Both the position numbers and the translations under genes were made by a program. Under the pieces are notes generated by a model. It was not told where the DNA came from. It worked only from the letters and a program-made list of their open reading frames with translations, and did not search any database. DNA of 64,000 bases, taken from assembly GCA_017447775.1 (NCBI GenBank), contig JAFSMU010000029.1, positions 1 through 64,000 on the forward strand. Reading direction: 5' to 3'. This stretch comes from Clostridia bacterium (lineage in GTDB: Bacteria; Bacillota; Clostridia; Oscillospirales; CAG-272). Of this stretch, positions 1 through 64,000 are shown piece by piece (the first letter of the stretch is position 1; each line of letters starts with the position of its first letter).

Positions 1-422
1 ACGTCGCCGTGCGCGTCGCGGTCGTGGATGATGACGGGAAGGCACAGCTCCTCGGATAGAGAGAGCTGCGCGTCAAAATATTCCTTTTGCTTTATCTCCC
101 AGTCCTTGTCGTAGTGGTAATCAAGCCCGATCTCGCCGATGGCGACGACTTTTTCGTGAAGCGAAAGGGAACGAAGCGCCGCCATATCGCCGTTAATGTC
201 GCTCCTGCTTTCGCAGTCGTGCGGGTGAATACCCGCAGTTGCGTACATATTCGGGTATTTTTCGGCAAGAGCGATGCACGCGCGGCTGTCCTCAATATTT
301 GACGCGACGCACGAAATATACCCGACGTCGCCGGCGAAAATATCGTCTATCAGCTTGAAGTTGCCGCGCAGGCGCTCGTCAGTATAATGCGCGTGTGTGT
401 CGAAAAGCTTATTTGTCGCCAT
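1..422 (-). CDS. tatD: TatD family metal-dependent hydrolase (3' end outside window)
   Basis: The start and first 140 codons are visible; the rest runs off the left edge. The product begins MATNKLFDTHAHYTDERL, with the HxH metal pair at residues 10 and 12. It continues with GIHPHD near residue 64, GEIGLDYHYD near 96 (metal-bridging Glu) and VIIHDRDA near 130, all family signatures of TatD/YcfH phosphoesterases. These are metal-dependent nucleases or phosphoesterases of DNA repair and RNA turnover. The ATG lies inside the end of metG (14-base overlap), so the two are translationally coupled; a metG-tatD pair is common in Firmicutes. The TIM barrel should continue for about 110 more residues beyond the window. 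Confidence 0.93.
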   Translation of the reverse strand, partial: MATNKLFDTHAHYTDERLRGNFKLIDDIFAGDVGYISCVASNIEDSRACIALAEKYPNMYATAGIHPHDCESRSDINGDMAALRSLSLHEKVVAIGEIGLDYHYDKDWEIKQKEYFDAQLSLSEELCLPVIIHDRDAHGD

Positions 423-1977
423 TTATCTTTTCCATCATTTTTGCTTCGTCAACGCGGGCGAAAAGAATCGGAAGATCGCCGACTGTATATCCGTCTTTCA
501 GAGCGCCGAATGTCGCCGCCGACTCAAACTCGTCGCCATCAGCGCCGATGACAGAAAGTATCTTTCCGCACGCGCCGGGCATTACGGGGGTGAGCAGGAG
601 CGACGCTATGCGAAGCGTTTCAAGCAGGTTGTAAATAACTGTGCCGAGGCGCGCCTTTTGGCTTTCGTCCTTTGCAAGCGCCCAGGGAGTCGTAAGATCG
701 ATGTATTTGTTCGCGCGGCGCGAGAGTTCCATTGCGGAGTTCACCGCGTCTGAAATGCGGTAGTTTTCGATATTTTCGACAAAACCGTCGTATGCCGCCT
801 TTGCCGCTTCTTTAAGCTCCGCGTCAAATTCCGTCGGCTCGGCGGGGGCGGGAACCGTTCCGCCAAAATATTTTTTCGTCATCGCGACGGTGCGGCTTGC
901 AAGGTTTCCGAATGTGTTTGCAAGGTCGGTGTTGAAGCAAGAAATAACGCTCTCATACGTTATTGAGCCGTCAGTCGTCAGCGGCATTGCCGACGCGAGA
1001 TAATATCTTACCGCGTCAAGCCCGAAAAGCTCCACAAGGTCGTCGGCGTACATAACGTTGCCTTTTGACTTTGACATCTTGTCGTTTCCGAACAACAGCC
1101 ACGGATGAGCGAACACCTTTTTGGGCAGCGGCTCGCCGAGCGCCATTAAGAATATCGGCCAGTAGATCGTGTGGAAGCGCGCTATATCCTTGCCTATGAC
1201 GTGAACGTCGCACGGCCAGTATTTTTCGTATTTTTCGTCCTTTTTGTCGGGCGAGTAGCCAAGGGCCGTTATATAGTTTGTCAGCGCGTCAAGCCAGACG
1301 TAAACGACGTGTTTTTGATCAAATTCAACGGGAATGCCCCACTTGAACGACGAGCGCGAAACGCACAGGTCCTGAAGTCCCGGCTTAATAAAGTTGTTTA
1401 TCATCTCGCGGCGAATGTTTTCGGGCGTGACAAAGTCCGGGTTTTGTTCAAGGAACGAAAGAAGTTTGTCCTGATACTTGCTCATTTTGAAGAAGTACGC
1501 TTCCTCTTTTTCGCGGCGGAGCGGGCGGCCGCAGTCGGGGCAAACGCCGTCCTTTGCCTGCGTGTCAGTAAAGAACGATTCGCACGGCACGCAGTACCAG
1601 CCCTCGTATGAGTCCTTATAAATGTCGCCCTGCGTGTAGAGCTTTGTAAATAACTTCTGAACGGCTTTGACGTGGTAGTCGTCAGTCGTTCTTATAAAAT
1701 GCGTGTGAGTTGAGCCGAGCAGCTCGCAGATGCGCTTTATTTCCGCCGAAATATTGTCAACGTACTGCTGCGGGGAAATGCCGGCCTCCGCGGCGTAGTT
1801 TTCGATCTTCTGCCCGTGCTCGTCAGTGCCGGTGCAGAAAAACACGTCGTATCCTCTCGCGCGTTTGTAGCGCGCGATAACGTCAGCCGATACAACGTCG
1901 TACGTGTTTCCTATATGCGGCTTGCGCGAAGCGTAAGCGATAGCTGTCGTAATGTAAAATTTTCCTTTGTTTGTCAT
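409..1977 (-). CDS. metG: methionyl-tRNA synthetase, short form without C-terminal tRNA-binding domain
   Basis: Class I synthetase charging tRNA-Met. HIGN (HIGH-type signature) is at residues 21-24, GTDEHG near 50, a four-cysteine zinc knuckle at C129/C132/C146/C149, and KMSKS at 300-304. The anticodon-binding helical domain fills the last third. At 522 residues it ends where many Firmicute MetRS proteins (about 640-670) continue into an EMAP/Trbp111-like tRNA-binding domain, which is absent here. Its ATG shares one base with the nagA stop (TGATG), so it is the second gene of nagA-metG-tatD. Confidence 0.97.
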   Translation of the reverse strand: MTNKGKFYITTAIAYASRKPHIGNTYDVVSADVIARYKRARGYDVFFCTGTDEHGQKIENYAAEAGISPQQYVDNISAEIKRICELLGSTHTHFIRTTDDYHVKAVQKLFTKLYTQGDIYKDSYEGWYCVPCESFFTDTQAKDGVCPDCGRPLRREKEEAYFFKMSKYQDKLLSFLEQNPDFVTPENIRREMINNFIKPGLQDLCVSRSSFKWGIPVEFDQKHVVYVWLDALTNYITALGYSPDKKDEKYEKYWPCDVHVIGKDIARFHTIYWPIFLMALGEPLPKKVFAHPWLLFGNDKMSKSKGNVMYADDLVELFGLDAVRYYLASAMPLTTDGSITYESVISCFNTDLANTFGNLASRTVAMTKKYFGGTVPAPAEPTEFDAELKEAAKAAYDGFVENIENYRISDAVNSAMELSRRANKYIDLTTPWALAKDESQKARLGTVIYNLLETLRIASLLLTPVMPGACGKILSVIGADGDEFESAATFGALKDGYTVGDLPILFARVDEAKMMEKINGDK

Positions 1978-3080
1978 CAGATTATCCTTTCTCCGCCGAT
2001 GATGACGGATGTGATTTTTTTGTCTTTGTCAAGTATTGCAAAATCGGCGAGCTTGCCGACGTCGATGGAGCCGACTTTGTCGTATATTCCGACCATTTCG
2101 GCGGGGTTTTTCGTCGCGCACACAAGCGCTTCTTCAAACGGGATGCTTGCATATTCCGAAAGATTCTTTACCGCCGTCATCATATCGAGAACACTGCCGA
2201 CGATCGTGCCGTTGTCCTCGGTCGCGCTTTTGCCCGAAAGGTTGAACGTTATCCCGTTCATCTCGTATCTTCCGTCGGACAGTCCCGCCTGCGGGATCGA
2301 GTCCGTGATAAGCACGAACTTTTCGTTTCTGTTCTTTTTTGCGCGGTACGCTATCCCGACGACCTCGGGCGCTATATGGAAGCCGTCGACGATGAACTCC
2401 GCATAAGCGTCTGAGCAAAGCGCCGCGCCGACAGTGCCGGGGGAGCGGTGTGCAAGTCCCGTCATCGCGTTGAACGTGTGAGTAAACGATACGGCGCCAT
2501 CACGAACTGCCGCCATCGCCGTATCGAAGTCGGCGGCGGTGTGTCCTATGCCGACGGTTGCGGACTTTGAAAGCGTCCCGATCAGCCCGTCGGGGCATTT
2601 TTCCGGCGCGACGGTGAAGTGCGTGCGAAGAGGCGAGGCCAGATTTATAAGATCCGTCATTTCAGCCCCGTCGGGCATTCGTATATCGGGGATGTTGTGG
2701 CAGCCCGGTTTTTTCTCCGAAATATACGGCCCCTCGACGTGAACTCCCGCAAAGCGCGCGCCGCGTACCTTTGCCGAGGCTATTCTTTTTATCGCGCCGC
2801 GGATTTTATCTATCGGCGCCGTCATCACCGTCGGGTACATCGATGTAACGCCGGCCTTTGCGTACTCGAGCGACATATCGGAAAGCTCGTCCTCCGTCGC
2901 TGCCATCACGTCAAACCCGCACCGCCCGTGCGTGTGCACCTCGACAAATCCCGGAATGACGTAAACGTCGCCGCCGTCGGCGATCTTCTCGATGCTTTTG
3001 ATAACTCCGCCGTCAAACTCGACCTGACACGGAACGAAAGCCGAAAGATCGGTATTGAAAACGTTGCCTTTTATCTTCAT
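1977..3080 (-). CDS. nagA: N-acetylglucosamine-6-phosphate deacetylase
   Basis: Hydrolyses GlcNAc-6-P to glucosamine-6-P and acetate in amino-sugar and peptidoglycan recycling. The amidohydrolase signatures are VEVHTHGRCGFDV near residue 47 (HxH), GVHVEGPYI (metal-ligand Glu), GIGHTAAD, FTHTFNAMTGL and FVLITDSI (catalytic Asp). I chose the internal ATG (MKIKG, 367 residues) because a GGGGCGGTGA site sits just upstream; a longer frame starting at 3110 would overlap the promoter. No nagB is adjacent. First gene of the nagA-metG-tatD transcript. Confidence 0.95.
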   Translation of the reverse strand: MKIKGNVFNTDLSAFVPCQVEFDGGVIKSIEKIADGGDVYVIPGFVEVHTHGRCGFDVMAATEDELSDMSLEYAKAGVTSMYPTVMTAPIDKIRGAIKRIASAKVRGARFAGVHVEGPYISEKKPGCHNIPDIRMPDGAEMTDLINLASPLRTHFTVAPEKCPDGLIGTLSKSATVGIGHTAADFDTAMAAVRDGAVSFTHTFNAMTGLAHRSPGTVGAALCSDAYAEFIVDGFHIAPEVVGIAYRAKKNRNEKFVLITDSIPQAGLSDGRYEMNGITFNLSGKSATEDNGTIVGSVLDMMTAVKNLSEYASIPFEEALVCATKNPAEMVGIYDKVGSIDVGKLADFAILDKDKKITSVIIGGERII

Positions 3081-3113
3081 TATTTCACCGCCCCTGATAT
3101 AATCTATCACTAT

Positions 3114-3142
3114 ATTATAACCCTATATAATAAAACTTTCAA
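3114..3142 (-). promoter_or_regulatory. Sigma-A promoter of nagA-metG-tatD
   Basis: On the minus strand TTGAAA (3142-3137) is followed by 17 bases and a perfect TATAAT (3119-3114), about 34 bases before the chosen nagA ATG. Confidence 0.85.
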
Positions 3143-3174
3143 GAGGAAAATCCCAAAAAAGCCAAAAACACAAT

Positions 3175-3198
3175 AAAAAAAGGGCGTTCAGAACGCCC
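3175..3198 (-). terminator. Terminator overlapping the aminopeptidase stop codon
   Basis: Minus-strand stem GGGCGTTC/GAACGCCC followed by seven T. The 5' arm is made from the last codons of the M29 aminopeptidase and the TGA at 3190-3188 lies in the hairpin, so terminator and coding end are fused. Confidence 0.85.
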
Positions 3199-4414
3199 AA
3201 TTTCCTTTTTCAAATATTTTGACTTTGCCGCCGTCCTTTGTTATCGCCGTGATATCAAGGTCCGGGGAGCCTATCATAAAGTCGACGTGGATCATCGAAT
3301 CGTTCACGCCAAGCGCGCGGCACTCTTCAAGCGTCATATTCTCGTACCCGTCGACGCACTCCATAAATCCTTCGCCGAGCGCGAGATGGCAGCACGCGTT
3401 TTCGTCAAAGAGCGTGTTGAAGAATGTGATCTCCGAGTTTCTGATCGGCGAGTCATACGGAACAAGCGCACATTCGCCAAGCATGCAAGCGCCCTCGTCC
3501 ATCGAGATCATCTTGCGAAGAAGCTCCTCGTTTTTCTCAGCCTTAACGTCGACAGCCTTGCCGTCCTTGAACGTTATGGAGAAATTCTCAATAAGCTCGC
3601 CGCGCCACGAAAGCGGCCTTGTCGAAACGACGATGCCCTCGGCTTTTCCGCGAAGCGGGGAAGTGAATATCTCCTCGCTTGGAATATTCGGGTTGTATTC
3701 CGTGCCGCCGAGCGTCTTTTCCGAGCCGCCGAGGAAGCGCGATCTGTCCATAAGCTCAACGGTGAAGTCGGTGCCGTTTGCCGATTTGTAGACGAGCTTC
3801 TTTATGCCGAGGGAATTGAGATAATCGCAGCGCGCGTGAAGGTCTTTGTTGTGTTCCTCCCAAGCCTTTACGGGATCGTCGCCGTCAGCGCGGGCGGTGT
3901 AGAGGATAGCGTCCCACAGCTTTTTCACAGCCTCGCTTTTGCGAACGCCCGGGAACACCTTTTTCGCCCATTTTTCGCCCGGAACGGCGGCAATGCACCA
4001 CTGATACTTGCCTTCAGCTTCATCGGAAAAATGCTTTGTTATCTTATACGTTGCCTGACGTGCTTTGGATACTTTTTCCTGATTTATGCCGCGCATCCCG
4101 TCGGGATCTTCCGATTCGATGTATATGAGCGCGGGAAGCGTTTCCGTGCGGTGACGCAGCTTTTCCACCTCCCACTCATCAAGGCGGGAAAGGCTTTTCA
4201 GCGTTCTGTATTTAAGTCCGAGCTTTGTTATCGGCTGATGCGAAAGCTCGACGGTGACGCGCCCCGCGCCCGCTTTGTAGCATTCCTCGGTAAGAATCGT
4301 TATAAACTCGGGCTGATCGAGGTCGGCGCGGATGACGACCTCCTGCCCCTTTTTGATGTTTACGCCCTTTTGCGCTATGAGGCGAGCGTATCTTTTGAGT
4401 GTTGTCTTGTTCAT
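3188..4414 (-). CDS. M29 family aminopeptidase (AmpS/thermophilic aminopeptidase type)
   Basis: 408-residue cytoplasmic metallo-aminopeptidase, the usual size for peptidase family M29. The co-catalytic metal-binding blocks are visible in order: GGTEYNPNIPSEEIFTSP (Glu), LGECALVP (Glu), ENACCHLALGEG (His) and IHVDFMIGSPDLDI (His and Asp). It releases N-terminal residues from peptides. It is the last gene of the operon beginning with the SLH-domain gene, 46 bases after rsmI, and ends in a hairpin terminator that includes its own stop codon. Confidence 0.92.
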   Translation of the reverse strand: MNKTTLKRYARLIAQKGVNIKKGQEVVIRADLDQPEFITILTEECYKAGAGRVTVELSHQPITKLGLKYRTLKSLSRLDEWEVEKLRHRTETLPALIYIESEDPDGMRGINQEKVSKARQATYKITKHFSDEAEGKYQWCIAAVPGEKWAKKVFPGVRKSEAVKKLWDAILYTARADGDDPVKAWEEHNKDLHARCDYLNSLGIKKLVYKSANGTDFTVELMDRSRFLGGSEKTLGGTEYNPNIPSEEIFTSPLRGKAEGIVVSTRPLSWRGELIENFSITFKDGKAVDVKAEKNEELLRKMISMDEGACMLGECALVPYDSPIRNSEITFFNTLFDENACCHLALGEGFMECVDGYENMTLEECRALGVNDSMIHVDFMIGSPDLDITAITKDGGKVKIFEKGNWAF

Positions 4415-4460
4415 TTTTTCTTCCTCTTTAATTATTGAAATATTTATATGTATAAATGTT

Positions 4461-5324
4461 TTATTTCTTCATTATTTCAGCGTATATCTCGCTTTTTGAA
4501 ACGCCCCTGTCGCGCGCGCACGCCTTCATCGCGTCGCTTTTCGTCATTCCCTCGGATATATAATGCTCAACGTGCTCGGCGATAGTCATCTGCGAGAAAA
4601 ACGAGTTTTCCCAAATCTGCTCCTCGTCAGCCCCCGCTAAAACGAGAACGTACTCGCCGCGCGGGTCGTTTACGGCATAGTAATTTACGGCGTTTGAAAG
4701 CGTCGTCATAACGCTTTCCTCATTTACTTTTGTCAGCTCGCGGCATACGGTCATTTTCCTGTCGCCGAGGATCTCAAGCATATCCGCAAGCGTTGCGCGC
4801 AGCTTGTGCGGCGCTTCGTAAAAGATCAGCGTGCGGCGTTCGTCCTTGACGGCTTTAAGCTCCTGACGCCGCTCGCCTGCCTGCGCCGGAAGAAACCCCT
4901 CAAATACGAATTTTTTCGTCGGAAGTCCGGACAGCGCCAGCGCCGAAACGCAAGCGCACGCGCCCGGCACGATCCTGACGGTAATTCCGTTTTCGTGGCA
5001 GAGGCGCACAATGTCCTCGCCCGGATCGCTTATCGCGGGCATTCCCGCGTCTGTTATCAGCGCGCACGAAGCGCCCGACGCGAGCTTTTCGATTATTTCG
5101 TCCCCGCGCGACTTTTTGTTGTGCTCAAAATAGCTTATCATCGGCTTTTTCATGCCGTAAAGGGAAAGGAGCTTGCCGCTGTTGCGCGTGTCCTCGGCGG
5201 CGATAAAATCAACCTCGGATAGCACCTTTTTCGCGCGCTCCGAAATGTCGGAAAGGTTACCTATCGGCGTTGCCACAAGGTAAAGCGTTCCCGCCTCGGT
5301 TTTGTTTTTCTCATCTGAAAACAT
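4461..5324 (-). CDS. rsmI: 16S rRNA (cytidine1402-2'-O)-methyltransferase
   Basis: Tetrapyrrole-methylase fold enzyme that 2'-O-methylates C1402 in the 16S decoding centre using SAM. Signatures: GTLYLVATPIGNLSDISERA near residue 12, AAEDTRNSGKLL, YFEHNKKSR, ALITDAGMPAISDPGE and VPGACA. I chose the ATG at 5324 (287 residues) because GGAG lies nine bases upstream; an ATG at 5345 has no such site. Either start lies inside the end of the upstream methyltransferase gene, so translation is coupled. Confidence 0.95.
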   Translation of the reverse strand: MFSDEKNKTEAGTLYLVATPIGNLSDISERAKKVLSEVDFIAAEDTRNSGKLLSLYGMKKPMISYFEHNKKSRGDEIIEKLASGASCALITDAGMPAISDPGEDIVRLCHENGITVRIVPGACACVSALALSGLPTKKFVFEGFLPAQAGERRQELKAVKDERRTLIFYEAPHKLRATLADMLEILGDRKMTVCRELTKVNEESVMTTLSNAVNYYAVNDPRGEYVLVLAGADEEQIWENSFFSQMTIAEHVEHYISEGMTKSDAMKACARDRGVSKSEIYAEIMKK

Positions 5325-6054
5325 CGTCAAAATCTCCGCTTTCATATATGTTTTTCATTTCATCGGTAAAGCCCGCGTCCGTCATATTTTCCTTTGACGC
5401 GTACATTATAAGCGGGCGCGACGCCTTCATCCCGTCAGACGCGCCCTTTTTTGCCCTTATCAGCACAGCGCACGGCTCGTGACTTACCGTCGGATAAACG
5501 AGCGTCGCCACCTTGACGGCAAGCCCCTGGGCTTTGCAGTAAGCCATAAGCTCCGCCATCCTGTCGGGGCGGTAGACGGCGTAAAACAAACCGCCGAATT
5601 TAAGCAGCCGCGCAGCCGTTTTGCAAAAGTCCCCGATCGTGCCGTGTGCTTCGTGACGGCACGCAACGTCGGCGTTGCTTACGCTGAGCTTTCCGCTCGT
5701 CATTTTCATATAGGGCGGGTTTGAAAACACGACGTCAAACGTGCCGTTCATATCGGCCGGCAGATCGCGCATATCCGACGAAATGACCGAAATTTCGCGC
5801 TCAAAGCCGTTTTTCTCGGCGTTCACGCGGCAGATCTCTGCCATTTTTTCCTGAACTTCAACACAAACGGCGCTCTTGAATTTGCCTTTTGCAAGGCACA
5901 AAAGCGATATAACGCCGCTCCCCGCGCCAAGCTCGCATACGCTGCCCGACGATTTTTTTATAAACGCGGATAAAAGATACGCGTCGGTGCCGAAGGCGAG
6001 CGAGCCGCCTTCCTCAAATATCACGACGTTGTTATTTATCCGTTCCTCTTTCAT
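5311..6054 (-). CDS. tRNA1(Val) (adenine37-N6)-methyltransferase-like protein
   Basis: Class I Rossmann SAM methyltransferase of the YfiC/TrmN6 (YabB) type. SAM loop ELGAGSGVISLL near residue 39 and the N6-adenine catalytic motif NPPYMK near 115. The start MKEERINNN (247 residues) is preceded by AGAGG; the frame extends 10 codons upstream with no ribosome site. It overlaps the TrmH-like gene by 23 bases and rsmI by 14. In Bacilli yabB-like and rsmI genes are also neighbours, which supports the assignment. Confidence 0.88.
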   Translation of the reverse strand: MKEERINNNVVIFEEGGSLAFGTDAYLLSAFIKKSSGSVCELGAGSGVISLLCLAKGKFKSAVCVEVQEKMAEICRVNAEKNGFEREISVISSDMRDLPADMNGTFDVVFSNPPYMKMTSGKLSVSNADVACRHEAHGTIGDFCKTAARLLKFGGLFYAVYRPDRMAELMAYCKAQGLAVKVATLVYPTVSHEPCAVLIRAKKGASDGMKASRPLIMYASKENMTDAGFTDEMKNIYESGDFDDVFR

Positions 6055-6841
6055 TTTTTCCTCTGTTCTGTCTGAAAATTTCAAACGAGATTATCGATGC
6101 GGCGCTTGCGGCTGACAGAGCGGCGGGGAAGCGCCGCCCGTAGTCGATGCACACGGTTTTGTCGGAAAGCGCCAGCGTCGGAGCGGAAAGACCGCGCCGC
6201 TCGCCGCCCACAAGAAGGAGCAACGGCGTTTTCATATCGGCGTCGTAAACGCTTACGCTGTCGTTTGTTTTGTCAGACGCCAAAACGACGTACCCCGCGT
6301 CCTTGAACAGCTTTATCTGCCGTATCGGATCGCCGACGTATATTTTCATTTGTTCGCTCGCCCCCGCCGACGCTCTTGCGACAACGCCCGCGGCGCTCAT
6401 CCAGTTGCGCTCGGAAAGAATTATCCCCTCGGCGCCCGCCGCGTATATCGAGCGCAGAGCGTACCCGAAGTTATACGGATCCTCGATCCCTTCAAGCAAG
6501 ACGTAAAAGCCGTCGCTTATTATATCGCCGCTTTCGATGGGGAAGAATTGCCTGTCCGAACAAACGGCGACAATGCCGCCGTGGCTGTTTCCGACCGTCA
6601 TCGAATTTATCGTTTCCTCATCGACAGCCTCGACCTCAAAACCGTGAACTTTTGCGCGGTTTTTGAGATACGCTATCTCGCGCTCTTTGGAGCGCGCTTT
6701 TTTTGCGTCGTAGAGAACCCGCTCGATCTTCCGTGTGTTGACACCGCTCTCGCGCCCCGAAATGACGGAGCTGACGGATATCATGCCCTCCATTATGTTC
6801 GAGCTTTCAAACTTTTCTTCCTCTTTTTTTGCGTGAAGCAT
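6032..6841 (-). CDS. TrmH/SpoU-family RNA 2'-O-ribose methyltransferase
   Basis: 269-residue SPOUT methyltransferase. Motif 1 is EGIEDPYNFGYALRS (conserved Asn and Arg kept), motif 2 is LLVGGERRGLSA, and the motif 3 region ALSAASAAS departs from the usual SLNVSVA, so the knotted SAM loop is divergent. The N-terminal part resembles the substrate-binding region of RlmB-type enzymes. The substrate (23S rRNA or tRNA) cannot be decided. The start has GAGG five bases upstream, directly behind the SLH-domain gene stop. It is the first of three consecutive RNA methyltransferases. Confidence 0.85.
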   Translation of the reverse strand: MLHAKKEEEKFESSNIMEGMISVSSVISGRESGVNTRKIERVLYDAKKARSKEREIAYLKNRAKVHGFEVEAVDEETINSMTVGNSHGGIVAVCSDRQFFPIESGDIISDGFYVLLEGIEDPYNFGYALRSIYAAGAEGIILSERNWMSAAGVVARASAGASEQMKIYVGDPIRQIKLFKDAGYVVLASDKTNDSVSVYDADMKTPLLLLVGGERRGLSAPTLALSDKTVCIDYGRRFPAALSAASAASIISFEIFRQNRGKNERGTDK

Positions 6842-6850
6842 TTTTACCTC

Positions 6851-7537
6851 TTATTTTTTGATATATCCTCCGCGTATCATTTTGTAAAGCGCCGAGGATA
6901 GCTCTTCGTTTGTAATATTGTCATTCGGGCGGAATTTTCCGTCGCCGTTACCTTGAAAAACGTCAAGCGCCACAAGCTTTTCGATCGCCGCCAAGCAGTC
7001 GGACGGGATATCGTCGCGGTCTGAAAAGTCAGCGACCTTTGTCGTTGACGCCGCGGCGTAGATCATCGACGAAAGGATTTTCGCCGCCTGCGCCCGCGTT
7101 ACCGTCGCCTTCGGGCGGAACGACGCTTTCCCGTCTTCCGCCGCAAATACAGTCATCACACCGTCAAACGCCGCCGCTTTGACGTAGCCGAGCCACGAAG
7201 GCTCGATCTCCGCCTCGTCGATAACGCCAAGCGGGACGCCGCCGTATTTATTTTTGTCAAGTCCCAAAGCCCTTGCCGCCGCCGACGCTATGTACTCGCG
7301 CGTGACGGCGGCATCCGGGTGAAAATAATACGCGCCGTTAACCTCATACAGCGGCAACACGCCGCTTTCCGTCAGCGAAAAGATATCGCCCCTGTCGGAC
7401 GGCACGTCGCAAATAGACATCCATCCGTCGTAAGCCTGCGCCGCGTCCGCCTTGCCTATGGCGACAAGCACGACCGCCGCCGCGATAACAAGCACGCACA
7501 GCGCCGTTTCCGCAAATTTTGAAAAACCTTTTTTCAT
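6851..7537 (-). CDS. Secreted S-layer homology (SLH) domain protein
   Basis: 228 residues starting MKKGFSKF with a membrane segment near residues 10-30 (signal peptide or N-terminal anchor). Three SLH-like repeats follow: HPDAAVTREYIASAAARALG, FRPKATVTRAQAAKILSSMI and FRPNDNITNEELSSALYKMI. SLH repeats bind pyruvylated secondary cell-wall polymer. No other domain is present. The start was chosen for the GGAAGATGAAGGT site upstream. It heads the RNA-methyltransferase operon, an unusual pairing with no obvious functional link. Confidence 0.85.
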   Translation of the reverse strand: MKKGFSKFAETALCVLVIAAAVVLVAIGKADAAQAYDGWMSICDVPSDRGDIFSLTESGVLPLYEVNGAYYFHPDAAVTREYIASAAARALGLDKNKYGGVPLGVIDEAEIEPSWLGYVKAAAFDGVMTVFAAEDGKASFRPKATVTRAQAAKILSSMIYAAASTTKVADFSDRDDIPSDCLAAIEKLVALDVFQGNGDGKFRPNDNITNEELSSALYKMIRGGYIKK

Positions 7538-7584
7538 ACCTTCATCTTCCTTTTGTTTTGATTTCGGGCGTTTGCCCGTAATCA

Positions 7585-7619
7585 ATTATATCAAAAGCAC
7601 CGTGCGAAAACACTCGCAC
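7585..7619 (-). promoter_or_regulatory. Promoter with operator-like palindrome before the SLH gene
   Basis: A perfect minus-strand TATAAT (7590-7585) has only a weak -35 (GTGTTT at 7613-7608). That -35 lies inside the inverted repeat GTGCGA-N6-TCGCAC (7602-7619), where a regulator could act. Confidence 0.5.
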
Positions 7620-7651
7620 CTCGGTATGAAAAAAACGTTTTTTTGTGTAGG

Positions 7652-8317
7652 TTATTTTAGTTTTTTGACGTTATACCACTCCGCAACGCTCTTTTTGACG
7701 GTCTGGGAAAGAATAAGCTTTCTGTACGTTGAGCGTGTATCGCGCGGAATGCGCTTGCCTTTTGCAAGCTCTTTGAGATACGCATATCCGTGTTCAAGAT
7801 TATATACGTTTGGCTGCGGGCAGGAAAAACGCGCCGTTTTAGAGGCGAACATGATAACGCCGTGAATATCCGGCTCCTCTACCTGCACCTTGTCAAATAT
7901 GCGCCGCAGAGCCGAAACTGCCTCCTTGTTCGGCTTCATCGGGTTTGAAAAATCGGTTTCAAGCGTGCCGCCGCTGCGAAGCCTTGCGCTTTGATGCCAG
8001 TCAAAGCCGTCCTCGCAGTAAATAAGCCCCGCCTCTCCGCGTATGCGGCAGATGGCGATGCACGTCGGAAGCAGTATCACCGTATCGGCAAAAATGTATG
8101 AAACGACTCGCCGCCCGTCGTAAACGGGCAGATATATTCCGCGAAGGACGTTTTTTGCGCCGAATTCGAGTTTAAGCAGTCTTACGGCACCGTCGATCCC
8201 CGGCCCGATAAGGGATAGTATTTGTTTTTTCTGATATTGCCGCCTGATCTTGCCCGCAATAACGAGCAATATGATCACCGCAAGCGCGCAAGCGCCGATA
8301 AGCACCGCGTCTTTCAT
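7652..8317 (-). CDS. Membrane-anchored protein with NERD-like domain
   Basis: 221 residues. One N-terminal membrane helix (about residues 4-21), a basic linker, then a region resembling the nuclease-related domain: FADTVILLPTCIAICRIRGE, a Trp (FDWHQSA), and NPMKPNKEAVSALRRIF, which matches the NERD 'NP..QN..A...L' block. The usual Asp and Glu-x-Lys residues are not evident, so it may be inactive or the match may be only structural. Single gene with its own promoter and a GGGGGTGG ribosome site. Confidence 0.6.
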   Translation of the reverse strand: MKDAVLIGACALAVIILLVIAGKIRRQYQKKQILSLIGPGIDGAVRLLKLEFGAKNVLRGIYLPVYDGRRVVSYIFADTVILLPTCIAICRIRGEAGLIYCEDGFDWHQSARLRSGGTLETDFSNPMKPNKEAVSALRRIFDKVQVEEPDIHGVIMFASKTARFSCPQPNVYNLEHGYAYLKELAKGKRIPRDTRSTYRKLILSQTVKKSVAEWYNVKKLK

Positions 8318-8347
8318 TTTACCACCCCCATCAAACCTATTTTACCT

Positions 8348-8376
8348 ATTTTATCATATTTTTACGATAATATCAA
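8348..8376 (-). promoter_or_regulatory. Promoter of the NERD-like gene
   Basis: Minus-strand TTGATA (8376-8371), 17 bases, TAAAAT (8353-8348), about 30 bases before the start codon. Confidence 0.75.
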
Positions 8377-8400
8377 GTATAAATATATATATTCATAATA

Positions 8401-8427
8401 AAAAAGCCCGCGTTTTGCGAGCTTTTT
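8401..8427. terminator. Terminator of the MoxR-DUF58-helicase operon
   Basis: Stem AAAAAGCCCGC / GCGAGCTTTTT with one mismatch and a GTTTT loop, just past the helicase stop. The A/T arms allow function in both directions. Confidence 0.75.
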
Positions 8428-8430
8428 CGA

Positions 8431-10626
8431 TCAACTGAACCGTCTTTTGATCTCGTCCGTCCTGAGTCTGTCAAGCGCGTATGCGCGGCGGAGCAGGGGA
8501 GGCGGTATCAAGCCGTCGTATTTGTCGAAAACGGGGCAGTCTGACGGGGAGACAAGCTCATCCGTCGTAAAACCCGCCCTGACGACGCCCTTTATTTTTT
8601 CAAGCGTCGCGTCGGTGTCGTTCATACATTTGAAGGTGATGTAGTTGCACCCGTCGAATTCTATTTTCGATATTCCAAGCAGCTCGGCGTTCTTTTTGAG
8701 CAGCTTTCTCATCGTGCGGAACGAGCGCGTCCCGAGCCACGGGAACAGGCACATCGAATTGCCGCCGAGCGACACGAGCATATTTTTGTCTACTCCGGCG
8801 ACTCTCGCCACGTGCCGCGCGGCGCGCAGTCTTTCAACTGCATTCGGCAAAAGGTATTTGTACTCGGTGTCCTCGCGCAGAACTTCAAGCATTCTTTCGA
8901 GCACGCGCGTGTGGATCTCACCGTAGTCGCCCGGCCACGATATCTCCATTTTTCCTTCGACGGGGTGAACGTATATCAGCTTGCGCGTCATATCTACGTC
9001 CTCGACCTCCCACACGCGCCCCGCAAGCGCAAATCTGTCGCCGATCGGGGGAGCGGATGAGATGGTGCCGATCTCACTGCTGTCGTTCTTTACGGAAAAG
9101 TCCTCGTCGTCCTTGAATACGGCGTAAAATTTGAAGCTCTTTGTAAGCCTCTCTCCCGCAAGCCCGACGATAAGACCGCCGTCTTCCGTAAGCTGGAGAT
9201 AGTCGTTTTTGATCATCGATATCATAAGCTCGCGGTAGTCCTCGCGTGCAACGGCCGCAAACGGCGACATACCAAGCACCCGCTGTGCGAGCGCCTTCGG
9301 GGTAAGCTCTCCCGACGAGCTTAAAATGCTCAGCGTCTGCTGGAACAAAAGCGATAGAGGAAGCTTTTTGACGTATATCGGCTCGATGAATTTTTCCTCG
9401 ATATAAAGCTGTATTATCGCAATTGAACGGATAAGCTCCCACGGGATAAGCTGCGGCAGGGGAGTGTCGGGGAGTGGTTTTTCCTCGCGCATCACAAGGA
9501 ACATCTCCGGCGGCGCGTCGCGCCTGCCCGATCTTCCGAGCCTTTGCAAAAAGCTTGAAACCGTCGTCGGCGCACCGACGTTTATTATCCGCTCGAGCGC
9601 GGCGATGTCGATGCCGAGTTCAAGCGTCACCGTAGCGCACGCCGTTATCGGCCGACCGTCGCGGAGCATATCCTCCGTTTCCTCGCGGATGGAGGCCGAA
9701 AGATTTCCGTGGTGGATGAAAATATTGTCCTCGTCGCCGCGCATTTTCGCTATCTGGCGCAGCGTCGCCGTTACGTATTCCGTTTCCTCGCGCGAGTTTG
9801 AAAACACAAGCGCGCGCTTGTCTTTTGTGCTGTCGTATATAAATTCGTACCCCGCGTCGACGGCGGGCGTTTTCTCCTTTTCGACTTCCGCTTGATGCTC
9901 GCTTCTGTCGAACGTTGAGTCCTGAACGTAAAAATGTTCAAGCGCCAGCTTCCATTCGGCGCGGCCGCCCGGAAGTGTCGGTGCGCTGACACGGCGCCCG
10001 TCGTTGCCCGAAAGCCACTTTCCCGCGGCGTCAAGGTCGCCTATCGTCGCCGAAAGCCCGATGCGGCGCGGCGAGTGCCCGATAAGTGATGATATCCTGT
10101 CGAGCTGACAGATTATCTGGTTGCCCCTGTCGGAGCCCATCAGCGTGTGGATCTCGTCGATGATGACGAATTTCAGCTCGCCGAAAATGCGCGGGATATC
10201 GTTTTTTCTGCTAATCAGCATACTTTCAAGCGATTCCGGCGTTATCTGAAGCACCCCCGACGGCTCTTTCAGAAGCTGCGATTTGTGTGACGAACTGACG
10301 TCGCCGTGCCATCTGTGAACGGCGATCCCGCTTTCGTCAAGAAGCTCCTCTATCCGCCTGAACTGATCGTTGATAAGGCTTTTCAGCGGCGCTATATATA
10401 TGACCTCCACCGACCTTGCCGGACATTCGTCGATCATCGAAATAATGGGGAAGAACGCCGCCTCCGTCTTGCCGGACGCCGTCGACGACGACAAGATCAG
10501 ATCGTCGTCGCTGTCGAAAATGACCTTCGCCGCCAGAGCTTGTATCGGGCGGAGCGTTTCCCACCCGTTTCTGTATATGAATTCCCGCACCGTCGGCGAA
10601 AATCTGTAAAAAATCTCGCTGTCCAT
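8431..10626 (-). CDS. DEAD/DEAH-box helicase, Lhr-like, short form
   Basis: 731-residue superfamily 2 helicase. Q-motif/Walker A SSSTASGKTEAAFFP near residue 47, DEIH (motif II), LSATIGD (motif III), HHGNLSASIREETE (motif IV/V region) and QRLGRSGRRD (motif VI). The C-terminal half keeps Lhr-core-like features but the protein is about half the length of classic Lhr. Likely an ATP-dependent 3'-5' DNA or DNA:RNA helicase in repair; substrate unknown. It starts 12 bases after the DUF4129-like gene with a GGAGG site, as the last gene of that operon. Confidence 0.85.
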   Translation of the reverse strand: MDSEIFYRFSPTVREFIYRNGWETLRPIQALAAKVIFDSDDDLILSSSTASGKTEAAFFPIISMIDECPARSVEVIYIAPLKSLINDQFRRIEELLDESGIAVHRWHGDVSSSHKSQLLKEPSGVLQITPESLESMLISRKNDIPRIFGELKFVIIDEIHTLMGSDRGNQIICQLDRISSLIGHSPRRIGLSATIGDLDAAGKWLSGNDGRRVSAPTLPGGRAEWKLALEHFYVQDSTFDRSEHQAEVEKEKTPAVDAGYEFIYDSTKDKRALVFSNSREETEYVTATLRQIAKMRGDEDNIFIHHGNLSASIREETEDMLRDGRPITACATVTLELGIDIAALERIINVGAPTTVSSFLQRLGRSGRRDAPPEMFLVMREEKPLPDTPLPQLIPWELIRSIAIIQLYIEEKFIEPIYVKKLPLSLLFQQTLSILSSSGELTPKALAQRVLGMSPFAAVAREDYRELMISMIKNDYLQLTEDGGLIVGLAGERLTKSFKFYAVFKDDEDFSVKNDSSEIGTISSAPPIGDRFALAGRVWEVEDVDMTRKLIYVHPVEGKMEISWPGDYGEIHTRVLERMLEVLREDTEYKYLLPNAVERLRAARHVARVAGVDKNMLVSLGGNSMCLFPWLGTRSFRTMRKLLKKNAELLGISKIEFDGCNYITFKCMNDTDATLEKIKGVVRAGFTTDELVSPSDCPVFDKYDGLIPPPLLRRAYALDRLRTDEIKRRFS

Positions 10627-10638
10627 TTTTCCTCCGCG

Positions 10639-11217
10639 TTACTCGGCGTACCTTGCGCCGTTGTAACTTTCAAATATTTCTTTGTCGTTGCCCGCCGGAT
10701 CGAGATGATCTCCGACCTCGCTCGGCGTCAGCGTCGCGTCGATATCGCGCTCGCGCTCAAAAACGTACGACGCGTACCTGTAACGTATCTTCTCCCGCTC
10801 TGTTGCGTCCTTTTGCAGTTTCGGCAATTTTTTATGCCGCCTCCTTTCCGCGCTCTCGCGCGTTTCGATCACAAAACGGCGCTCCGTTGTTCCGCTGATG
10901 AACGTTTTGTTCTTTGAAAACAGCGAACCTATCGTCCTTGAAGCGACGGCACCTATCTTTTTTCCGAGTATTTTAAGCGCGCGCCCGACTTTGCCGAAGA
11001 GCTTTGACATCACTTTCTTATGACGCATTATCGAAATGAGCGTCTTGAAAAATACGACGTCAAACGCGACCGCCGCCACCGCAACGAGCGCGTAAAGCCA
11101 GTTTATCTTTCTCAGCTCCGCGTCAAACAGCAAATATGACAGAGGAACGCCCGCGCAAAAGCTGACGGCGAGTATGATATACCGTGCGCGCATTGAAAGC
11201 TTGCTTTTCTTGTTCAT
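10639..11217 (-). CDS. Membrane protein with DUF4129-like C-terminus
   Basis: 192 residues with two predicted membrane helices (about 11-31 and 39-61), then a basic cytoplasmic region. The last 50 residues (KIRYRYASYVFERERD, LTPSEVGDHL, YNGARYAE) resemble the DUF4129 pattern of an Arg-Tyr block, a Thr-Pro-x-Glu step and a terminal 'Y..aRY'. DUF4129 or transglutaminase proteins usually accompany MoxR and DUF58 genes, so this is probably the cut-down third member of that module. Its ATG overlaps the DUF58 stop by four bases. Confidence 0.55.
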   Translation of the reverse strand: MNKKSKLSMRARYIILAVSFCAGVPLSYLLFDAELRKINWLYALVAVAAVAFDVVFFKTLISIMRHKKVMSKLFGKVGRALKILGKKIGAVASRTIGSLFSKNKTFISGTTERRFVIETRESAERRRHKKLPKLQKDATEREKIRYRYASYVFERERDIDATLTPSEVGDHLDPAGNDKEIFESYNGARYAE

Positions 11218-12323
11218 TTTCCGTCACCTCCGAGCGTGATGACGCAAACGTTGTTGCCAAGCCGCCTGAAATACGACGCGGCGCGCGACGTCTGCTCGTC
11301 GGGGAACGCCGTTATGATGTATATTTCGCTTCCGTAAACGCCGCGCGAGATATCCCTTGCGAGAATGCTTGAAAACGACGCGCCGTCGGCGGCGCGGATG
11401 CCCGCCATATTCATAAGTATATCCTTTTTATGCACCTCGCCGCTCGCGGCGGGGAAGGAGATGCTCTTTTTGCCGTCGAGCGTTTCGCAATTTGCCGAAA
11501 ACGAGCAAAGTCCGCCGAGGTCTATCGCTTTTGCGATTATCGACGCTGATATTTTCAGCCCGTCCTCCATAAGCTCCTCGTACTCGTCGTACGATATCCC
11601 CGAATACGCCGGAAGATGAAAATTCTGATACACAAAGCACCGCACGCTTGAACAGAACTCATAGTCGTTGACGACGATATGCGGCGCGCCGCCGACGGAA
11701 AGATGCGCGCTTGTCTTGAAGTTTATCGACTTGAACGGATCGGTCGACGTGTAATCGCGCACGCCGCGTATCTCAAACGGATCGGGAACGAGCCGCTTTG
11801 ACGACACGATATCTCCGATCCCGAACGAGCTTTGAAGCACGCGCCCGCGGTCGACTATCTTCGGGCAGACAGAAATTGACGCCGCGGAATCTATCCACCT
11901 CTCGCCGCCCGCGCGGTATATCATTGCCGACGTCAGATTATAAGTGCCGCGCCTGGCACAGACAACTTTTATTTTGCTTGTGATCTTTTCAAACGGGCGC
12001 AGATGATGACGGCTGACAAGACGGCGCATTTCGCCTTTTTCTATCCTTTGCCCGTCAATTTCAAGCCCGCTGTAAAAATAGCTCTCGACGTCGACAAAAA
12101 GCACGAAGAACGGCGTCGGGTTCCATATCGTTTCCAAAAGCTCCGCCTCGTCGCCCTCGCACACGCAATCTTCGGAAAAGGCGCGGGTATATACGAGCTT
12201 ATCGATGGTAAATCGCCGCACGGCGCGGTGAACAAGCCATATCAGCACTGCCGCCGCCGCGAGTCCGACGATCCATAAAATAACGGGGAGCGCCTTCGCC
12301 GCTGCCGCCAGAAATTCATTCAT
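11214..12323 (-). CDS. DUF58 domain membrane protein (MoxR partner)
   Basis: 369 residues. One strong N-terminal membrane segment (about residues 10-30), a beta-rich extracytoplasmic-like middle, and a C-terminal von Willebrand-A-like DUF58 region. The hallmark block is the 'DP.eirgvRdYtstDPfksI.wk' type, seen here as VPDPFEIRGVRDY followed by TSTDPFKSINFK. The start at 12323 is two bases after the MoxR stop, with GGGAGAAGA upstream in the moxR end. DUF58 proteins work with MoxR AAA+ ATPases, which are thought to remodel or activate a client; the client here is unknown. Confidence 0.85.
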   Translation of the reverse strand: MNEFLAAAAKALPVILWIVGLAAAAVLIWLVHRAVRRFTIDKLVYTRAFSEDCVCEGDEAELLETIWNPTPFFVLFVDVESYFYSGLEIDGQRIEKGEMRRLVSRHHLRPFEKITSKIKVVCARRGTYNLTSAMIYRAGGERWIDSAASISVCPKIVDRGRVLQSSFGIGDIVSSKRLVPDPFEIRGVRDYTSTDPFKSINFKTSAHLSVGGAPHIVVNDYEFCSSVRCFVYQNFHLPAYSGISYDEYEELMEDGLKISASIIAKAIDLGGLCSFSANCETLDGKKSISFPAASGEVHKKDILMNMAGIRAADGASFSSILARDISRGVYGSEIYIITAFPDEQTSRAASYFRRLGNNVCVITLGGDGK

Positions 12324-12325
12324 TG

Positions 12326-13282
12326 TTATCTTCTCCCGTCGAATACCGACTCCGTCGGCACGGGGATCTCCGAAAGAATTTTCGATATGACCGCGCCCTG
12401 CGAATCGTTTCTCAGCATTTCGGAGCCTGTCATTATCAGCCTGTGGCATAAAACGGGTGACGCCGCCCGCTTTATATCGTCGGGCAAAACGTAATTTCTT
12501 CCCGAGATCACCGCCATCGCTTTTGAAACGGCGAGAAGTGAAAGGGCGGCGCGCGGACTCGCGCCGAGAACAACGCCCTTTTCGCGCCGCGTGGCTTGCG
12601 TTATCGCCGTTATGTATTCAAAAAGATCGTCGCAGCAGTATACCTGCGCCGTTTCGGCGATCGCCCGGCGCACGTCCTCTATTCCGACAACGGCTCCGTC
12701 TCCCTTGATGCTCTTGCTTTGCCCGTAACGGCGCAAAATATCGACTGAGCTGTCAAAATCGGGATAACCGACCGATATCTTCATCATAAATCTGTCAAGC
12801 TGAGCTTCGGGCAAAGGGTACGTACCCATACTTTCAACGGGGTTTTGCGTGGCGATGACCATAAACGGATCGGGCAAAAGATATGTCGTTCCGTCGACTG
12901 TCGCCGTGCGCTCCTCCATACATTCGAGAAGCCCCGCCTGTGTTTTCGGCGTCGCGCGGTTTATTTCGTCCGCAAGAAGTATGTTTGAAAAAACCGGTCC
13001 CGCCATAAATCTGAACTCGGACGACTTCATATCGAAAAAGTTTATCCCGACAACGTCGGACGGGAGCAGGTCCGGCGTGAACTGTATTCTCTTGAACGCG
13101 CCGTCGATGCTCATGGCGAGTGCGCGCGCGATCATCGTTTTGCCTGTGCCCGGCACGTCCTCGATAAGTATGTGGCCTCCGGAAAGGAGCGCGCAAATAA
13201 CGAGATCGATGCACTCGCCCTTGCCGGCGATGCTTTTCTCCATATTTGTTTTTATTTTTGAATACGTTTCGGCAGCTCTCAT
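12326..13282 (-). CDS. MoxR-family AAA+ ATPase
   Basis: 318 residues. Walker A EDVPGTGKTMIARAL near residue 42, Walker B ILLADEINRATPKTQ near 95, sensor-1 ATQNP and an arginine-finger region (LDRFMMKI). These are signatures of MoxR chaperone-like ATPases, which pair with DUF58/VWA proteins. The start MRAAETYSK has AAAGGAG eight bases upstream. A 13-bp-stem hairpin (13299-13327) lies directly before that ribosome site. Confidence 0.93.
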   Translation of the reverse strand: MRAAETYSKIKTNMEKSIAGKGECIDLVICALLSGGHILIEDVPGTGKTMIARALAMSIDGAFKRIQFTPDLLPSDVVGINFFDMKSSEFRFMAGPVFSNILLADEINRATPKTQAGLLECMEERTATVDGTTYLLPDPFMVIATQNPVESMGTYPLPEAQLDRFMMKISVGYPDFDSSVDILRRYGQSKSIKGDGAVVGIEDVRRAIAETAQVYCCDDLFEYITAITQATRREKGVVLGASPRAALSLLAVSKAMAVISGRNYVLPDDIKRAASPVLCHRLIMTGSEMLRNDSQGAVISKILSEIPVPTESVFDGRR

Positions 13283-13298
13283 TTGTTCTCCTTTATCA

Positions 13299-13327
13299 AA
13301 TTGCCCAACCTGCAAGGCTGGGCAATT
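13299..13327 (-). promoter_or_regulatory. Intercistronic hairpin upstream of moxR
   Basis: AATTGCCCAGCCT and AGGTTGGGCAATT (minus strand) form a 13-bp stem with one G-T pair and a three-base loop. No T-run follows, so it is not a normal terminator. It ends seven bases before the moxR SD and may stabilise mRNA or tune expression between the VanY-like and MoxR genes. Confidence 0.55.
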
Positions 13328-13350
13328 CAAAAGTTCGGTATTTTATTTTT

Positions 13351-14430
13351 TTATTTCTTCACCGTGATGATAAACCCGTCAACGTTGTTGCCGGAAACGG
13401 TATAATCGGCGCCGTTCTGAACGTTGGCAGTCGTAACTGCGCCCGTTGACTTGACGTAATATACTTCGTAGTTTGCGCCGCCTGCCGTTACTTTGAGCGG
13501 ACGGTCGTACGTCTGCGTTTTGAGCAGGTCGATGTACTCTTCAAGGCAGAGGTTGTTCGCCTTCATATAAGTTGAGTGAGGTATTCCGACGTATCTGAAA
13601 TGGTAAAGGTCCGTTTCCTTGCCCGTGATATCGGACTTGCCCTCGCCGTAGCGGAGGATAAAGCCGTATGCCGCGCAGTTGTCTGCAAGCCATTTCTGTT
13701 CGTCGTCGTTTAGGCGGCGGATCTTTCCGGCAAGCTCGCCCGACGTGATGTAAACCTTTATATCAAACGAAAGTCCCGTGCTGTTTTCATCGCTCGATGC
13801 GGGGAGGGAAGCGGGATCGTTTACCACGGCCGCGTTCTGAATAAGCAAAACGTCGCTCGAAAGGCTCTTGTTTGCAAACGACGCTTTAAGCGAGCCGAGC
13901 ATATTTGCAAAGTCGAATATGATGTCGACGTTCAGCGCAACGTGAGCGTTTTTAAGTCTGTAAACGGAGCGGAAGCCCGCCTGATTATAAAGCGAAACGA
14001 GGCGCGACTGCTTTGCGTCGGGAACGCGATATCTGTACTGGTTGTTTACAAGAAGAAGGTCGCCCGTGTAAATCTCGCTCTGAGCAAGCGTTATCGTGCC
14101 GTATCCCTCTGCGGGAGGAGTTACGGGCTCCGTCGTGCCGGAAGGGGATGTGGGTGTTCCCGTCGGCGTGTTCGACGGCTGAGCGGGCGTTGTCGATGAC
14201 GAGCCGGGCTCGTTTGTCTGTATCGGGACTCTCGGGTCAGTCGAACCCTGGTTGTTGTTTTTGCCCGAGATCGCATTCACCATAATAATGATAATCGCAA
14301 CGATGATAACGACTATCAGCGCAAGAAATACGAGCGCGAGAACGCCGTCCTTGTTGAGTTTGCGCTTTTTGTTGTTTTTGCCGCCCGTGCGCGGGGAGAA
14401 CCCGTTTGGATTTTTCTGATTGTCAGCCAT
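13351..14430 (-). CDS. Membrane-anchored VanY-like protein with an altered zinc site
   Basis: 359 residues from the ATG with GGAGG upstream. Basic N-terminus, one membrane helix (about 31-53), a Thr/Pro/Ser-rich linker and a C-terminal D-Ala-D-Ala carboxypeptidase (VanY/M15) fold. In the family the zinc site is SxHxxGxxxD plus ExWH. Here the first block reads DENSTGLSFD (His replaced by Asn216) and the second DLYHFRYVG (Glu to Asp, Trp to Tyr). It may bind cell wall or be catalytically weak. A canonical relative lies at 37465-38109. A CotH- or SLH-type partner was not seen. Confidence 0.75.
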   Translation of the reverse strand: MADNQKNPNGFSPRTGGKNNKKRKLNKDGVLALVFLALIVVIIVAIIIIMVNAISGKNNNQGSTDPRVPIQTNEPGSSSTTPAQPSNTPTGTPTSPSGTTEPVTPPAEGYGTITLAQSEIYTGDLLLVNNQYRYRVPDAKQSRLVSLYNQAGFRSVYRLKNAHVALNVDIIFDFANMLGSLKASFANKSLSSDVLLIQNAAVVNDPASLPASSDENSTGLSFDIKVYITSGELAGKIRRLNDDEQKWLADNCAAYGFILRYGEGKSDITGKETDLYHFRYVGIPHSTYMKANNLCLEEYIDLLKTQTYDRPLKVTAGGANYEVYYVKSTGAVTTANVQNGADYTVSGNNVDGFIITVKK

Positions 14431-14559
14431 ATCGAACCTCCGTGATTTTAGCTTTTTTATACTTGCATTATATTCTATCATACTTTTGCAAATAAAACAA
14501 TATTTTTTTTGAATTTTCTTGCGAAAAATCATTTTATCCGACAAAAATCACGCCCGCAC

Positions 14560-14588
14560 TTGACTTTTTACGCCATTGCGGGTAAAAT
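14560..14588 (+). promoter_or_regulatory. Promoter of the PHP phosphatase gene
   Basis: TTGACT (14560-14565), 17 bases, TAAAAT (14583-14588); start codon 32 bases downstream. Confidence 0.8.
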
Positions 14589-14620
14589 TCAGAAAGAAAG
14601 AATATCCGGAGGAAAAAAGT

Positions 14621-15436
14621 ATGTATCCGAAGTCGAATCTTCACACCCACACAACTTTTTGCGACGGCAAGATATCTCCCGCCGAAATGGTTGACGCGGC
14701 GATCGAAAAGGGGCTTGTTACGCTCGGCTTTTCGGGGCACGCGCAGATGATAGGCCACGGCGAGCGGTGGTGTATGTCGGAAACGGGAACGCAGGCTTAC
14801 CGCGCCACTGTGCGCTCTCTTGCGCGTCAAAGGGCGGACGAGATCGAGATCGCGCTCGGAGTCGAGCAGGATATATTTGCCATATCATCGACGGAAGGAT
14901 ACGATTACGTCATCGGCGCCGTTCACATGGTCAGAAAAGACGGCGACGAGGCGCCCGTCGATTCATCGCCTGACGAGCTTGATCGCGGCGTGCGCGAAAT
15001 GTACAACGGCGATATCTACGCGCTTATCGAGGATTTTTACAGCCTGTCAGCCGAAGCTCCGCGCGCAACGGGCGCCGACATCGCGGCGCATTTCGATCTT
15101 GTGCGAAAGTTCAACAAGGACGGCGCTCGCTTTGACGAGTGCGACAAACGATACCGCGACGCGGCGATGACGGCGCTCAACGAGGCGGCAAAGAGCGACG
15201 TTATATTTGAGATCAACACTGGAGGGAAGTACCGCGTCGGCTGCGACCTTTACCCCTCGCGCGAGCTTTTGACGGAACTGAAAAGTATAGGCGGGCGCAT
15301 TACTTTTTCAAGCGACAGCCACGACGCGCGCTCCCTGTGCTACAAATTCGACGAGGCAAAGCGGCTTGCAAAATCGTGCGGCTTCAAAACGGCGTGGACG
15401 TGGTCGGGCGGCGGCTTCAAAGAATTCAAGATATAA
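14621..15436 (+). CDS. PHP-family histidinol-phosphatase-like protein
   Basis: 271 residues. PHP metal-binding blocks: NLHTHTTFCDGK near residue 6 (HxH), GFSGHAQM, GVEQDIF (Glu), YVIGAVHMV (His) and FSSDSHDA (Asp, His). This matches HisK-type histidinol-phosphatase, which makes histidinol; other PHP phosphoesterases share these motifs and no his genes lie nearby, so the substrate is not certain. The start has GGAGG and a good promoter. A terminator follows immediately. Confidence 0.8.
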   Translation: MYPKSNLHTHTTFCDGKISPAEMVDAAIEKGLVTLGFSGHAQMIGHGERWCMSETGTQAYRATVRSLARQRADEIEIALGVEQDIFAISSTEGYDYVIGAVHMVRKDGDEAPVDSSPDELDRGVREMYNGDIYALIEDFYSLSAEAPRATGADIAAHFDLVRKFNKDGARFDECDKRYRDAAMTALNEAAKSDVIFEINTGGKYRVGCDLYPSRELLTELKSIGGRITFSSDSHDARSLCYKFDEAKRLAKSCGFKTAWTWSGGGFKEFKI

Positions 15437-15469
15437 AAAAATCGCCCTTGCGGGCGATTTTCTTTTTTT
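15436..15469 (+). terminator. Terminator after the PHP gene
   Basis: ATCGCCC-TTGC-GGGCGAT stem flanked by A and T runs, ending TTTTCTTTTTTT. Its right part is shared with the 80-base duplication. Confidence 0.85.
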
Positions 15470-15664
15470 ATTCAAGTATCTTTTTTGCGAAATACTCGCC
15501 TATTGCGTGAACGTAAGCAAGTTGAGCGGGAATTGATCGCGCCTGAAAGGCGTGATGGCGTCGCCGAGACAGGGCCCGCTCAAACGGGCGATTTTCTTTT
15601 TTTATTCAAGTATCTTTTTTGCGAAATACTCGCCTATTGCGTGAACATAGGAAAGTTGAGCGGG
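15451..15664. repeat. 80-base direct repeat, two copies
   Basis: Positions 15451-15530 and 15585-15664 are the same 80 bases with three mismatches, offset by 134. The right copy holds the last codons and downstream T-rich tail of the isomerase gene. Confidence 0.9.
15470..15540 (-). pseudogene. Remnant 3' tail of a second isomerase copy
   Basis: Read on the minus strand, the left repeat copy encodes PAQLAYVHAIGEYFAKKILE and a stop, nearly the same as the isomerase C-terminus (PAQLSYVHAIGEYFAKKILE). No start or body of a gene precedes it. It is most simply a leftover from a tandem duplication whose middle was deleted, or a partial duplication. Confidence 0.7.
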
Positions 15665-16531
15665 GCGAACTTCCTCGGGCACAAGGCGGATGCCCGTCGC
15701 TACCTCAAAGTCCATATTGTTGCGGAACCCTATTGCGCGAAGTCCGTCGATAAGCCCGTTCCAGTCGGTCACGGGCTGGCAGCCCCAGTTGCGCGCATAC
15801 GAATACGGTATCGCGTGGTGGTCCTGAATGTTGTCGTTGTCGTGAAGATGGAGTATTTTCACTCTCTTGCCGAGGGTTGTGAGCGATTCTTTCACGTGCT
15901 TGCCCAGCAGCGTCATGTGGCCCAGGTCAAAGCAGAAGCCGAAGCACTCCTCGCCTGCGATCTTGTTCAGCTCGTCTATGTACCACGCCGCCATTGTGCA
16001 GTCGGAGCATACGGCTTCGGTCACGACGCGGGAGATGACCGAGAACATATTTTCAAGGCATACCGTGACGTGATATTTCTTTATCATCGGAATAAACTTC
16101 GAGTAGTACTCGATATTTATCTTCTTTTCATACTCTCTGTCGTGGGAAAACGCGAGGTTGATCGGGTGAACGACGAGGTATCTGCAATCGAGAAAATCGC
16201 AGACGGCAAGGCACTTTTCAACTACCTCGACGCATTTTTCGTTGATGTCGTCGCGCCCGTCGACGTAAAGCTGGAACGGCGCGTGCGCCTGATTGAAAAT
16301 GATGCCGTATTTTCTCGCAAGCTCTTTGTGCGGCGTAAAATATTCTTTCAGCTCGTCGATGCTTTTTGAGAAAAGACCGGAAAAATCGCCCTCGTTTATC
16401 TGTCTGCCGGAAAGATATTGATCGAGGTTGAAGTCAAGGCATTCAAATCCCGTACTCTTTATTGTTTTGAAATCGTTTTCAAGCGAGTCGTCGCGAAGTA
16501 TCGACGCCGACGTTACACATGGTTTAAGCAT
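15602..16531 (-). CDS. Sugar phosphate isomerase/epimerase-like TIM-barrel protein
   Basis: 309 residues of the xylose-isomerase-like/AP-endonuclease-2 superfamily. Metal-site strands are seen as VCLENMFSV (Glu), CFDLGHM (Asp, His), ILHLHDND (His) and the terminal DFEVATG (Glu). Such proteins isomerise or epimerise ketoses or act on inositol derivatives; the substrate cannot be told. It has its own strong promoter and a GGAGG site. Its 3' end is duplicated just downstream. Confidence 0.85.
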   Translation of the reverse strand: MLKPCVTSASILRDDSLENDFKTIKSTGFECLDFNLDQYLSGRQINEGDFSGLFSKSIDELKEYFTPHKELARKYGIIFNQAHAPFQLYVDGRDDINEKCVEVVEKCLAVCDFLDCRYLVVHPINLAFSHDREYEKKINIEYYSKFIPMIKKYHVTVCLENMFSVISRVVTEAVCSDCTMAAWYIDELNKIAGEECFGFCFDLGHMTLLGKHVKESLTTLGKRVKILHLHDNDNIQDHHAIPYSYARNWGCQPVTDWNGLIDGLRAIGFRNNMDFEVATGIRLVPEEVRPAQLSYVHAIGEYFAKKILE

Positions 16532-16563
16532 TTTTGCCTCCGAAATAATAAATTTTCAACGAT

Positions 16564-16592
16564 ATTTTATCACTTGCGCGTCGTGTTGTCAA
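16564..16592 (-). promoter_or_regulatory. Promoter of the isomerase gene
   Basis: Minus-strand consensus TTGACA (16592-16587), 17 bases, TAAAAT (16569-16564). Confidence 0.85.
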
Positions 16593-16602
16593 TATAAGCC
16601 GA

Positions 16603-17172
16603 CTATTTTATTTTGAATACGAGATCGCATTTTTCGGCGACGCGCTGAGCGGAAAAATACGCTCTTTCAAGCGGGATCCATTTCTCGAAAAACGCAGCGG
16701 CTTTGTCTTTGTCGCGCTCTATTATGCGCCGGCGCTGAACGTCTTTGTCGATGTCGAGAAAGACGGTAAGATCATACGCGCCGACGAATTTTTCGTGGCA
16801 CGAATACGTGCCGTCGACTATAACAACGTTTGACGCGCAGATCTCCGCCTCGCCGCAAAGCGCCATTTCCGAGCAGTCGAATTTGCGATAGCGGAAGGGA
16901 ACGCCGAGCTTTAATTTTGGCAGGACTTCATCGCAAAACCGCTCGTAGTCGATATTGCCGCCCGGCTCCGAGTACCGCGCCGCCGTGCGCTGAATGGGAC
17001 GCAGAAAAAAGTCGTCCATGCGGACAACGGGCGCGCAAAACCTCAGCGACAGAGCGTTAGCAAGCGTCGTTTTTCCCGCCGCACAACAACCGTCGATGGC
17101 GACGACCGCTCTGCCGCCGTTTTTTAGCTTATCCGAGATATGCTTCGATATTTCTTCTTCGATTTCAACCAT
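16603..17172 (-). CDS. Uridine kinase-like P-loop NTPase
   Basis: 189 residues. Walker A AIDGCCAAGKTTLANALS near residue 24, then VVRMDDFFLRP (the Asp-Asp of the PRK/uridine-kinase family), YERFCDEVLPKL and VIVDGTYSCHE. It fits a small uridine kinase/phosphoribulokinase-superfamily enzyme phosphorylating a nucleoside or other small substrate. Only a weak ribosome site (GCGGG) precedes the ATG. Monocistronic, with its own promoter and divergent from tRNA-Leu. Confidence 0.8.
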   Translation of the reverse strand: MVEIEEEISKHISDKLKNGGRAVVAIDGCCAAGKTTLANALSLRFCAPVVRMDDFFLRPIQRTAARYSEPGGNIDYERFCDEVLPKLKLGVPFRYRKFDCSEMALCGEAEICASNVVIVDGTYSCHEKFVGAYDLTVFLDIDKDVQRRRIIERDKDKAAAFFEKWIPLERAYFSAQRVAEKCDLVFKIK

Positions 17173-17204
17173 AACAAACCCGCAGCGATGATCTTTATGT
17201 ACTT

Positions 17205-17233
17205 TTTATATCAAAAAAACCGCGTGTTGTCAA
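17205..17233 (-). promoter_or_regulatory. Promoter of the uridine kinase-like gene
   Basis: Minus-strand TTGACA (17233-17228), 17 bases, TATAAA (17210-17205). Confidence 0.8.
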
Positions 17234-17289
17234 TATTATCTCAAAAAGGTAAGCAAAGGTAAATTTTTTCTGCGACGAAAAATGCGACA

Positions 17290-17306
17290 GGTAAATAATA
17301 TTTACC
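17290..17306. promoter_or_regulatory. GGTAAAT palindrome between divergent promoters
   Basis: Perfect inverted repeat GGTAAAT-AAT-ATTTACC. Two further GGTAA copies lie about 30-40 bases to its left. Possible operator for tRNA-Leu or the kinase gene; no regulator is identified. Confidence 0.4.
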
Positions 17307-17339
17307 ATTTGTTTTTGATCAAAGATTTGTATTTGCCAC

Positions 17340-17368
17340 TTGATTTTCGCGCGGAAATATGGTATAAT
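17340..17368 (+). promoter_or_regulatory. Promoter of tRNA-Leu
   Basis: TTGATT (17340-17345), 17 bases, TATAAT (17363-17368), 12 bases before the mature tRNA 5' end. Confidence 0.88.
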
Positions 17369-17380
17369 GCAAATGTATTT

Positions 17381-17467
17381 GCCGGTGTGATGGAATAGGC
17401 AGACGTGCTGGACTCAAAATCCAGTGGTAGCGATACCGTGCGGGTTCGACCCCCGCCACCGGCACCA
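17381..17467 (+). tRNA. tRNA-Leu(CAA), CCA encoded
   Basis: Type II tRNA with a long variable arm. The acceptor stem GCCGGTG/CACCGGC closes, the anticodon loop CTCAAAA gives anticodon CAA, the T-loop is GGTTCGACC, and ACCA is encoded at the 3' end. No terminator follows before the next gene, 31 bases on. Confidence 0.97.
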
Positions 17468-17498
17468 AAAGTCAAAATGTCAAATCGGAGGGGTTATT

Positions 17499-19973
17499 AT
17501 GAAAAAAGTCTTATCTTTCGTGCTCGTATTTCTTTTTTGTTTTGGGGCGTTTTCCGCGTTGAGTTTCGGAAATGCGGACGAGCATGACCACGATCACGAC
17601 GACTGCGGCCACGTTCATTATTCAAACGTGATCACGGCAAGCGCCGCCGGAAGAGTTGAAGACGATCCCGACGATCCCGATAATCCGGATACGCCGCATA
17701 CCCCCGACGATCAGATCAAAGTAAAAGAGCCGACATTCCTGTTTTACAACATCGGGCCGCTCAGCGAAGACGGATCCAGCCACAGCAGAACCGAAGCCGT
17801 TGTCAACGCTTCTTCAAGAACGGTAACGTTCAATATTATCGTCAAAGCGACGGGCGACTGCATGGGACTTCAGCATTGCAGGGAAGGAAAGATCACGCTG
17901 ACATACGATCCCTCGATATTCAGCTTCACCTCCGGCTCCGGTACGCTTATGTATCAGAATTACGAAACGCTGTACATTGAGGAAGGCATTGGCTCGATCA
18001 CCATTGAAACGTTCAGCGATTATAACGAAACGTATATTATCGAGGCGGATCTTAATCTTGAACTCTCGTTTGAAGACATAAATCTTGACAGGATCGATGA
18101 TTTCAGCAAATCGTTCACGATCGAGTTTTCCTGCTCAAGCTCGCTTTACGACAAAAGCCCGTATTCCGAGAAGAAAACGGTAACGGCGATGATCTGCCCC
18201 CACGATATAACAAAAGAAGTAAAGGTTGACGCGACGTGCGTCGATACCGAACACGTCGACACGGTTTGCCAGAGATGCGGTAGAGTCGTATTCACAAAGT
18301 ACACGAATATGTACCTTGCCGACCATACTTACGATTACAACGACATCGTGCGCGTTCTTAACGTATCTTCGCTTGGCGACTGCAAAACGACAGGCGTCAC
18401 CGTCGAATACAAATGCCGCGTTTGCGGAAAGCTTCAAAGAGCTACCGATATGGAATACCACGTCGGACTCAACACCAACAACAAATTCTACGACGAAACG
18501 ACAAAACAGTACTTTTATTACTGTGCAAACGGCCATAAAGTCATAGCAAAGATACAGGCCGCAGACATCGAAGAGTGCGCTGAAAACGAACACAACTACA
18601 CCGAACTCAGCCGCACCCCCGCGACCTGCACAAAAGAGGGCGAAGTAGTTTACAGATGCTCAAAATGCGGCAAGATAAAAACGGAAACGATAGCAAAAAT
18701 TGCTCATACGTATCAAACTTGGACAACGTTAAAAGAAGCGACGTGCCTTGAAGAAGGAAGCAGAACGGCAAAATGCACCGTCTGCGGCGAAGAAACAACG
18801 GAAAAGATCCCAAAGGGCGAGCATAAATTCGGCGAATGGACTACCATAAAAGAGCCGACTTGCACCGAAAGCGGTCTGCACGAACATACCTGCACCGTCT
18901 GCAACACCGAAAAGCAGGTGGCTGAGATCCCGGCGCTTGGGCACAGCTTCGGCGAAGAGGTCATAACGAAGGCCGCAACTTGCGCGTCGGACGGGGAAGC
19001 TGTCAAGGTCTGCACAAGATGCGGCGAGGAAGAAAAGCGCGTTATTCCCAAGGATGAATCGCTCCATAAATACGGCGAGTGGGTAACGACAACGCCCGCG
19101 ACCTGCGTGACGGAAGGCGTTCAGACGCGCACCTGCACCGTTTGCGGCAAAACGGAAAGCAAAAACATCGGCCTTGGCACGCATAACTATGTTAAAACAG
19201 TCGTTTCTGAACTTTCCTGCTATGAAGACTCACTTGTAAGATACACCTGCGAATACTGCAACGACAGCTATGAGGAAACACAGAAGTGCGAAGGGCACGT
19301 ATTCGAGATGCTTGCTCCAAACGAGAACACAACGATAAGGCGCTGCAAAAACTGCGGCCTTGAAATAAAGACCGTTAAGAACGGCAACAAGACGGAAAAA
19401 ATCATCACCTGCGGCGTATTCGTCCTCAGAGTCGGCGAAAAATATCTGAATTCGGATATCTGGCTCAGGGCGGACGAAGTAAAGCGCGGCAGCGAAGAGT
19501 TCAAGTTTGACGAGCAGAACACCGCAAGTCTTTATCTCGGCTCGAAAGCGCACGCAATTCAGAACGCGTATAAAGTCAAGGTTTACGTAAACGGCGAGCA
19601 GGTGAAGTTCGACGCGGACATGACGCTGACGCTTGCCCTTGACTCCGCGCTGAAAAACAGAAGCACCGAGATCGTATATTTTGAAAACGTCGGCTCTTCC
19701 GTAATGATAACGCGTATGAAAGACGCAAAGCGCAGCGGCCTTGAATATAAAGTGCCGGCAAATCTGCTTGCAAATTCGTATAATGACACCGTTATATTGA
19801 CCGTTGAGGGCGAGTATGCAACGCCAAACGGCGACGCAAAGCCGAATTCCGAATCGTCGCGCGGCAACGTGATCATTCCCATCGTGATCGTCGGCGTGGC
19901 TATTGTTATAGCCGTAACGGCGGCGGTGCTTGTGCTCAAAAAAGGCAAGTCCACAAAAAAATTCGATATCTGA
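17499..19973 (+). CDS. Large secreted surface protein with CxxC repeats
   Basis: 824 residues. Signal peptide (residues 1-25), an Asp/His-rich stretch (DEHDHDHDDCGHVH) that could bind metal, an acidic Pro/Asp linker, and a beta-rich domain (about 80-240). Then come about eight repeats of 40-48 residues with the pattern 'CT..G....rC..CG......ip...H.f..w' (for example TCTESGLHEHTCTVCN). A C-terminal membrane helix (VIIPIVIVGVAIVIAVTAAV) and Lys-rich tail anchor it. Such Cys-pair repeats are common in Clostridia surface proteins, function unknown. GGAGG site; the only visible promoter is that of the upstream tRNA-Leu. Confidence 0.85.
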   Translation: MKKVLSFVLVFLFCFGAFSALSFGNADEHDHDHDDCGHVHYSNVITASAAGRVEDDPDDPDNPDTPHTPDDQIKVKEPTFLFYNIGPLSEDGSSHSRTEAVVNASSRTVTFNIIVKATGDCMGLQHCREGKITLTYDPSIFSFTSGSGTLMYQNYETLYIEEGIGSITIETFSDYNETYIIEADLNLELSFEDINLDRIDDFSKSFTIEFSCSSSLYDKSPYSEKKTVTAMICPHDITKEVKVDATCVDTEHVDTVCQRCGRVVFTKYTNMYLADHTYDYNDIVRVLNVSSLGDCKTTGVTVEYKCRVCGKLQRATDMEYHVGLNTNNKFYDETTKQYFYYCANGHKVIAKIQAADIEECAENEHNYTELSRTPATCTKEGEVVYRCSKCGKIKTETIAKIAHTYQTWTTLKEATCLEEGSRTAKCTVCGEETTEKIPKGEHKFGEWTTIKEPTCTESGLHEHTCTVCNTEKQVAEIPALGHSFGEEVITKAATCASDGEAVKVCTRCGEEEKRVIPKDESLHKYGEWVTTTPATCVTEGVQTRTCTVCGKTESKNIGLGTHNYVKTVVSELSCYEDSLVRYTCEYCNDSYEETQKCEGHVFEMLAPNENTTIRRCKNCGLEIKTVKNGNKTEKIITCGVFVLRVGEKYLNSDIWLRADEVKRGSEEFKFDEQNTASLYLGSKAHAIQNAYKVKVYVNGEQVKFDADMTLTLALDSALKNRSTEIVYFENVGSSVMITRMKDAKRSGLEYKVPANLLANSYNDTVILTVEGEYATPNGDAKPNSESSRGNVIIPIVIVGVAIVIAVTAAVLVLKKGKSTKKFDI

Positions 19974-19981
19974 TAAACTAA

Positions 19982-20012
19982 AAGAAACGCGCACGGCGCG
20001 TTTCTTTTTTTG
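19982..20012 (+). terminator. Terminator after the surface protein
   Basis: AAGAAACGCGC-ACG-GCGCGTTTCTT, an 11-bp perfect stem, then a T-run. Confidence 0.92.
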
Positions 20013-20044
20013 CAAAAAAACAGAAATCAATTTAGCTTTTTATA

Positions 20045-20073
20045 TTGATTATTTATTGAATATAGTGTATAAT
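20045..20073 (+). promoter_or_regulatory. Promoter of pcrA
   Basis: TTGATT (20045-20050), 17 bases, TATAAT (20068-20073). Confidence 0.82.
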
Positions 20074-20139
20074 TGATACAATGGTGTTTTTATTGCCATA
20101 GAATAATACGGCTGATTTTAAGTCGAAAGGAAGCTTATC

Positions 20140-22521
20140 ATGGGTTTGCAGGAAAGATTGCTGAATGCCAAGCGCGCATTGTTTGACAAAAAGTACAATT
20201 ATCTTAATAAGCAGCAAAGAGAGGCGGTTTTCTCAATAAACGGGCCGCTGCTTGTTCTGGCGGGAGCCGGAACGGGAAAGACCACGCTGCTTGTCAGCAG
20301 GGTGGCGTATATACTTACATACGGTGACGCGTATTTTTCCGATATAGTACCTGAGGGAATAACGGAGCAGACCGTCAGCGACTTTGAAAACGCCGTTTTG
20401 AACGCGCCCGACGAGGACCTCGACATGATCCTCGGTATGTTTGCTTGCGAGCGCGTCCGCCCGTGGAACGTCCTTGCGATCACCTTTACGAACAAAGCCG
20501 CAAACGAAATGAAAACAAGGCTTTCAAAGATACTCGGGGACGGTGCAAACGATATCTGGTGCGGCACTTTCCACTCGATGTGCCTGCGTATTCTTCGCGC
20601 AAACGCCGAAAAGATAGGGTTTAATTCAGACTTCACGATATATGACACCGACGATCAGAAAAAGCTGATGCAGGACTGCTTGAAGCAGCTCGGCATCGAC
20701 GAAAAAAATCTTCCGCCGCGCTCGGTGCTTGAACAGATCGGCCGCGCAAAAGACAAACTGATGACGCCGCGCGATTTTGACCGCGAGGTCGGCACGGATT
20801 ACAAGCTCCAACAGATATCATCTCTTTATACGATGTATCAGGCAAAGCTGACCGAGTCAATGGCGCTCGACTTCGACGACATAATAATGAAGACGGTCGT
20901 TATGCTCCGCGAAAACCCGGACGTGCTTGAAAAATACCGCCGTCAGTTCAAATATGTGCTTGTAGACGAGTTCCAGGACACAAACTACGCGCAGTTTGAG
21001 CTTGCGCGCCTGCTTTCGGGCGGAACGGGCAACCTTATGGCTGTCGGCGACGACGACCAGAGCATCTACAAATTCCGCGGAGCGACGATCGAAAACATCC
21101 TCCGCTTCGACGAAAAGGTCCCCGGCACAAAGATAATAAAACTTGAAGAAAACTACCGCTCAACGTCGAATATCCTCGGCGCCGCAAACGCCGTTATCGG
21201 TCACAACTTCGGCAGACGCGGCAAAGAGCTGTGGACGAGTCGCGGCGAGGGCGAAAAGATCGTCGTCAAAAAACTCGAAAACCAAAACGACGAGGGGCGC
21301 TTCATTGTAAATAAGATCAGCGAGCTTATAATCAGGGAACACCGAAAATACTCTGATTTTGCCGTGCTTTACAGAACAAACGCGCAGTCGAATGCAATAG
21401 AGAACGCGCTTGCGCGCTCGGCCATTCCTTACCGCGTCCTCGGCAACCTGCGTTTTTACGAGCGCAAGGAAATAAAGGACGTGATCGCTTACCTTTGCGT
21501 CATCAACAACACCGACGACAACTTAAGGCTTCGCCGCATTATAAACGAACCCAAGCGCAAAATCGGAGACGCGACGCTTTCCGCTGTCGAGCTGCTTGCC
21601 GACAACGAGGGGCGCAGTATGTTCTACATAATGGAACACGCGAAAGATTACGTCGCGCTTTCAAAATCGGCGGGAAAATTCGAGCAGTTCGTCGCAATGA
21701 TAAACTCCATCCGCGAGCTTGCGAAAACCGAATCGGTTTCAAAAATAATCGAAGAAACGATCGAAAGATCGGGCTATCGCGCAATGCTTATGGCAGCGGA
21801 GGAATCAGGCGAGTCGAGCGATCGCCGCGAAAACGTGGAAGAGCTTTTGTCAAGCGCCGTCGAATTTGAACAAACACACGAAAACGCGACGCTTTCGGCG
21901 TTCCTTGAAGAAATTGCGCTCGTCGCTGATATAGACAACTACGACAGCGAGGCGGACGCGGTCATTCTTATGACGATACACAGCGCAAAGGGACTTGAAT
22001 TTCCCGTTGTGTTCCTGCCCGGCATGGAGGACGGACTTTTCCCAAGCCAGCGCTCGGCGATGATACCCGACGAACTTGAAGAGGAGCGCCGTCTGGCTTA
22101 CGTTGCGATAACGCGCGCCAAAGACAGGCTGTTCGTGCTACACGTTCACGACAGGATGCTGTACGGACGCACGCAGTATTGCCTGCCGTCGAGATTTATC
22201 GAGGAAATGGGCAGCGAATTTGTGATCGAGGACGCGCCGAAGGCAAAGCCGAAACAGCCGACGGGGTATATCGAGCGATCAAAGCGCCCGATCCGCATCT
22301 CACATGAGCTGACGTCGCGCTCCGCCGTTTCGGCAAACGTCGGAAAGACCTCGAAGATCGAATCATTCTCTGTCGGGGACAGGGTAAGACATATAATGTT
22401 CGGCGCGGGGACTGTTTTGTCGGTCAAGGAAATGGGAGCCGACGTGCTGTACGAAATAGCTTTTGACACCGTGGGAACAAAGAAGCTGATGGCAACTTAC
22501 GCAAAACTTAAAAAGGAATAA
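20140..22521 (+). CDS. pcrA: ATP-dependent DNA helicase PcrA/UvrD
   Basis: 793-residue superfamily 1A 3'-5' helicase for excision repair, replication and rolling-circle plasmids. Walker A LAGAGTGKTTLL near residue 40, ITFTNKAANEMK (motif Ia), DEFQDTNYAQFE (II), GDDDQSIYKFRGA (III), LEENYRST (IV), TIHSAKGLEFPVVFLPG (V) and AYVAITRAKDRL (VI). The C-terminal VGDRVRHIMFGAGTVLSV is the Tudor-like, RNA-polymerase-binding segment. The usual PcrA length. GGAAG precedes the ATG. Confidence 0.97.
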   Translation: MGLQERLLNAKRALFDKKYNYLNKQQREAVFSINGPLLVLAGAGTGKTTLLVSRVAYILTYGDAYFSDIVPEGITEQTVSDFENAVLNAPDEDLDMILGMFACERVRPWNVLAITFTNKAANEMKTRLSKILGDGANDIWCGTFHSMCLRILRANAEKIGFNSDFTIYDTDDQKKLMQDCLKQLGIDEKNLPPRSVLEQIGRAKDKLMTPRDFDREVGTDYKLQQISSLYTMYQAKLTESMALDFDDIIMKTVVMLRENPDVLEKYRRQFKYVLVDEFQDTNYAQFELARLLSGGTGNLMAVGDDDQSIYKFRGATIENILRFDEKVPGTKIIKLEENYRSTSNILGAANAVIGHNFGRRGKELWTSRGEGEKIVVKKLENQNDEGRFIVNKISELIIREHRKYSDFAVLYRTNAQSNAIENALARSAIPYRVLGNLRFYERKEIKDVIAYLCVINNTDDNLRLRRIINEPKRKIGDATLSAVELLADNEGRSMFYIMEHAKDYVALSKSAGKFEQFVAMINSIRELAKTESVSKIIEETIERSGYRAMLMAAEESGESSDRRENVEELLSSAVEFEQTHENATLSAFLEEIALVADIDNYDSEADAVILMTIHSAKGLEFPVVFLPGMEDGLFPSQRSAMIPDELEEERRLAYVAITRAKDRLFVLHVHDRMLYGRTQYCLPSRFIEEMGSEFVIEDAPKAKPKQPTGYIERSKRPIRISHELTSRSAVSANVGKTSKIESFSVGDRVRHIMFGAGTVLSVKEMGADVLYEIAFDTVGTKKLMATYAKLKKE

Positions 22522-22530
22522 GGATTAAAT

Positions 22531-23385
22531 ATGAAAGAATACAAACAACAGCTTTTTACGGGCGAGCGCGCGCTTTTTTGCAGCGACGGGCTTGCGCTTT
22601 ACGACTGTATTTTTGACGACGGGGAATCGCCCGTCAAGGAAAGCAGAAACATATCCGCCGACGGATGTCTTTTCCGCTGGAAATATCCATTCTGGTACTG
22701 CAAAAACGTAAACGTCAAAAATTCGTCGTTCTTTGAAATGGCAAGAGCGGGGATCTGGTACACCGAAAACGTTTCGCTTTCCGGCTGCACGATAGAAGCG
22801 CCGAAGGAATTCCGCCGCTGCGACGGGGTGAGGATTGTCGACACTGTGTTTACAAACGCTGCCGAAACGCTCTGGCACTGCAAGAACGTCGTGCTTGATA
22901 AAGTGAGCGCCAAGGGCGACTATTTCGCAATGAACAGCGAAAATATGAAGATATCCGACTTTACGCTCGTCGGCAATTACTCGTTTGACGGGGCGAAGAA
23001 CGTCGAGGTCAGAGGTGCGCGCCTTCTTTCAAAGGACGCCTTCTGGAACAGCGAAAACGTAACTGTTTACGACAGTTTTATCTCGGGCGAATACCTCGGC
23101 TGGAATTCAAAAAATCTCACGCTTGTAAACTGCACCGTCGAGAGCCTGCAAGGTCTTTGCTATATCGAAAATCTGAAAATGATCAACTGCAAGACGATAA
23201 ACACGACGCTGGCTCTTGAATATTCCACCGTCGACGTCGACGTCAAATCGAAGATCGACAGCGTGATCAACCCCTCGGGCGGCGTTATCAGAGCGGAGAG
23301 CATCGGCGAGCTTATTATGGATGAAAGCAAGGTCGATCCGAAAAAAACGGAGATCATTCTCCAAAAAACGGAAGAAAAAATATGA
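22531..23385 (+). CDS. DUF3737 family right-handed beta-helix-like protein
   Basis: 284 residues of short repeated strands such as CKNVNVKNSSF, TENVSLSGCTI, CKNVVLDKVSA and SKNLTLVNCTV, which look like rungs of a pectate-lyase-like beta-helix. The opening MKEYKQQLFTGERALFCSDG and the aromatic FRWKYPFWYCKN match DUF3737. No catalytic residues can be assigned and there is no signal peptide. It starts nine bases after pcrA, and its stop overlaps the patB-like start, so it is translated with that C-S lyase. Confidence 0.8.
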   Translation: MKEYKQQLFTGERALFCSDGLALYDCIFDDGESPVKESRNISADGCLFRWKYPFWYCKNVNVKNSSFFEMARAGIWYTENVSLSGCTIEAPKEFRRCDGVRIVDTVFTNAAETLWHCKNVVLDKVSAKGDYFAMNSENMKISDFTLVGNYSFDGAKNVEVRGARLLSKDAFWNSENVTVYDSFISGEYLGWNSKNLTLVNCTVESLQGLCYIENLKMINCKTINTTLALEYSTVDVDVKSKIDSVINPSGGVIRAESIGELIMDESKVDPKKTEIILQKTEEKI

Positions 23386-24551
23386 AATACGATTTTAACA
23401 AATTCACCGAGCGACGCGGCACAAACTGCTATAAATGGGATACCATCGGCGAAAACGAGCTTCCGATGTGGGTTGCCGATATGGATTTTCCCGCCGCGGA
23501 GCCGATAAGGAATGCGATAAAAAAACGCCTTGATCACGGCATTTTCGGGTACAGTATCATCCCCGACGAGTGGTACGACGCGTATATTATGTGGTGGGGA
23601 AGCCGTCACGGATTGAAAACTCAGAGGGAAGAGCTTGTTTTCAGCGCGGGCGTTATTCCGACGATTTCGACGGCTGTAAGAAAGTTCACGTCCCCTGCCG
23701 AAAAAATAGTCATTCAAACGCCTGTTTACAACATATTCTATAATTCGATCCTCAACAACGGCAGAGTTGTGCTCGAAAGCCCGCTGAAATACGAAAACGG
23801 CGCGTACAGTATGGATTTTGACGATCTGGAAAAGAAATTTTCCGATCCGATGACGACGATGATGCTCCTTTGCAACCCGCAAAACCCGTCGGGGAATATC
23901 TGGACTCGCGAGGAGCTTTCAAAAATCGGCGCGCTTGCAAAGAAATACGGCGTTATCGTTGTTTCAGACGAGGTGCACTGCGACATAACGGAGCCGGGGT
24001 TATCATACGTTCCGTTTTTGTCGGCGGGAGATGATTGCCGCGACGTCGGCATTTCCTGCATCGCACCGACGAAGGCGTTCAATATAGCCGGAATACAAAC
24101 GTCGGCGGCGCACGTCTGCAACAAAAACATAAGGGACAGGCTCAACCGCGCGCTTAATACGGATGAGGTCGCAGAGCCTAATATTTTTGCGGTCGACGCG
24201 GCTGTTGCGGCGTTTACCGAATGCGGCGATTGGCTTGATGAGATGCGCGCGCACGTTTTCAAAAACAAAGAGCGCGTAATAAGCTTTATCCGTGCCGAAA
24301 AACTTGATCTCACCGTCGTTTCATCGCACGCGACGTATCTATTGTGGATCGACTGCTCGAAGATCTTTTGCGATGACGTAAGCCCCGCAAAATACATCAG
24401 GGCAGAGAGCGGGCTTTTCGTTGCCGATGGGGCGCAGTATGGCGAGTGCGGCAAGAAATTCATAAGGGTAAACCTTGCCTGCACCGAGAAAACGCTTGAC
24501 GACGGACTTCAAAGACTGAAAGCGGCGATCGACAAATATCAGAAAAAATAA
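23382..24551 (+). CDS. PatB/MalY-type PLP-dependent C-S lyase (cystathionine beta-lyase)
   Basis: 389-residue fold-type I aminotransferase. Opening KFTERRGTNCYKWD, then LPMWVADMDFPAAEPI near residue 28 (MalY/PatB hallmark), CNPQNPSG near 165, VVSDEVHCDI (PLP Asp), PLP-lysine motif APTKAFNIAG near 229 and RVNLACTE (carboxylate Arg). It splits cystathionine or cysteine to pyruvate, ammonia and a thiol. Its ATG overlaps the DUF3737 stop by four bases. Confidence 0.9.
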   Translation: MKYDFNKFTERRGTNCYKWDTIGENELPMWVADMDFPAAEPIRNAIKKRLDHGIFGYSIIPDEWYDAYIMWWGSRHGLKTQREELVFSAGVIPTISTAVRKFTSPAEKIVIQTPVYNIFYNSILNNGRVVLESPLKYENGAYSMDFDDLEKKFSDPMTTMMLLCNPQNPSGNIWTREELSKIGALAKKYGVIVVSDEVHCDITEPGLSYVPFLSAGDDCRDVGISCIAPTKAFNIAGIQTSAAHVCNKNIRDRLNRALNTDEVAEPNIFAVDAAVAAFTECGDWLDEMRAHVFKNKERVISFIRAEKLDLTVVSSHATYLLWIDCSKIFCDDVSPAKYIRAESGLFVADGAQYGECGKKFIRVNLACTEKTLDDGLQRLKAAIDKYQKK

Positions 24552-24573
24552 TTGAGATTTTTTCAAAAAGCTA

Positions 24574-24602
24574 TTGCATTTTTCTTATTATTATGATATA
24601 AT
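24574..24602 (+). promoter_or_regulatory. Promoter of tRNA-Glu
   Basis: TTGCAT (24574-24579), 17 bases, TATAAT (24597-24602). Confidence 0.85.
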
Positions 24603-24629
24603 ACACCTTGCGCGCGGAAGCGTGCAAGC

Positions 24630-24704
24630 GGCCCGTTGGTCAAGCGGTTAAGACGCTAGCCTCTCACGCTGGAAACATGGGTTCGATTCCCGTACGGGTC
24701 ACCA
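24630..24704 (+). tRNA. tRNA-Glu(CTC), CCA encoded
   Basis: 75 bases. Acceptor GGCCCGT/ACGGGTC (one G-T), anticodon loop CTCTCAC giving CTC, T-arm GGGTTCGATTCCC, encoded CCA. It marks the left edge of the accessory region. Confidence 0.95.
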
Positions 24705-24707
24705 TCG

Positions 24708-24760
24708 AAAACAAATCCGAACTTTTTTGTCACAGACAAAGCGTTCGGATTTGTTTTTTA
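24708..24760 (+). terminator. Terminator after tRNA-Glu
   Basis: A 15-bp perfect stem (AAAACAAATCCGAAC and its complement), with a smaller TTTGTC/GACAAA hairpin inside the loop, ending in T's. Confidence 0.9.
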
Positions 24761-24786
24761 TTTGGATTTTGGCAGATAGAGTGAGG

Positions 24787-25062
24787 CTATGCCTCGCTTT
24801 TGGCTTTGTCCGACTCTTTGGTGGTTTCTGCTTTTGTCACTTCGGACTTTTTCTTTTTCCACTCCTCAAATTCCCTTTTGCCTCTGTCGCTTGCAAAGTA
24901 ATCGAGGATGTTCGGAAGCAATGCCCGGGCAATTTCGTCGATAACGGCATCGGATAATTGTGATGCTTTTTCTTTCACTTTGGCAAAAACAAATCTGACA
25001 GCGTTGATAACGGCATTTGCAATAACATATAAAATTTCAATAAAAAACGAAAAAATTAACAT
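24787..25062 (-). CDS. Small membrane protein downstream of the recombinase
   Basis: 91 residues from an ATG with an ideal AAGGAGG site. An N-terminal hydrophobic helix (about 2-25, LIFSFFIEILYVIANAVINA), then an amphipathic region and a charged Lys/Glu-rich tail. No family recognised. It lies 10 bases after the tyrosine recombinase and is probably co-transcribed with it; an anchoring, phage or element accessory role is only a guess. Confidence 0.7.
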   Translation of the reverse strand: MLIFSFFIEILYVIANAVINAVRFVFAKVKEKASQLSDAVIDEIARALLPNILDYFASDRGKREFEEWKKKKSEVTKAETTKESDKAKSEA

Positions 25063-25072
25063 AAAAACCTCC

Positions 25073-26104
25073 TTATATATTCCAAAAATAGTTTTCCGCA
25101 ACGATGCATTCGCGATTGTGACCGAGCGCCCTTGATGCTTCGAACATCGCGGCTCTGTCAAAAACTTTTCCGCACATATCGCGGCGACAGTAGTACGCCG
25201 ATGGCACGTCACGATACCCGTCGAGCATCTTTCCGTTTTTCTTATAGAGATAAGAAAAAGCATCGCGATCCCGACGACAGTTTTTTGTCGTGTATCTTGC
25301 AACGATACGATTGTTTTTTACGATAAGCCTCTCGTTCTTGAAATCGGCGAAAGGACGTGCGTACTTTTGATACACTTTTCCTGCGTACTTTGCGCGGTAA
25401 CTATGTATATCGGCGTGGGTATTCACGGTCTTAAAGACCTTGCCGTCGCCCGCCGCGTTGAATTTGTCGATAACAAACTGTATTTCCTCATCGGTGCCGA
25501 CGATTTCGGACACTCTCTCGCGCCCGCCTTTCGTTCCGCGGTCAAAAGATATATACGCTTTGCCGTCTTCGATGACGAGATCTGTGCCTCTGAGTAATCC
25601 GAGTTCTCTCCGGCGGGAGCCGATGCACGAGACAACCGTTATGAGATCAGCGTTTTGAGGAAGCGATGTGTTGAAATACTTGTCGCTCTCGACGTTATTC
25701 CTGCTTCTTTTTATTTCAGCTCTTCTGCGCGGCGGCGTTTTAACGCTGAATTCTTCGCTCTTGCATTGATATACTTTGGCTAATGATGAAAGATACTTCT
25801 TCAATGAACTGGCGGCAAGCCCGTCAGCGATCTTTTCATTTATCCATTCTCCGACGTAAGCGCGACATTCATCAAGCGTTCTCGTCTTATGGCCGATGTC
25901 ATCGGCAATTTTTGTGTTGTTTCTGCACCACTCGGCAAATGCATAACAGTGTTTTTTGTAGTTCTGAAATGTTGTATAACTGTAAATGTATTTGCTGTCT
26001 TCGCCTGTCTTTTTGTCTTCGTGTTTGCTTCGCCCCGGCGACAGCATGCCGTGCAGTTTGACATAGACCTGTTCTTTAAGGGGTGGTATTTTCTGATGTG
26101 GCAT
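25073..26104 (-). CDS. Tyrosine recombinase (phage-type integrase)
   Basis: 343 residues. A helical SAM-like core-binding domain (about 40-125), then a catalytic domain with the whole active-site set: R164 with E167 (GSRRREL), K192 (GTKGG), H234 and R237 (HSYR), H329 (LGHNR) and the nucleophile Y339 five residues from the end. It inserts or excises DNA at a specific site. GGAGG precedes the ATG. A charged insert of about 60 residues lies between boxes II and III. It sits 370 bases from tRNA-Glu, a common type of integration target, but no matching repeat was found. Confidence 0.85.
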   Translation of the reverse strand: MPHQKIPPLKEQVYVKLHGMLSPGRSKHEDKKTGEDSKYIYSYTTFQNYKKHCYAFAEWCRNNTKIADDIGHKTRTLDECRAYVGEWINEKIADGLAASSLKKYLSSLAKVYQCKSEEFSVKTPPRRRAEIKRSRNNVESDKYFNTSLPQNADLITVVSCIGSRRRELGLLRGTDLVIEDGKAYISFDRGTKGGRERVSEIVGTDEEIQFVIDKFNAAGDGKVFKTVNTHADIHSYRAKYAGKVYQKYARPFADFKNERLIVKNNRIVARYTTKNCRRDRDAFSYLYKKNGKMLDGYRDVPSAYYCRRDMCGKVFDRAAMFEASRALGHNRECIVAENYFWNI

Positions 26105-26383
26105 AATAATGCCTCCTTTCGTAATGTATTGATTATGTTAAGGCGAGGGGTTGCGAGGGCCACGAGATTTGAAGCGTTATGGGTCGCTTTGGTTGTACGA
26201 AAATACCGCACCGGCTGTGACGATACTTTCAATGTTGTTTTGTGTTTCATCATATAAATCAGATTTAATGATAAAGCACGCGAATGTTTTCTCCGATTCT
26301 CTCCGTGCTGGCTTCGACGACGTCTTGTCGTCGCACAGACAAAATCATTGATGGATCAAAATGACCCCGATTTTCCGGCAAAT

Positions 26384-26419
26384 AAAAAAGCTCAGAGAGT
26401 CTTTCTCCGAGCTTTTTTC
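26384..26419. terminator. Hairpin terminator upstream of the recombinase
   Basis: AAAAAAGCTC and GAGCTTTTTT arms with an inner GAGA/TCTC. Works in either orientation; it separates the recombinase from the small membrane ORF at 26507-26677. The 26105-26383 stretch holds no supported gene, only an inverted repeat CGACGAC-N5-GTCGTCG at 26315-26333. Confidence 0.75.
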
Positions 26420-26506
26420 GGTGCGCCGGAGACACAAACTCCAGCTAACAATATTTTATATATATTATTATACAAGATTAGGGGAGTTGTAAAATTGCGA
26501 TACCCT

Positions 26507-26677
26507 TCAAAATGGGCATTTTTTGTCCTTTTTGAGGAACATCGAGACATAATTTACAATTTGTTCATATTTGGAGGACGAAAAAAGTTGTTTTACGAAA
26601 AACATTACAGCGATTCCAACCGCAGTGGGCGCCGCCAACTTCAGCAAAAAAATCGAACATATCCGTTTACCCATCAT
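26507..26677 (-). CDS. Possible small membrane peptide (56 residues)
   Basis: ATG preceded by ACGGAGTCGAA. The peptide starts MMGKRICSIF and has one hydrophobic helix (about 8-32), then a short charged tail ending KKCPF. Size and shape fit a holin-like, toxin-like or accessory membrane peptide, but no family was recognised. The region to its right (26678-26818) has no supported gene, only a 14-codon frame with AGGAG upstream. Confidence 0.4.
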   Translation of the reverse strand: MMGKRICSIFLLKLAAPTAVGIAVMFFVKQLFSSSKYEQIVNYVSMFLKKDKKCPF

Positions 26678-26818
26678 TTCGACTCCGTCTTAATGATGTG
26701 TAACCGTTATGTTTGGCTGTCTGCGCTGTGGGGATTATCTGCGTCGTCTTTGCGCCCGACGTCCGAGCGGTTTGTTTTTCATTTCTCCTATATCTCCCGC
26801 TCGCTCGTCCGTGGGCGC

Positions 26819-26850
26819 GAAAAAGGACGGCCTTTTGACCGTCCTTTTTC
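26819..26850. terminator. Terminator after the minus-strand XRE gene
   Basis: 12-bp perfect stem GAAAAAGGACGG / CCGTCCTTTTTC with an eight-base loop; bidirectional shape. Confidence 0.88.
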
Positions 26851-26880
26851 GTATTCGTGCTGCGCTGTTTGCGATGTGGG

Positions 26881-27105
26881 TTATTTGAATATTACAATAT
26901 CATTGACGATGGTGTTAAACATTTTGCTGAGCGCGATCAAATTCTCGACGCTCGGCAGTCTCTCCCCGCGCTGCCACTTGTATATTATTCGAGGAGATGA
27001 CAACCCGAGCCATTCTTGTATCTGTGCAACTGTGATTCCATTCTTGACGCGGAGGCGTTTGATGTTTTCCCCCGTGGCGACAAGGTCGATTTGTTCAATC
27101 TTCAT
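26881..27105 (-). CDS. Small XRE-family (Cro-like) DNA-binding protein
   Basis: 74 residues, one helix-turn-helix domain: GENIKRLRVKNGITVAQIQE, WLGLSSPRIIYKWQRGER and LPSVENLIALSKMF. A Cro/XRE regulator with no extra domain. The ATG at 27105 lies inside the preceding gene (11-base overlap) and has GAGGA upstream. It belongs to the leftward operon behind the operator-laden promoter at 27763-27791 and probably opposes the rightward XRE at 27884. Confidence 0.85.
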   Translation of the reverse strand: MKIEQIDLVATGENIKRLRVKNGITVAQIQEWLGLSSPRIIYKWQRGERLPSVENLIALSKMFNTIVNDIVIFK

Positions 27106-27703
27106 CAAGTTCCTCGTCATCGTCGTTTGAACTAAGTATACTTTCAATTATGTATTGCAGCATATCCTTGTCTGCGGCGTCATACAAAAGATTGTTGATC
27201 TTTTTGCCGCAGTATTTGCGTATGAGTTCTATAACTATCGGACTTATTGCGTCATCGATCTTTTTGAGTATCCTTGCTCCGCGAACCGTCAGTTCTTCCT
27301 CGCCGGTTATCTCACGAAGATAATTTATCGCGCTGCACTCTTCTCTGATTGCAGTATCCATAAAGAATTCCGCATTCTTTTCATACTCTTTCTTCTTTTC
27401 CTCGTCGCTTTCCTGCTCAGCCCATGTCTTTGATGCAAGATACATCTTCCAGTCAACCGCCGCCAAACCGCAACTCGATATTAAACACGAAAAATCATCG
27501 GGAAACATCACCATAGTCGAAATCGCATTTGCATCCTCTGCATTAACCATCTTCTCTTCCAATGGCAAATTCTCCTTTCTTTCGTTTTCATCTATTTTTG
27601 AAACACGTGTCCCACGTGGACGTCCGCCTTTCCCGGTCTTCTTTGCTTCTCCCTTTGTGGAGGTTTCAATTTTTGGGGTCGCTTTTTTGATTTTTTCTTC
27701 CAT
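27095..27703 (-). CDS. Unknown protein with AT-hook-like motif
   Basis: 202 residues. A highly charged N-terminus contains GKGGRPRGTR (about residues 25-33), an AT-hook-type minor-groove binding core. The rest is predicted helical and acidic, ending in an Asp/Glu tail (NDDDEELDED). No family recognised. It has AAGGAGA before the ATG and is co-transcribed with the small XRE gene. The AT-hook suggests DNA binding, perhaps at AT-rich element DNA. Confidence 0.65.
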   Translation of the reverse strand: MEEKIKKATPKIETSTKGEAKKTGKGGRPRGTRVSKIDENERKENLPLEEKMVNAEDANAISTMVMFPDDFSCLISSCGLAAVDWKMYLASKTWAEQESDEEKKKEYEKNAEFFMDTAIREECSAINYLREITGEEELTVRGARILKKIDDAISPIVIELIRKYCGKKINNLLYDAADKDMLQYIIESILSSNDDDEELDED

Positions 27704-27734
27704 AGAAAAAATCTCCTTTCTTAAAATTTTGTCC

Positions 27735-27791
27735 GAGTAGATCTGTTTTCTACTCTGCGTTCATTATATCACAAAGTAGAACATTTGTCAA
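27735..27791 (-). promoter_or_regulatory. Consensus promoter with three operator-like sites
   Basis: Minus-strand TTGACA (27791-27786), 17 bases, TATAAT (27768-27763), a perfect consensus. Related sites GAGTAGA (27735-27741), TCTACTC (27749-27755) and AAGTAGA (27774-27780) surround it; the last lies between -35 and -10. This is the arrangement expected of a repressor-controlled switch promoter. Confidence 0.75.
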
Positions 27792-27830
27792 CGGATTTTT
27801 GGAATTTTCTTTTGTTTTTTTGCAAAAATG

Positions 27831-27859
27831 TTGAAAATGATTCTATCTCATGGTAAAAT
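27831..27859 (+). promoter_or_regulatory. Promoter of the XRE-nuclease pair
   Basis: TTGAAA (27831-27836), 17 bases, TAAAAT (27854-27859); start codon 25 bases on. Confidence 0.78.
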
Positions 27860-27883
27860 AATAAAAAAACTTCGGGGTAATTT

Positions 27884-28276
27884 ATGAATATCGGTCAAAA
27901 TATTAAGAGAATACGTGAGTCAAAAAAAATGACGCAAGACAAACTTGCATCTATGCTCGGATACTCTCACAAATCATCAATAAACAAAATTGAAATGGGT
28001 AAAGCCGACATCTCCGCGACAAAGCTCGTTGAACTTGCAAACGCGCTTGAAGTGTCGCCAAACGAGATTCTCAGATTTGATCTCGGTAATTCGAACTCAC
28101 AGTTAAATTCAGAACCAAATGATTATATTGACGCTGTGGCAAAAATATACGGCGAAGACGCTGTGTCTTTGATTAAACAATATGACTCTTTGAATGAGAT
28201 TGGAAAATCTAAAATATCAGAAATGATGGACGATTTGATGAAGATAGACAAGTATATCAAAAAACAAGGAGATTGA
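27884..28276 (+). CDS. XRE-family transcriptional regulator
   Basis: 130 residues. N-terminal helix-turn-helix (about 4-58: IKRIRESKKMTQDKLASML, SHKSSINKIEMGK, LVELANALEVSPNEIL), followed by an acidic helical C-terminal region, probably for dimerisation. AT-rich. GGGG precedes the ATG. Its stop lies six bases before the nuclease ATG and a ribosome site (AAGGAG) sits in its last codons, so the two are one unit. Likely an autoregulator of the pair and of the divergent operon. Confidence 0.9.
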   Translation: MNIGQNIKRIRESKKMTQDKLASMLGYSHKSSINKIEMGKADISATKLVELANALEVSPNEILRFDLGNSNSQLNSEPNDYIDAVAKIYGEDAVSLIKQYDSLNEIGKSKISEMMDDLMKIDKYIKKQGD

Positions 28277-28281
28277 CCAAC

Positions 28282-29784
28282 ATGTACTTTAGCGAAGCAT
28301 TCAACGTTGATAGAGAAATCATAAATAGATACGGAACTATCGACATATCATTAATATGTGATACTCCTTTATTTATTGACCCTATGCTAATATTCAATAG
28401 CAAAAAACCTGCATATAAAAAGTTGCACGATTCAATAATTAGATACTTGCATTTTTTGGCAAAGAAATCTTCTACGACAACTCTATCTGTAGGAGACATT
28501 AAAAACTATTATACATTTAAAGAAGTAAAGGAAAACTGGTTGGGATTTTCTCTTTCTGGAAATCGTGGCTTAGCGTTAGGCAAAGATTTTGCAAAATTTT
28601 TTTCGGAAAAAATAGCCTTTGCTTTAGATACCCATAATATCTCCTCATCACCACATGTTGAAAAGGTCATGTTGTTATATGATGGAACAGGTAAAGATAA
28701 ATTAAGCGATTTTACAACAAATCTAATTAAAGGTTATCTTGCCCATTATACAGAATCATTCGCAAAAAAATACATAGATAAAAGTCGCTGTGATTATTTT
28801 TATGTTGAAAGAAGTTTCTTTAATTACGAGACCGAAAGTTTTGTTTCCGAACAGTTTTATCTACCATTTATCATAAATAAAAAAGGAAAAAAAGAATATG
28901 TTTTATTAACACCTGCCGATATTTTAAGAGAAGATGAAGCGACAATAAATAAAACGGATCTTATTGAAAACAATTTGATGGTAAGAAACTCTATAGACAA
29001 TGATGTCTTAAGATCTCAAGTGGAGAACTATATTGGCATAGCAATAAGAAATTTTGAAAAAACACATACTGGCAAAAGGCAAGGAATATCTGAAAAACAA
29101 TATGCGCGCATTGAAAAATATGCCTTTATTAAGGCATTGGAAAAATGGCCTGAGTTATATGACTATTATGTTAAACTTAAAGAGAACGATACTGAAAATG
29201 TAATTGCTACTGCTCGATTTGAACGAGATAGAATAAAAGAACAATATATTACGATTGTTGAAAAAATTGTTTCTGATTTTAAACAAAACAATTATATTGT
29301 AAATGAAAAAGAGACAGCAATTGATGAAGCGAGAGAACGGATAAGGTTTTTTAAGAATAGAATTGAATTTGGTGGAGTGTATAATTATTTATATTTTAAT
29401 AATCAACCAATTGAAAGCGAATCAATGCTTCAACATTTATTCAAATTGGTGTGGTGTCGAACAACTTATAATTTTGATTCAGAAGTAAATAATGGAACCG
29501 GTCCAGTAGATTTTAAAGTTTCACTCGGAAATGATAATAGCAGTATTGTAGAGTTTAAACTTGCAAAAAACACAAGATTGCCGCGTGTTTTTAATCAGGT
29601 CGCATCATATAAACAAGCTAACAATACAAACAATTCTTTAATTGTGATTTTCTTTTTCAATGAAATCGAGCTAAAAAAAGTTCAATCTCTGATAGATGAG
29701 TTTAAAATAAAAGATTTGATTGATAGAGATATCTTCTTAATTGACTGCCGTAAGGACAATAAAATGTCGGCATCAAAACTATAA
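28282..29784 (+). CDS. Unknown protein with C-terminal RecB-like PD-(D/E)XK nuclease domain
   Basis: 500 residues, strikingly AT-rich. The N-terminal ~390 residues (with IDISLICDTPLFIDPMLIF near 20 and long helices) match no family I can name. The C-terminus has D410 (GPVDFKV), E424-x-K426 (VEFKLAKN) and Q439-xxx-Y443 (QVASY), the D...ExK...QxxxY layout of RecB-type nucleases. It probably cuts or processes DNA. The ATG has AAGGAG ten bases upstream; an in-frame TTG at 28273 is too close to that site. Translated with the XRE gene. Restriction-like or defence role is inferred, not shown. Confidence 0.75.
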   Translation: MYFSEAFNVDREIINRYGTIDISLICDTPLFIDPMLIFNSKKPAYKKLHDSIIRYLHFLAKKSSTTTLSVGDIKNYYTFKEVKENWLGFSLSGNRGLALGKDFAKFFSEKIAFALDTHNISSSPHVEKVMLLYDGTGKDKLSDFTTNLIKGYLAHYTESFAKKYIDKSRCDYFYVERSFFNYETESFVSEQFYLPFIINKKGKKEYVLLTPADILREDEATINKTDLIENNLMVRNSIDNDVLRSQVENYIGIAIRNFEKTHTGKRQGISEKQYARIEKYAFIKALEKWPELYDYYVKLKENDTENVIATARFERDRIKEQYITIVEKIVSDFKQNNYIVNEKETAIDEARERIRFFKNRIEFGGVYNYLYFNNQPIESESMLQHLFKLVWCRTTYNFDSEVNNGTGPVDFKVSLGNDNSSIVEFKLAKNTRLPRVFNQVASYKQANNTNNSLIVIFFFNEIELKKVQSLIDEFKIKDLIDRDIFLIDCRKDNKMSASKL

Positions 29785-29828
29785 CAATCAAAAATCTCAG
29801 AAGGAAAAAACGACCGCGTGAGGTGTCT

Positions 29829-30530
29829 ATGAATTTACATATCGCCATCTGCGACGATGACCGAGTACAAACCGAATATATGAAGACCGCCGTAATGACT
29901 TGGGCGAAGGACAACGCGCACCTATGCGAGATCGCAACTTTCTCGTCCGCCGAGGCATTTTTGTTCGAATACAGCGAAAACGGCAACTTCGACATACTCC
30001 TGCTCGATATCGAAATGGGGCAGATGAACGGCGTCGATCTGGCACGCCGTCTTCGCAAAGACAACGACCGTCTTCAAATCATTTTCGTCACCGGATACGA
30101 CAAATACATCGCCGACGGCTACGACGTCGCGGCCCTCCACTACCTGATGAAACCCGTCGACAAGGACAAGCTTTTCTCCGTGCTCGACCGCGCGGCAAAA
30201 CTGATATCCGACCGCGAAAAGATGCTCGTCATCATCGAAAACAAAACATCGGAAAAGATACCTCTCCACAAGATTATATACATCGAGGCGCAGCAAAACT
30301 ACGTCGTCATACATACTGCCGACGGCGAGCGCCGCGTGCGAGCCGCGCTGTCGGCTGTCGAAAAGCAACTCGACGACGGCTTCTTCCGCACGGGCAAATC
30401 GTTCATCGTCGGAATGAGGTACGTTGCGTCTATATCGAAAACCGAAATAAAACTCGACGACGGCACACAAATACCGCTTGGGCGCGGACTATATGACAAC
30501 GCCCAGCGTGCGTTCATCAAATTCTATTAA
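29829..30530 (+). CDS. LytTR-type response regulator
   Basis: 233 residues. Receiver domain 1-120 with acidic pocket DDD (about 9-11), phospho-acceptor D60 (LLLDIEMG), conserved Thr/Lys (VTGYDK, MKPVDK), then a LytTR DNA-binding domain (about 130-233: IEAQQNYVVIHT, FFRTGKSFIV). It binds paired direct repeats in promoters. Only 44 bases separate it from the nuclease stop and no promoter is evident there. GAGGTG precedes the ATG. Next gene: its GHKL kinase. Confidence 0.92.
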   Translation: MNLHIAICDDDRVQTEYMKTAVMTWAKDNAHLCEIATFSSAEAFLFEYSENGNFDILLLDIEMGQMNGVDLARRLRKDNDRLQIIFVTGYDKYIADGYDVAALHYLMKPVDKDKLFSVLDRAAKLISDREKMLVIIENKTSEKIPLHKIIYIEAQQNYVVIHTADGERRVRAALSAVEKQLDDGFFRTGKSFIVGMRYVASISKTEIKLDDGTQIPLGRGLYDNAQRAFIKFY

Positions 30531-30540
30531 GGAGGCAAGT

Positions 30541-31197
30541 ATGCTGTTTCAAAAAATGATAGACCGCCGCATCGACGCGTATCAATCCGACCTTATGGAC
30601 AAGCACTACGCCGAGGTCGAGAATATGTACCAGCAGGTGCGCGGCTGGCGCCACGACTACCGCAACCATATCCAGACGCTTATGCAGCTTATGAACGAAA
30701 AGCAGTACGATGAGGTGAACGCATACCTGAAAAACCTCGGCACCGATCTGAATACCGTCGACACCGTTCTGAAAACGGGCAACATAATGGCGGACGCGAT
30801 AATCAACTCGAAAATATCCCTCGCCAAAGCGAACAACATCGACGTCAACGCCACGGCGTCGATCCCCGTCGAACTTAAAATCACGGACATCGACCTTTGC
30901 GTTATCATAGGAAACCTCCTCGACAACGCCATCGAAGCGTCGGTCAAACTCCACGAGGGCGAGCGAATGATACGCATTTATATCGAGATGAAGAAAAACG
31001 CGCTGTATATGTCGTTCACCAACCTCACCGCGACAAAGAAAATGGAAAAGCATAACGGCGTGTTCAAATCGACGAAAGACGGCTCGCACGGCTTTGGGCT
31101 GCTCCGCGTCGACAGCATCGTAAAAAAGTACGGCGGCTACATCACTCGTGCGAGTGAGGACGGTGCTTTCACCACCGAAATATTGCTTCCTCAATAA
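30541..31197 (+). CDS. Soluble GHKL sensor histidine kinase
   Basis: 218 residues, no membrane segment. H-box GWRHDYRNHIQTL with the probable phospho-His at H38, N-box NLLDNAIEA (125-133) and G-box GFGLLRVDS (184-192), typical of the SPOR-type GHKL group that partners LytTR regulators. It lacks a sensor domain; it may sense via another membrane protein, perhaps the neighbouring ABC pair. GGAGG precedes the ATG at 30541. Confidence 0.9.
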   Translation: MLFQKMIDRRIDAYQSDLMDKHYAEVENMYQQVRGWRHDYRNHIQTLMQLMNEKQYDEVNAYLKNLGTDLNTVDTVLKTGNIMADAIINSKISLAKANNIDVNATASIPVELKITDIDLCVIIGNLLDNAIEASVKLHEGERMIRIYIEMKKNALYMSFTNLTATKKMEKHNGVFKSTKDGSHGFGLLRVDSIVKKYGGYITRASEDGAFTTEILLPQ

Positions 31198-31203
31198 CAA
31201 AAT

Positions 31204-31273
31204 GTGCATTTCGTCCCCGAAACCGAGCGTTTCGTCCCTGAAATGCACTTTTTATTCTGTTTTGTGGTAGAGT
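31204..31273 (+). promoter_or_regulatory. LytTR-type operator, extended -10 promoter and hairpin
   Basis: TTTCGTCCCCGAAA (31209-31222) and TTTCGTCCCTGAAA (31230-31243) are direct repeats 21 bases apart, about two helical turns, as LytTR proteins bind. An extended -10 (TGGTAGAGT, 31265-31273) follows with no good -35, fitting activation. The same DNA, flanked by GTGCATTTC/GAAATGCAC, can fold into a hairpin before T's, so it may also end the kinase transcript. Confidence 0.7.
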
Positions 31274-31296
31274 AGCATCAGAAAGGAGTTGAGGTT

Positions 31297-33147
31297 ATGA
31301 ACAACGCTGAAACCGAAAAGAAAAAGAGGGAAAAAGCACCGAAACCAAAGTTCAATATGTGGCAAAACTCGGCGTGGATGATATCGATAGCGTGGCGATA
31401 TAAAGAGAAAAAGGTACTTGTGATCGCATTGCTTCAGGTTTTGTTTTACGTTATAAATACTCTGATAGGACTTTACATCACACCGACGGTACTCGCCGAG
31501 GTGGAGTCGCACGCGCCGATATGGGAGATAGTCGGCGTTATCGCCGCGTTTGCTGGCGGAATGATGCTTGTAAATGCATTGAACTCATATGTAAATACGA
31601 ACGCATTTTACGGCAAAATCACGGTAAGGAGCGTGATAATCTCGCTTCTTAACAAAAAGGCGTCGACAACGTCATACCCAAATATGGGGGAGGAAAAATA
31701 CAAGGAACTTGAAACAAAGTCAACCGAATCGACGGACAACAACCGAGCGGCGACCGAGGGCGTGTGGAACACTATCGTATCATTATTACAGAATATCATC
31801 TGTTTTATCATCTATCTTGTGCTTTTAAGCACGGTAAACGTCTACGTTATGCTGATAATAACCGCGACGTCGCTTGTCGGATATTTTGTAAGCAAGCGTC
31901 TTAACGAATACGAATACCGCCACAGAAGCGAAAGAACCGTGCCGGGGGCAAAAATCGGTTATGTTGTCAGAAAATCGAGAGAAACGGCGCCCGCAAAGGA
32001 CATACGCATATTCGGTCTGCGCCCGTGGCTTACCGACGTGTATACCGACGCGATGCGTACCCTTTTCGCGCTGAGAAAACGAGCCGAGGGAGTATATATT
32101 TGGTCGAGCATACTCAGCCTTGTGCTGACACTTTTGCGAAACGGAATTGCCTACTCCTATCTTATAAATCTCGCTTTGTCAAACGGACTTTCTGTCTCTG
32201 AGTTTCTGCTTTATTTCTCAGCCGTCGGCGGATTTGCAAGCTGGGTGAACGGGATACTCAGAGACTTCGGCACCCTGCACAGACAAAGCCTCGATATTTC
32301 GTCGGTGCGGGAATTTCTCGAATATAAAGAACCGTTCAAGTTTGATGACGGCGAGCCGCTCAAATTCGATGAGTTCGGCAAATACGAAATACGCCTCGAA
32401 AACGTGTCGTTCAGGTATCCGAACGCGGAAAAAGACGCGCTCTCGCATATAAACCTCACGCTTCGCCCCGGAGAAAAGGTCGCCGTCGTCGGGCTCAACG
32501 GCGCGGGTAAAACAACTCTCGTCAAGCTGATATGCGGACTTTACGATCCGACGGAGGGGCGGGTGCTGCTCAACGGCAGGGATATACGCGACTACAACAG
32601 GCGCGACTATTACAAAATGTTCTCCGCGGTATTTCAAAATTTCTCGCTTATGGCGGTAAGCGTGGCGGCAAACGTCGCACAAACAGAAGATAACATCGAC
32701 TTTGCCCGCGTAAAAGACTGTATTTCAAAAGCGGGGCTGACGAAAAAGATAGAATCCCTGCCCGAAAAATACGAATCAAAGCTTAACCGCGAGGTGTATG
32801 ATGACGCGACAACGCTTTCCGGCGGCGAAACGCAGCGCCTTATGCTCGCACGTGCTCTTTATAAAAATGCGCCGTTTTTGATCCTCGACGAACCGACAGC
32901 CGCGCTCGACCCGATAGCCGAATCGGATATGTATAATAAATACAACGAAATGGCGAAAGGAAGAACCTCGGTATATATTTCCCATCGCCTTGCGTCCACG
33001 CGCTTCTGCGACAGGATACTTTTCATAAGCGACGCCGTTATTTCGGAAGAGGGCACGCATGACGAGCTGATGCGCACGGGCGGCGGATATGCAAAGCTGT
33101 TCGCCGTGCAGAGCAAATACTATAAGGAGGGCGCGGACAATGAATAA
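31297..33147 (+). CDS. ABC exporter half-transporter 1 (ATP-binding/permease)
   Basis: 616 residues. Six-helix membrane domain (about 45-330), then an ATPase: Walker A GLNGAGKTTLVKLI near 395, Q-loop AVFQNFSL, signature TLSGGETQRLMLAR, Walker B FLILDEPTAALDP, H-loop SHRLAS. Catalytic residues are intact. It forms a heterodimer with the next gene, which starts in its last bases. Cargo (peptide, lantibiotic or drug) is unknown; no peptidase domain and no precursor peptide gene seen. GGAG before the ATG. Confidence 0.92.
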   Translation: MNNAETEKKKREKAPKPKFNMWQNSAWMISIAWRYKEKKVLVIALLQVLFYVINTLIGLYITPTVLAEVESHAPIWEIVGVIAAFAGGMMLVNALNSYVNTNAFYGKITVRSVIISLLNKKASTTSYPNMGEEKYKELETKSTESTDNNRAATEGVWNTIVSLLQNIICFIIYLVLLSTVNVYVMLIITATSLVGYFVSKRLNEYEYRHRSERTVPGAKIGYVVRKSRETAPAKDIRIFGLRPWLTDVYTDAMRTLFALRKRAEGVYIWSSILSLVLTLLRNGIAYSYLINLALSNGLSVSEFLLYFSAVGGFASWVNGILRDFGTLHRQSLDISSVREFLEYKEPFKFDDGEPLKFDEFGKYEIRLENVSFRYPNAEKDALSHINLTLRPGEKVAVVGLNGAGKTTLVKLICGLYDPTEGRVLLNGRDIRDYNRRDYYKMFSAVFQNFSLMAVSVAANVAQTEDNIDFARVKDCISKAGLTKKIESLPEKYESKLNREVYDDATTLSGGETQRLMLARALYKNAPFLILDEPTAALDPIAESDMYNKYNEMAKGRTSVYISHRLASTRFCDRILFISDAVISEEGTHDELMRTGGGYAKLFAVQSKYYKEGADNE

Positions 33148-35017
33148 AAAATATAAAATGTCGTATCATGACGCGATGAAGATAAACCGCCGCGCACTCG
33201 CACTTATGTATAAGCATTTTCCCGGGGCGGTCATGTCTACTTTTGTATCGGCGGTATGGGGCGCACTAACTCCTTATGTGGGTATCTATCTCTCGGCACT
33301 TATTATTTCGGAACTTGCGGGAGCGAAAGACAAAAACAGACTTATAACGCTTGTTCTCATATCGCTTATATCGGCTGCGGCGATTTCTCTCGTTTCAGCG
33401 CTGATAAACAAGTGGAAAAACGTTAAAAATTCATACAATTGGAACAGAATGTGGAATATCTTTTCACAAAAAATGCTCGACGCCGACTTCGCCGTTGTCG
33501 ACGACAGCAAGACGCAGGAGCATTTGTCCATCGTTATGCAGAATGAAAACAGCGGCGGCTGGGGACTTACAAGAGTTTTGGGGAACTATTCGAGCCTTAT
33601 AAGCAACGTCGCGTCGTTTATCGGCGGCATATCGCTGACGGTAACGCTGTTTGTAAGCAGAGTTCCCGAGAGCGCCGGCGGATTTACGGTGCTGAACAGT
33701 CCTCTTTTCATCGTAGGGATAACCGCGATACTTATTGCCGTCACACTTATCTCTCCCGCCCTTTCGACGAAAGCCGGCAGCTATTTCGCCAAAAACTCGA
33801 AAACGAATAATTATGCCAACAGACTTTTCGGCTTTTTCGGTTTTTTGGGCTTTCTGAACGAAAAGGCGTGCGACGTGCGCATATACGATCAGGAGAAAAT
33901 GTGCGATAAATATAACCTCGATAAAGAATCTACGTTTGGCTCCGGCGGTCTGTTTGCAAAGATAGCGAAAGAAAAGGAGGGGCCGCTTGCGGCACTGTCG
34001 TCCGCAGTATCGGTGTTATTTACGGCGGCTGCCTATGTCTTTGTGTGCTTAAAAGCGTGGGCGGGTGCGTTCGGCGTCGGCGAGATAACGATGTACATCT
34101 CCTCGCTCACGCGGCTCTCCGGTGGTCTTTCGGGATTGCTTTCGACTATCGGCGATATGAGAAATAACGCGTCTTTTCTCAAAACGGCGTTTGAATTTCT
34201 CGATATTAAAAACCCGATGTACCAGGGCTCGCTTTCGGTTGAAAAGCGCAGCGACAGAAACTATGAAATAGAATTTAGAAACGTGTCTTTCAAATATCCC
34301 GGCAGCGACAGTTTTGCGCTGAAAAACGTGAATATGAAATTTCGCATCGGCGAGCGGCTCGCCGTCGTCGGAATGAACGGAAGCGGCAAAACGACATTTA
34401 TCAAGCTTCTTTGCCGCATGTATGATCCCACCGAGGGCGAAATATTGCTAAACGGGATAAACATAAGAAAATATGATTATTATGATTATCTCTCGGTGTT
34501 CTCAGTGGTGTTTCAGGATTTTAATCTGTTTTCTCTCCCGCTCGGGCAAAACGTCGGCGCGGGTGTGAATTATGACCGCGAGCGCGTCGAAAAGTGTCTT
34601 AGTGACGCAGGCTTCGGCGAAAGGCTGAAAGAGCTTCCGTTCGGGCTTGAGACATATCTGTATAAAAATATAAGCAAAGACGGAATTGAGATATCCGGCG
34701 GCGAGGCGCAGAAGATCGCGCTTGCCCGTGCGCTCTACAAAAATGCGCCGTTCATTATCCTCGACGAGCCGACGGCGGCGCTCGATCCGATAGCCGAAGC
34801 GGAGGTCTACTCGAATTTCAACAACATCGTCGGCGATAAGACGGCGATCTATATCAGCCACCGTCTTTCCTCCTGCCGCTTCTGCGACGAGATCGCCGTG
34901 TTCGATCAAGGTCAGGTCGTGCAAAAGGGCACGCATGACGCGCTCGTCGCCGACGAGGGCGGCAAATACCACGAACTTTGGTACGCCCAAGCGCAGTATT
35001 ACACGGAGAAGGAATAG
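33140..35017 (+). CDS. ABC exporter half-transporter 2 (ATP-binding/permease)
   Basis: 625 residues. Membrane domain, then Walker A GMNGSGKTTFIKLL near 400, Q-loop VVFQDFNLF, signature EISGGEAQKIALAR (Ile for the usual Leu), Walker B FIILDEPTAALDP, H-loop SHRLSS. Both half-sites look active. The start (MNKKYKM) overlaps the first half-transporter by eight bases and has AAGGAGG upstream. Ends at a terminator. The LytTR-kinase pair next to it probably controls both. Confidence 0.92.
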   Translation: MNKKYKMSYHDAMKINRRALALMYKHFPGAVMSTFVSAVWGALTPYVGIYLSALIISELAGAKDKNRLITLVLISLISAAAISLVSALINKWKNVKNSYNWNRMWNIFSQKMLDADFAVVDDSKTQEHLSIVMQNENSGGWGLTRVLGNYSSLISNVASFIGGISLTVTLFVSRVPESAGGFTVLNSPLFIVGITAILIAVTLISPALSTKAGSYFAKNSKTNNYANRLFGFFGFLGFLNEKACDVRIYDQEKMCDKYNLDKESTFGSGGLFAKIAKEKEGPLAALSSAVSVLFTAAAYVFVCLKAWAGAFGVGEITMYISSLTRLSGGLSGLLSTIGDMRNNASFLKTAFEFLDIKNPMYQGSLSVEKRSDRNYEIEFRNVSFKYPGSDSFALKNVNMKFRIGERLAVVGMNGSGKTTFIKLLCRMYDPTEGEILLNGINIRKYDYYDYLSVFSVVFQDFNLFSLPLGQNVGAGVNYDRERVEKCLSDAGFGERLKELPFGLETYLYKNISKDGIEISGGEAQKIALARALYKNAPFIILDEPTAALDPIAEAEVYSNFNNIVGDKTAIYISHRLSSCRFCDEIAVFDQGQVVQKGTHDALVADEGGKYHELWYAQAQYYTEKE

Positions 35018-35024
35018 GATAACA

Positions 35025-35050
35025 AAAGGCGCTCATCGAGCGCCTTTCTA
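35025..35050 (+). terminator. Terminator after the ABC exporter
   Basis: AAAGGCGCTC-ATC-GAGCGCCTTT, 10-bp stem; short T-run. Confidence 0.8.
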
Positions 35051-35059
35051 CGCGAAGTA

Positions 35060-35113
35060 TTGCATTAAAATGAAAAATATGGTATAATATATACGATCAA
35101 ACAGTACACTGTT
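35060..35113 (+). promoter_or_regulatory. Recombinase promoter with operator palindrome
   Basis: TTGCAT (35060-35065), 17 bases, TATAAT (35083-35088). The perfect inverted repeat AACAGT-AC-ACTGTT (35100-35113) lies just downstream, where it would cover the transcription start; a repressor site is likely. Confidence 0.7.
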
Positions 35114-35177
35114 CAAATCACATAAACTATGCTATACTTGTTCTGATATCATAAACATTTTCAAAATAAGGAGTTCT

Positions 35178-36650
35178 ATGAAAGGTGTAATCTACGCACG
35201 GTATTCATCAAGCAAGCAGCGCGAAGAGTCGATCGAGGGGCAAATTCGCGAGAATACGGCGTTTGCCGACAAAAACGGAATTGAAATCGTCGGCACGTAT
35301 ATTGACCGCGCGCAATCGGCGAAGACGGACGACCGTCCCGAATTCAAAAGAATGATCAAAGAGAGTTCGTGGAAAAAATACGACGTTGTAATCGTGTGGA
35401 AGCTCGACCGATTTGCACGCAACAGATATGATTCCGCCAAGTATAAAGCGATTTTGTCAATTAACGGCAAAAAAGTCATCTCTGCGACCGAAGCAATCTC
35501 CGAAGGTCCCGAGGGCGTTCTTTTGGAGTCGGTTCTTGAAGGGCTTGCCGCATATTACTCGGAAGAACTATCCGAGAAAGTCACACGCGGAATGACTGAA
35601 AACGCGCTCAAATGCAAATACAACGGCGGCCACGCCGCTCCTTTCGGTTTTTACATAGATTCGGACAAGCATTATCAGATTGACGCTGCCAGAGCGCCCA
35701 TTGCGCTTGAAATCTTCACACGTTATGCCGATGGCGAATCGATAAAAAGCATTATCGGCGATTTGAACGAGCGTGGCGTTAAAACATCGCGCGGAACGCC
35801 ATTCAATAAGAGCAGCATAATAAATATGGTTCACAATCGGAACTACATCGGAGAATACCACTTCGGAGAAACGATAATTCCAAACGGCATCCCGGCGATC
35901 ATTCCGGAGGAAACATTCAACAAGGCGACGGAAAGAGCAGACATCAACAAACACGCGCCCGCGCAACACAAAGCAAGGGAAAGATACATACTTACGACAA
36001 AACTCTACTGCGGTGAATGTATGTCGATGATGGTCGGCGACAGCGTAAACAAAAAAGACCGCACATACAGATATTACAAATGCTCATCGGCAAAACGGCA
36101 CGAATGCGACTTGAAACCGGTGCGAAAAGAGCTAATCGAAGATTACGTTATCAGAAAAACGATGGAAAGCATCTCGGACGACAAAACGATGACCGCCATT
36201 GTCAACAGAATAATGAAAATCTACGACAAGGAAAACACGATAATTCCGGCTCTCGAAGAACAGCTAAAAGAAACGCGGTCATCAATTGAAAACATTTTGA
36301 AAGCGATCGAATCGGGCGTGTTCACAAAGTCGACGAAATCACGGCTGGAAAAGCTCGAAGCCGAAGAAGAGGCGCTTGAAAAAGAGATCGATGATGAAAA
36401 ATACAACAGACCGCCTCTTACAAAAGAGATGGTTTGGTTTGTCATTGATAAGTACCGCAATCTCGATATGACCATCGAAAAAGAACGCGAAAAACTTATT
36501 GACGGGCTTGTCGGAAGGATTCTCCTCTTCGGTGACGGGCGTCTTATCATAACGTTCAACTACAAAAACGAGCCCGTTGAAACAACGCTTGACGAGATAA
36601 TCGCCGCCGCAACATCAAGTTCGGATATTAACAACTTTGGTTCACCATAA
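35178..36650 (+). CDS. Large serine recombinase
   Basis: 490 residues. N-terminal resolvase domain with catalytic S10 (YARYSSSKQ), DRAQSAKTDDRPEF and KLDRFARNRYD (DRxxRN). Then a recombinase domain (about 155-260, KCKYNGGHAAPFGF), a zinc ribbon (CGECMSMM, YYKCSSAKRHEC near 275-310) and a coiled coil (about 350-420). These enzymes integrate and excise mobile elements at short att sites. GGAG precedes the ATG. It may have carried the whole region or only its right part. Confidence 0.93.
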   Translation: MKGVIYARYSSSKQREESIEGQIRENTAFADKNGIEIVGTYIDRAQSAKTDDRPEFKRMIKESSWKKYDVVIVWKLDRFARNRYDSAKYKAILSINGKKVISATEAISEGPEGVLLESVLEGLAAYYSEELSEKVTRGMTENALKCKYNGGHAAPFGFYIDSDKHYQIDAARAPIALEIFTRYADGESIKSIIGDLNERGVKTSRGTPFNKSSIINMVHNRNYIGEYHFGETIIPNGIPAIIPEETFNKATERADINKHAPAQHKARERYILTTKLYCGECMSMMVGDSVNKKDRTYRYYKCSSAKRHECDLKPVRKELIEDYVIRKTMESISDDKTMTAIVNRIMKIYDKENTIIPALEEQLKETRSSIENILKAIESGVFTKSTKSRLEKLEAEEEALEKEIDDEKYNRPPLTKEMVWFVIDKYRNLDMTIEKEREKLIDGLVGRILLFGDGRLIITFNYKNEPVETTLDEIIAAATSSSDINNFGSP

Positions 36651-36653
36651 AAG

Positions 36654-36690
36654 AAACCTCTTTTGTCTACCATGATAAAAGAGGTTTTTT
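36654..36690 (+). terminator. Terminator after the serine recombinase
   Basis: AAACCTCTTTT and AAAAGAGGTTT arms with a 12-base loop, then T's. Confidence 0.85.
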
Positions 36691-36709
36691 CAACCAAAAC
36701 CACCTTGTC

Positions 36710-36764
36710 GAGTGGGTGAAATCGTCTCAACGGCGGGGTAATTGCCCTGCGGGGCAGTGAAATC
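36710..36764. repeat. Short GTGAAATC repeat with inner hairpin
   Basis: Two GTGAAATC copies about 41 bases apart enclose TGCCC-TGCG-GGGCA (36743-36756). It resembles a small palindromic repeat unit, possibly part of a dispersed family or an att site; only this copy is in the window. Confidence 0.4.
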
Positions 36765-36782
36765 AAGATTTGGAGAGCACAA

Positions 36783-37310
36783 ATGAATCGTGAAGATGCT
36801 TTTTATTACGAAAATCTATTAGTTATTGGATTTTCGGATGAATACGATAAATGGCTAAATTCCCTTCTTGAAACAGAAAACCCGTTAAGTGGTATTACCC
36901 TAGACTTGGCTAATTGTGGAGCTGAAAAAAATAAAACCATTTCTGTCCTCAGGCAATATCGATTAGAGCAGCCAATTGATGAAAAGAATGTTTGCAGAAG
37001 ATTGAGACTGTTTTTAAAGACATCATATGATTCCGGACAAATGGAAAAAGGTCAAGTCGTTTCTGCTATGTATACGGTCGCTTCGCACATTGGAGGCCCT
37101 GGGAATTTTGATATTGAAATATGGGGCGATATGTTCTATTTTGATGATTATTATTCTTTGGCAAAAGAAGGTATACTTGCTTGGGAAGGTTTTGATAAAG
37201 CGTTTTTTGCTTATCTGAATGATGGCATATCATTGGATTCCGAGAAAATTTGGGGTTATAACAAGAAATTAACTTTTTTCCAGCGAATTAAACGTTTTTT
37301 AAAAAAATGA
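36783..37310 (+). CDS. Orphan AT-rich protein of unknown function
   Basis: 175 residues, no signal peptide or membrane helix, mainly helical and acidic with a basic end (QRIKRFLKK). Visible blocks: YDKWLNSLLETENPL, LTLDLANCG-like TLDLANCGAEKN, RRLRLFLKTSY and VASHIGGPGNFDIEIWGDMF. I do not recognise the family; the shape would suit an immunity or accessory protein, but nothing shows it. GGAG precedes the ATG. It sits between the serine recombinase and the return to host-like DNA. Confidence 0.65.
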   Translation: MNREDAFYYENLLVIGFSDEYDKWLNSLLETENPLSGITLDLANCGAEKNKTISVLRQYRLEQPIDEKNVCRRLRLFLKTSYDSGQMEKGQVVSAMYTVASHIGGPGNFDIEIWGDMFYFDDYYSLAKEGILAWEGFDKAFFAYLNDGISLDSEKIWGYNKKLTFFQRIKRFLKK

Positions 37311-37347
37311 GTAATCGACAAATTCAGGTTGTAGAGGTGGCAGGCAT

Positions 37348-37392
37348 GTACCTTTTAGGTAGTTTTACCTCAGTTTCGTACCTTTTGGGTAG
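37348..37392. repeat. Paired GTACCTTTTRGGTAG repeats
   Basis: Two 15-base copies (37348-37362 and 37378-37392), 30 bases apart with one difference; each is itself an inverted repeat (TACC-N5-GGTA). Protein-binding or recombination site possible. Confidence 0.55.
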
Positions 37393-37401
37393 TCTTTCAC
37401 A

Positions 37402-37431
37402 GAAAAAACCTCGCTTCGGCGAGGTTTTTTC
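37402..37431. terminator. Terminator with TTCG tetraloop
   Basis: GAAAAAACCTCGC-TTCG-GCGAGGTTTTTTC, a 13-bp perfect stem, symmetric, serving the VanY gene on the minus strand and the orphan gene on the plus strand. Confidence 0.92.
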
Positions 37432-37464
37432 AGTTTTATTAGCCCGCGGCGATTTTTCCGCTTG

Positions 37465-38109
37465 TCACTCATATTTTTCGTTTTCAAGATATTCTTCAAG
37501 CGTAAGTCCGCTTTCCGCGATTTTCTTTGCCGCGTCGCCGACAAATCTGAAATGCCACGGTTCAAACCCGTAACCGGTGACGTCCTCTTTGCCGCGAGGA
37601 TACCGCAAAATAAAACCGTAGTTTGCCGCGTTCTCGCACAGCCATAAAAACTCCTCCGTTTCCGAAAACGATACTTCTGCCGACGGAAGCGTGTGCATAT
37701 CGACAGCAAGCCCCGTGTGATGCTCGCTGAAACCCGGCGGCGCCACGTACTTTTCGGTAAGGCGCGTCGCCTCGCTTTCGCTCTTGCCCTTTGAAATATA
37801 GTAAGAACGGCGAAGATCGTATATTTCTTTTTGGTATTTTTCCGAACGGTAGCCACTTGTTACAGTGATGTTGTACCCCGCGTTGTCGGCGTCGAAGAGC
37901 AGGGCGTCGAGCGCGCGGGCGGCGTCCTTTTGAAGATACTGAACGCTTCTTCCGTCGCGCCTTGTGTGATAGATCGGCTCAAGCTCTGATATCACCTGAC
38001 TTTCGTATTCAGGGGAGATTTTATGATCTTTGTTCACAAGAACCGTGTATTTGTCGGCGGGCGGCAAAACAATTGACGAAATGATCAAAAGCGCACATAA
38101 CAGATTCAT
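37465..38109 (-). CDS. D-alanyl-D-alanine carboxypeptidase, VanY family
   Basis: 214 residues with an N-terminal signal-like segment (MNLLCALLIISSIVLPP). Canonical M15B zinc site: SEHHTGLAVDMH (His and Asp ligands) and FEPWHFRFVG (catalytic Glu, ligand His), plus TSGYRSEKYQ. It trims the terminal D-Ala from peptidoglycan stem peptides outside the cell. GAGGTG precedes the ATG. Single gene with terminators on both sides. No vanA/vanH-type genes nearby, so a wall-maturation role is more likely than glycopeptide resistance. Confidence 0.9.
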   Translation of the reverse strand: MNLLCALLIISSIVLPPADKYTVLVNKDHKISPEYESQVISELEPIYHTRRDGRSVQYLQKDAARALDALLFDADNAGYNITVTSGYRSEKYQKEIYDLRRSYYISKGKSESEATRLTEKYVAPPGFSEHHTGLAVDMHTLPSAEVSFSETEEFLWLCENAANYGFILRYPRGKEDVTGYGFEPWHFRFVGDAAKKIAESGLTLEEYLENEKYE

Positions 38110-38157
38110 ATAATCACCTCATCGGTATTATTTGAAAAAAGCGCGCGATTATGCAAA

Positions 38158-38185
38158 AAAACAAGCGCCCATGGGCGCTTGTTTT
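38158..38185. terminator. Bidirectional terminator after PFOR (perfect 28-base palindrome)
   Basis: AAAACAAGCGCCC joined to its exact complement around AT, with flanking A/T runs. Confidence 0.9.
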
Positions 38186-38197
38186 ATTTTTGCTTTA

Positions 38198-41100
38198 TCA
38201 GTCGTAAAGCTCTTTGAGCTTCTGAAGTCTGTCGTACTTCGCAGCGGCGTTTTCTTTGCCTTTTTCAAACAGGACTTCCGCTTTCTCGGGGAAGGACTGA
38301 ACAAGGCGAGCGTAACGTGTTTCCGTCTTGATGAAGTCGATGTAGTCTGCGCTCGGAGCCTTCGAGTCGATGGTGAGCTTGTGCTCTGCCGTCGGGTTGT
38401 ATCTGAACATCTGCCAGTAACCTGCCTCAACAGCTTTCTTCATCTCGCTCTGGCAGTTCTGCATACCGCCTTTAAGGCCGTGCATCTCGCAAGGAGCGTA
38501 ACCGATGATAAGCGACGGGCCCTTGTAAGCCTCTGCCTCTGTAAGAGCTTTGAGGAGCTGGTTCATATCAGCGCCCATAGCTACCTGAGCAACGTAAACG
38601 TAACCGTAAGACATAGCGATCTGAGCAAGATCCTTCTTGCCGATAGCCTTGCCGGCTGCCGCAAACTGAGCCACCTGACCGATGTTGGAAGCCTTGGACG
38701 CCTGGCCGCCGGTGTTGGAGTAAACCTCGGTATCGAATACCATAACGTTTACGTCCTCGCCCGATGCAAGCACGTGATCAAGGCCGCCGAAGCCGATATC
38801 ATAAGCCCAGCCGTCGCCGCCGAAGATCCACATGGACTTCTTTGCGAGGTAATCTTTTCCGTCGAGTATCTTCTTGACTGTGTCGCAGCCGCTCTTGTCA
38901 CAAGAACCGACGCAGGACTCGAGCATCTTGACAAGCGCGTCCGTTGCGGGGCCGTTTGCCTTGCCGTCGTCAACTATGTTGAGGTATGCGTCAACGATCG
39001 CCTGTTTTTCAGGCTCTGCGCTGTAGTCGAGTGATTTAACGTAACCGATCAGGCGGTTGCGTATCGTCTTCTGACCGAGGTACATACCGAGACCGTGCTC
39101 TGCGTTGTCCTCGAACAGAGAGTTGCCCCAAGCCGGGCCTTTGCCGCTTTCCTTGTTCACCGTGTACGGTGTTGCGGGAGCGGAGCCGCCCCAAATGGAC
39201 GAACAACCCGTTGCGTTGGAGATATACATTCTCTCACCGAAGAGCTGTGTTATGATGCGCGCGTAAGATGTTTCGGCGCATCCTGCACAAGAGCCCGAGA
39301 ACTCAAGCAGAGGCTGCTTGAACTGCGAGCCTTTGACAGTGTTGTTTACAAGCTCCTTCTTCTCGGAAACGTGTGCAACTGCATAATCGAAAGCTTCCTG
39401 CTGGAACAGGCCTTTCTCCTGGTGTACCATTTCGATGGCTCTCTTCTCGGGAGTGCCGTCCTTGTCTGCTTTCGCGGTAACAGGGCAGGCTTTAACGCAA
39501 AGCGTGCATCCCATGCAGTCGAGGGCGGATACGGTCATGGAGAACTTGTAATCCGTCTTGATAACGGGCTTTTCCGTGAAGAGCGTCGATGCGGGAGCGT
39601 TTGCGGCTTCCTCGGCTGTCATAGCTGCCGGACGGATAGCTGCGTGCGGGCATACGAATGCGCAGTTGTTACACTGGATGCAGTTTTCCGGATGCCACAG
39701 CGGAACGTAAACGGCAACGCCGCGTTTCTCGTAAGCCGCGGAACCCTGCGGGAGAGTACCGTCAACGTACTTTGTGAATGCGGAAACGGGGAGTGAGTCG
39801 CCCTTCATTTCGCCAACGGGAGTTACGATGTTGTTTACAAAATCAACAAGCTCGGGGCGCGTTCCTTCCGCTTTTGCTCTCGGAGCGTCCTTGCCGGCGT
39901 TCTTCCAGGATTCGGGAACGTTTACCTTGACGAAGGCGTCAGCGCCGGCGTCGATAGCCGAGTAGTTGAGGTCGACCATAGCCTGTCCTTTTTTGATGTA
40001 GGACTTATAAGCCATCTTCTTCATATATTCGATAGCTTCATCCTTCGGGAGTATTCCCGCAAGAGCGAAGAATGCGGACTGAAGAACCGTGTTCTTGACT
40101 TTCGGATTTCCTATCTTATCCGATGCGATGGACGTTGCGTTGATGATATAGAAGTTTATGTTGTTGTTTGCGATGTAAGACTTAACGGAGTTCGGCAGAT
40201 TTTCGTCAAGCTCGCTCTCGGACCAGCTGCAGTCGAGAAGGAACGTGCCGCCCGGTTTTACGTCGCTTACCATGTCGTACTTTCTGAGGTACGCCTGGTT
40301 GTGGCACGCAACGAAGTTCGCCTTTGTGATGTAATACGGGCTCTTGATGGGCTCGTCGCCGAAACGAAGGTGAGAGATCGTGATGCCGCCTGTCTTCTTT
40401 GAGTCATACTGGAAGTAAGCCTGAATGTACTTGTCCGTATGGTCGCCGATGATCTTGATGGAGTTCTTGTTCGCGCCGACAGTGCCGTCGCCGCCGAGTC
40501 CCCAGAATTTGCAGGAGATCGTGCTCTTTGCAGCCGTGTCGGGAGCGGGTTTCTCTTCAAGAGATCTGCCCGTTACGTCGTCAACGATGCCGATCGTGAA
40601 GTTTTTCTTCGGCTCGTCTTTCGCAAGATTGTCATAAACCGCGAAAATGGAGGTGGGAGTCGTATCCTTTGAGCCGAGGCCGTAACGACCGCCGACTACC
40701 TTTGCGCATACGCCCTCTGTTGCGAGCGCCGTAACAACGTCGATGTAAAGCGGCTCGCCGAGCGATCCGGGCTCTTTCGTTCTGTCAAGAACAGCGACTT
40801 TCTTAACTGTCTTAGGCAGAACTTCAACAAGCTTCTTCGCAACGAACGGACGGTAAAGTCTTACCTTGATAAGACCGACCTTTTCGCCCTTTGCGTTGAG
40901 GTAATCTATAACCTCTTCGATAACGTCGCAAACGGAACCCATAGCAACGATAACGCGGTCAGCGTCCGGCGCGCCGTAGTAGTTGAACAGCTTGTAGTCT
41001 GTGCCGATCTTGGCGTTGACTTTGTTCATGTATTCTTCAACGATCTCGGGGAGCTTGTCATAGTACGTGTTGCAAGCTTCTCTGTGCTGGAAGAAGATGT

Positions 41101-41788
41101 CTCCGTTTTCAGCCGAGCCGCGAAGTACGGGATGCTCGGGGTTGAGCGCTCTCTCGCGGAACGCCTTAACAGCGTCCATGTCTACCATTTCTTTAAGGTC
41201 TTCGTAGTCCCAAGCCTCGATCTTCTGAATTTCGTGCGATGTACGGAATCCGTCAAAGAAGTTGAGGAACGGAACGCGTCCCTTTATCGTGGAAAGGTGA
41301 GCGACAGCACCGAGGTCCATGATCTCCTGCTGGTTTGTTTCGGCAAGCATTGCAAAGCCTGTCTGACGGCAAGCGTAAACGTCGCTGTGGTCGCCGAAGA
41401 TGTTCAGCGCGTGGGAAGCAACGCAGCGTGCCGATACGTGAATAACGCAGGGAAGAAGCTCACCGGCGATCTTGTACATATTCGGGATCATAAGAAGAAG
41501 TCCCTGGGATGCCGTGTACGTCGTTGTAAGCGCACCTGCCGCAAGGGAACCGTGAACAGCGCCTGCCGCGCCGCCCTCGGACTGCATCTCTACGACCTTG
41601 ACGTTGTCGCCGAAGATGTTTTTGGCGGGCTGACCGAAAATGTTTTTGTCGGTCGCCGACCATGTGTCTGTTACTTCAGCCATCGGGCTTGAAGGTGTGA
41701 TGGGGTAAATAGCGGCAACCTCGGTAAACGCGTACGATACGTGCGCGGCGGCGGTGTTGCCGTCCATGGAAATTTTCTTTCTTGCCAT
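38198..41788 (-). CDS. nifJ: Pyruvate:ferredoxin (flavodoxin) oxidoreductase
   Basis: 1196-residue single-chain PFOR, the normal full length. It converts pyruvate and CoA to acetyl-CoA and CO2, reducing ferredoxin, the central step of anaerobic fermentation. N-terminal domain I (TAAAHVSYAFTEVAAIYPITP), two 4Fe-4S ferredoxin motifs (CIQCNNCAFVCP and CMGCTLCVKACP), the proximal-cluster CAGCAETSY, the TPP site GDGWAYDIGFGG, and SNTGGQASKAS. Single gene with strong signals at both ends. Confidence 0.98.
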   Translation of the reverse strand: MARKKISMDGNTAAAHVSYAFTEVAAIYPITPSSPMAEVTDTWSATDKNIFGQPAKNIFGDNVKVVEMQSEGGAAGAVHGSLAAGALTTTYTASQGLLLMIPNMYKIAGELLPCVIHVSARCVASHALNIFGDHSDVYACRQTGFAMLAETNQQEIMDLGAVAHLSTIKGRVPFLNFFDGFRTSHEIQKIEAWDYEDLKEMVDMDAVKAFRERALNPEHPVLRGSAENGDIFFQHREACNTYYDKLPEIVEEYMNKVNAKIGTDYKLFNYYGAPDADRVIVAMGSVCDVIEEVIDYLNAKGEKVGLIKVRLYRPFVAKKLVEVLPKTVKKVAVLDRTKEPGSLGEPLYIDVVTALATEGVCAKVVGGRYGLGSKDTTPTSIFAVYDNLAKDEPKKNFTIGIVDDVTGRSLEEKPAPDTAAKSTISCKFWGLGGDGTVGANKNSIKIIGDHTDKYIQAYFQYDSKKTGGITISHLRFGDEPIKSPYYITKANFVACHNQAYLRKYDMVSDVKPGGTFLLDCSWSESELDENLPNSVKSYIANNNINFYIINATSIASDKIGNPKVKNTVLQSAFFALAGILPKDEAIEYMKKMAYKSYIKKGQAMVDLNYSAIDAGADAFVKVNVPESWKNAGKDAPRAKAEGTRPELVDFVNNIVTPVGEMKGDSLPVSAFTKYVDGTLPQGSAAYEKRGVAVYVPLWHPENCIQCNNCAFVCPHAAIRPAAMTAEEAANAPASTLFTEKPVIKTDYKFSMTVSALDCMGCTLCVKACPVTAKADKDGTPEKRAIEMVHQEKGLFQQEAFDYAVAHVSEKKELVNNTVKGSQFKQPLLEFSGSCAGCAETSYARIITQLFGERMYISNATGCSSIWGGSAPATPYTVNKESGKGPAWGNSLFEDNAEHGLGMYLGQKTIRNRLIGYVKSLDYSAEPEKQAIVDAYLNIVDDGKANGPATDALVKMLESCVGSCDKSGCDTVKKILDGKDYLAKKSMWIFGGDGWAYDIGFGGLDHVLASGEDVNVMVFDTEVYSNTGGQASKASNIGQVAQFAAAGKAIGKKDLAQIAMSYGYVYVAQVAMGADMNQLLKALTEAEAYKGPSLIIGYAPCEMHGLKGGMQNCQSEMKKAVEAGYWQMFRYNPTAEHKLTIDSKAPSADYIDFIKTETRYARLVQSFPEKAEVLFEKGKENAAAKYDRLQKLKELYD

Positions 41789-41844
41789 GAATCAATATCC
41801 TCCATTTTTATTTTTTTGAGTATGAAATCCTCATCCAACTGTAA

Positions 41845-41873
41845 AGTATATCATAAAAATACCCAAAAGTAAA
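41845..41873 (-). promoter_or_regulatory. Promoter of the PFOR gene
   Basis: Minus-strand TTTACT (41873-41868), 17 bases, TATACT (41850-41845). Confidence 0.75.
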
Positions 41874-41921
41874 GGGATAATTAAATAATTATATAAAATT
41901 ATTTTTCGCGCGATCATCTAC

Positions 41922-41950
41922 TTGTAAAAGAGAAAAAAGTGTGATAGAAT
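41922..41950 (+). promoter_or_regulatory. Promoter of polA
   Basis: TTGTAA (41922-41927), 17 bases, TAGAAT (41945-41950). Confidence 0.75.
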
Positions 41951-41980
41951 ATGAGTAATATGTAAAAAACGGAGAGAAAA

Positions 41981-44479
41981 ATGAAAACTTTATTTATTGT
42001 CGACGGCAACTCCATAATGAACCGCGCGTTTTTCGGCGTAAAATTGCTTCAAACAAAGGACGGCGTGTTTACAAATGCGACATACGGCACGGCGACGATG
42101 ATCTATCGCCAGCTTATGCAGCTGAACCCCGACTATTTTGCCGTGGCGTTTGACGTTCACGCGCCGACCTTCCGCCACCAAATGTTTGACGGATACAAGG
42201 CAAACCGCCACGGGATGCCCGACGAGCTTCGCGCGCAGGAGGAGTACGTTCACAAGTGCTTTTCTCTTATGGGCGCGCACATAATAGAGCTTCCCGGGCA
42301 CGAGGCGGACGATATCCTCGGCACCGTTTCCGCAATGGCGGAAAAGGACGGCGACGTTAAGTCGTACATCTTCACGGGCGACCGCGACTCGCTTCAGCTC
42401 ATTTCGGATAAAACAAACGTCATACTCGCCACAAACGCCGAGCCGGTCCTTTTTGACGAGGCGAAATTCATCGAAAAATACGGCGTTTCACCGTCGCAGT
42501 TCGTCGACGTAAAGGCGCTGATGGGCGACAGTTCGGACAACATTCCCGGCGTGCGCGGCATAGGCGAGAAAACGGCGCTTTCGCTTATCGCGGAGTATGG
42601 CTCGCTTGATGGTATTTATGCCGATTTTGATGATAAAAAATTCACCCCGTCGGTAAAGACAAAGCTCGCGGACGGGAAAGAGAGCGCGTATATGTCGCAG
42701 ACGCTCGCACGCATCGAGCGGGACGCGCCGACAGGGCTTTCGCTTTCCGATATAGAGTATCACGGCTTTGACAAGGCGGGACTTCGCGCACTGTTTGAGC
42801 GGCTTGAATTTTCGGCGCTGATAAAGAAATTCGGCCTTGACGAAATAGAAGAGAAGGCGGAGAAAAAAGCAGGCTTTTGCATTGTGCCGCCGGATGAAAT
42901 AAAAAAAGATCTCGTTTCGTTTTACCCCGATTTTGAAAACGAAAAATACTATATAAGCGACGGGGAGAACGTTTCGGAATGCGACCTTCAAGGCGCGCTT
43001 GAAATACTGAAAAACGCAGACGCCGTCGCACTTTACGACAAAAAATCACTTATGCACGCGCTCGATGCGCGCGGCGTCGTATTTGATATCACGTGCGACG
43101 ACGTTATGATAATGGGGTACGTCATTTCAGCGAGCGAAAACGACTATTCGCTCGACAAGCTCATCTCCCGCGCGTTTGTCAGCGAGGCAAAAAGCGGCGC
43201 CGAGTACGCATACTATATAAGCGCGCTGCACGGGGAATATCTCGGCCGCTCGCGCGACGTCGATATAAAGCTTTACCGCGATATCGAGCTTCCGCTTTGC
43301 GACGTTCTTTACAGAATGGAAAAGGTAGGGTTCCTTGTCGACGTTTGTGAGCTTGAAAAGTTTTCCCGGCGTCTCGGCGCGATGCAGACCGAATATGAAC
43401 AGCGCATATTTATGCAGGCGGGAACGGAGTTCAACATAAACTCGCCAAAGCAGCTCGGCGTCGTATTGTTTGAAAAAATGGGGCTTCCGTCCGGCAAAAA
43501 AACGAAGAGCGGCTACTCCACAAGCGCGGAAGTGCTTGAAAAGCTGCGCCCCTTTAGCGACATCATCGACGATATCCTCGAATACCGCCAGGTCGGCAAG
43601 CTGAAAAGCACTTACGCCGACGGCCTTACCCGCGCCGCCGACGAAAAGTGCCGCGTTCATACGTCGTTCCGTCAGGCGCTGACGGCGACGGGCAGACTAT
43701 CGTCGACAGAGCCGAATTTGCAGAACATCCCGATAAAGACCGATCTCGGCAGGGAATTCCGCCGCTATTTCGTCGCAAGCGACGGATATACGCTTATCGA
43801 CGCGGACTACTCGCAGATCGAGCTTCGCCTGCTTGCCGCCATATCGGGCGACGAGAACATGATCGACGCGTTCAATTCCGGCTACGATATTCACACGGCG
43901 ACGGCAATGCGCGTGTTCGGAGTTTCCGCCGAGGGCGTGACGGTTCCGCTTCGCAAGCGCGCAAAGGCGATAAATTTCGGCATCGTCTACGGCATGGGCG
44001 ACTTCTCGCTTGCCGCCGATCTTCACGTATCAAAGCGAGAGGCGGCGGAATATATCGAAAGCTATTTCAGAACGTACCCCGGCGTGCGCGCATATCTTGA
44101 CGATATAGTTTCGCGCGCGCACAAGGATAAATATGTCGAAACGCTTTTCGGCAGGCGCAGATACATCCCCGAAATATCATCGACACGAAAGCCCGAGGTC
44201 GCATTCGGCGAGCGCGTGGCGATGAACAGCCCCATTCAAGGGACGGCTGCCGACATTATCAAGCTCGCTATGGTGAACGTTGACAAAAAGCTGCGCGACT
44301 GCGGCTATGACGCGCGCCTTATCCTTCAAGTCCACGACGAGCTTATCATCGAGGCGGCGGAAAAGTGCGCCGATGATGTTGCGTCACTGCTCAAAGAAGA
44401 AATGGAAAACGCCGTAAAGCTTGCCGTTCCGCTGACGGTCAGCATCGCGCAAGGGAAAACTTGGTACGACGCAAAATAG
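41981..44479 (+). CDS. polA: DNA polymerase I
   Basis: 832 residues. 5'-3' exonuclease domain (1 to about 290: VDGNSIMNRAF, GDRDSLQLIS, GDSSDNIPGV), a middle domain in which the 3'-5' exonuclease residues are not evident (as in Bacillus-type enzymes), and a polymerase domain with motif A DADYSQIELRLLAAISGD, motif B RKRAKAINFGIVYGMGD and motif C LQVHDELIIEA. It removes primers and fills gaps in repair. AGAGA precedes the ATG. Confidence 0.98.
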   Translation: MKTLFIVDGNSIMNRAFFGVKLLQTKDGVFTNATYGTATMIYRQLMQLNPDYFAVAFDVHAPTFRHQMFDGYKANRHGMPDELRAQEEYVHKCFSLMGAHIIELPGHEADDILGTVSAMAEKDGDVKSYIFTGDRDSLQLISDKTNVILATNAEPVLFDEAKFIEKYGVSPSQFVDVKALMGDSSDNIPGVRGIGEKTALSLIAEYGSLDGIYADFDDKKFTPSVKTKLADGKESAYMSQTLARIERDAPTGLSLSDIEYHGFDKAGLRALFERLEFSALIKKFGLDEIEEKAEKKAGFCIVPPDEIKKDLVSFYPDFENEKYYISDGENVSECDLQGALEILKNADAVALYDKKSLMHALDARGVVFDITCDDVMIMGYVISASENDYSLDKLISRAFVSEAKSGAEYAYYISALHGEYLGRSRDVDIKLYRDIELPLCDVLYRMEKVGFLVDVCELEKFSRRLGAMQTEYEQRIFMQAGTEFNINSPKQLGVVLFEKMGLPSGKKTKSGYSTSAEVLEKLRPFSDIIDDILEYRQVGKLKSTYADGLTRAADEKCRVHTSFRQALTATGRLSSTEPNLQNIPIKTDLGREFRRYFVASDGYTLIDADYSQIELRLLAAISGDENMIDAFNSGYDIHTATAMRVFGVSAEGVTVPLRKRAKAINFGIVYGMGDFSLAADLHVSKREAAEYIESYFRTYPGVRAYLDDIVSRAHKDKYVETLFGRRRYIPEISSTRKPEVAFGERVAMNSPIQGTAADIIKLAMVNVDKKLRDCGYDARLILQVHDELIIEAAEKCADDVASLLKEEMENAVKLAVPLTVSIAQGKTWYDAK

Positions 44480-44491
44480 AATAAAAACACA

Positions 44492-44526
44492 AAAACCTCC
44501 GAAAAATACGAAAAAACGGAGGTTTT
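44492..44526 (+). promoter_or_regulatory. Hairpin that buries the next gene's SD
   Basis: AAAACCTCCG (44492-44501) pairs with CGGAGGTTTT (44517-44526). The 3' arm is the GGAGG ribosome site for the ATG at 44531. Could be a polA terminator, a translational gate, or both. Confidence 0.65.
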
Positions 44527-44530
44527 GTTT

Positions 44531-45013
44531 ATGAAAACTATTATTGCCGGTATTATTGCCGCGGCAGCGCTTGTGGGGAATACCTCACCGTCGGCGTCAG
44601 ATGCGCTCACAATGGTGATGAACGCAGTCGGCAACGATTGCGAGCGGGTGCAGATAGCGCAGGTCAGCGCCGACGAGTGCTATTCGCTCGGGCTTTGCGA
44701 GGACGATTTTTCGTCCGTTATTTCGGCGGCGATGACGATAGAGAACGACGCCGACGGAAGCGCCAAGGCCGTCATTATCACGGACAGCAAAAAGAGCGCG
44801 AAGGCGCTTTTTGAAAAAATGTGGAAAAACTACGAATTTGCCGCGTGCGACAACGCAAAACGGATCGTGTTCATCTGCTCGGGCAGCGCCGTCGCGTTCT
44901 TTAAGGGCGACACCGAAAACGTCGACGCGTACAGTCGCGCCTTCGGCGATCTGTTCGGCATAAAAGGGCTGAAAATAATCAAAAATACGGCAAAATATGA
45001 TAAAGGCTATTGA
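44531..45013 (+). CDS. Secreted DUF4358-like protein
   Basis: 160 residues with an N-terminal hydrophobic signal (MKTIIAGIIAAAALVG). The pattern YSLGLCEDDFSSVI, an acidic turn, AVIITDSKKSAKALFEKM and FICSGSAVAFFKGD resembles DUF4358 domains: a helix on 'd.....v', then a helix of regularly spaced Lys and Ala. Function unknown. The ribosome site is in the hairpin described at 44492. An in-frame TTG six bases upstream is a weaker start. Confidence 0.6.
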   Translation: MKTIIAGIIAAAALVGNTSPSASDALTMVMNAVGNDCERVQIAQVSADECYSLGLCEDDFSSVISAAMTIENDADGSAKAVIITDSKKSAKALFEKMWKNYEFAACDNAKRIVFICSGSAVAFFKGDTENVDAYSRAFGDLFGIKGLKIIKNTAKYDKGY

Positions 45014-45038
45014 TTTTTTCGCTTTCGTATGATAATAT
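45010..45038 (+). promoter_or_regulatory. Promoter of the THF riboswitch transcript
   Basis: TTGATT (45010-45015), 17 bases, TAATAT (45033-45038). The -35 overlaps the stop of the previous gene. Confidence 0.6.
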
Positions 45039-45043
45039 TATCT

Positions 45044-45142
45044 CAACAGAGTAGGTAGCAGCGCGTCAAGTGCCGAAAATACGGGGAGTTGATTTTCGGA
45101 CGAAAACTTTTGTTGCGGTGCCGCTTCCGCATCCCACTGTTG
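45044..45142 (+). promoter_or_regulatory. Tetrahydrofolate (THF) riboswitch
   Basis: P1 CAACAG/CTGTTG closes perfectly. Conserved segments are in order: GAGTAG, GCGTCAAGTGCCG, GGACGAAAAC, GCGGTGCCG and CCGCATCCCA. This matches the folT-associated THF riboswitch, and the gene that follows is an ECF S component. The expression platform between 45143 and the SD was not resolved; GGCG-ATAA-CGCC then TCTTTT is one candidate. Confidence 0.85.
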
Positions 45143-45210
45143 ACATTCGGCGATAACGCCTCTTTTGTCACATCCGATGAGGAAATTCTGTGATGAAGGA
45201 GGTGTTTTTT

Positions 45211-46122
45211 ATGTCATCGAAAAGCTCCGTTTTGATCAAACGGATAACGATAACCGCCGTTATGACGGCGATGGCCGTCGTTGTAAAATGCGTGTTCAAA
45301 TTTGCGCTGACGATCCCTGTTTTCGGCGTTCAGCTGAGCTTTGGGGGGATATTCACATTCTTTCCGGCGATACTGTTCGGCCCGATATACGGGGGCGTTG
45401 CAAGCGCGCTTACCGATCTTCTCGGGGCGCTTATCGCGCCGACGGGCGCTTACATACCGTGGCTCACCGTCACGGCGTTTGCGGGCGGCGTGATCAAAGG
45501 GCTTATCTGGAAATGGCTGAAAAAGGGAATGAGCAAAAAGCTGACCGTCGCGCTTGCCTCGGTGATGCTTTTTGTCGGAGTTGTCGGCGCGTCGTTTACC
45601 GTTGCGCTGAACGCCGACGGGGTGATGCACGGCGTCGCCGCCTCGCAGACAAGTCTGCCCGAAAAAGCCGCGGTTGAGCAAATGGTCGAGGACGGCACGC
45701 TCTCGCCGCTTTCCCGCGCCGCCGTTTCGCTTGCAAAATACAACAAAAACACGGAGAAAAACCCCGATAATTACAGGAAATACCTTGCGACCGACATAAA
45801 TCTGCTGACGCTCGGGCTTGAAATTACGGCGCTTGTCGGGATAGCCGTCGTTGTCGGCGCGTATTTCATCGGCAGAAAAAAAGAGGACGGCGGCATTTCA
45901 TACCCGAAGATATTCGCCTCTATCCTCGGCGCGGGACTTATTGTGACGACGGTGAACACGTTTATTCTGAAAGCGTTCATTTCGTCGTATGCCGAGCGCG
46001 CAGTGCTTATTTTGTGGGTGCCGCGCGTTTGCGAGGAGGTTCTGATATGCGCCTTGCAGGGAGTTTTGATCTCGCTTCTTTACGGAGTGCTGAAACGAAC
46101 GAAAATACTTGATAAAATATGA
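45211..46122 (+). CDS. folT: ECF transporter S component, probable folate uptake (FolT-type)
   Basis: 303 residues, hydrophobic, about six helices: KRITITAVMTAMAVVVK, LSFGGIFTFFPAILFGP (substrate-binding S-component motif), GGVASALTDLLGAL and VTAFAGGVIKGLIWK. S components capture a vitamin and use shared EcfA/EcfT. The THF riboswitch identifies folate as the likely ligand. The family is usually about 170-200 residues; here a soluble insert (about 145-210) and extra C-terminal helices make it long. Start chosen for AAGGAGG upstream. No ecfA or ecfT nearby. Confidence 0.85.
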   Translation: MSSKSSVLIKRITITAVMTAMAVVVKCVFKFALTIPVFGVQLSFGGIFTFFPAILFGPIYGGVASALTDLLGALIAPTGAYIPWLTVTAFAGGVIKGLIWKWLKKGMSKKLTVALASVMLFVGVVGASFTVALNADGVMHGVAASQTSLPEKAAVEQMVEDGTLSPLSRAAVSLAKYNKNTEKNPDNYRKYLATDINLLTLGLEITALVGIAVVVGAYFIGRKKEDGGISYPKIFASILGAGLIVTTVNTFILKAFISSYAERAVLILWVPRVCEEVLICALQGVLISLLYGVLKRTKILDKI

Positions 46123-46150
46123 AAAAAGCCCGCAGACGCGGGCTTTTTTT
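46122..46150. terminator. Bidirectional terminator
   Basis: AAAAAAGCCCGC-AGAC-GCGGGCTTTTTTT between the convergent ECF S-component and GH78-like genes. Confidence 0.92.
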
Positions 46151-48287
46151 ATTTGACGTATCCGAGTTTATCAAGCCAGTATATGACGTGAGACGCAAAG
46201 CCGTGGCAAAGACTGCCGTTGATGTCGACCTTTTCCCACAGAGTTCCTGTCGAACGTGCCATATCGAGAAAATATCCGCGGATGTTTTGAAGCAGCTTTT
46301 CGTCCTCGCCGTATTTTGACATCATTTCAAGGCGGATGTAGTTGCCGATGAACATATTTGCAGGGTAGACCTCGCTCCATTTGCCCGTTTTTGCGCGCTC
46401 GGGGCCGAAATCTTCCATCAGTATGCTAAAAAGCTCAGGTCGGGTTTCGGGCGTCGCCGTTCCGCAGAAAAACGCGTAATTCTGGCAGCTTTCCGTAAAC
46501 TGTCCCGAAAGCACGAGCCTGCCGTCTTTCCTCACCGCGTTGTCGCAATAAAACGGACCGACGTACGAAAGCTCGTTTACCGCTTTGTGTATGCGCGCCG
46601 CCTTTTCGGAAAGAGCGATATCATCGAACATTCTCGCGGCGCATTCAAGCGTTGCCGCATAGAGCATATTGGTGGGGAAGCTTACGTCCTGCGTAAGCTC
46701 GTTTGACTTTGACCAGTCGACGAACACCCATTGCTCGAGCTTTTCGAGAAGCTCGTATTCGTTCTCGAATTTCTCAAAATAACGAAGCATTTTATAAATC
46801 TTCGGTTTTGCGAGCGCGAGCAGCTCGTCGTCGCCCGTCCTTTTGTAGTATTCCTCAAGCTCAAGCACGTAGAACATATCCCAGTTCGGTATGTACGAGC
46901 CGCTGTAATGATCGGCGGGATAGCACATCGGCAGTATCCCGTCGGGCAGGGCCGTGAAAGAGTCGGGCAAGAGGAAGTTTTCAAGAAAATTATGCTCAAC
47001 CTCACTTCCGCCGGTCAAAATCTTTTCGACCCGCGCCGTGAAGAAGCTGTCGCAAAGCCAGCCTGCGCGCTCGCGCGACGGGCAGTCGAGAAACGCCGTA
47101 AACGTGTTCTGCCGGTATGTTTCGACGGCGGCGTCAAATATCTCGCAAAGCTCGCCGTCGCCCACGCATTTGCGGCTTGTGCCGATAGCGCCGAAGAAAC
47201 GCGAGCCGAATTTTTTCACCGTGATATCGTTGCCAACGGCGTGGATCTTTACGTATTTGCAGGTGTACGGCTCAAATGACGAGAGCTTGTAAGAACCGGC
47301 TTTGACACGGAAGATCATCCCGGCGTACGAACTCATTCGGCGGTAGTTCACGTCGCCGTTATAAAGCATTTCGTCGTATGTCAGAACTACCGACGCGTCC
47401 TCTTGGCACTCAACTTCAAATTCAAACGCGCCCGTTGTGTTTATGCCGAAATCGACAATGGCGAACTCGCCGCTCTTTATCGTGAAGTTTTCAGCAGGTT
47501 CGCTGACAGAGTGAGTTTCAACCGTATCTATATTGCGCACGTACATCGCAGCGTTTGCGTGAAGCTGCGAAAGCTTGTATCCGTTATATTCTTTGCCGCT
47601 TGCGTACTTTCTGCCGACCTCGGTTATCGTTCGGTTGAAGCGCATCTCGTCGCCGTGCGAGCCGAACTCGTATTTGCCGCGTAAAACAATGCTTTTCGCC
47701 GCTCTGAGCGGGTACTCGGTATATCCGCATCCGCGCTCGATGTATTTTTTCTCGCCGACAAGCTCGGTGTCGACAAGCGGCACGCCCGATATGTCGGGCG
47801 ACGAGAAAAATCTCTCGCTGTCGCCGTTGACGTTATAAACCTCGGCAAAAGTGCGCTGATAGCTGAAACGGTTGACCTTTTCCACGTGTTCGGTGAATCT
47901 TTTGCATATAAAGCCGCTATCACCCGTCGCCGCGACGACCCTGCCGCCCGATATTATTTCCGCCGTCAAAAACGACGGCTGATCGAGGTGGTAAAAACTG
48001 CAAACGTTGTATCCCGCGACAGTTATGGTTATGATGTTTTTGCCCTCTTTGAGATACGGCGCAAGGTCGAGCGAGTCGACTCTGAAAAATCCGTGCGCCG
48101 ATCTTGCCGGGCCGAACGCGACAAAATCGCCGTTTACTCGCACCGTGTATGCAGATGAGCCTGTAAGCACCAGCTTGTCGTCGCCGGTTTTGATCACTTC
48201 CGCACGGAAAATAAGCCAACGGTTCATAACGTTTTCGCTTTGGACCTCCCAAACGGCGCGCGCCGCTTTGAACGTAAATTCTTTCAT
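46149..48287 (-). CDS. Alpha-L-rhamnosidase-like (GH78-type) six-hairpin glycoside hydrolase
   Basis: 712 residues, no signal peptide. N-terminal beta-sandwich domains (SSAYTVRVNGDFVAFGPAR is typical of GH78 and related enzymes), then an (alpha/alpha)6 barrel with FLDCPSRERAGWLCDSFF, the 'DCP.R.E..GW..D' signature holding the candidate general acid. GH78 cuts alpha-L-rhamnosides; distant members have other substrates, and this protein is divergent. GGAGG precedes the chosen ATG. Single gene. Confidence 0.78.
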   Translation of the reverse strand: MKEFTFKAARAVWEVQSENVMNRWLIFRAEVIKTGDDKLVLTGSSAYTVRVNGDFVAFGPARSAHGFFRVDSLDLAPYLKEGKNIITITVAGYNVCSFYHLDQPSFLTAEIISGGRVVAATGDSGFICKRFTEHVEKVNRFSYQRTFAEVYNVNGDSERFFSSPDISGVPLVDTELVGEKKYIERGCGYTEYPLRAAKSIVLRGKYEFGSHGDEMRFNRTITEVGRKYASGKEYNGYKLSQLHANAAMYVRNIDTVETHSVSEPAENFTIKSGEFAIVDFGINTTGAFEFEVECQEDASVVLTYDEMLYNGDVNYRRMSSYAGMIFRVKAGSYKLSSFEPYTCKYVKIHAVGNDITVKKFGSRFFGAIGTSRKCVGDGELCEIFDAAVETYRQNTFTAFLDCPSRERAGWLCDSFFTARVEKILTGGSEVEHNFLENFLLPDSFTALPDGILPMCYPADHYSGSYIPNWDMFYVLELEEYYKRTGDDELLALAKPKIYKMLRYFEKFENEYELLEKLEQWVFVDWSKSNELTQDVSFPTNMLYAATLECAARMFDDIALSEKAARIHKAVNELSYVGPFYCDNAVRKDGRLVLSGQFTESCQNYAFFCGTATPETRPELFSILMEDFGPERAKTGKWSEVYPANMFIGNYIRLEMMSKYGEDEKLLQNIRGYFLDMARSTGTLWEKVDINGSLCHGFASHVIYWLDKLGYVK

Positions 48288-48408
48288 GTCTGCCTCCGCT
48301 TTTTTTATCCGATTAAGATTATACATTCGTTGCCCGCCCGTGTCAACATCGATTTTTGATCTCGATTATTTTTTTGCGGTTTCTTTACATAAAATTTTTG
48401 ATTTTTTA

Positions 48409-48436
48409 TTGTTTTTTTGCGAAAATCGGGTATAAT
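48409..48436 (+). promoter_or_regulatory. Promoter of the CrtI-like gene
   Basis: TTGTTT (48409-48414), 16 bases, TATAAT (48431-48436). Confidence 0.65.
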
Positions 48437-48468
48437 GTAACTAAACCAAGAAGGGAAAAGAGAACAAA

Positions 48469-49932
48469 ATGCCGAAAGTAATTATAATCGGCGGGGGTGT
48501 TTCGGGACTTTCCGCAGGGATCTATTCAAGAATAAACGGGCTTGACGCTGTTATATGCGAAAAGCACTTCAAAGCGGGCGGCAACCTCACGGGGTGGGAT
48601 CGCTCGGGATACCACATCGACAACTGCATCCACTGGCTTACAGGCACAAATCCGAGTACTGACACATATCGTATGTGGGAGCAGCTCGGCGCCTTGGGCG
48701 ACGTTCAGATATATCAGGGAGAGAGCCTTTTTACCTGCGAGCGCGACGGACAAACGCTTTCGATGAGCCGCAACATAGACAAGTTCCGCGACGATATGCT
48801 GAAATTATCGCCAGCCGATGAAAAAGAGATAAATTCGTTCATCAAGGCGGTAAAAGCGATACAGGGCATCGCCGGGATAGCGGGGGAGAACCACAACGAA
48901 AAAATAAGCGCCGGTCAGCTTGTTTCTGCGGCGCCGCACCTCTTGAAGCTGTATAGGCTTACAACAGGCGAGCTTGCGGCGCGTTTTGAGCATCCGCTGA
49001 TAAAAGATTTTTTCACGGCTTTCTTTACCGACAAATTTATGGCGCTTATGCTTGCGTTTGTCTGCGCGCATTACTGCGGCGATAACGGCGGAGTTCCCGT
49101 CGGCGGCTCGACGGCGATGGCGCAGAGAATGGCAGACCGTTTTGAAAGCCTTGGCGGAGATATGCGGCTTTGCAAAGAGGCGAGCAAAATCAACTTCGAC
49201 GGCCGCCACGCAAGCTCCGTAACGTTTACCGACGGCACGACGATCGACGCGGACTACGTCATCGTAACGACCGATCCGGCGATGACTTTCGGAAAGCTCC
49301 TCAATATAAAGATGCCGAAAAGCCTTGCAAAGCAGTACAAAAAGAGCGAATATATGCGTTTTTCGAGCATTCAGTCGGCGTTTTCGTGCGATACGGACAC
49401 GCTCCCGTTCAAAGGCGATTATGCGCTTGAAATTCCGCCCGAGTACCGTTTGCGCCTCGGCGCCCAAAACGTGATGGTGCGCGAGTTTTCGCACGAAAAG
49501 GACTTTTCGCCGAGCGGCAAGAGCCTTATTCAGGCCATGGCGTTCTGCGGCGAGGACAAGGCAAAGAAGTTTATCGAGCTGAGAGAAAACAGGGAAGAAT
49601 ACGCAAAACGCAAGCGCAGACTCTCGGAGATCATCTCCTCGCTTATCGAGGAAAAATTCCCCGAGCTTAAAAACAAGCTGAACTGCCTTGACGTGTGGAC
49701 GCCCGCGACGTACAGAAGATACGTCGGTTCTGAAATGGGCTCTTGGATGAGCTTTGCTCTCTCGTCCAATGCGCCGCCGCTCAGAAAGAAAAATCTTATC
49801 CCGGGGCTTGACAACGTAATTATGGCGTCGCAGTGGCTGATGTCGCCGGGCGGACTTCCGATCGCCGCAGACGGCGGACGGATAGCCGTTGAAACGATAA
49901 TGAAAAAAGAGCGCAAAAAATTCAAAATGTAA
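48469..49932 (+). CDS. FAD-dependent oxidoreductase, phytoene desaturase (CrtI)-like
   Basis: 487 residues. N-terminal dinucleotide fold IIIGGGVSGLSAGIYSRING, then EKHFKAGGNLTGWDRSGYHID, and the C-terminal FAD block (SPGGLPIAADGGRIAVETI), as in CrtI/retinol saturase relatives. No phytoene synthase or other carotenoid genes lie nearby, and Clostridia carry many non-carotenoid members, so the substrate is unknown. Single gene between its own promoter and a terminator. Confidence 0.8.
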   Translation: MPKVIIIGGGVSGLSAGIYSRINGLDAVICEKHFKAGGNLTGWDRSGYHIDNCIHWLTGTNPSTDTYRMWEQLGALGDVQIYQGESLFTCERDGQTLSMSRNIDKFRDDMLKLSPADEKEINSFIKAVKAIQGIAGIAGENHNEKISAGQLVSAAPHLLKLYRLTTGELAARFEHPLIKDFFTAFFTDKFMALMLAFVCAHYCGDNGGVPVGGSTAMAQRMADRFESLGGDMRLCKEASKINFDGRHASSVTFTDGTTIDADYVIVTTDPAMTFGKLLNIKMPKSLAKQYKKSEYMRFSSIQSAFSCDTDTLPFKGDYALEIPPEYRLRLGAQNVMVREFSHEKDFSPSGKSLIQAMAFCGEDKAKKFIELRENREEYAKRKRRLSEIISSLIEEKFPELKNKLNCLDVWTPATYRRYVGSEMGSWMSFALSSNAPPLRKKNLIPGLDNVIMASQWLMSPGGLPIAADGGRIAVETIMKKERKKFKM

Positions 49933-49934
49933 AT

Positions 49935-49964
49935 AAAAAAGCACCCTTGCGGGTGCTTTTTTTG
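49935..49964. terminator. Bidirectional terminator before gap
   Basis: AAAAAGCACCC-TTGC-GGGTGCTTTTT between convergent genes. Confidence 0.92.
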
Positions 49965-49973
49965 ATCGGATTA

Positions 49974-51032
49974 TCAGCCGAGTTCTGCGAAGTATTTGAT
50001 CGTGCGTACCATCTGGCTTGTGTAGGAGTTCTCGTTGTCATACCACGAAACTACCTGAACCTGATACGTGTCGTCGTCAAGCTTTGCAACCATTGTCTGC
50101 GTTGCGTCGAAGATGGAGCCGTATGTCGAGCCGATAACGTCGGACGAAACGATAGCGTCCTCGTTGTAACCGAAGGAAGCGGAAGCTTTTGCCTTCATAG
50201 CAGCGTTGATGCTGTCAACAGTTACGTCTTTGCCCTTAACAACTGCGACAAGGATCGTTGTGGAACCCGTGGGAACGGGAACACGCTGAGCGGAGCCGAT
50301 GAGCTTGCCGTTAAGCTCAGGGATAACAAGGCCGATAGCCTTAGCTGCGCCTGTCGAGTTCGGAACTATGTTAACAGCTGCTGCGCGCGCACGGCGGAGA
50401 TCGCCTTTACGGTGCGGGCCGTCGAGGACCATCTGGTCGCCTGTATATGCGTGAACCGTCGTCATGATGCCGCTCTGGATCGGGAAAGCGTCGTTGAGAG
50501 CTTTTGCCATCGGAGCGAGGCAGTTCGTTGTGCAGGATGCCGCGGAGATGATCTTGTCTTCTTTTGTAAGTGTGTTTTCGTTAACGCTGAAAACGATCGT
50601 GGGAAGGTCTTTGCCCGCGGGAGCGGAGATAACTACCTTCTTTGCGCCGGCGTCGATGTGCGCCTGCGATTTAGCTTTTGTTGTGTAGAAGCCCGTGCAT
50701 TCGAGAACTACGTCAACACCGAGTTCACCCCAAGGAAGCTCTGCCGCATTCGGCTTTGCGTAAATGGTGATCTCTTTTCCGTCTACCGTGATGGAGCCGG
50801 GTACTACTACTGTTTTGCCGTCCTCGGCGAACTGCGGCTCTTTGGACGATACTGTGTGTCCCTTTGCAACGTAGCTGCCCTGGGACGAGTCGTATTTCAG
50901 AAGATGAGCGAGCATTGCGGGGCTTGTAAGGTCGTTGATTGCGACGATCTCATAACCCTCTGCGCCGAACATCTGACGGAACGCAAGGCGGCCGATTCTT
51001 CCGAAGCCGTTGATAGCAACTTTTACTGACAT
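49974..51032 (-). CDS. gap: Glyceraldehyde-3-phosphate dehydrogenase
   Basis: 352 residues. NAD-binding [16 protein letters not shown], catalytic Cys in [17 protein letters not shown], then VHAYTGDQ and [17 protein letters not shown]. It makes 1,3-bisphosphoglycerate in glycolysis. Somewhat longer than the common ~335. Single gene with its own promoter and operator-like palindrome; GGAGG before the ATG. pgk and tpi are not adjacent. Confidence 0.98.
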
Positions 51033-51067
51033 TTTTTATTCCTCCATAAATGTGAATTTTAATTTGG

Positions 51068-51085
51068 TGGAAAAACTTTTTTCCA
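51068..51085 (-). promoter_or_regulatory. Operator-like palindrome in the gap leader
   Basis: TGGAAAAA-N2-TTTTTCCA lies about ten bases below the gap -10 box, near the transcript start. Confidence 0.45.
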
Positions 51086-51094
51086 TACACAATC

Positions 51095-51123
51095 ATTTTA
51101 ACCTAAATCGCAAAAATAAACAA
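51095..51123 (-). promoter_or_regulatory. Promoter of gap
   Basis: Minus-strand TTGTTT (51123-51118), 17 bases, TAAAAT (51100-51095). Confidence 0.75.
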
Positions 51124-51141
51124 GAGGTTTTTGAAAAATAA

Positions 51142-51170
51142 TTCAAAAAAATAAAAATTCTCCGTAAAAT
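51142..51170 (+). promoter_or_regulatory. Promoter of the helical protein gene
   Basis: TTCAAA (51142-51147), 17 bases, TAAAAT (51165-51170). Confidence 0.6.
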
Positions 51171-51255
51171 ACATATTTTATTGCGGCAAGGTGAATTTTC
51201 CCGTGCTATTTTGCACAAAATATGCGTGAAAGGGGATGATTTTACGACAAATACC

Positions 51256-51684
51256 ATGAGCCACGACGAGATGCTTCTCGACGAGATCTACAAAAGCGTA
51301 ACGATGGGGAGCGATTCCGTTTCCACTCTGATCGGAAAAACGACTGACACGGCGATGAAAAAAGACCTTACCGCGCAGCTTGAAGGGTATCAGCGTTTTG
51401 CCAACACGGCAAGGGAAAAGCTTGAAGCGCAGAATATGAAAGTGAAGGAAAGCGGCGTGTTCACGAAAATGTCGGCTGAGGTGGCGCTGAACATGACGAC
51501 GCTTGTCGACAACTCAACGACGAAGATCGCCGAAATGATGATAAACGGCTCGACGATGGGCGTTATCGAAATAACGCGCAAACTGCGCGAAACGCCAAAC
51601 GCCGCCGATGACACAAAAAAGGTCGCGTCTGACTTCGTTACGTTTGAAGAAAACAACATCGACAAAATGAAAACGTATCTGTAA
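51256..51684 (+). CDS. Conserved small helical protein of unknown function
   Basis: 142 residues, all helical: DEIYKSVTMGSDSVSTL, LEGYQRFANTAREKL and AEMMINGSTMGVIEITRKL. It looks like a widespread Clostridia hypothetical family with a four-helix, ferritin-like shape; I know no function. The start is uncertain: the ATG lacks a close SD, while AAAGGGG lies about 20 bases upstream next to an in-frame GTG at 51226. Single gene with a promoter and terminator. Confidence 0.7.
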   Translation: MSHDEMLLDEIYKSVTMGSDSVSTLIGKTTDTAMKKDLTAQLEGYQRFANTAREKLEAQNMKVKESGVFTKMSAEVALNMTTLVDNSTTKIAEMMINGSTMGVIEITRKLRETPNAADDTKKVASDFVTFEENNIDKMKTYL

Positions 51685-51689
51685 GCGGC

Positions 51690-51718
51690 AAAAAGTCCGA
51701 TCGGTATCGGACTTTTTT
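51690..51718 (+). terminator. Terminator
   Basis: AAAAAGTCCGAT-CGGT-ATCGGACTTTTT then T. Confidence 0.9.
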
Positions 51719-51739
51719 GTTTTATTTCACGATATCCCC

Positions 51740-51767
51740 TTGCGGATTTTTAATTTTTATGTATAAT
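51740..51767 (+). promoter_or_regulatory. Promoter of the glg operon
   Basis: TTGCGG (51740-51745), 16 bases, TATAAT (51762-51767). Confidence 0.7.
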
Positions 51768-51817
51768 AGTATTTTAGATAGATATGCCTATATAAATTTA
51801 TCTTCGGAGGATTCGCA

Positions 51818-53017
51818 ATGTACAGAAAAAAAGAATGTATCGCAATGCTTCTTGCGGGAGGGCAAGGCAGCCGTCTTTACGTGCTGACAGAGAAAAATGC
51901 CAAACCCGCCGTTCCGTTTGGCGGAAAATATCGCATAATTGATTTTCCGATGTCCAACTGTGTGAACTCCGGCATTGATACCGTCGGCGTCCTTACCCAG
52001 TATCAGCCGCTCGTTCTTAACGAATACATAGGCAACGGACAACCTTGGGACCTTGACAGAGTTCACGGCGGCGTTATGGTGCTGCCTCCTTATCAGGGAA
52101 AGAAATCGTCGGACTGGTATCGCGGAACGGCGAACGCCATCTATCAGAATATGGCTTTCATACGCAGATACAGCCCGGATTACGTCCTTATCCTTTCGGG
52201 CGACCACATATATAAAATGGACTATTCCGAAATGCTCGACCTTCACAAAAAGAGCAACGCGGACTGCACCATAGCGGTGCTTGAGGTTCCGATGGAGGAA
52301 GCGCACCGCTTCGGAATACTCAGCACGGACTCAGAGGGACGCATAACGGAATTTGAGGAAAAACCGAAAGAGCCGAAATCGAACAAGGCTTCGATGGGTA
52401 TATACATATTCAGCCGCGAGGTGCTTGAAGAATACCTCACGCGCGACGAGCTTGATCCGAACTCGTCCAACGACTTCGGCAAGAACGTCATCCCCGCAAT
52501 GCTTTCCGACGGCAAGCGGATGTTCTCATATACGTTTGACGGATATTGGAAAGACGTCGGCACGATACAGAGCTTGTGGGAAGCGAATATGGACCTTCTC
52601 GGCGAAAAACCGAACTTTGATATTCACGACAAGAACTGGCGCATTTTCTACCGCAACAACGCGGAGCCGCCCCAGTTCATACGCGACGGCGCCATCATTG
52701 ACAATTCGCTTATCACCGAAGGATGCGACGTTGCGGGAACGGTCATAAATTCCGTGATCTCAAGCGGCGTTAAGATAGAAGCGGGCGCGGTCGTGCGCGA
52801 CAGCGTAATTATGAGCGGCGTTACGGTAAAATCGGGCGCTGAGATCGACTACTCGATCATCGACGCCGACACCGTGATCGAGCGCGACGCCGTTGTCGGC
52901 GAAAAGCTCGGAAATGGCGCAAAGATAACGGTCATAGCGTCGGGCATCGAGATCCCGCAGGGCAAAACGGTCGCCGCAGGCTCGATGATAGACCGCTCTA
53001 ATGCGGACAAGCTGTAA
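51818..53017 (+). CDS. glgC: Glucose-1-phosphate adenylyltransferase, catalytic subunit
   Basis: 399 residues. Makes ADP-glucose from glucose-1-P and ATP, the committed step of glycogen synthesis. Nucleotidyltransferase motif [25 protein letters not shown]-type (G-G-x-G-x-R-L, Lys), [10 protein letters not shown], and a C-terminal left-handed beta-helix ([20 protein letters not shown] region). First of the glg genes. In Firmicutes GlgC works with GlgD, encoded next. GGAGG before the ATG. Confidence 0.97.
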
Positions 53018-53029
53018 GGAGGGATGAAT

Positions 53030-54157
53030 ATGTCAGTTGCAGGAATTATTTTTTCAAATATCCACGACGAAAATATATCGGAGCTTACAAGGATTCGCTC
53101 GATAGCGTCCGTGCCGTTTGGCTGCCGCTACCGTCTTATCGACTTTGCGCTGTCCAATATGGTCAACTCAAATATAAGCAATATCAACGTAATAACCAAC
53201 ACAAACTATAACTCGCTTATCGACCACCTCGGCTCCGGCAAGGACTGGGACCTTTCGCGCCGCTCGGGCGGACTTAAAATATTCTCCCCGAACAGACTCG
53301 CGCAAAAGACCAATATAGGATACGAAACGCGCCTCGGAGCGCTTCGCACGCTTTCGGCGGTGATCGAAAGCATGACCGACGACTACGTCGTCATCTCCGA
53401 CTGCGACGTTATTTGCAACATCGACTTTGGAAAGATCGTGTCCGAACACGAAAAAAGCGGCGCCGATATGACGCTTATCGTCAAGAAAATTACGGTGGAC
53501 AGAGAAACGGCGCAGAGAAATTCTTTTGTGCGCTCCGACGAGGACGGCAGAATTACCGATATCCTCGTCCACCCCACCGATTTTTCGGGTACGGGCGATA
53601 TGATACTGAATATGATAGTTATGAGCCGCAGATACCTTTACGATATCGTTTGCGACGCGCAGGTACATAACTACACAAGTATTTCCGTCGACATAATAGC
53701 GCGCTACATGAAGGTGAAGAATTACAGAATTTACAGATGCGACGGGCATTTTGCCTGCATTTCGTCGCTTGAGCACTACTTTGCCGAAAATATGGCGCTG
53801 CTCTCCGACAAAAAGCTGTATTCGGAGCTGTTCGAGGCTGAAAACAGACCTATTTACACCAAAGTCAGAAACTCCGCGCCGACATACTATGCAAAAGGTT
53901 CGTGCGTCAAAAACTCGCTGTGCGCCGACGGATGCGTCATCGAGGGCGAGGTAGAAAACTGCATACTGTTCCGCGGCGTTAAGATAGGCAAGGGCGCAAA
54001 GGTGAAAAACTCCATATTGTTCCAGGATGTTTACGTCGGAAACGGGGCGCAGCTCAACTGCGTTATCGCCGATAAAAACGTCGGTATCAGGGACGGGCGC
54101 GTCCTTTCCGGCTGCGAAACGCTGCCGTATTACATTGAAAAGGGTAAGATGATATGA
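53030..54157 (+). CDS. glgD: Glucose-1-phosphate adenylyltransferase, GlgD subunit
   Basis: 375 residues. Same fold as GlgC, but the N-terminal motif has lost the GGxGxRL loop (AGIIFSNIHDENISELT), as is normal for the non-catalytic or regulatory GlgD subunit. C-terminal beta-helix (NSLCADGCVIEGEVENCILF). I prefer the second of two close ATGs, which has AAGGAGG at proper spacing. Its stop overlaps glgA by four bases. Confidence 0.95.
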   Translation: MSVAGIIFSNIHDENISELTRIRSIASVPFGCRYRLIDFALSNMVNSNISNINVITNTNYNSLIDHLGSGKDWDLSRRSGGLKIFSPNRLAQKTNIGYETRLGALRTLSAVIESMTDDYVVISDCDVICNIDFGKIVSEHEKSGADMTLIVKKITVDRETAQRNSFVRSDEDGRITDILVHPTDFSGTGDMILNMIVMSRRYLYDIVCDAQVHNYTSISVDIIARYMKVKNYRIYRCDGHFACISSLEHYFAENMALLSDKKLYSELFEAENRPIYTKVRNSAPTYYAKGSCVKNSLCADGCVIEGEVENCILFRGVKIGKGAKVKNSILFQDVYVGNGAQLNCVIADKNVGIRDGRVLSGCETLPYYIEKGKMI

Positions 54158-55581
54158 CAAACTCGATTTTATTCGCCGGCGGAGAGATACTTCCGTTTGC
54201 GGCGACGGGAGGGCTTGGGGACGTTCTCGGCTCGCTTCCCGAGGCTGTAAAACGCCGCCGTCGCTCAATGGACGTGCGCGCCGTGATGCCGCTTTATTCA
54301 AAAGTTTCGGCGGAATGGCGCAAAAAGATGACTTTTGTAAAGGCCATCACCGTAAAGGTCGCGTGGCGGCAGGAATACTGCGGCATATTCTCGCTGAAAA
54401 AGGGCGGGGTGACGTACTATTTCATCGACAACGAAAAATATTTTTCCCGTCCGTCGCTTTACGGCGAGTTTGACGACGCGGAGCGCTTTGCGTTCTTCTC
54501 CGGGGCAGTTCTCGATCTTATGAGCGCCGTCGATTTCTTCCCGCAGGTGCTTCACGCAAACGACTGGCAGACAGCGCCCGCCGTTATTATGCTGAAATCG
54601 AATTATTCGTCCGACGAAAGATATAAGGCGGTCAAAGCTATTTATACGATTCATAACGTCGACTATCAGGGCGACTTTGATATGTCGATATACGACGACG
54701 TGTTCGGCTTTGACTGGAAAGTGCGCGACAAAGTCGACTTCTACGGAAGGATCAACCTTACCAAAGGCGCCGTTGAGCTTGCCGATTTCATAACGACGGT
54801 AAGCCCGAATTACGCGCGCCAGATACAGACTCCCGAATATGCGCACGGGCTTGACGGCGTGCTGTCGGCGGCGTCATATAAGCTTGACGGCATCATCAAC
54901 GGCATCGACTACAAGCTCAACGACCCCGAAAGCGACCCGGATATACCGAAAAACTTTTCAAGCGATGATCTTTCCGGCAAAGCGGAGTGCAAGGCGGAGC
55001 TTCAGCGCCGCTTCGGACTTGAAATTCGTCCCGGCGTTCCGCTTATTGCGATGATCTCGCGCCTTGCGGGGCATAAGGGGTTCGATCTTGTTATGCGCGT
55101 ATGCGATGAAATGATGCAAAACGACGTTCAGTTCGTTCTGCTCGGCACGGGCGAGGAACAATACGAAGAATTCTTCCGCCGCTTTGCAGACAGGCACCAA
55201 AAGCGCGCAGGCGTGTCGATCTCATACGACCGCAAGCTTTCAAAACTCATATACGCCGGTGCGGATATGTTCCTTATGCCGTCAAAGAGCGAGGCGTGCG
55301 GACTGGCGCAGATGATAGCGTCGCGCTATGGAACGGTGCCGATAGTTCGTGAAACGGGCGGCCTTTACGACACTATAAAGCCGTATGGAGCGGGCGGCAA
55401 CGGATTTACATTCTCCGCATACAATGCACACGATATGCTCTACGTCATAAGAGAGGCTGAGGGCGTGTACCGCGACGCCGACAAATGGCACGAGCTTATG
55501 CTGCGCGCCATGAGCGTTGACTTTTCATGGGGCGCGTCGGCGAAAAAATATATATCAATGTACGATAAAATCATAAAGTGA
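54154..55581 (+). CDS. glgA: Glycogen synthase (ADP-glucose type)
   Basis: 475 residues, GT5/GT-B. Acceptor-site region LPFAATGGLGDVLGSLPEA near residue 12 (usually KxGGLxDV; Thr stands where Lys is normal), HANDWQTA near 130, IHNVDYQGDFD, and the C-terminal donor site MPSKSEACGLAQMIA (catalytic Glu). Extends alpha-1,4-glucan. Coupled to glgD by a four-base overlap. Confidence 0.95.
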   Translation: MTNSILFAGGEILPFAATGGLGDVLGSLPEAVKRRRRSMDVRAVMPLYSKVSAEWRKKMTFVKAITVKVAWRQEYCGIFSLKKGGVTYYFIDNEKYFSRPSLYGEFDDAERFAFFSGAVLDLMSAVDFFPQVLHANDWQTAPAVIMLKSNYSSDERYKAVKAIYTIHNVDYQGDFDMSIYDDVFGFDWKVRDKVDFYGRINLTKGAVELADFITTVSPNYARQIQTPEYAHGLDGVLSAASYKLDGIINGIDYKLNDPESDPDIPKNFSSDDLSGKAECKAELQRRFGLEIRPGVPLIAMISRLAGHKGFDLVMRVCDEMMQNDVQFVLLGTGEEQYEEFFRRFADRHQKRAGVSISYDRKLSKLIYAGADMFLMPSKSEACGLAQMIASRYGTVPIVRETGGLYDTIKPYGAGGNGFTFSAYNAHDMLYVIREAEGVYRDADKWHELMLRAMSVDFSWGASAKKYISMYDKIIK

Positions 55582-55595
55582 TCAAGGAGACACAT

Positions 55596-58028
55596 ATGGC
55601 AAATAATCAAACCAAAGCACAGATCAGAGCGGCGCTCGACGAAAAACTCTCGCGTTCATTCGGAACGAGAGCGGAAAATGCCACGAAAGATCAGATGTAT
55701 CGCGCCGTTCTTTTGACGGTGCGCGACGTGCTTACTAAAAAGCGCGGCGAATTCACACACGCATTCAAGGACGCAAAGGCAAAGCGCGTGTACTATCTTT
55801 GCATGGAATTCCTTATCGGGCGTTCGCTTAAAAACAACCTCCGCAACCTCGGCGTTGCCGACGAATACGCGGAAGTTCTCAAAGAGATAGGCTATAGCAT
55901 CGACGAAATCTACGAAATGGAACCCGATCCGGGACTCGGAAACGGCGGACTTGGCAGACTTGCGTCGTGCTTTATGGACTCGCTCACAACTCTCGACTAT
56001 CCCGCAACGGGATTTTCGCTGTGCTATGAGTACGGACTTTTCAAACAGAAGATAATCGACGGAAACCAGGTAGAGCTTCCCGACGTATGGATGCCGCGCG
56101 GTGAGGATTGGCTCGTTCCGCGCGCCGACCGCACATTCCCGGTTCGTTTTGGCGGAAAGATCGAGGAACGCTGGACAAACGGACACCTTGACATTATCCA
56201 CACCGACTACGACGAGGTGCAGGCCGTCGCTTACGATATGATGATATCCGGCGCCGACAGCTTCGGCGTAAACAACCTCCGTCTGTGGAAAGCGCAGGAC
56301 ATAAAGAACTTCAATATGAAGCTGTTCACGCAGGGACAGTATATGCAGGCGGTTCAGGAAAACACAGAGGCGCAGACGCTTACAAAGGTGCTTTACCCGT
56401 CGGACGATCATACCGAGGGCAAGCTTCTTCGCCTTTCGCAGCAGTATTTCCTTGTCAGCGCGTCGCTTCAAAACATCATTGCAAACCACCTTGCGACATT
56501 CGGCACGCTTTCAAACTTTGCCGATAAGGTCGCCATCCATATAAACGATACGCACCCGGCTCTCGTAATTCCCGAAATGATGCGTATTTTCACCGATACT
56601 TATTCATTTTCGTGGGAAACGGCGTGGGGAATGGTCACAAAGACCGTTTCTTACACAAACCATACCGTTCTTCCCGAGGCGCTTGAAAAATGGAACGAGG
56701 ACCTGTTCCGCCTCCGCCTGCCGAGAATTTATCAGATCGTCTGCGAGATAAACAGACGCTTCTGCGCTGATCTTTGGAATATGTACCCCGGCGACTGGAA
56801 CCGCATTTCCGATATGGCGATCATCGCAAACGGACAGGTAAGAATGGCAAATCTTTCCGTTGTCGGCTCTTATGCCGTGAACGGTGTTTCAAAGCTCCAT
56901 TCCGAAATACTCAAAAAATCCGTATTCCACGACTTCTATCAGGCAATGCCGGAGAAGTTTACAAACGTTACAAACGGCATCGCTCACCGCCGCTGGCTGT
57001 GCTATTCCAACCCCAAGCTCGCGGCTTTGCTCGACGAAACGATCGGCACGGGATATCGCAAAAACTCGGAGGAGATAGCAAAATTCGCAAAATACATAAA
57101 CGACAAGAGCGTTTCCGATAAAGTAAGAGAGATAAAGCACCGCAACAAAGAGAGCTTTGCCGCGTGGTACCGTGCAAAAACGGGCAACACCATCGACACG
57201 CACTCCTTGTTTGACGTTCAGGTAAAGCGCATCCACGAGTACAAACGGCAGCTTTTGAACGTCCTCAAAATCGTTGCGCTTTACAATGATATGAAGGCAA
57301 ACCCGAATGGCGACTATATGCCAAAGACCTTTATCTTCGGCGGAAAGGCCGCCCCGGGGTACTATATGGCAAAATCGATAATCAAGCTTATATGTATGCT
57401 TGGCAAAGAGCTTGAAAACGACCCCGACGTAAAGGGACGCCTTCGCGTCGTTTACGTTGAGGATTACAACGTTTCAGCGGCGGAAATACTTATGCCGGCG
57501 ACCGATATAAGCGAGCAGATCTCCCTTGCGGGCAAAGAGGCGAGCGGCACGGGATGCATGAAGTTTATGATCAACGGTGCGATCACCGTCGGAACGCTTG
57601 ACGGTGCCAACGTCGAGATGGCGGACGCCGTCGGCGAGGACAACATATTCATCTTCGGACTTACGGCGCGCGAGGTCGACGAACTCTGGCAGAGAGGATA
57701 CAGCTCACTTTCGTATTACAACACAAGCGCAAGACTGCGCGCGGCTGTCGACCGCATCGGCAGAGGACTCGGCGGCGAGGACTTCTCCGAGATCGTGAGA
57801 TACCTCCTTTCCGATATGAACATAGCGGACCCGTATATGTGCCTTGCCGATTTCGACTCGTATATGAACGTATATACAGACGCGGCGGCGCTTTACGACA
57901 ACCGCGCCGAATGGACGAAAAAAGCGATGATAAACATCGCGGGAGCGGGATATTTCTCATCCGACCGTTCGATAAAAGAATACTCGGATAAGATCTGGCA
58001 TCTTCAAAGCATCAAACCTAAAAAATAA
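55596..58028 (+). CDS. glgP: Glycogen/starch phosphorylase
   Basis: 810-residue GT35 enzyme releasing glucose-1-P from glycogen. Motifs: YLCMEFLIGRSL, LGNGGLGRLASCFMDS, HINDTHPALVIPE, NGIAHRRWL and the PLP-lysine block EASGTGCMKFMINGAI. The ATG at 55596 has AAGGAG upstream. Its TAA shares a base with the next ATG. Presence in the synthesis operon suggests glycogen turnover is co-regulated. Confidence 0.97.
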   Translation: MANNQTKAQIRAALDEKLSRSFGTRAENATKDQMYRAVLLTVRDVLTKKRGEFTHAFKDAKAKRVYYLCMEFLIGRSLKNNLRNLGVADEYAEVLKEIGYSIDEIYEMEPDPGLGNGGLGRLASCFMDSLTTLDYPATGFSLCYEYGLFKQKIIDGNQVELPDVWMPRGEDWLVPRADRTFPVRFGGKIEERWTNGHLDIIHTDYDEVQAVAYDMMISGADSFGVNNLRLWKAQDIKNFNMKLFTQGQYMQAVQENTEAQTLTKVLYPSDDHTEGKLLRLSQQYFLVSASLQNIIANHLATFGTLSNFADKVAIHINDTHPALVIPEMMRIFTDTYSFSWETAWGMVTKTVSYTNHTVLPEALEKWNEDLFRLRLPRIYQIVCEINRRFCADLWNMYPGDWNRISDMAIIANGQVRMANLSVVGSYAVNGVSKLHSEILKKSVFHDFYQAMPEKFTNVTNGIAHRRWLCYSNPKLAALLDETIGTGYRKNSEEIAKFAKYINDKSVSDKVREIKHRNKESFAAWYRAKTGNTIDTHSLFDVQVKRIHEYKRQLLNVLKIVALYNDMKANPNGDYMPKTFIFGGKAAPGYYMAKSIIKLICMLGKELENDPDVKGRLRVVYVEDYNVSAAEILMPATDISEQISLAGKEASGTGCMKFMINGAITVGTLDGANVEMADAVGEDNIFIFGLTAREVDELWQRGYSSLSYYNTSARLRAAVDRIGRGLGGEDFSEIVRYLLSDMNIADPYMCLADFDSYMNVYTDAAALYDNRAEWTKKAMINIAGAGYFSSDRSIKEYSDKIWHLQSIKPKK

Positions 58029-59941
58029 TGGCGGGATTTGAAAGATTTTCTTCACCGCTGACCTACGCGGAACACAAATTCATCGACGGGACGCCGTGCG
58101 ACGGACGCGGCGCTTTTCCCGTCGGAAGCGTGATAAAATTTGAAATAGACGCGCCCGCTAACGCGAAAAACGCAAGGCTTATCGTTCTTTCGGACGAGAG
58201 CGGGCATGTGAGCGAGCTTGAAATGGCTCAAAACGGGCGCGCGTTCTCGATAACAGTCGATCTTTCATGCGACGGGCCTTTTGCGACGGGACTTTACTTT
58301 TATAAATACGTTTTCACGGCGCCCGACGGCGTGTTTGAAATGCACCGCCGCGCCTCTGACTACGGCGAGGAGATAGACTACGCAAAAGACGGATTTGACT
58401 GCGCGTTCCAGCTTCTCGTTTATAAAAAGCGCAAAAAATACCCGGAATACATGAAAAACGCCGTTATGTACCAGATTTTTCCCGACAGATTTTATTCAAG
58501 CGGGAAAACGAAGCTGAGAGGTGACGCTGTGCGTCAGTATCCGGGCGAGGTACCGATATATCCCGAGCGCGGGAAAAGATTTCTCAACAACAACTTTTAC
58601 CTCGGCGACCTTTGGGGAGTGGCGCAAAAGCTCGACTATCTAAGTTCGCTCGGCGTAAATATCATATACCTCAACCCGATCTTCAAGGCGTATTCAAATC
58701 ACCGCTACGACACGGGCGATTATATGCACGTTGACGAAATGCTCGGCGGCGACAAAGCGCTTTCGCACCTTATCAAACAGGCGAAGCGCCGCGGGATCCG
58801 CATTATTCTCGACGGTGTGTTCAACCACACGGGCGCTGACAGCGTGTACTTCAACAAAAACGGAAATTATGACAGCGTCGGCGCATATCAGTCAAAAAGC
58901 TCGCCGTATTATAAATGGTACAACTTCAAAAAATTCCCGGACGATTATGAGTGCTGGTGGGGCTTCAAGTCGCTGCCGCGCGTTATGTGCGACCTTAAGG
59001 AATACCGCGAGTTCATCTGCGGCAAGGACGGCGTTATCCGCACGTATCTTAAAAAAGGCGTAAGCGGCTGGCGACTTGACGTTGCGGATGAGCTGAGCGA
59101 CGACTTCCTTGCGTCGCTGAAAGATGCGGCCGTGTCCGAAAAGGACGACGCTGTCGTCATCGGCGAGGTCTGGGAGGACGCGACGAATAAATTTTCCTAC
59201 GGCGCGCGCCGCAAGTATTTTCAGGGAGCAGAGCTTGACGGGGTGATGAACTACCCGTGCCGCGGCGCGATAATAAATTACCTCAAAAACGGCGACTATC
59301 TCGGGTTAATTTCGACGCTCCGCCGCATTTACGGCAACTACCCGCCGGAAAGCGCGAAAATGTGTATGAACATTCTCGGAACGCACGATACGGAGCGCGT
59401 TCTGACTGCGCTTTGCGGCATATCTTCGGACGAAAAAAGCAAAGCGGAGCTTGCGGAGATCAAACTCGGTGAAAATGAGCGCAAGCGCGGGATAAAGCTG
59501 CTTAAAATGGCGTTTTTGCTGATTTCAACGCTCCCCGGCGTGCCGTGCATCTACTACGGCGACGAGGCGGGAATGGAAGGGTACGGCGATCCGCTGTGCC
59601 GCGGATTTTTCCCGTGGGACGCGCAAAATGACGATATTGCGGAATGGTTCAGGGCGGTTGCAAAAATAAAACGCACAGACGAAATACTTGCCGAGGGCGA
59701 TTTGAACATCAGATTTGCCGATTCCGATATCTGCTGTATCGAAAGAACGCTTGGCGATACGGCGACGGTAAGCGTTGCGAACCGCTCGGAGAAAACGTAC
59801 GAATTTTCGTGCCGCGCCGTCGATCTTTTGAGCGGCAAAGGCGGCGACGTTTTTTCGATAGAACCGCTCAGCGCGGCGATATTCAAGATAAAGCGCGACG
59901 ACAGTTACGTCGTTTACGAGAAAATAAAGAGGGAAGAATGA
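58028..59941 (+). CDS. GH13 alpha-amylase/neopullulanase-type glucan hydrolase
   Basis: 637 residues, cytoplasmic. N-terminal beta-sandwich (about 1-130), then a GH13 barrel: DGVFNHTG (region I), GWRLDVADEL (nucleophile Asp, region II), VIGEVWED (acid Glu, region III) and LGTHDTERV (region IV His-Asp). It fits a neopullulanase or cyclomaltodextrinase-type enzyme rather than GlgB. Probably trims or debranches glycogen. Coupled to glgP by one base and to the lipoprotein gene by four. Confidence 0.9.
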   Translation: MAGFERFSSPLTYAEHKFIDGTPCDGRGAFPVGSVIKFEIDAPANAKNARLIVLSDESGHVSELEMAQNGRAFSITVDLSCDGPFATGLYFYKYVFTAPDGVFEMHRRASDYGEEIDYAKDGFDCAFQLLVYKKRKKYPEYMKNAVMYQIFPDRFYSSGKTKLRGDAVRQYPGEVPIYPERGKRFLNNNFYLGDLWGVAQKLDYLSSLGVNIIYLNPIFKAYSNHRYDTGDYMHVDEMLGGDKALSHLIKQAKRRGIRIILDGVFNHTGADSVYFNKNGNYDSVGAYQSKSSPYYKWYNFKKFPDDYECWWGFKSLPRVMCDLKEYREFICGKDGVIRTYLKKGVSGWRLDVADELSDDFLASLKDAAVSEKDDAVVIGEVWEDATNKFSYGARRKYFQGAELDGVMNYPCRGAIINYLKNGDYLGLISTLRRIYGNYPPESAKMCMNILGTHDTERVLTALCGISSDEKSKAELAEIKLGENERKRGIKLLKMAFLLISTLPGVPCIYYGDEAGMEGYGDPLCRGFFPWDAQNDDIAEWFRAVAKIKRTDEILAEGDLNIRFADSDICCIERTLGDTATVSVANRSEKTYEFSCRAVDLLSGKGGDVFSIEPLSAAIFKIKRDDSYVVYEKIKREE

Positions 59942-60270
59942 AAAGACTTGTCATTATTTTGTCGGTGCTTTGCCTGACGCTCGTTTCGTGCGGCAAAGCT
60001 GACGTTGTGATACGCACCGATCTTTCGGCGACGCGCGCGTCGGCGTATATTCCCGCGCTTGAAACGACCGCGATGACGGCCGCCGTCAGCGAGTGGGGAA
60101 TGATGATCTTTGTTGTGAACGTTTCGTCAAAAACGTTTCATATCTCGGATGAATGCTATCACGTCAAGGGTATGAAAGAAGAAAACAAGTCGACGGTCGA
60201 GTCGGTTTCGATCGAGCAGATGATAGCCGACGGATACAAGCCCTGTTCTACCTGCATCGGAAAAGAATAA
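59938..60270 (+). CDS. Small lipoprotein with an HxxxC...CxxC metal-site-like tail
   Basis: 110 residues. Signal peptide with lipobox LTLVSC (acylated Cys near 18). The C-terminal FHISDECYHVKGM, then GYKPCSTCIGK, forms the 'H..eC..v..m......Gy.pC..C' pattern found near the ends of some nucleases and Ada-like metal sites. Likely a membrane-tethered, metal-binding or redox protein; function unknown. Its ATG overlaps the GH13 stop, so it is co-translated with cytoplasmic glycogen enzymes, an odd partner. Confidence 0.8.
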   Translation: MKRLVIILSVLCLTLVSCGKADVVIRTDLSATRASAYIPALETTAMTAAVSEWGMMIFVVNVSSKTFHISDECYHVKGMKEENKSTVESVSIEQMIADGYKPCSTCIGKE

Positions 60271-60315
60271 ATATAAATATGTAAATATGTATATATTTGA
60301 ATTGGAGAATAAAAA

Positions 60316-61338
60316 ATGGCAAAAGTCGTTACATTTGGCGAGATAATGCTTCGTCTTGCTCCCGAGGGGCATTACAGAATACTTCAGGCTGACAACTTTG
60401 AGGCGACGTACGGCGGCGCTGAGGCAAACGTCGCGGTTTCGCTTGCAAACTTCGGAATCGACGCGCGCTTCGTTTCAAAGCTTCCCGCACATGCCGTCGG
60501 TCAGGCGGCGGTGAACTCGCTTCGCCGCTTCGGCGTTGATACGTCGATGATCACACGCGGAGGCGATCGCGTAGGTATTTACTTTATGGAACGCGGCGCG
60601 TCGCAAAGGGGATCGCTTGTCGTTTACGACAGGGCGCATTCATCGATATCGGAAGCGTCGCTATCGGATTTTGACTGGGACGAAATATTTGACGGCGCCG
60701 ATTGGTTCCATTTCACCGGTATCACTCCCGCGCTTGGCGAAAACGTTGCGAAAATCTGCATCGAAGCGTGCCGTGCGGCAAAAAAACGCGGCATAACGAT
60801 CAGCTGTGATCTGAACTACCGCAAAAAGCTTTGGACGCGCGATGAAGCGCGCGCAACAATGAGCGAGGTCGTGAAATACGTCGACGTTTGCATTGCAAAC
60901 GAGGAGGACGCGGCTGACGTTTTCGGCATTTGTGCTCCTGATACGAACATAACAGGCGGCAAACTTGACCGAGACGGTTACAAATACGTTGCAAAAGAAC
61001 TTGCCGACAGATTCGGTTTCAGGACGGTCGCGATCACGCTTCGCTCCTCTATCAGCGCCAGCGACAACGGCTGGGCGGCAATGCTTTACGAGGGCGGGGA
61101 GTATTACTTCTCGAAGGATTATTTGATCCACATCGTTGACCGCGTCGGCGGCGGCGATTCCTTTGGCGCAGGGCTTATTTACGGCTCCGTTTGCGGATTT
61201 GCGCCGCAGGAAAAGCTTGAATTTGCCGTTGCGGCAAGCTGCCTTAAACAGACGATAGAGGGCGATTTCAACTGCGTGACCGTCGATGAAGTAAAAAAAC
61301 TCGCCGGCGGCGACGGAAGCGGAAGGGTGAGCAGATAA
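60316..61338 (+). CDS. kdgK: 2-keto-3-deoxygluconate kinase-like PfkB sugar kinase
   Basis: 340 residues of the ribokinase/PfkB family. N-terminal GEIMLRLAPEGHYRILQAD and GGAEANVAVSLANFG (substrate Gly-Gly), C-terminal DRVGGGDSFGAGLIYG (PfkB signature with catalytic Asp). The 'F...yGGaEaNvA..la..G' form is typical of KDG kinases, which phosphorylate KDG to KDPG in uronate and Entner-Doudoroff-type breakdown. No kdgA aldolase nearby. GGAG precedes the ATG. Stop and the next ATG share one base. Confidence 0.85.
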   Translation: MAKVVTFGEIMLRLAPEGHYRILQADNFEATYGGAEANVAVSLANFGIDARFVSKLPAHAVGQAAVNSLRRFGVDTSMITRGGDRVGIYFMERGASQRGSLVVYDRAHSSISEASLSDFDWDEIFDGADWFHFTGITPALGENVAKICIEACRAAKKRGITISCDLNYRKKLWTRDEARATMSEVVKYVDVCIANEEDAADVFGICAPDTNITGGKLDRDGYKYVAKELADRFGFRTVAITLRSSISASDNGWAAMLYEGGEYYFSKDYLIHIVDRVGGGDSFGAGLIYGSVCGFAPQEKLEFAVAASCLKQTIEGDFNCVTVDEVKKLAGGDGSGRVSR

Positions 61339-61778
61339 TGAAAATCGCCATCGGTTGCGATCCTAACGCGAAAAGCGCGAAAGAGGAGATAATCGCGTAT
61401 ATAAAAAATAGGAACCTCGGCGATGTTACAGACTTTGGCAGCGACGATCCGATCTATTTCAACGTCGCCGCGTGCGTTGCGAAAGCTGTTGCCGACGGAA
61501 AGTTTGATCGCGGCATACTAATTTGCGGCACGGGCATTGGTATGTCGATATCGGCAAATAAAGTCAAAGGCGCGTATGCGGCGCTTTGCGCCGACGTTTA
61601 TTCCGCTACCCGCGCAAGGCTGAGCAATGACGCAAATATAATCTGCATGGGCGCGTTCACGACAGGGCAAAAGGTCAGGGAACTGATGACGGAAGCATTC
61701 CTTTCAAATGAATTTGTCCCTGGATGTTCGTCCCAGATCAAAGTTGACGCATACGTCGAATACGATAAAAACAGATAA
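61338..61778 (+). CDS. rpiB: RpiB/LacA/LacB-family sugar-phosphate isomerase
   Basis: 146 residues, the usual RpiB size. IAIGCDPNAKSAKEEI, the active-site Cys in GILICGTGIGMSISANK, and SNDANIICMGAFTTG. It interconverts aldose and ketose phosphates, most simply ribose-5-P and ribulose-5-P; coupling with KDG kinase could mean a uronate-pathway sugar instead. The anion-binding His of RpiB is replaced by Asn in the opening (CDPNA for CDHAG), which hints at another substrate. Confidence 0.85.
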   Translation: MKIAIGCDPNAKSAKEEIIAYIKNRNLGDVTDFGSDDPIYFNVAACVAKAVADGKFDRGILICGTGIGMSISANKVKGAYAALCADVYSATRARLSNDANIICMGAFTTGQKVRELMTEAFLSNEFVPGCSSQIKVDAYVEYDKNR

Positions 61779-61780
61779 TA

Positions 61781-61808
61781 AAAAATCCCGCTTGCGCGGG
61801 ATTTTTTG
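61781..61808 (+). terminator. Terminator of the glg-kdgK-rpiB run
   Basis: AAAAAATCCCGC-TTGC-GCGGGATTTTTT. Confidence 0.92.
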
Positions 61809-61871
61809 TGCGCCAGCTTGTGTGAAGCTTATTATCGCGACACCGCCGATGTAATATTTTTTCATATAGTT

Positions 61872-61908
61872 AAACCGAGCCACAGACTTTCGTCGTGGCT
61901 CGGTTTTT
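61872..61908. terminator. Hairpin terminator between rpiB and the surface protein
   Basis: AAACCGAGCCAC / GTGGCTCGGTTT, a 12-bp stem with an 11-base loop. T-rich on the plus side. Convergent genes on both sides. Confidence 0.75.
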
Positions 61909-61988
61909 CTGCTTCTGCTTAGAAAATGTGCCTGATATGACAATATTAGTTGTTTACCTTATGTTGTTTGTGGATTTTTACTTTTCGT

Positions 61989-64000
61989 TTAGCTGTTTTT
62001 TCCGGATTTTTTCTTCTTGACAACGAATACGACAACTACGCAAGCGGCGACTGCAATAATAGCAATAAGGATCCACAGCCAAGCAAGAGATCCGCCCTGT
62101 TTTGCGTCTTTGTACATAAGTGAATACGTTGAGAATTTGTCTGTCTTGAACGTTATCTCGTTGCCCGTTGTTTCTCCGAGGATCGTTGTTTCACCATTGT
62201 GAACTCGAACAACATAGAACGTTCTTGTAACGGACGCGTCGGTGCTGCGAAGCTCTTCCGGAACGGTTACGGTAACTTTGATCATGTTGCCGTTGGTATC
62301 ATGGATGGCTACAGCGTCGTTTGTGCCGACCTTTTTGAAAAGCGTCAGGTCGAGATATATACCAACTTTCATTCCCGACTTTTTGACTTCTTCCTCTATT
62401 TTTGCTTTGTCATCGCCGGAAACGGTTTTTTCGTCAACGGCAACAACTTCGAGATAAACAGAAACGTCCTCTCCGTTATCAAGCGCTTTCTTTTCATCAT
62501 CGGTAAGAAGCGTTTTCGCAACATTTTCATTTTCGGTTTCGACCTTGGTCTTGGGCGCGTTATCGTCAACATCGACTTCGATCTCAACATCGCTATTGTA
62601 AACCGTAAGTTTTGCACCGGTGAAGATTATATTGTAGTTTGAACCTGCGCTGAGCGTGCCGATGTTGATCGAATAATCTCCGACGTTCTCGCCTGCATCT
62701 CTTGAAAGCGCACCGGAAAGTGTGTCGTTCCCGACAAGCCCTTCAACTGTATATGTTAATTCCGGATCTGCGGAATCAACTGCTTTTTTCCTGTCGTTTG
62801 CGATGACTTTAATGTTCTTTGCGCTTATTTTAAGAGTTGATCCCGTGAAATTCAACACATAGTTGTTTCCGGCGGAAAGCGTTCCGACGTTGATTTTATA
62901 TTCACCGACGTTCTCGCCCGCGTCTCTTGCAAGCGCACCGGAGAGCGTGTCGTTCCCGACAAGTCCTTTAACGCTGTACGTAAGCGCGGGATCTGCGTCG
63001 CCGTACGTCTTTTCTTTGCTGTCAGACGTAACGCTTATTGTCTTTTTGCCAATTGACACGGAAACGCTTACGTTGCTTACCGTGTTATAATTTACCGAAT
63101 TGGCAGGCGTATATCTTGCCTTAAACGTCCTTATTCCGACGTCGCCAACAGATTCCGATGCATTTATCCATGTCCAGCCGGAGGGAAGCTTAATGTCGGC
63201 AAGAGTATCGCCGTATGTAGCTGTAAGTCCGGTGGGAGTTGTGTATATCGGGTTGATTTTTGAAACGGTTATCGTAAGATATACACTCTTGATCACGTTG
63301 TAGTTTTCGGTGTCTTCGGGTGTGAATGTGGCCTTATATCTGTTTTTCCCCGCATTGCCTACGCTTGATGACGGTACATCCCACTCCCAACCCGCGGGAA
63401 GCTTTACGGATTTAAGGCTGTCGCCATACGTCGCTGTGAGGTTTGTAGGTGTTGTATATTTGGGATCTGCCTTTGTGATCGTAAAGTCTGCCGTTGTAAC
63501 GGCGCCGTTGTAGTTTGCGGTTTCGGAGATATCGGCCTTGACCGTGTATTCTCCTACGTTTGTGGGTACGGTGCTGCTGAATTCATCGCTGCCTTTTTTC
63601 GCGTAACTATATGTTACATCGCCGTTGCCCATGTTGCCTGTAACGGAAGGCTTGTTTGCTTGCTGACCGTATGTCCAGCCGTCGATTGAAACGGTCGGTG
63701 TAATGTCTGCGGGCTCAACAAAAACCGTAATGTCAATATCTTCAACTATTTTATAGTTATCCGTGTCCGCCGGAGTAAAGAATGCCTTGAATGTGTTTGT
63801 TCCCGCATTGCCAACGCTTGACGTCTTATCTGTCCATGCCCAGCCTTCCGGGAGGGAAACGCTTGAAAGTTTATCGCCGTATGTTGCTGTGAGTTCCGAG
63901 GGAACCGTATACGTCGGAGTTGCCTTGTTTACCGTCACGGAAACGTCAATGTCATAAACGATGTTATAGTTGTTCGTGTCAGACGGAGTAAACGTCGCCT
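61989..64000 (-). CDS. Repeat-rich surface protein with MBG-type domains (5' end outside window)
   Basis: At least 670 codons; the frame stays open to the right edge, so the start lies outside. Modules: units with 'ATYGD.L..v.LP.GW.W...s.sVGn.G...f.a.ftP.dt.NY..v' (at least four), two MBG-type modules (GLVGNDTLSGAL, RDAGENVG; 75-residue period, nearly identical), an acidic linker, a beta domain, a C-terminal membrane helix (LAWLWILIAIIAVAACVVVV) and a Lys-rich tail. Likely wall-spanning, perhaps an adhesin. No LPxTG motif. Confidence 0.88.
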   Translation of the reverse strand, partial: ATFTPSDTNNYNIVYDIDVSVTVNKATPTYTVPSELTATYGDKLSSVSLPEGWAWTDKTSSVGNAGTNTFKAFFTPADTDNYKIVEDIDITVFVEPADITPTVSIDGWTYGQQANKPSVTGNMGNGDVTYSYAKKGSDEFSSTVPTNVGEYTVKADISETANYNGAVTTADFTITKADPKYTTPTNLTATYGDSLKSVKLPAGWEWDVPSSSVGNAGKNRYKATFTPEDTENYNVIKSVYLTITVSKINPIYTTPTGLTATYGDTLADIKLPSGWTWINASESVGDVGIRTFKARYTPANSVNYNTVSNVSVSVSIGKKTISVTSDSKEKTYGDADPALTYSVKGLVGNDTLSGALARDAGENVGEYKINVGTLSAGNNYVLNFTGSTLKISAKNIKVIANDRKKAVDSADPELTYTVEGLVGNDTLSGALSRDAGENVGDYSINIGTLSAGSNYNIIFTGAKLTVYNSDVEIEVDVDDNAPKTKVETENENVAKTLLTDDEKKALDNGEDVSVYLEVVAVDEKTVSGDDKAKIEEEVKKSGMKVGIYLDLTLFKKVGTNDAVAIHDTNGNMIKVTVTVPEELRSTDASVTRTFYVVRVHNGETTILGETTGNEITFKTDKFSTYSLMYKDAKQGGSLAWLWILIAIIAVAACVVVVFVVKKKKSGKNS
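62681..62981 (-). repeat. Tandem repeat inside the surface protein, 225-base period
   Basis: The segments starting at 62681 and 62906 are about 90% alike over ~70 bases and encode the GLVGNDTLSGAL...RDAGENVG modules. Confidence 0.85.

Follow-up and report, generated by a model that had tools for sequence, protein, structure and literature searches.

An AT-rich locus of a Clostridia bacterium encodes a predicted PD-(D/E)XK nuclease whose N-terminal module recurs with other C-terminal domains

PDC-M36, a candidate system of PADLOC-DB made up of PDC-M36A and PDC-M36B, possesses an N-terminal module homologous to that of the protein described here, with the same invariant residues. The C-terminal region of PDC-M36A is also PD-(D/E)XK-like, but belongs to a different nuclease lineage. 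Shedu (SduA) has a similar layout, in which one polypeptide carries a control region at its N-terminus and a PD-(D/E)XK nuclease at its C-terminus; according to PMC12839542, its nuclease is kept and its N-terminal part varies. The accessible part of this source also reports auxiliary PD-(D/E)XK nucleases within BREX operons; it does not name the N-terminal module (N-module) of our family. A third relative, phrog_30194, matches our protein over its full length (8e-30) and has no function assigned. In the open-access literature, which leaves most subscription journals outside, we found no experimental paper on this family or on PDC-M36, and none of the papers found named PDC-M36 or the homologue accessions that we tried.

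We analysed a stretch of 64,000 nucleotides of contig JAFSMU010000029.1 from a Clostridia bacterium (hereafter, the window). As an initial annotation had proposed, it contains an XRE regulator gene followed by an ORF of 500 residues, referred to below as the nuclease gene (Table 1). The two were said to be separated by six bases and to share a Shine-Dalgarno region; a candidate for the latter was indeed found, but the gap amounts to 5 nt (28277-28281). The DNA is far more AT-rich than its neighbours, as claimed, with a GC content of 36% for the XRE gene and 30% for the nuclease gene, compared with about 42-56% for nearly all other ORFs of the window and about 50% for the surrounding genome region, and it does lie among recombinases, one of them a weak match and the other a clear one. 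The promoter-like site upstream of the XRE gene is weak, because the region held no more matches of this kind than shuffled sequences did.

Table 1. Coordinates of features in and around the nuclease locus of the window
Feature	Position	Strand	Remarks
Weak tyrosine-recombinase-like ORF	25073-26104	-	weak match
Short XRE gene	26881-27147	-	leftward gene
202-aa protein without assigned function	27095-27703	-	leftward gene
Sigma-70-type promoter, TTGACA-17-TATAAT with TG extension	27763-27791	-	perfect 12/12; serves leftward genes (27095-27703, 26881-27147)
Promoter-like site TTGAAA-17-TAAAAT	27831-27859	+	upstream of XRE gene; 10/12 consensus match
XRE-family HTH regulator, 130 aa	27884-28276	+	HTH_3 E=2.5e-14
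Candidate Shine-Dalgarno AAGGAG for nuclease gene	28266-28271	+	inside XRE 3' end; sequence
500-aa protein, N-module + helical linker + predicted PD-(D/E)XK nuclease	28282-29784	+	ATG at 28282, stop codon end 29784
N-module, residues 1-250	28282-29031	+	invariant residues shared by 19 highly divergent proteins
Helical linker, residues about 251-340	29032-29301	+	least conserved part
Predicted PD-(D/E)XK nuclease domain, residues about 341-500	29302-29781	+	predicted model and fold matches
D410 codon, predicted metal-binding Asp of PD motif	29509-29511	+	invariant 86/86
E424-F425-K426 codons, E-x-K motif	29551-29559	+	E424 and K426 invariant 86/86
Q439 to Y443 codons, RecB-type QxxxY motif	29596-29610	+	Q439 and Y443 invariant 86/86
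LytTR response regulator, GHKL kinase, two ABC transporter genes	29823-35017	+	between nuclease and serine recombinase
Serine recombinase	35178-36650		clear match

Inverted repeats were found at and just downstream of the leftward promoter (GAGTAGA/TCTACTC at 27735-27755 and TTCTACTCTG/CAAAGTAGAA at 27748-27781) and are likely to represent an operator. On the other side, the LytTR/GHKL/ABC block looks like a peptide-signalling or export cassette, and its LytTR regulator has close relatives in several genomes of the family. Immediately behind the serine recombinase gene, we also observed a second AT-rich ORF (36783-37310, + strand, 175 aa, GC 34.5%), with no match in Pfam or PADLOC. The nuclease gene had no recognised defence gene, such as a methylase or a helicase, as its neighbour, and no defence match was obtained among the tested flanking genes. 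Matches to N6_Mtase in this genome were on contigs C21 and C32 and none was on the contig of the window (C28); thus, neither this search nor the comparison of the flanking genes with defence families disclosed a cognate methyltransferase. A same-genus genome (G072) shares the gene order only as far as an aminotransferase gene (at about 24.0 kb) and lacks the tRNA, so that this empty-site comparison does not set the boundaries of an element. The tRNA-Glu at 24630 was considered as an attachment site and rejected: there was no convincing direct repeat of its 3' end on the far side, and D7 (30228) falls within a gene.

The C-terminal half of the protein is, with good support from conservation and modelling, a predicted PD-(D/E)XK nuclease. 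Residues D410, E424, K426, Q439 and Y443, noticed at the outset as a RecB-type layout, were invariant in all 86 aligned homologues, far beyond chance, as were E380, G405 and G407. An AlphaFold2 model of the 500-aa protein (mean pLDDT 87.9, pTM 0.84) predicted a helix (380-388), three strands (397-403, 408-414, 420-427), a second helix (433-446) and a last strand (452-458), which is the alpha-beta-beta-beta-alpha-beta order of the canonical PD-(D/E)XK core. In this model, D410 is on the second strand and E424-x-K426 on the third, as in the D...(D/E)-x-K site of the superfamily, while Q439 and Y443 are on the helix that follows, as in the RecB-type subgroup; D410, E424 and K426 would form the metal site. 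A PDB fold search with residues 341-492 gave moderate scores throughout (Z 5.3-7.2), with BamHI (7.2), OkrAI (7.1), Can2 (6.4), EndoMS (6.2), Shedu SduA structures (5.3-5.4) and also BpuSI among the matches. Sequence searches of Pfam, NCBIfam and the PDB with the nuclease provided no usable match; when homologues were taken singly, 12 of the 86 weakly matched PDDEXK_9. Matches to Cas2 and myosin were attributed to chance.

The first ~390 residues had at first been matched to nothing that could be named. Profile searches and structure prediction delimited in this part a separate module of about 250 residues, which indeed had no Pfam match and, when modelled alone (pTM 0.84), no match in a PDB fold search (best Z 2.2), a result that does not prove a new fold. 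PDB matches of the module profile to a CFA/I fimbrial subunit and to Swi5 were discarded as composition or linker effects, the supported stretch being absent or marginal. The N-terminal part did, however, match PDC-M36A, though only from residue 27 to residue 241 (profile positions 31-235 of 457, 61 bits), and all 86 homologues matched this candidate family. No PDC-M36B match was present among the tested proteins flanking the window nuclease. Judged from its sequence, the window protein is thus related to PDC-M36 and is not a member of it, since the match is N-terminal alone and PDC-M36B is missing. The family is therefore not entirely without a name, as phrog_30194 and PDC-M36A show, but neither of these has an assigned function.

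Segments 21-40, 81-100 and 121-160 of the module are conserved as well as or better than the nuclease core. Eight residues (D27, E81, G88, G96, D139, S142, D143 and P211) were invariant in an alignment of 19 proteins that included nuclease-free members, and all eight were kept in 15 further Pseudomonadota proteins. This mostly acidic set suggests binding of a metal, a nucleotide or a nucleic acid, and the module could accordingly be a sensor or licensing part, or a second active site.

Plasmid matches that covered the N-module alone led us to other architectures. In L129 and L130 the protein is true PDC-M36A, matching the entire profile with about 800 bits; its C-terminus is of another PD-(D/E)XK-like kind, and its gene precedes two PDC-M36B genes, which the window lacks. 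In L127 (D410N/E424K) and L128 (D410E/E424H), the nuclease is probably dead and the N-module is kept. Three Bacillota proteins of only 326-351 aa (L139, L140 and L141) end soon after the module, which they matched with E-values of 1.7e-33, 1.1e-24 and 2.9e-20; because the profile was built before these proteins were known, these values are independent evidence, in contrast to the hhalign comparison of alignment A7 with L141, which is circular as L141 is part of A7. A gene that we take from its sequence to encode an ABC/AAA_21-like ATPase is found near the N-module gene in two of the three (L139:2714-5255 and L141:3395-6240), where the nuclease-free module and the ATPase could possibly form a two-gene system.

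Among Pseudomonadota, the N-module was found in 16 of 398 genomes. The C-termini of 16 intact proteins (15 new ones and that of the seed genome) were of the window type in nine cases, of the PDC-M36A type in one and of a third nuclease type in six (RKRIDI.YTN ... VECKNY ... NPE(I/L)DQ; L173-L176, L177 and L178). The gene of one protein of this third type (L177) adjoins hsdM, and hsdS and hsdR are close by. A homologue on a Janthinobacterium plasmid (L005:5977-7419) lacks the GxGPVDF segment that holds D410 and has probably lost catalysis. The N-module is thus joined to any of three PD-(D/E)XK types or to an inactivated nuclease, forms part of true PDC-M36A/B, and is also found alone, in two instances by ATPase genes. 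Because replacement, inactivation or loss of the nuclease leaves it intact, it must have a function of its own, and the nuclease would be one of several effectors that can be attached to it. This is the converse of what PMC12839542 describes for Shedu. Pfam searches revealed no match to DUF4263, the Shedu nuclease domain, either for the window protein (E up to 5) or in the list of families matched by the 86 homologues. By the features tested, the window protein is not Shedu and, as far as the alignments tell, reverses its design, with a constant front and a variable nuclease.

The genomic context of the nuclease was surveyed in 94 loci (80 from species genomes, 8 from viral contigs and 6 from plasmids), in all but three of which the nuclease ORF was resolved. 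The recurrent neighbours were RM-type rather than XRE genes. At least 28 of 80 loci had RM genes (type I, type III or other) or SNF2-type genes no more than 10 kb away, and this is a minimum since only gene clusters present in several loci were counted; in the other 52, clustering found no RM gene. HsdM-type genes occurred at 9 loci versus about 0.3 expected, this expectation being derived from a rough count of ~0.25 strong N6_Mtase matches (≥200 bits) per Mb in 101 genomes of a single phylum, Bacillota, and applied to 1.24 Mb of flanks. The nuclease gene overlaps by 4 nt with hsdS in L047, L049, L068 and L082, with res in L035 and with mod in L042; it comes after an MmeI-type enzyme in L087 and, in a BREX-like arrangement (L040), lies between a PglX-type methylase and an SNF2 helicase, behind a DUF6079 gene. 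PMC12839542 describes auxiliary PD-(D/E)XK effectors that accompany BREX and RM systems; these too are stand-alone REase genes within the operons, as in L040, L047, L049 and L082. In the closest relative of the window protein (L009, 65% identity), a type I RM operon is encoded on the opposite strand, 310 nt downstream.

The family is scattered across many bacterial phyla. A family-level search found the nuclease in only 1 of 196 genomes, that of the window itself, with no copy in the other 195, and a phylum-level search of 299 genomes gave the window as its sole full-length match, besides partial matches (L099, L100 and L102). In the tree, the window protein groups with its nearest relative, a Gastranaerophilales sequence, in a clade made up mostly of Bacillota, together with one Elusimicrobiota and one 'Crenarchaeota' MAG sequence; the 23 phylum labels need 31 changes, some of which may reflect MAG contamination. 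The GC content of the nuclease gene is 26-34% even where the flanks are at 40-52% (L010, L013, L019, L020 and L021). No match to the nuclease was found in phage records, and viral contigs gave none with a single-sequence query and 8 with an alignment query. Composition and distribution indicate that the nuclease gene is moving horizontally.

An iterative HTH profile disclosed a same-strand XRE gene directly upstream of the nuclease gene only in the window and in L002, a Roseomonas plasmid, i.e., in 1 of the 93 other loci where the nuclease ORF could be resolved; L009 had no adjacent XRE gene. Because this adjacency is confined to two loci, the XRE-nuclease pair is not the functional unit, contrary to the two-gene cassette initially postulated, and the XRE gene may regulate the nuclease operon in the window. 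The tight coupling in the window and the XRE-ImmA/IrrE-type gene lying 8 nt upstream of the nuclease gene in L002 could also be those of a toxin-antitoxin-like pair, with XRE as the antitoxin or repressor and host DNA as the target of a toxic nuclease. Yet the conserved adjacent antitoxin of a type II system is absent, and most copies are not flanked by a small partner gene, which makes this the least probable of the explanations that we weighed. A role in DNA repair or element maintenance, devoid of any immune function, would agree with the 17 of 80 loci that have recombinase genes no more than 10 kb away and with a fold that also resembles repair nucleases such as EndoMS; it appears improbable in view of the RM/BREX enrichment, the sporadic distribution and the lack of a fixed repair or replication neighbour.

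The nuclease could also be an accessory subunit of RM or BREX systems, an extra restriction or back-up nuclease active only with a methylase-containing partner, the window copy being an orphan. Its embedding in operons of several unrelated RM types, with 4-nt overlaps, fits with this, as do the auxiliary PD-(D/E)XK nucleases that PMC12839542 places in BREX operons. However, the differences between HsdS, Res, Mod, MmeI-like and PglX-like proteins argue against one physical partner, and for many copies, including that of the window and most of its clade, the direct neighbour is not an RM gene; we consider this explanation unlikely, though less so than the two preceding ones. We favour, with a probability of roughly 0.6, a role of the 500-aa protein as an anti-phage or anti-element DNA nuclease that moves horizontally and is under N-terminal control. 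The arguments are comparative, consisting of the C-domain motif and predicted fold, the RM/BREX association, the swapping of modules and the sporadic, horizontal distribution; from these we infer DNA as the substrate, a defence function, sensing or licensing by the N-module and repression by XRE. The N-module would recognise a cue or license activity, and the PD-(D/E)XK domain would cut DNA. In many genomes the nuclease would be an add-on to RM or BREX operons, while the window copy would stand alone, its operon probably repressed by the local XRE gene. Of the defence-like cassette first suggested, the RecB-type nuclease core and the foreign, mobile gene are supported, as is a defence-like setting in relatives, and the XRE pair as a unit is not.

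More tentatively, and at somewhat under even odds, residues 1-250 may constitute a functional module of a new kind, either an enzyme or a ligand sensor, with a site formed by the acidic D27, D33, E81, D139 and D143 and by S142. It would define a superfamily of defence proteins with an interchangeable effector, i.e., one of three PD-(D/E)XK types, an inactivated nuclease or, where there is no nuclease, a neighbouring ATPase gene. This would make the superfamily a counterpart to Shedu, with a fixed recognition part and swappable nucleases. At least four architectures near RM, BREX and other defence genes contain this widely distributed, uncharacterised module, and the invariant D27/E81/D139/S142/D143 set makes its role accessible to mutagenesis. 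Should the N-module be the sensor or else a second enzyme, knowledge of its ligand or activity would account together for several candidate systems, namely PDC-M36 and the family of the window protein.
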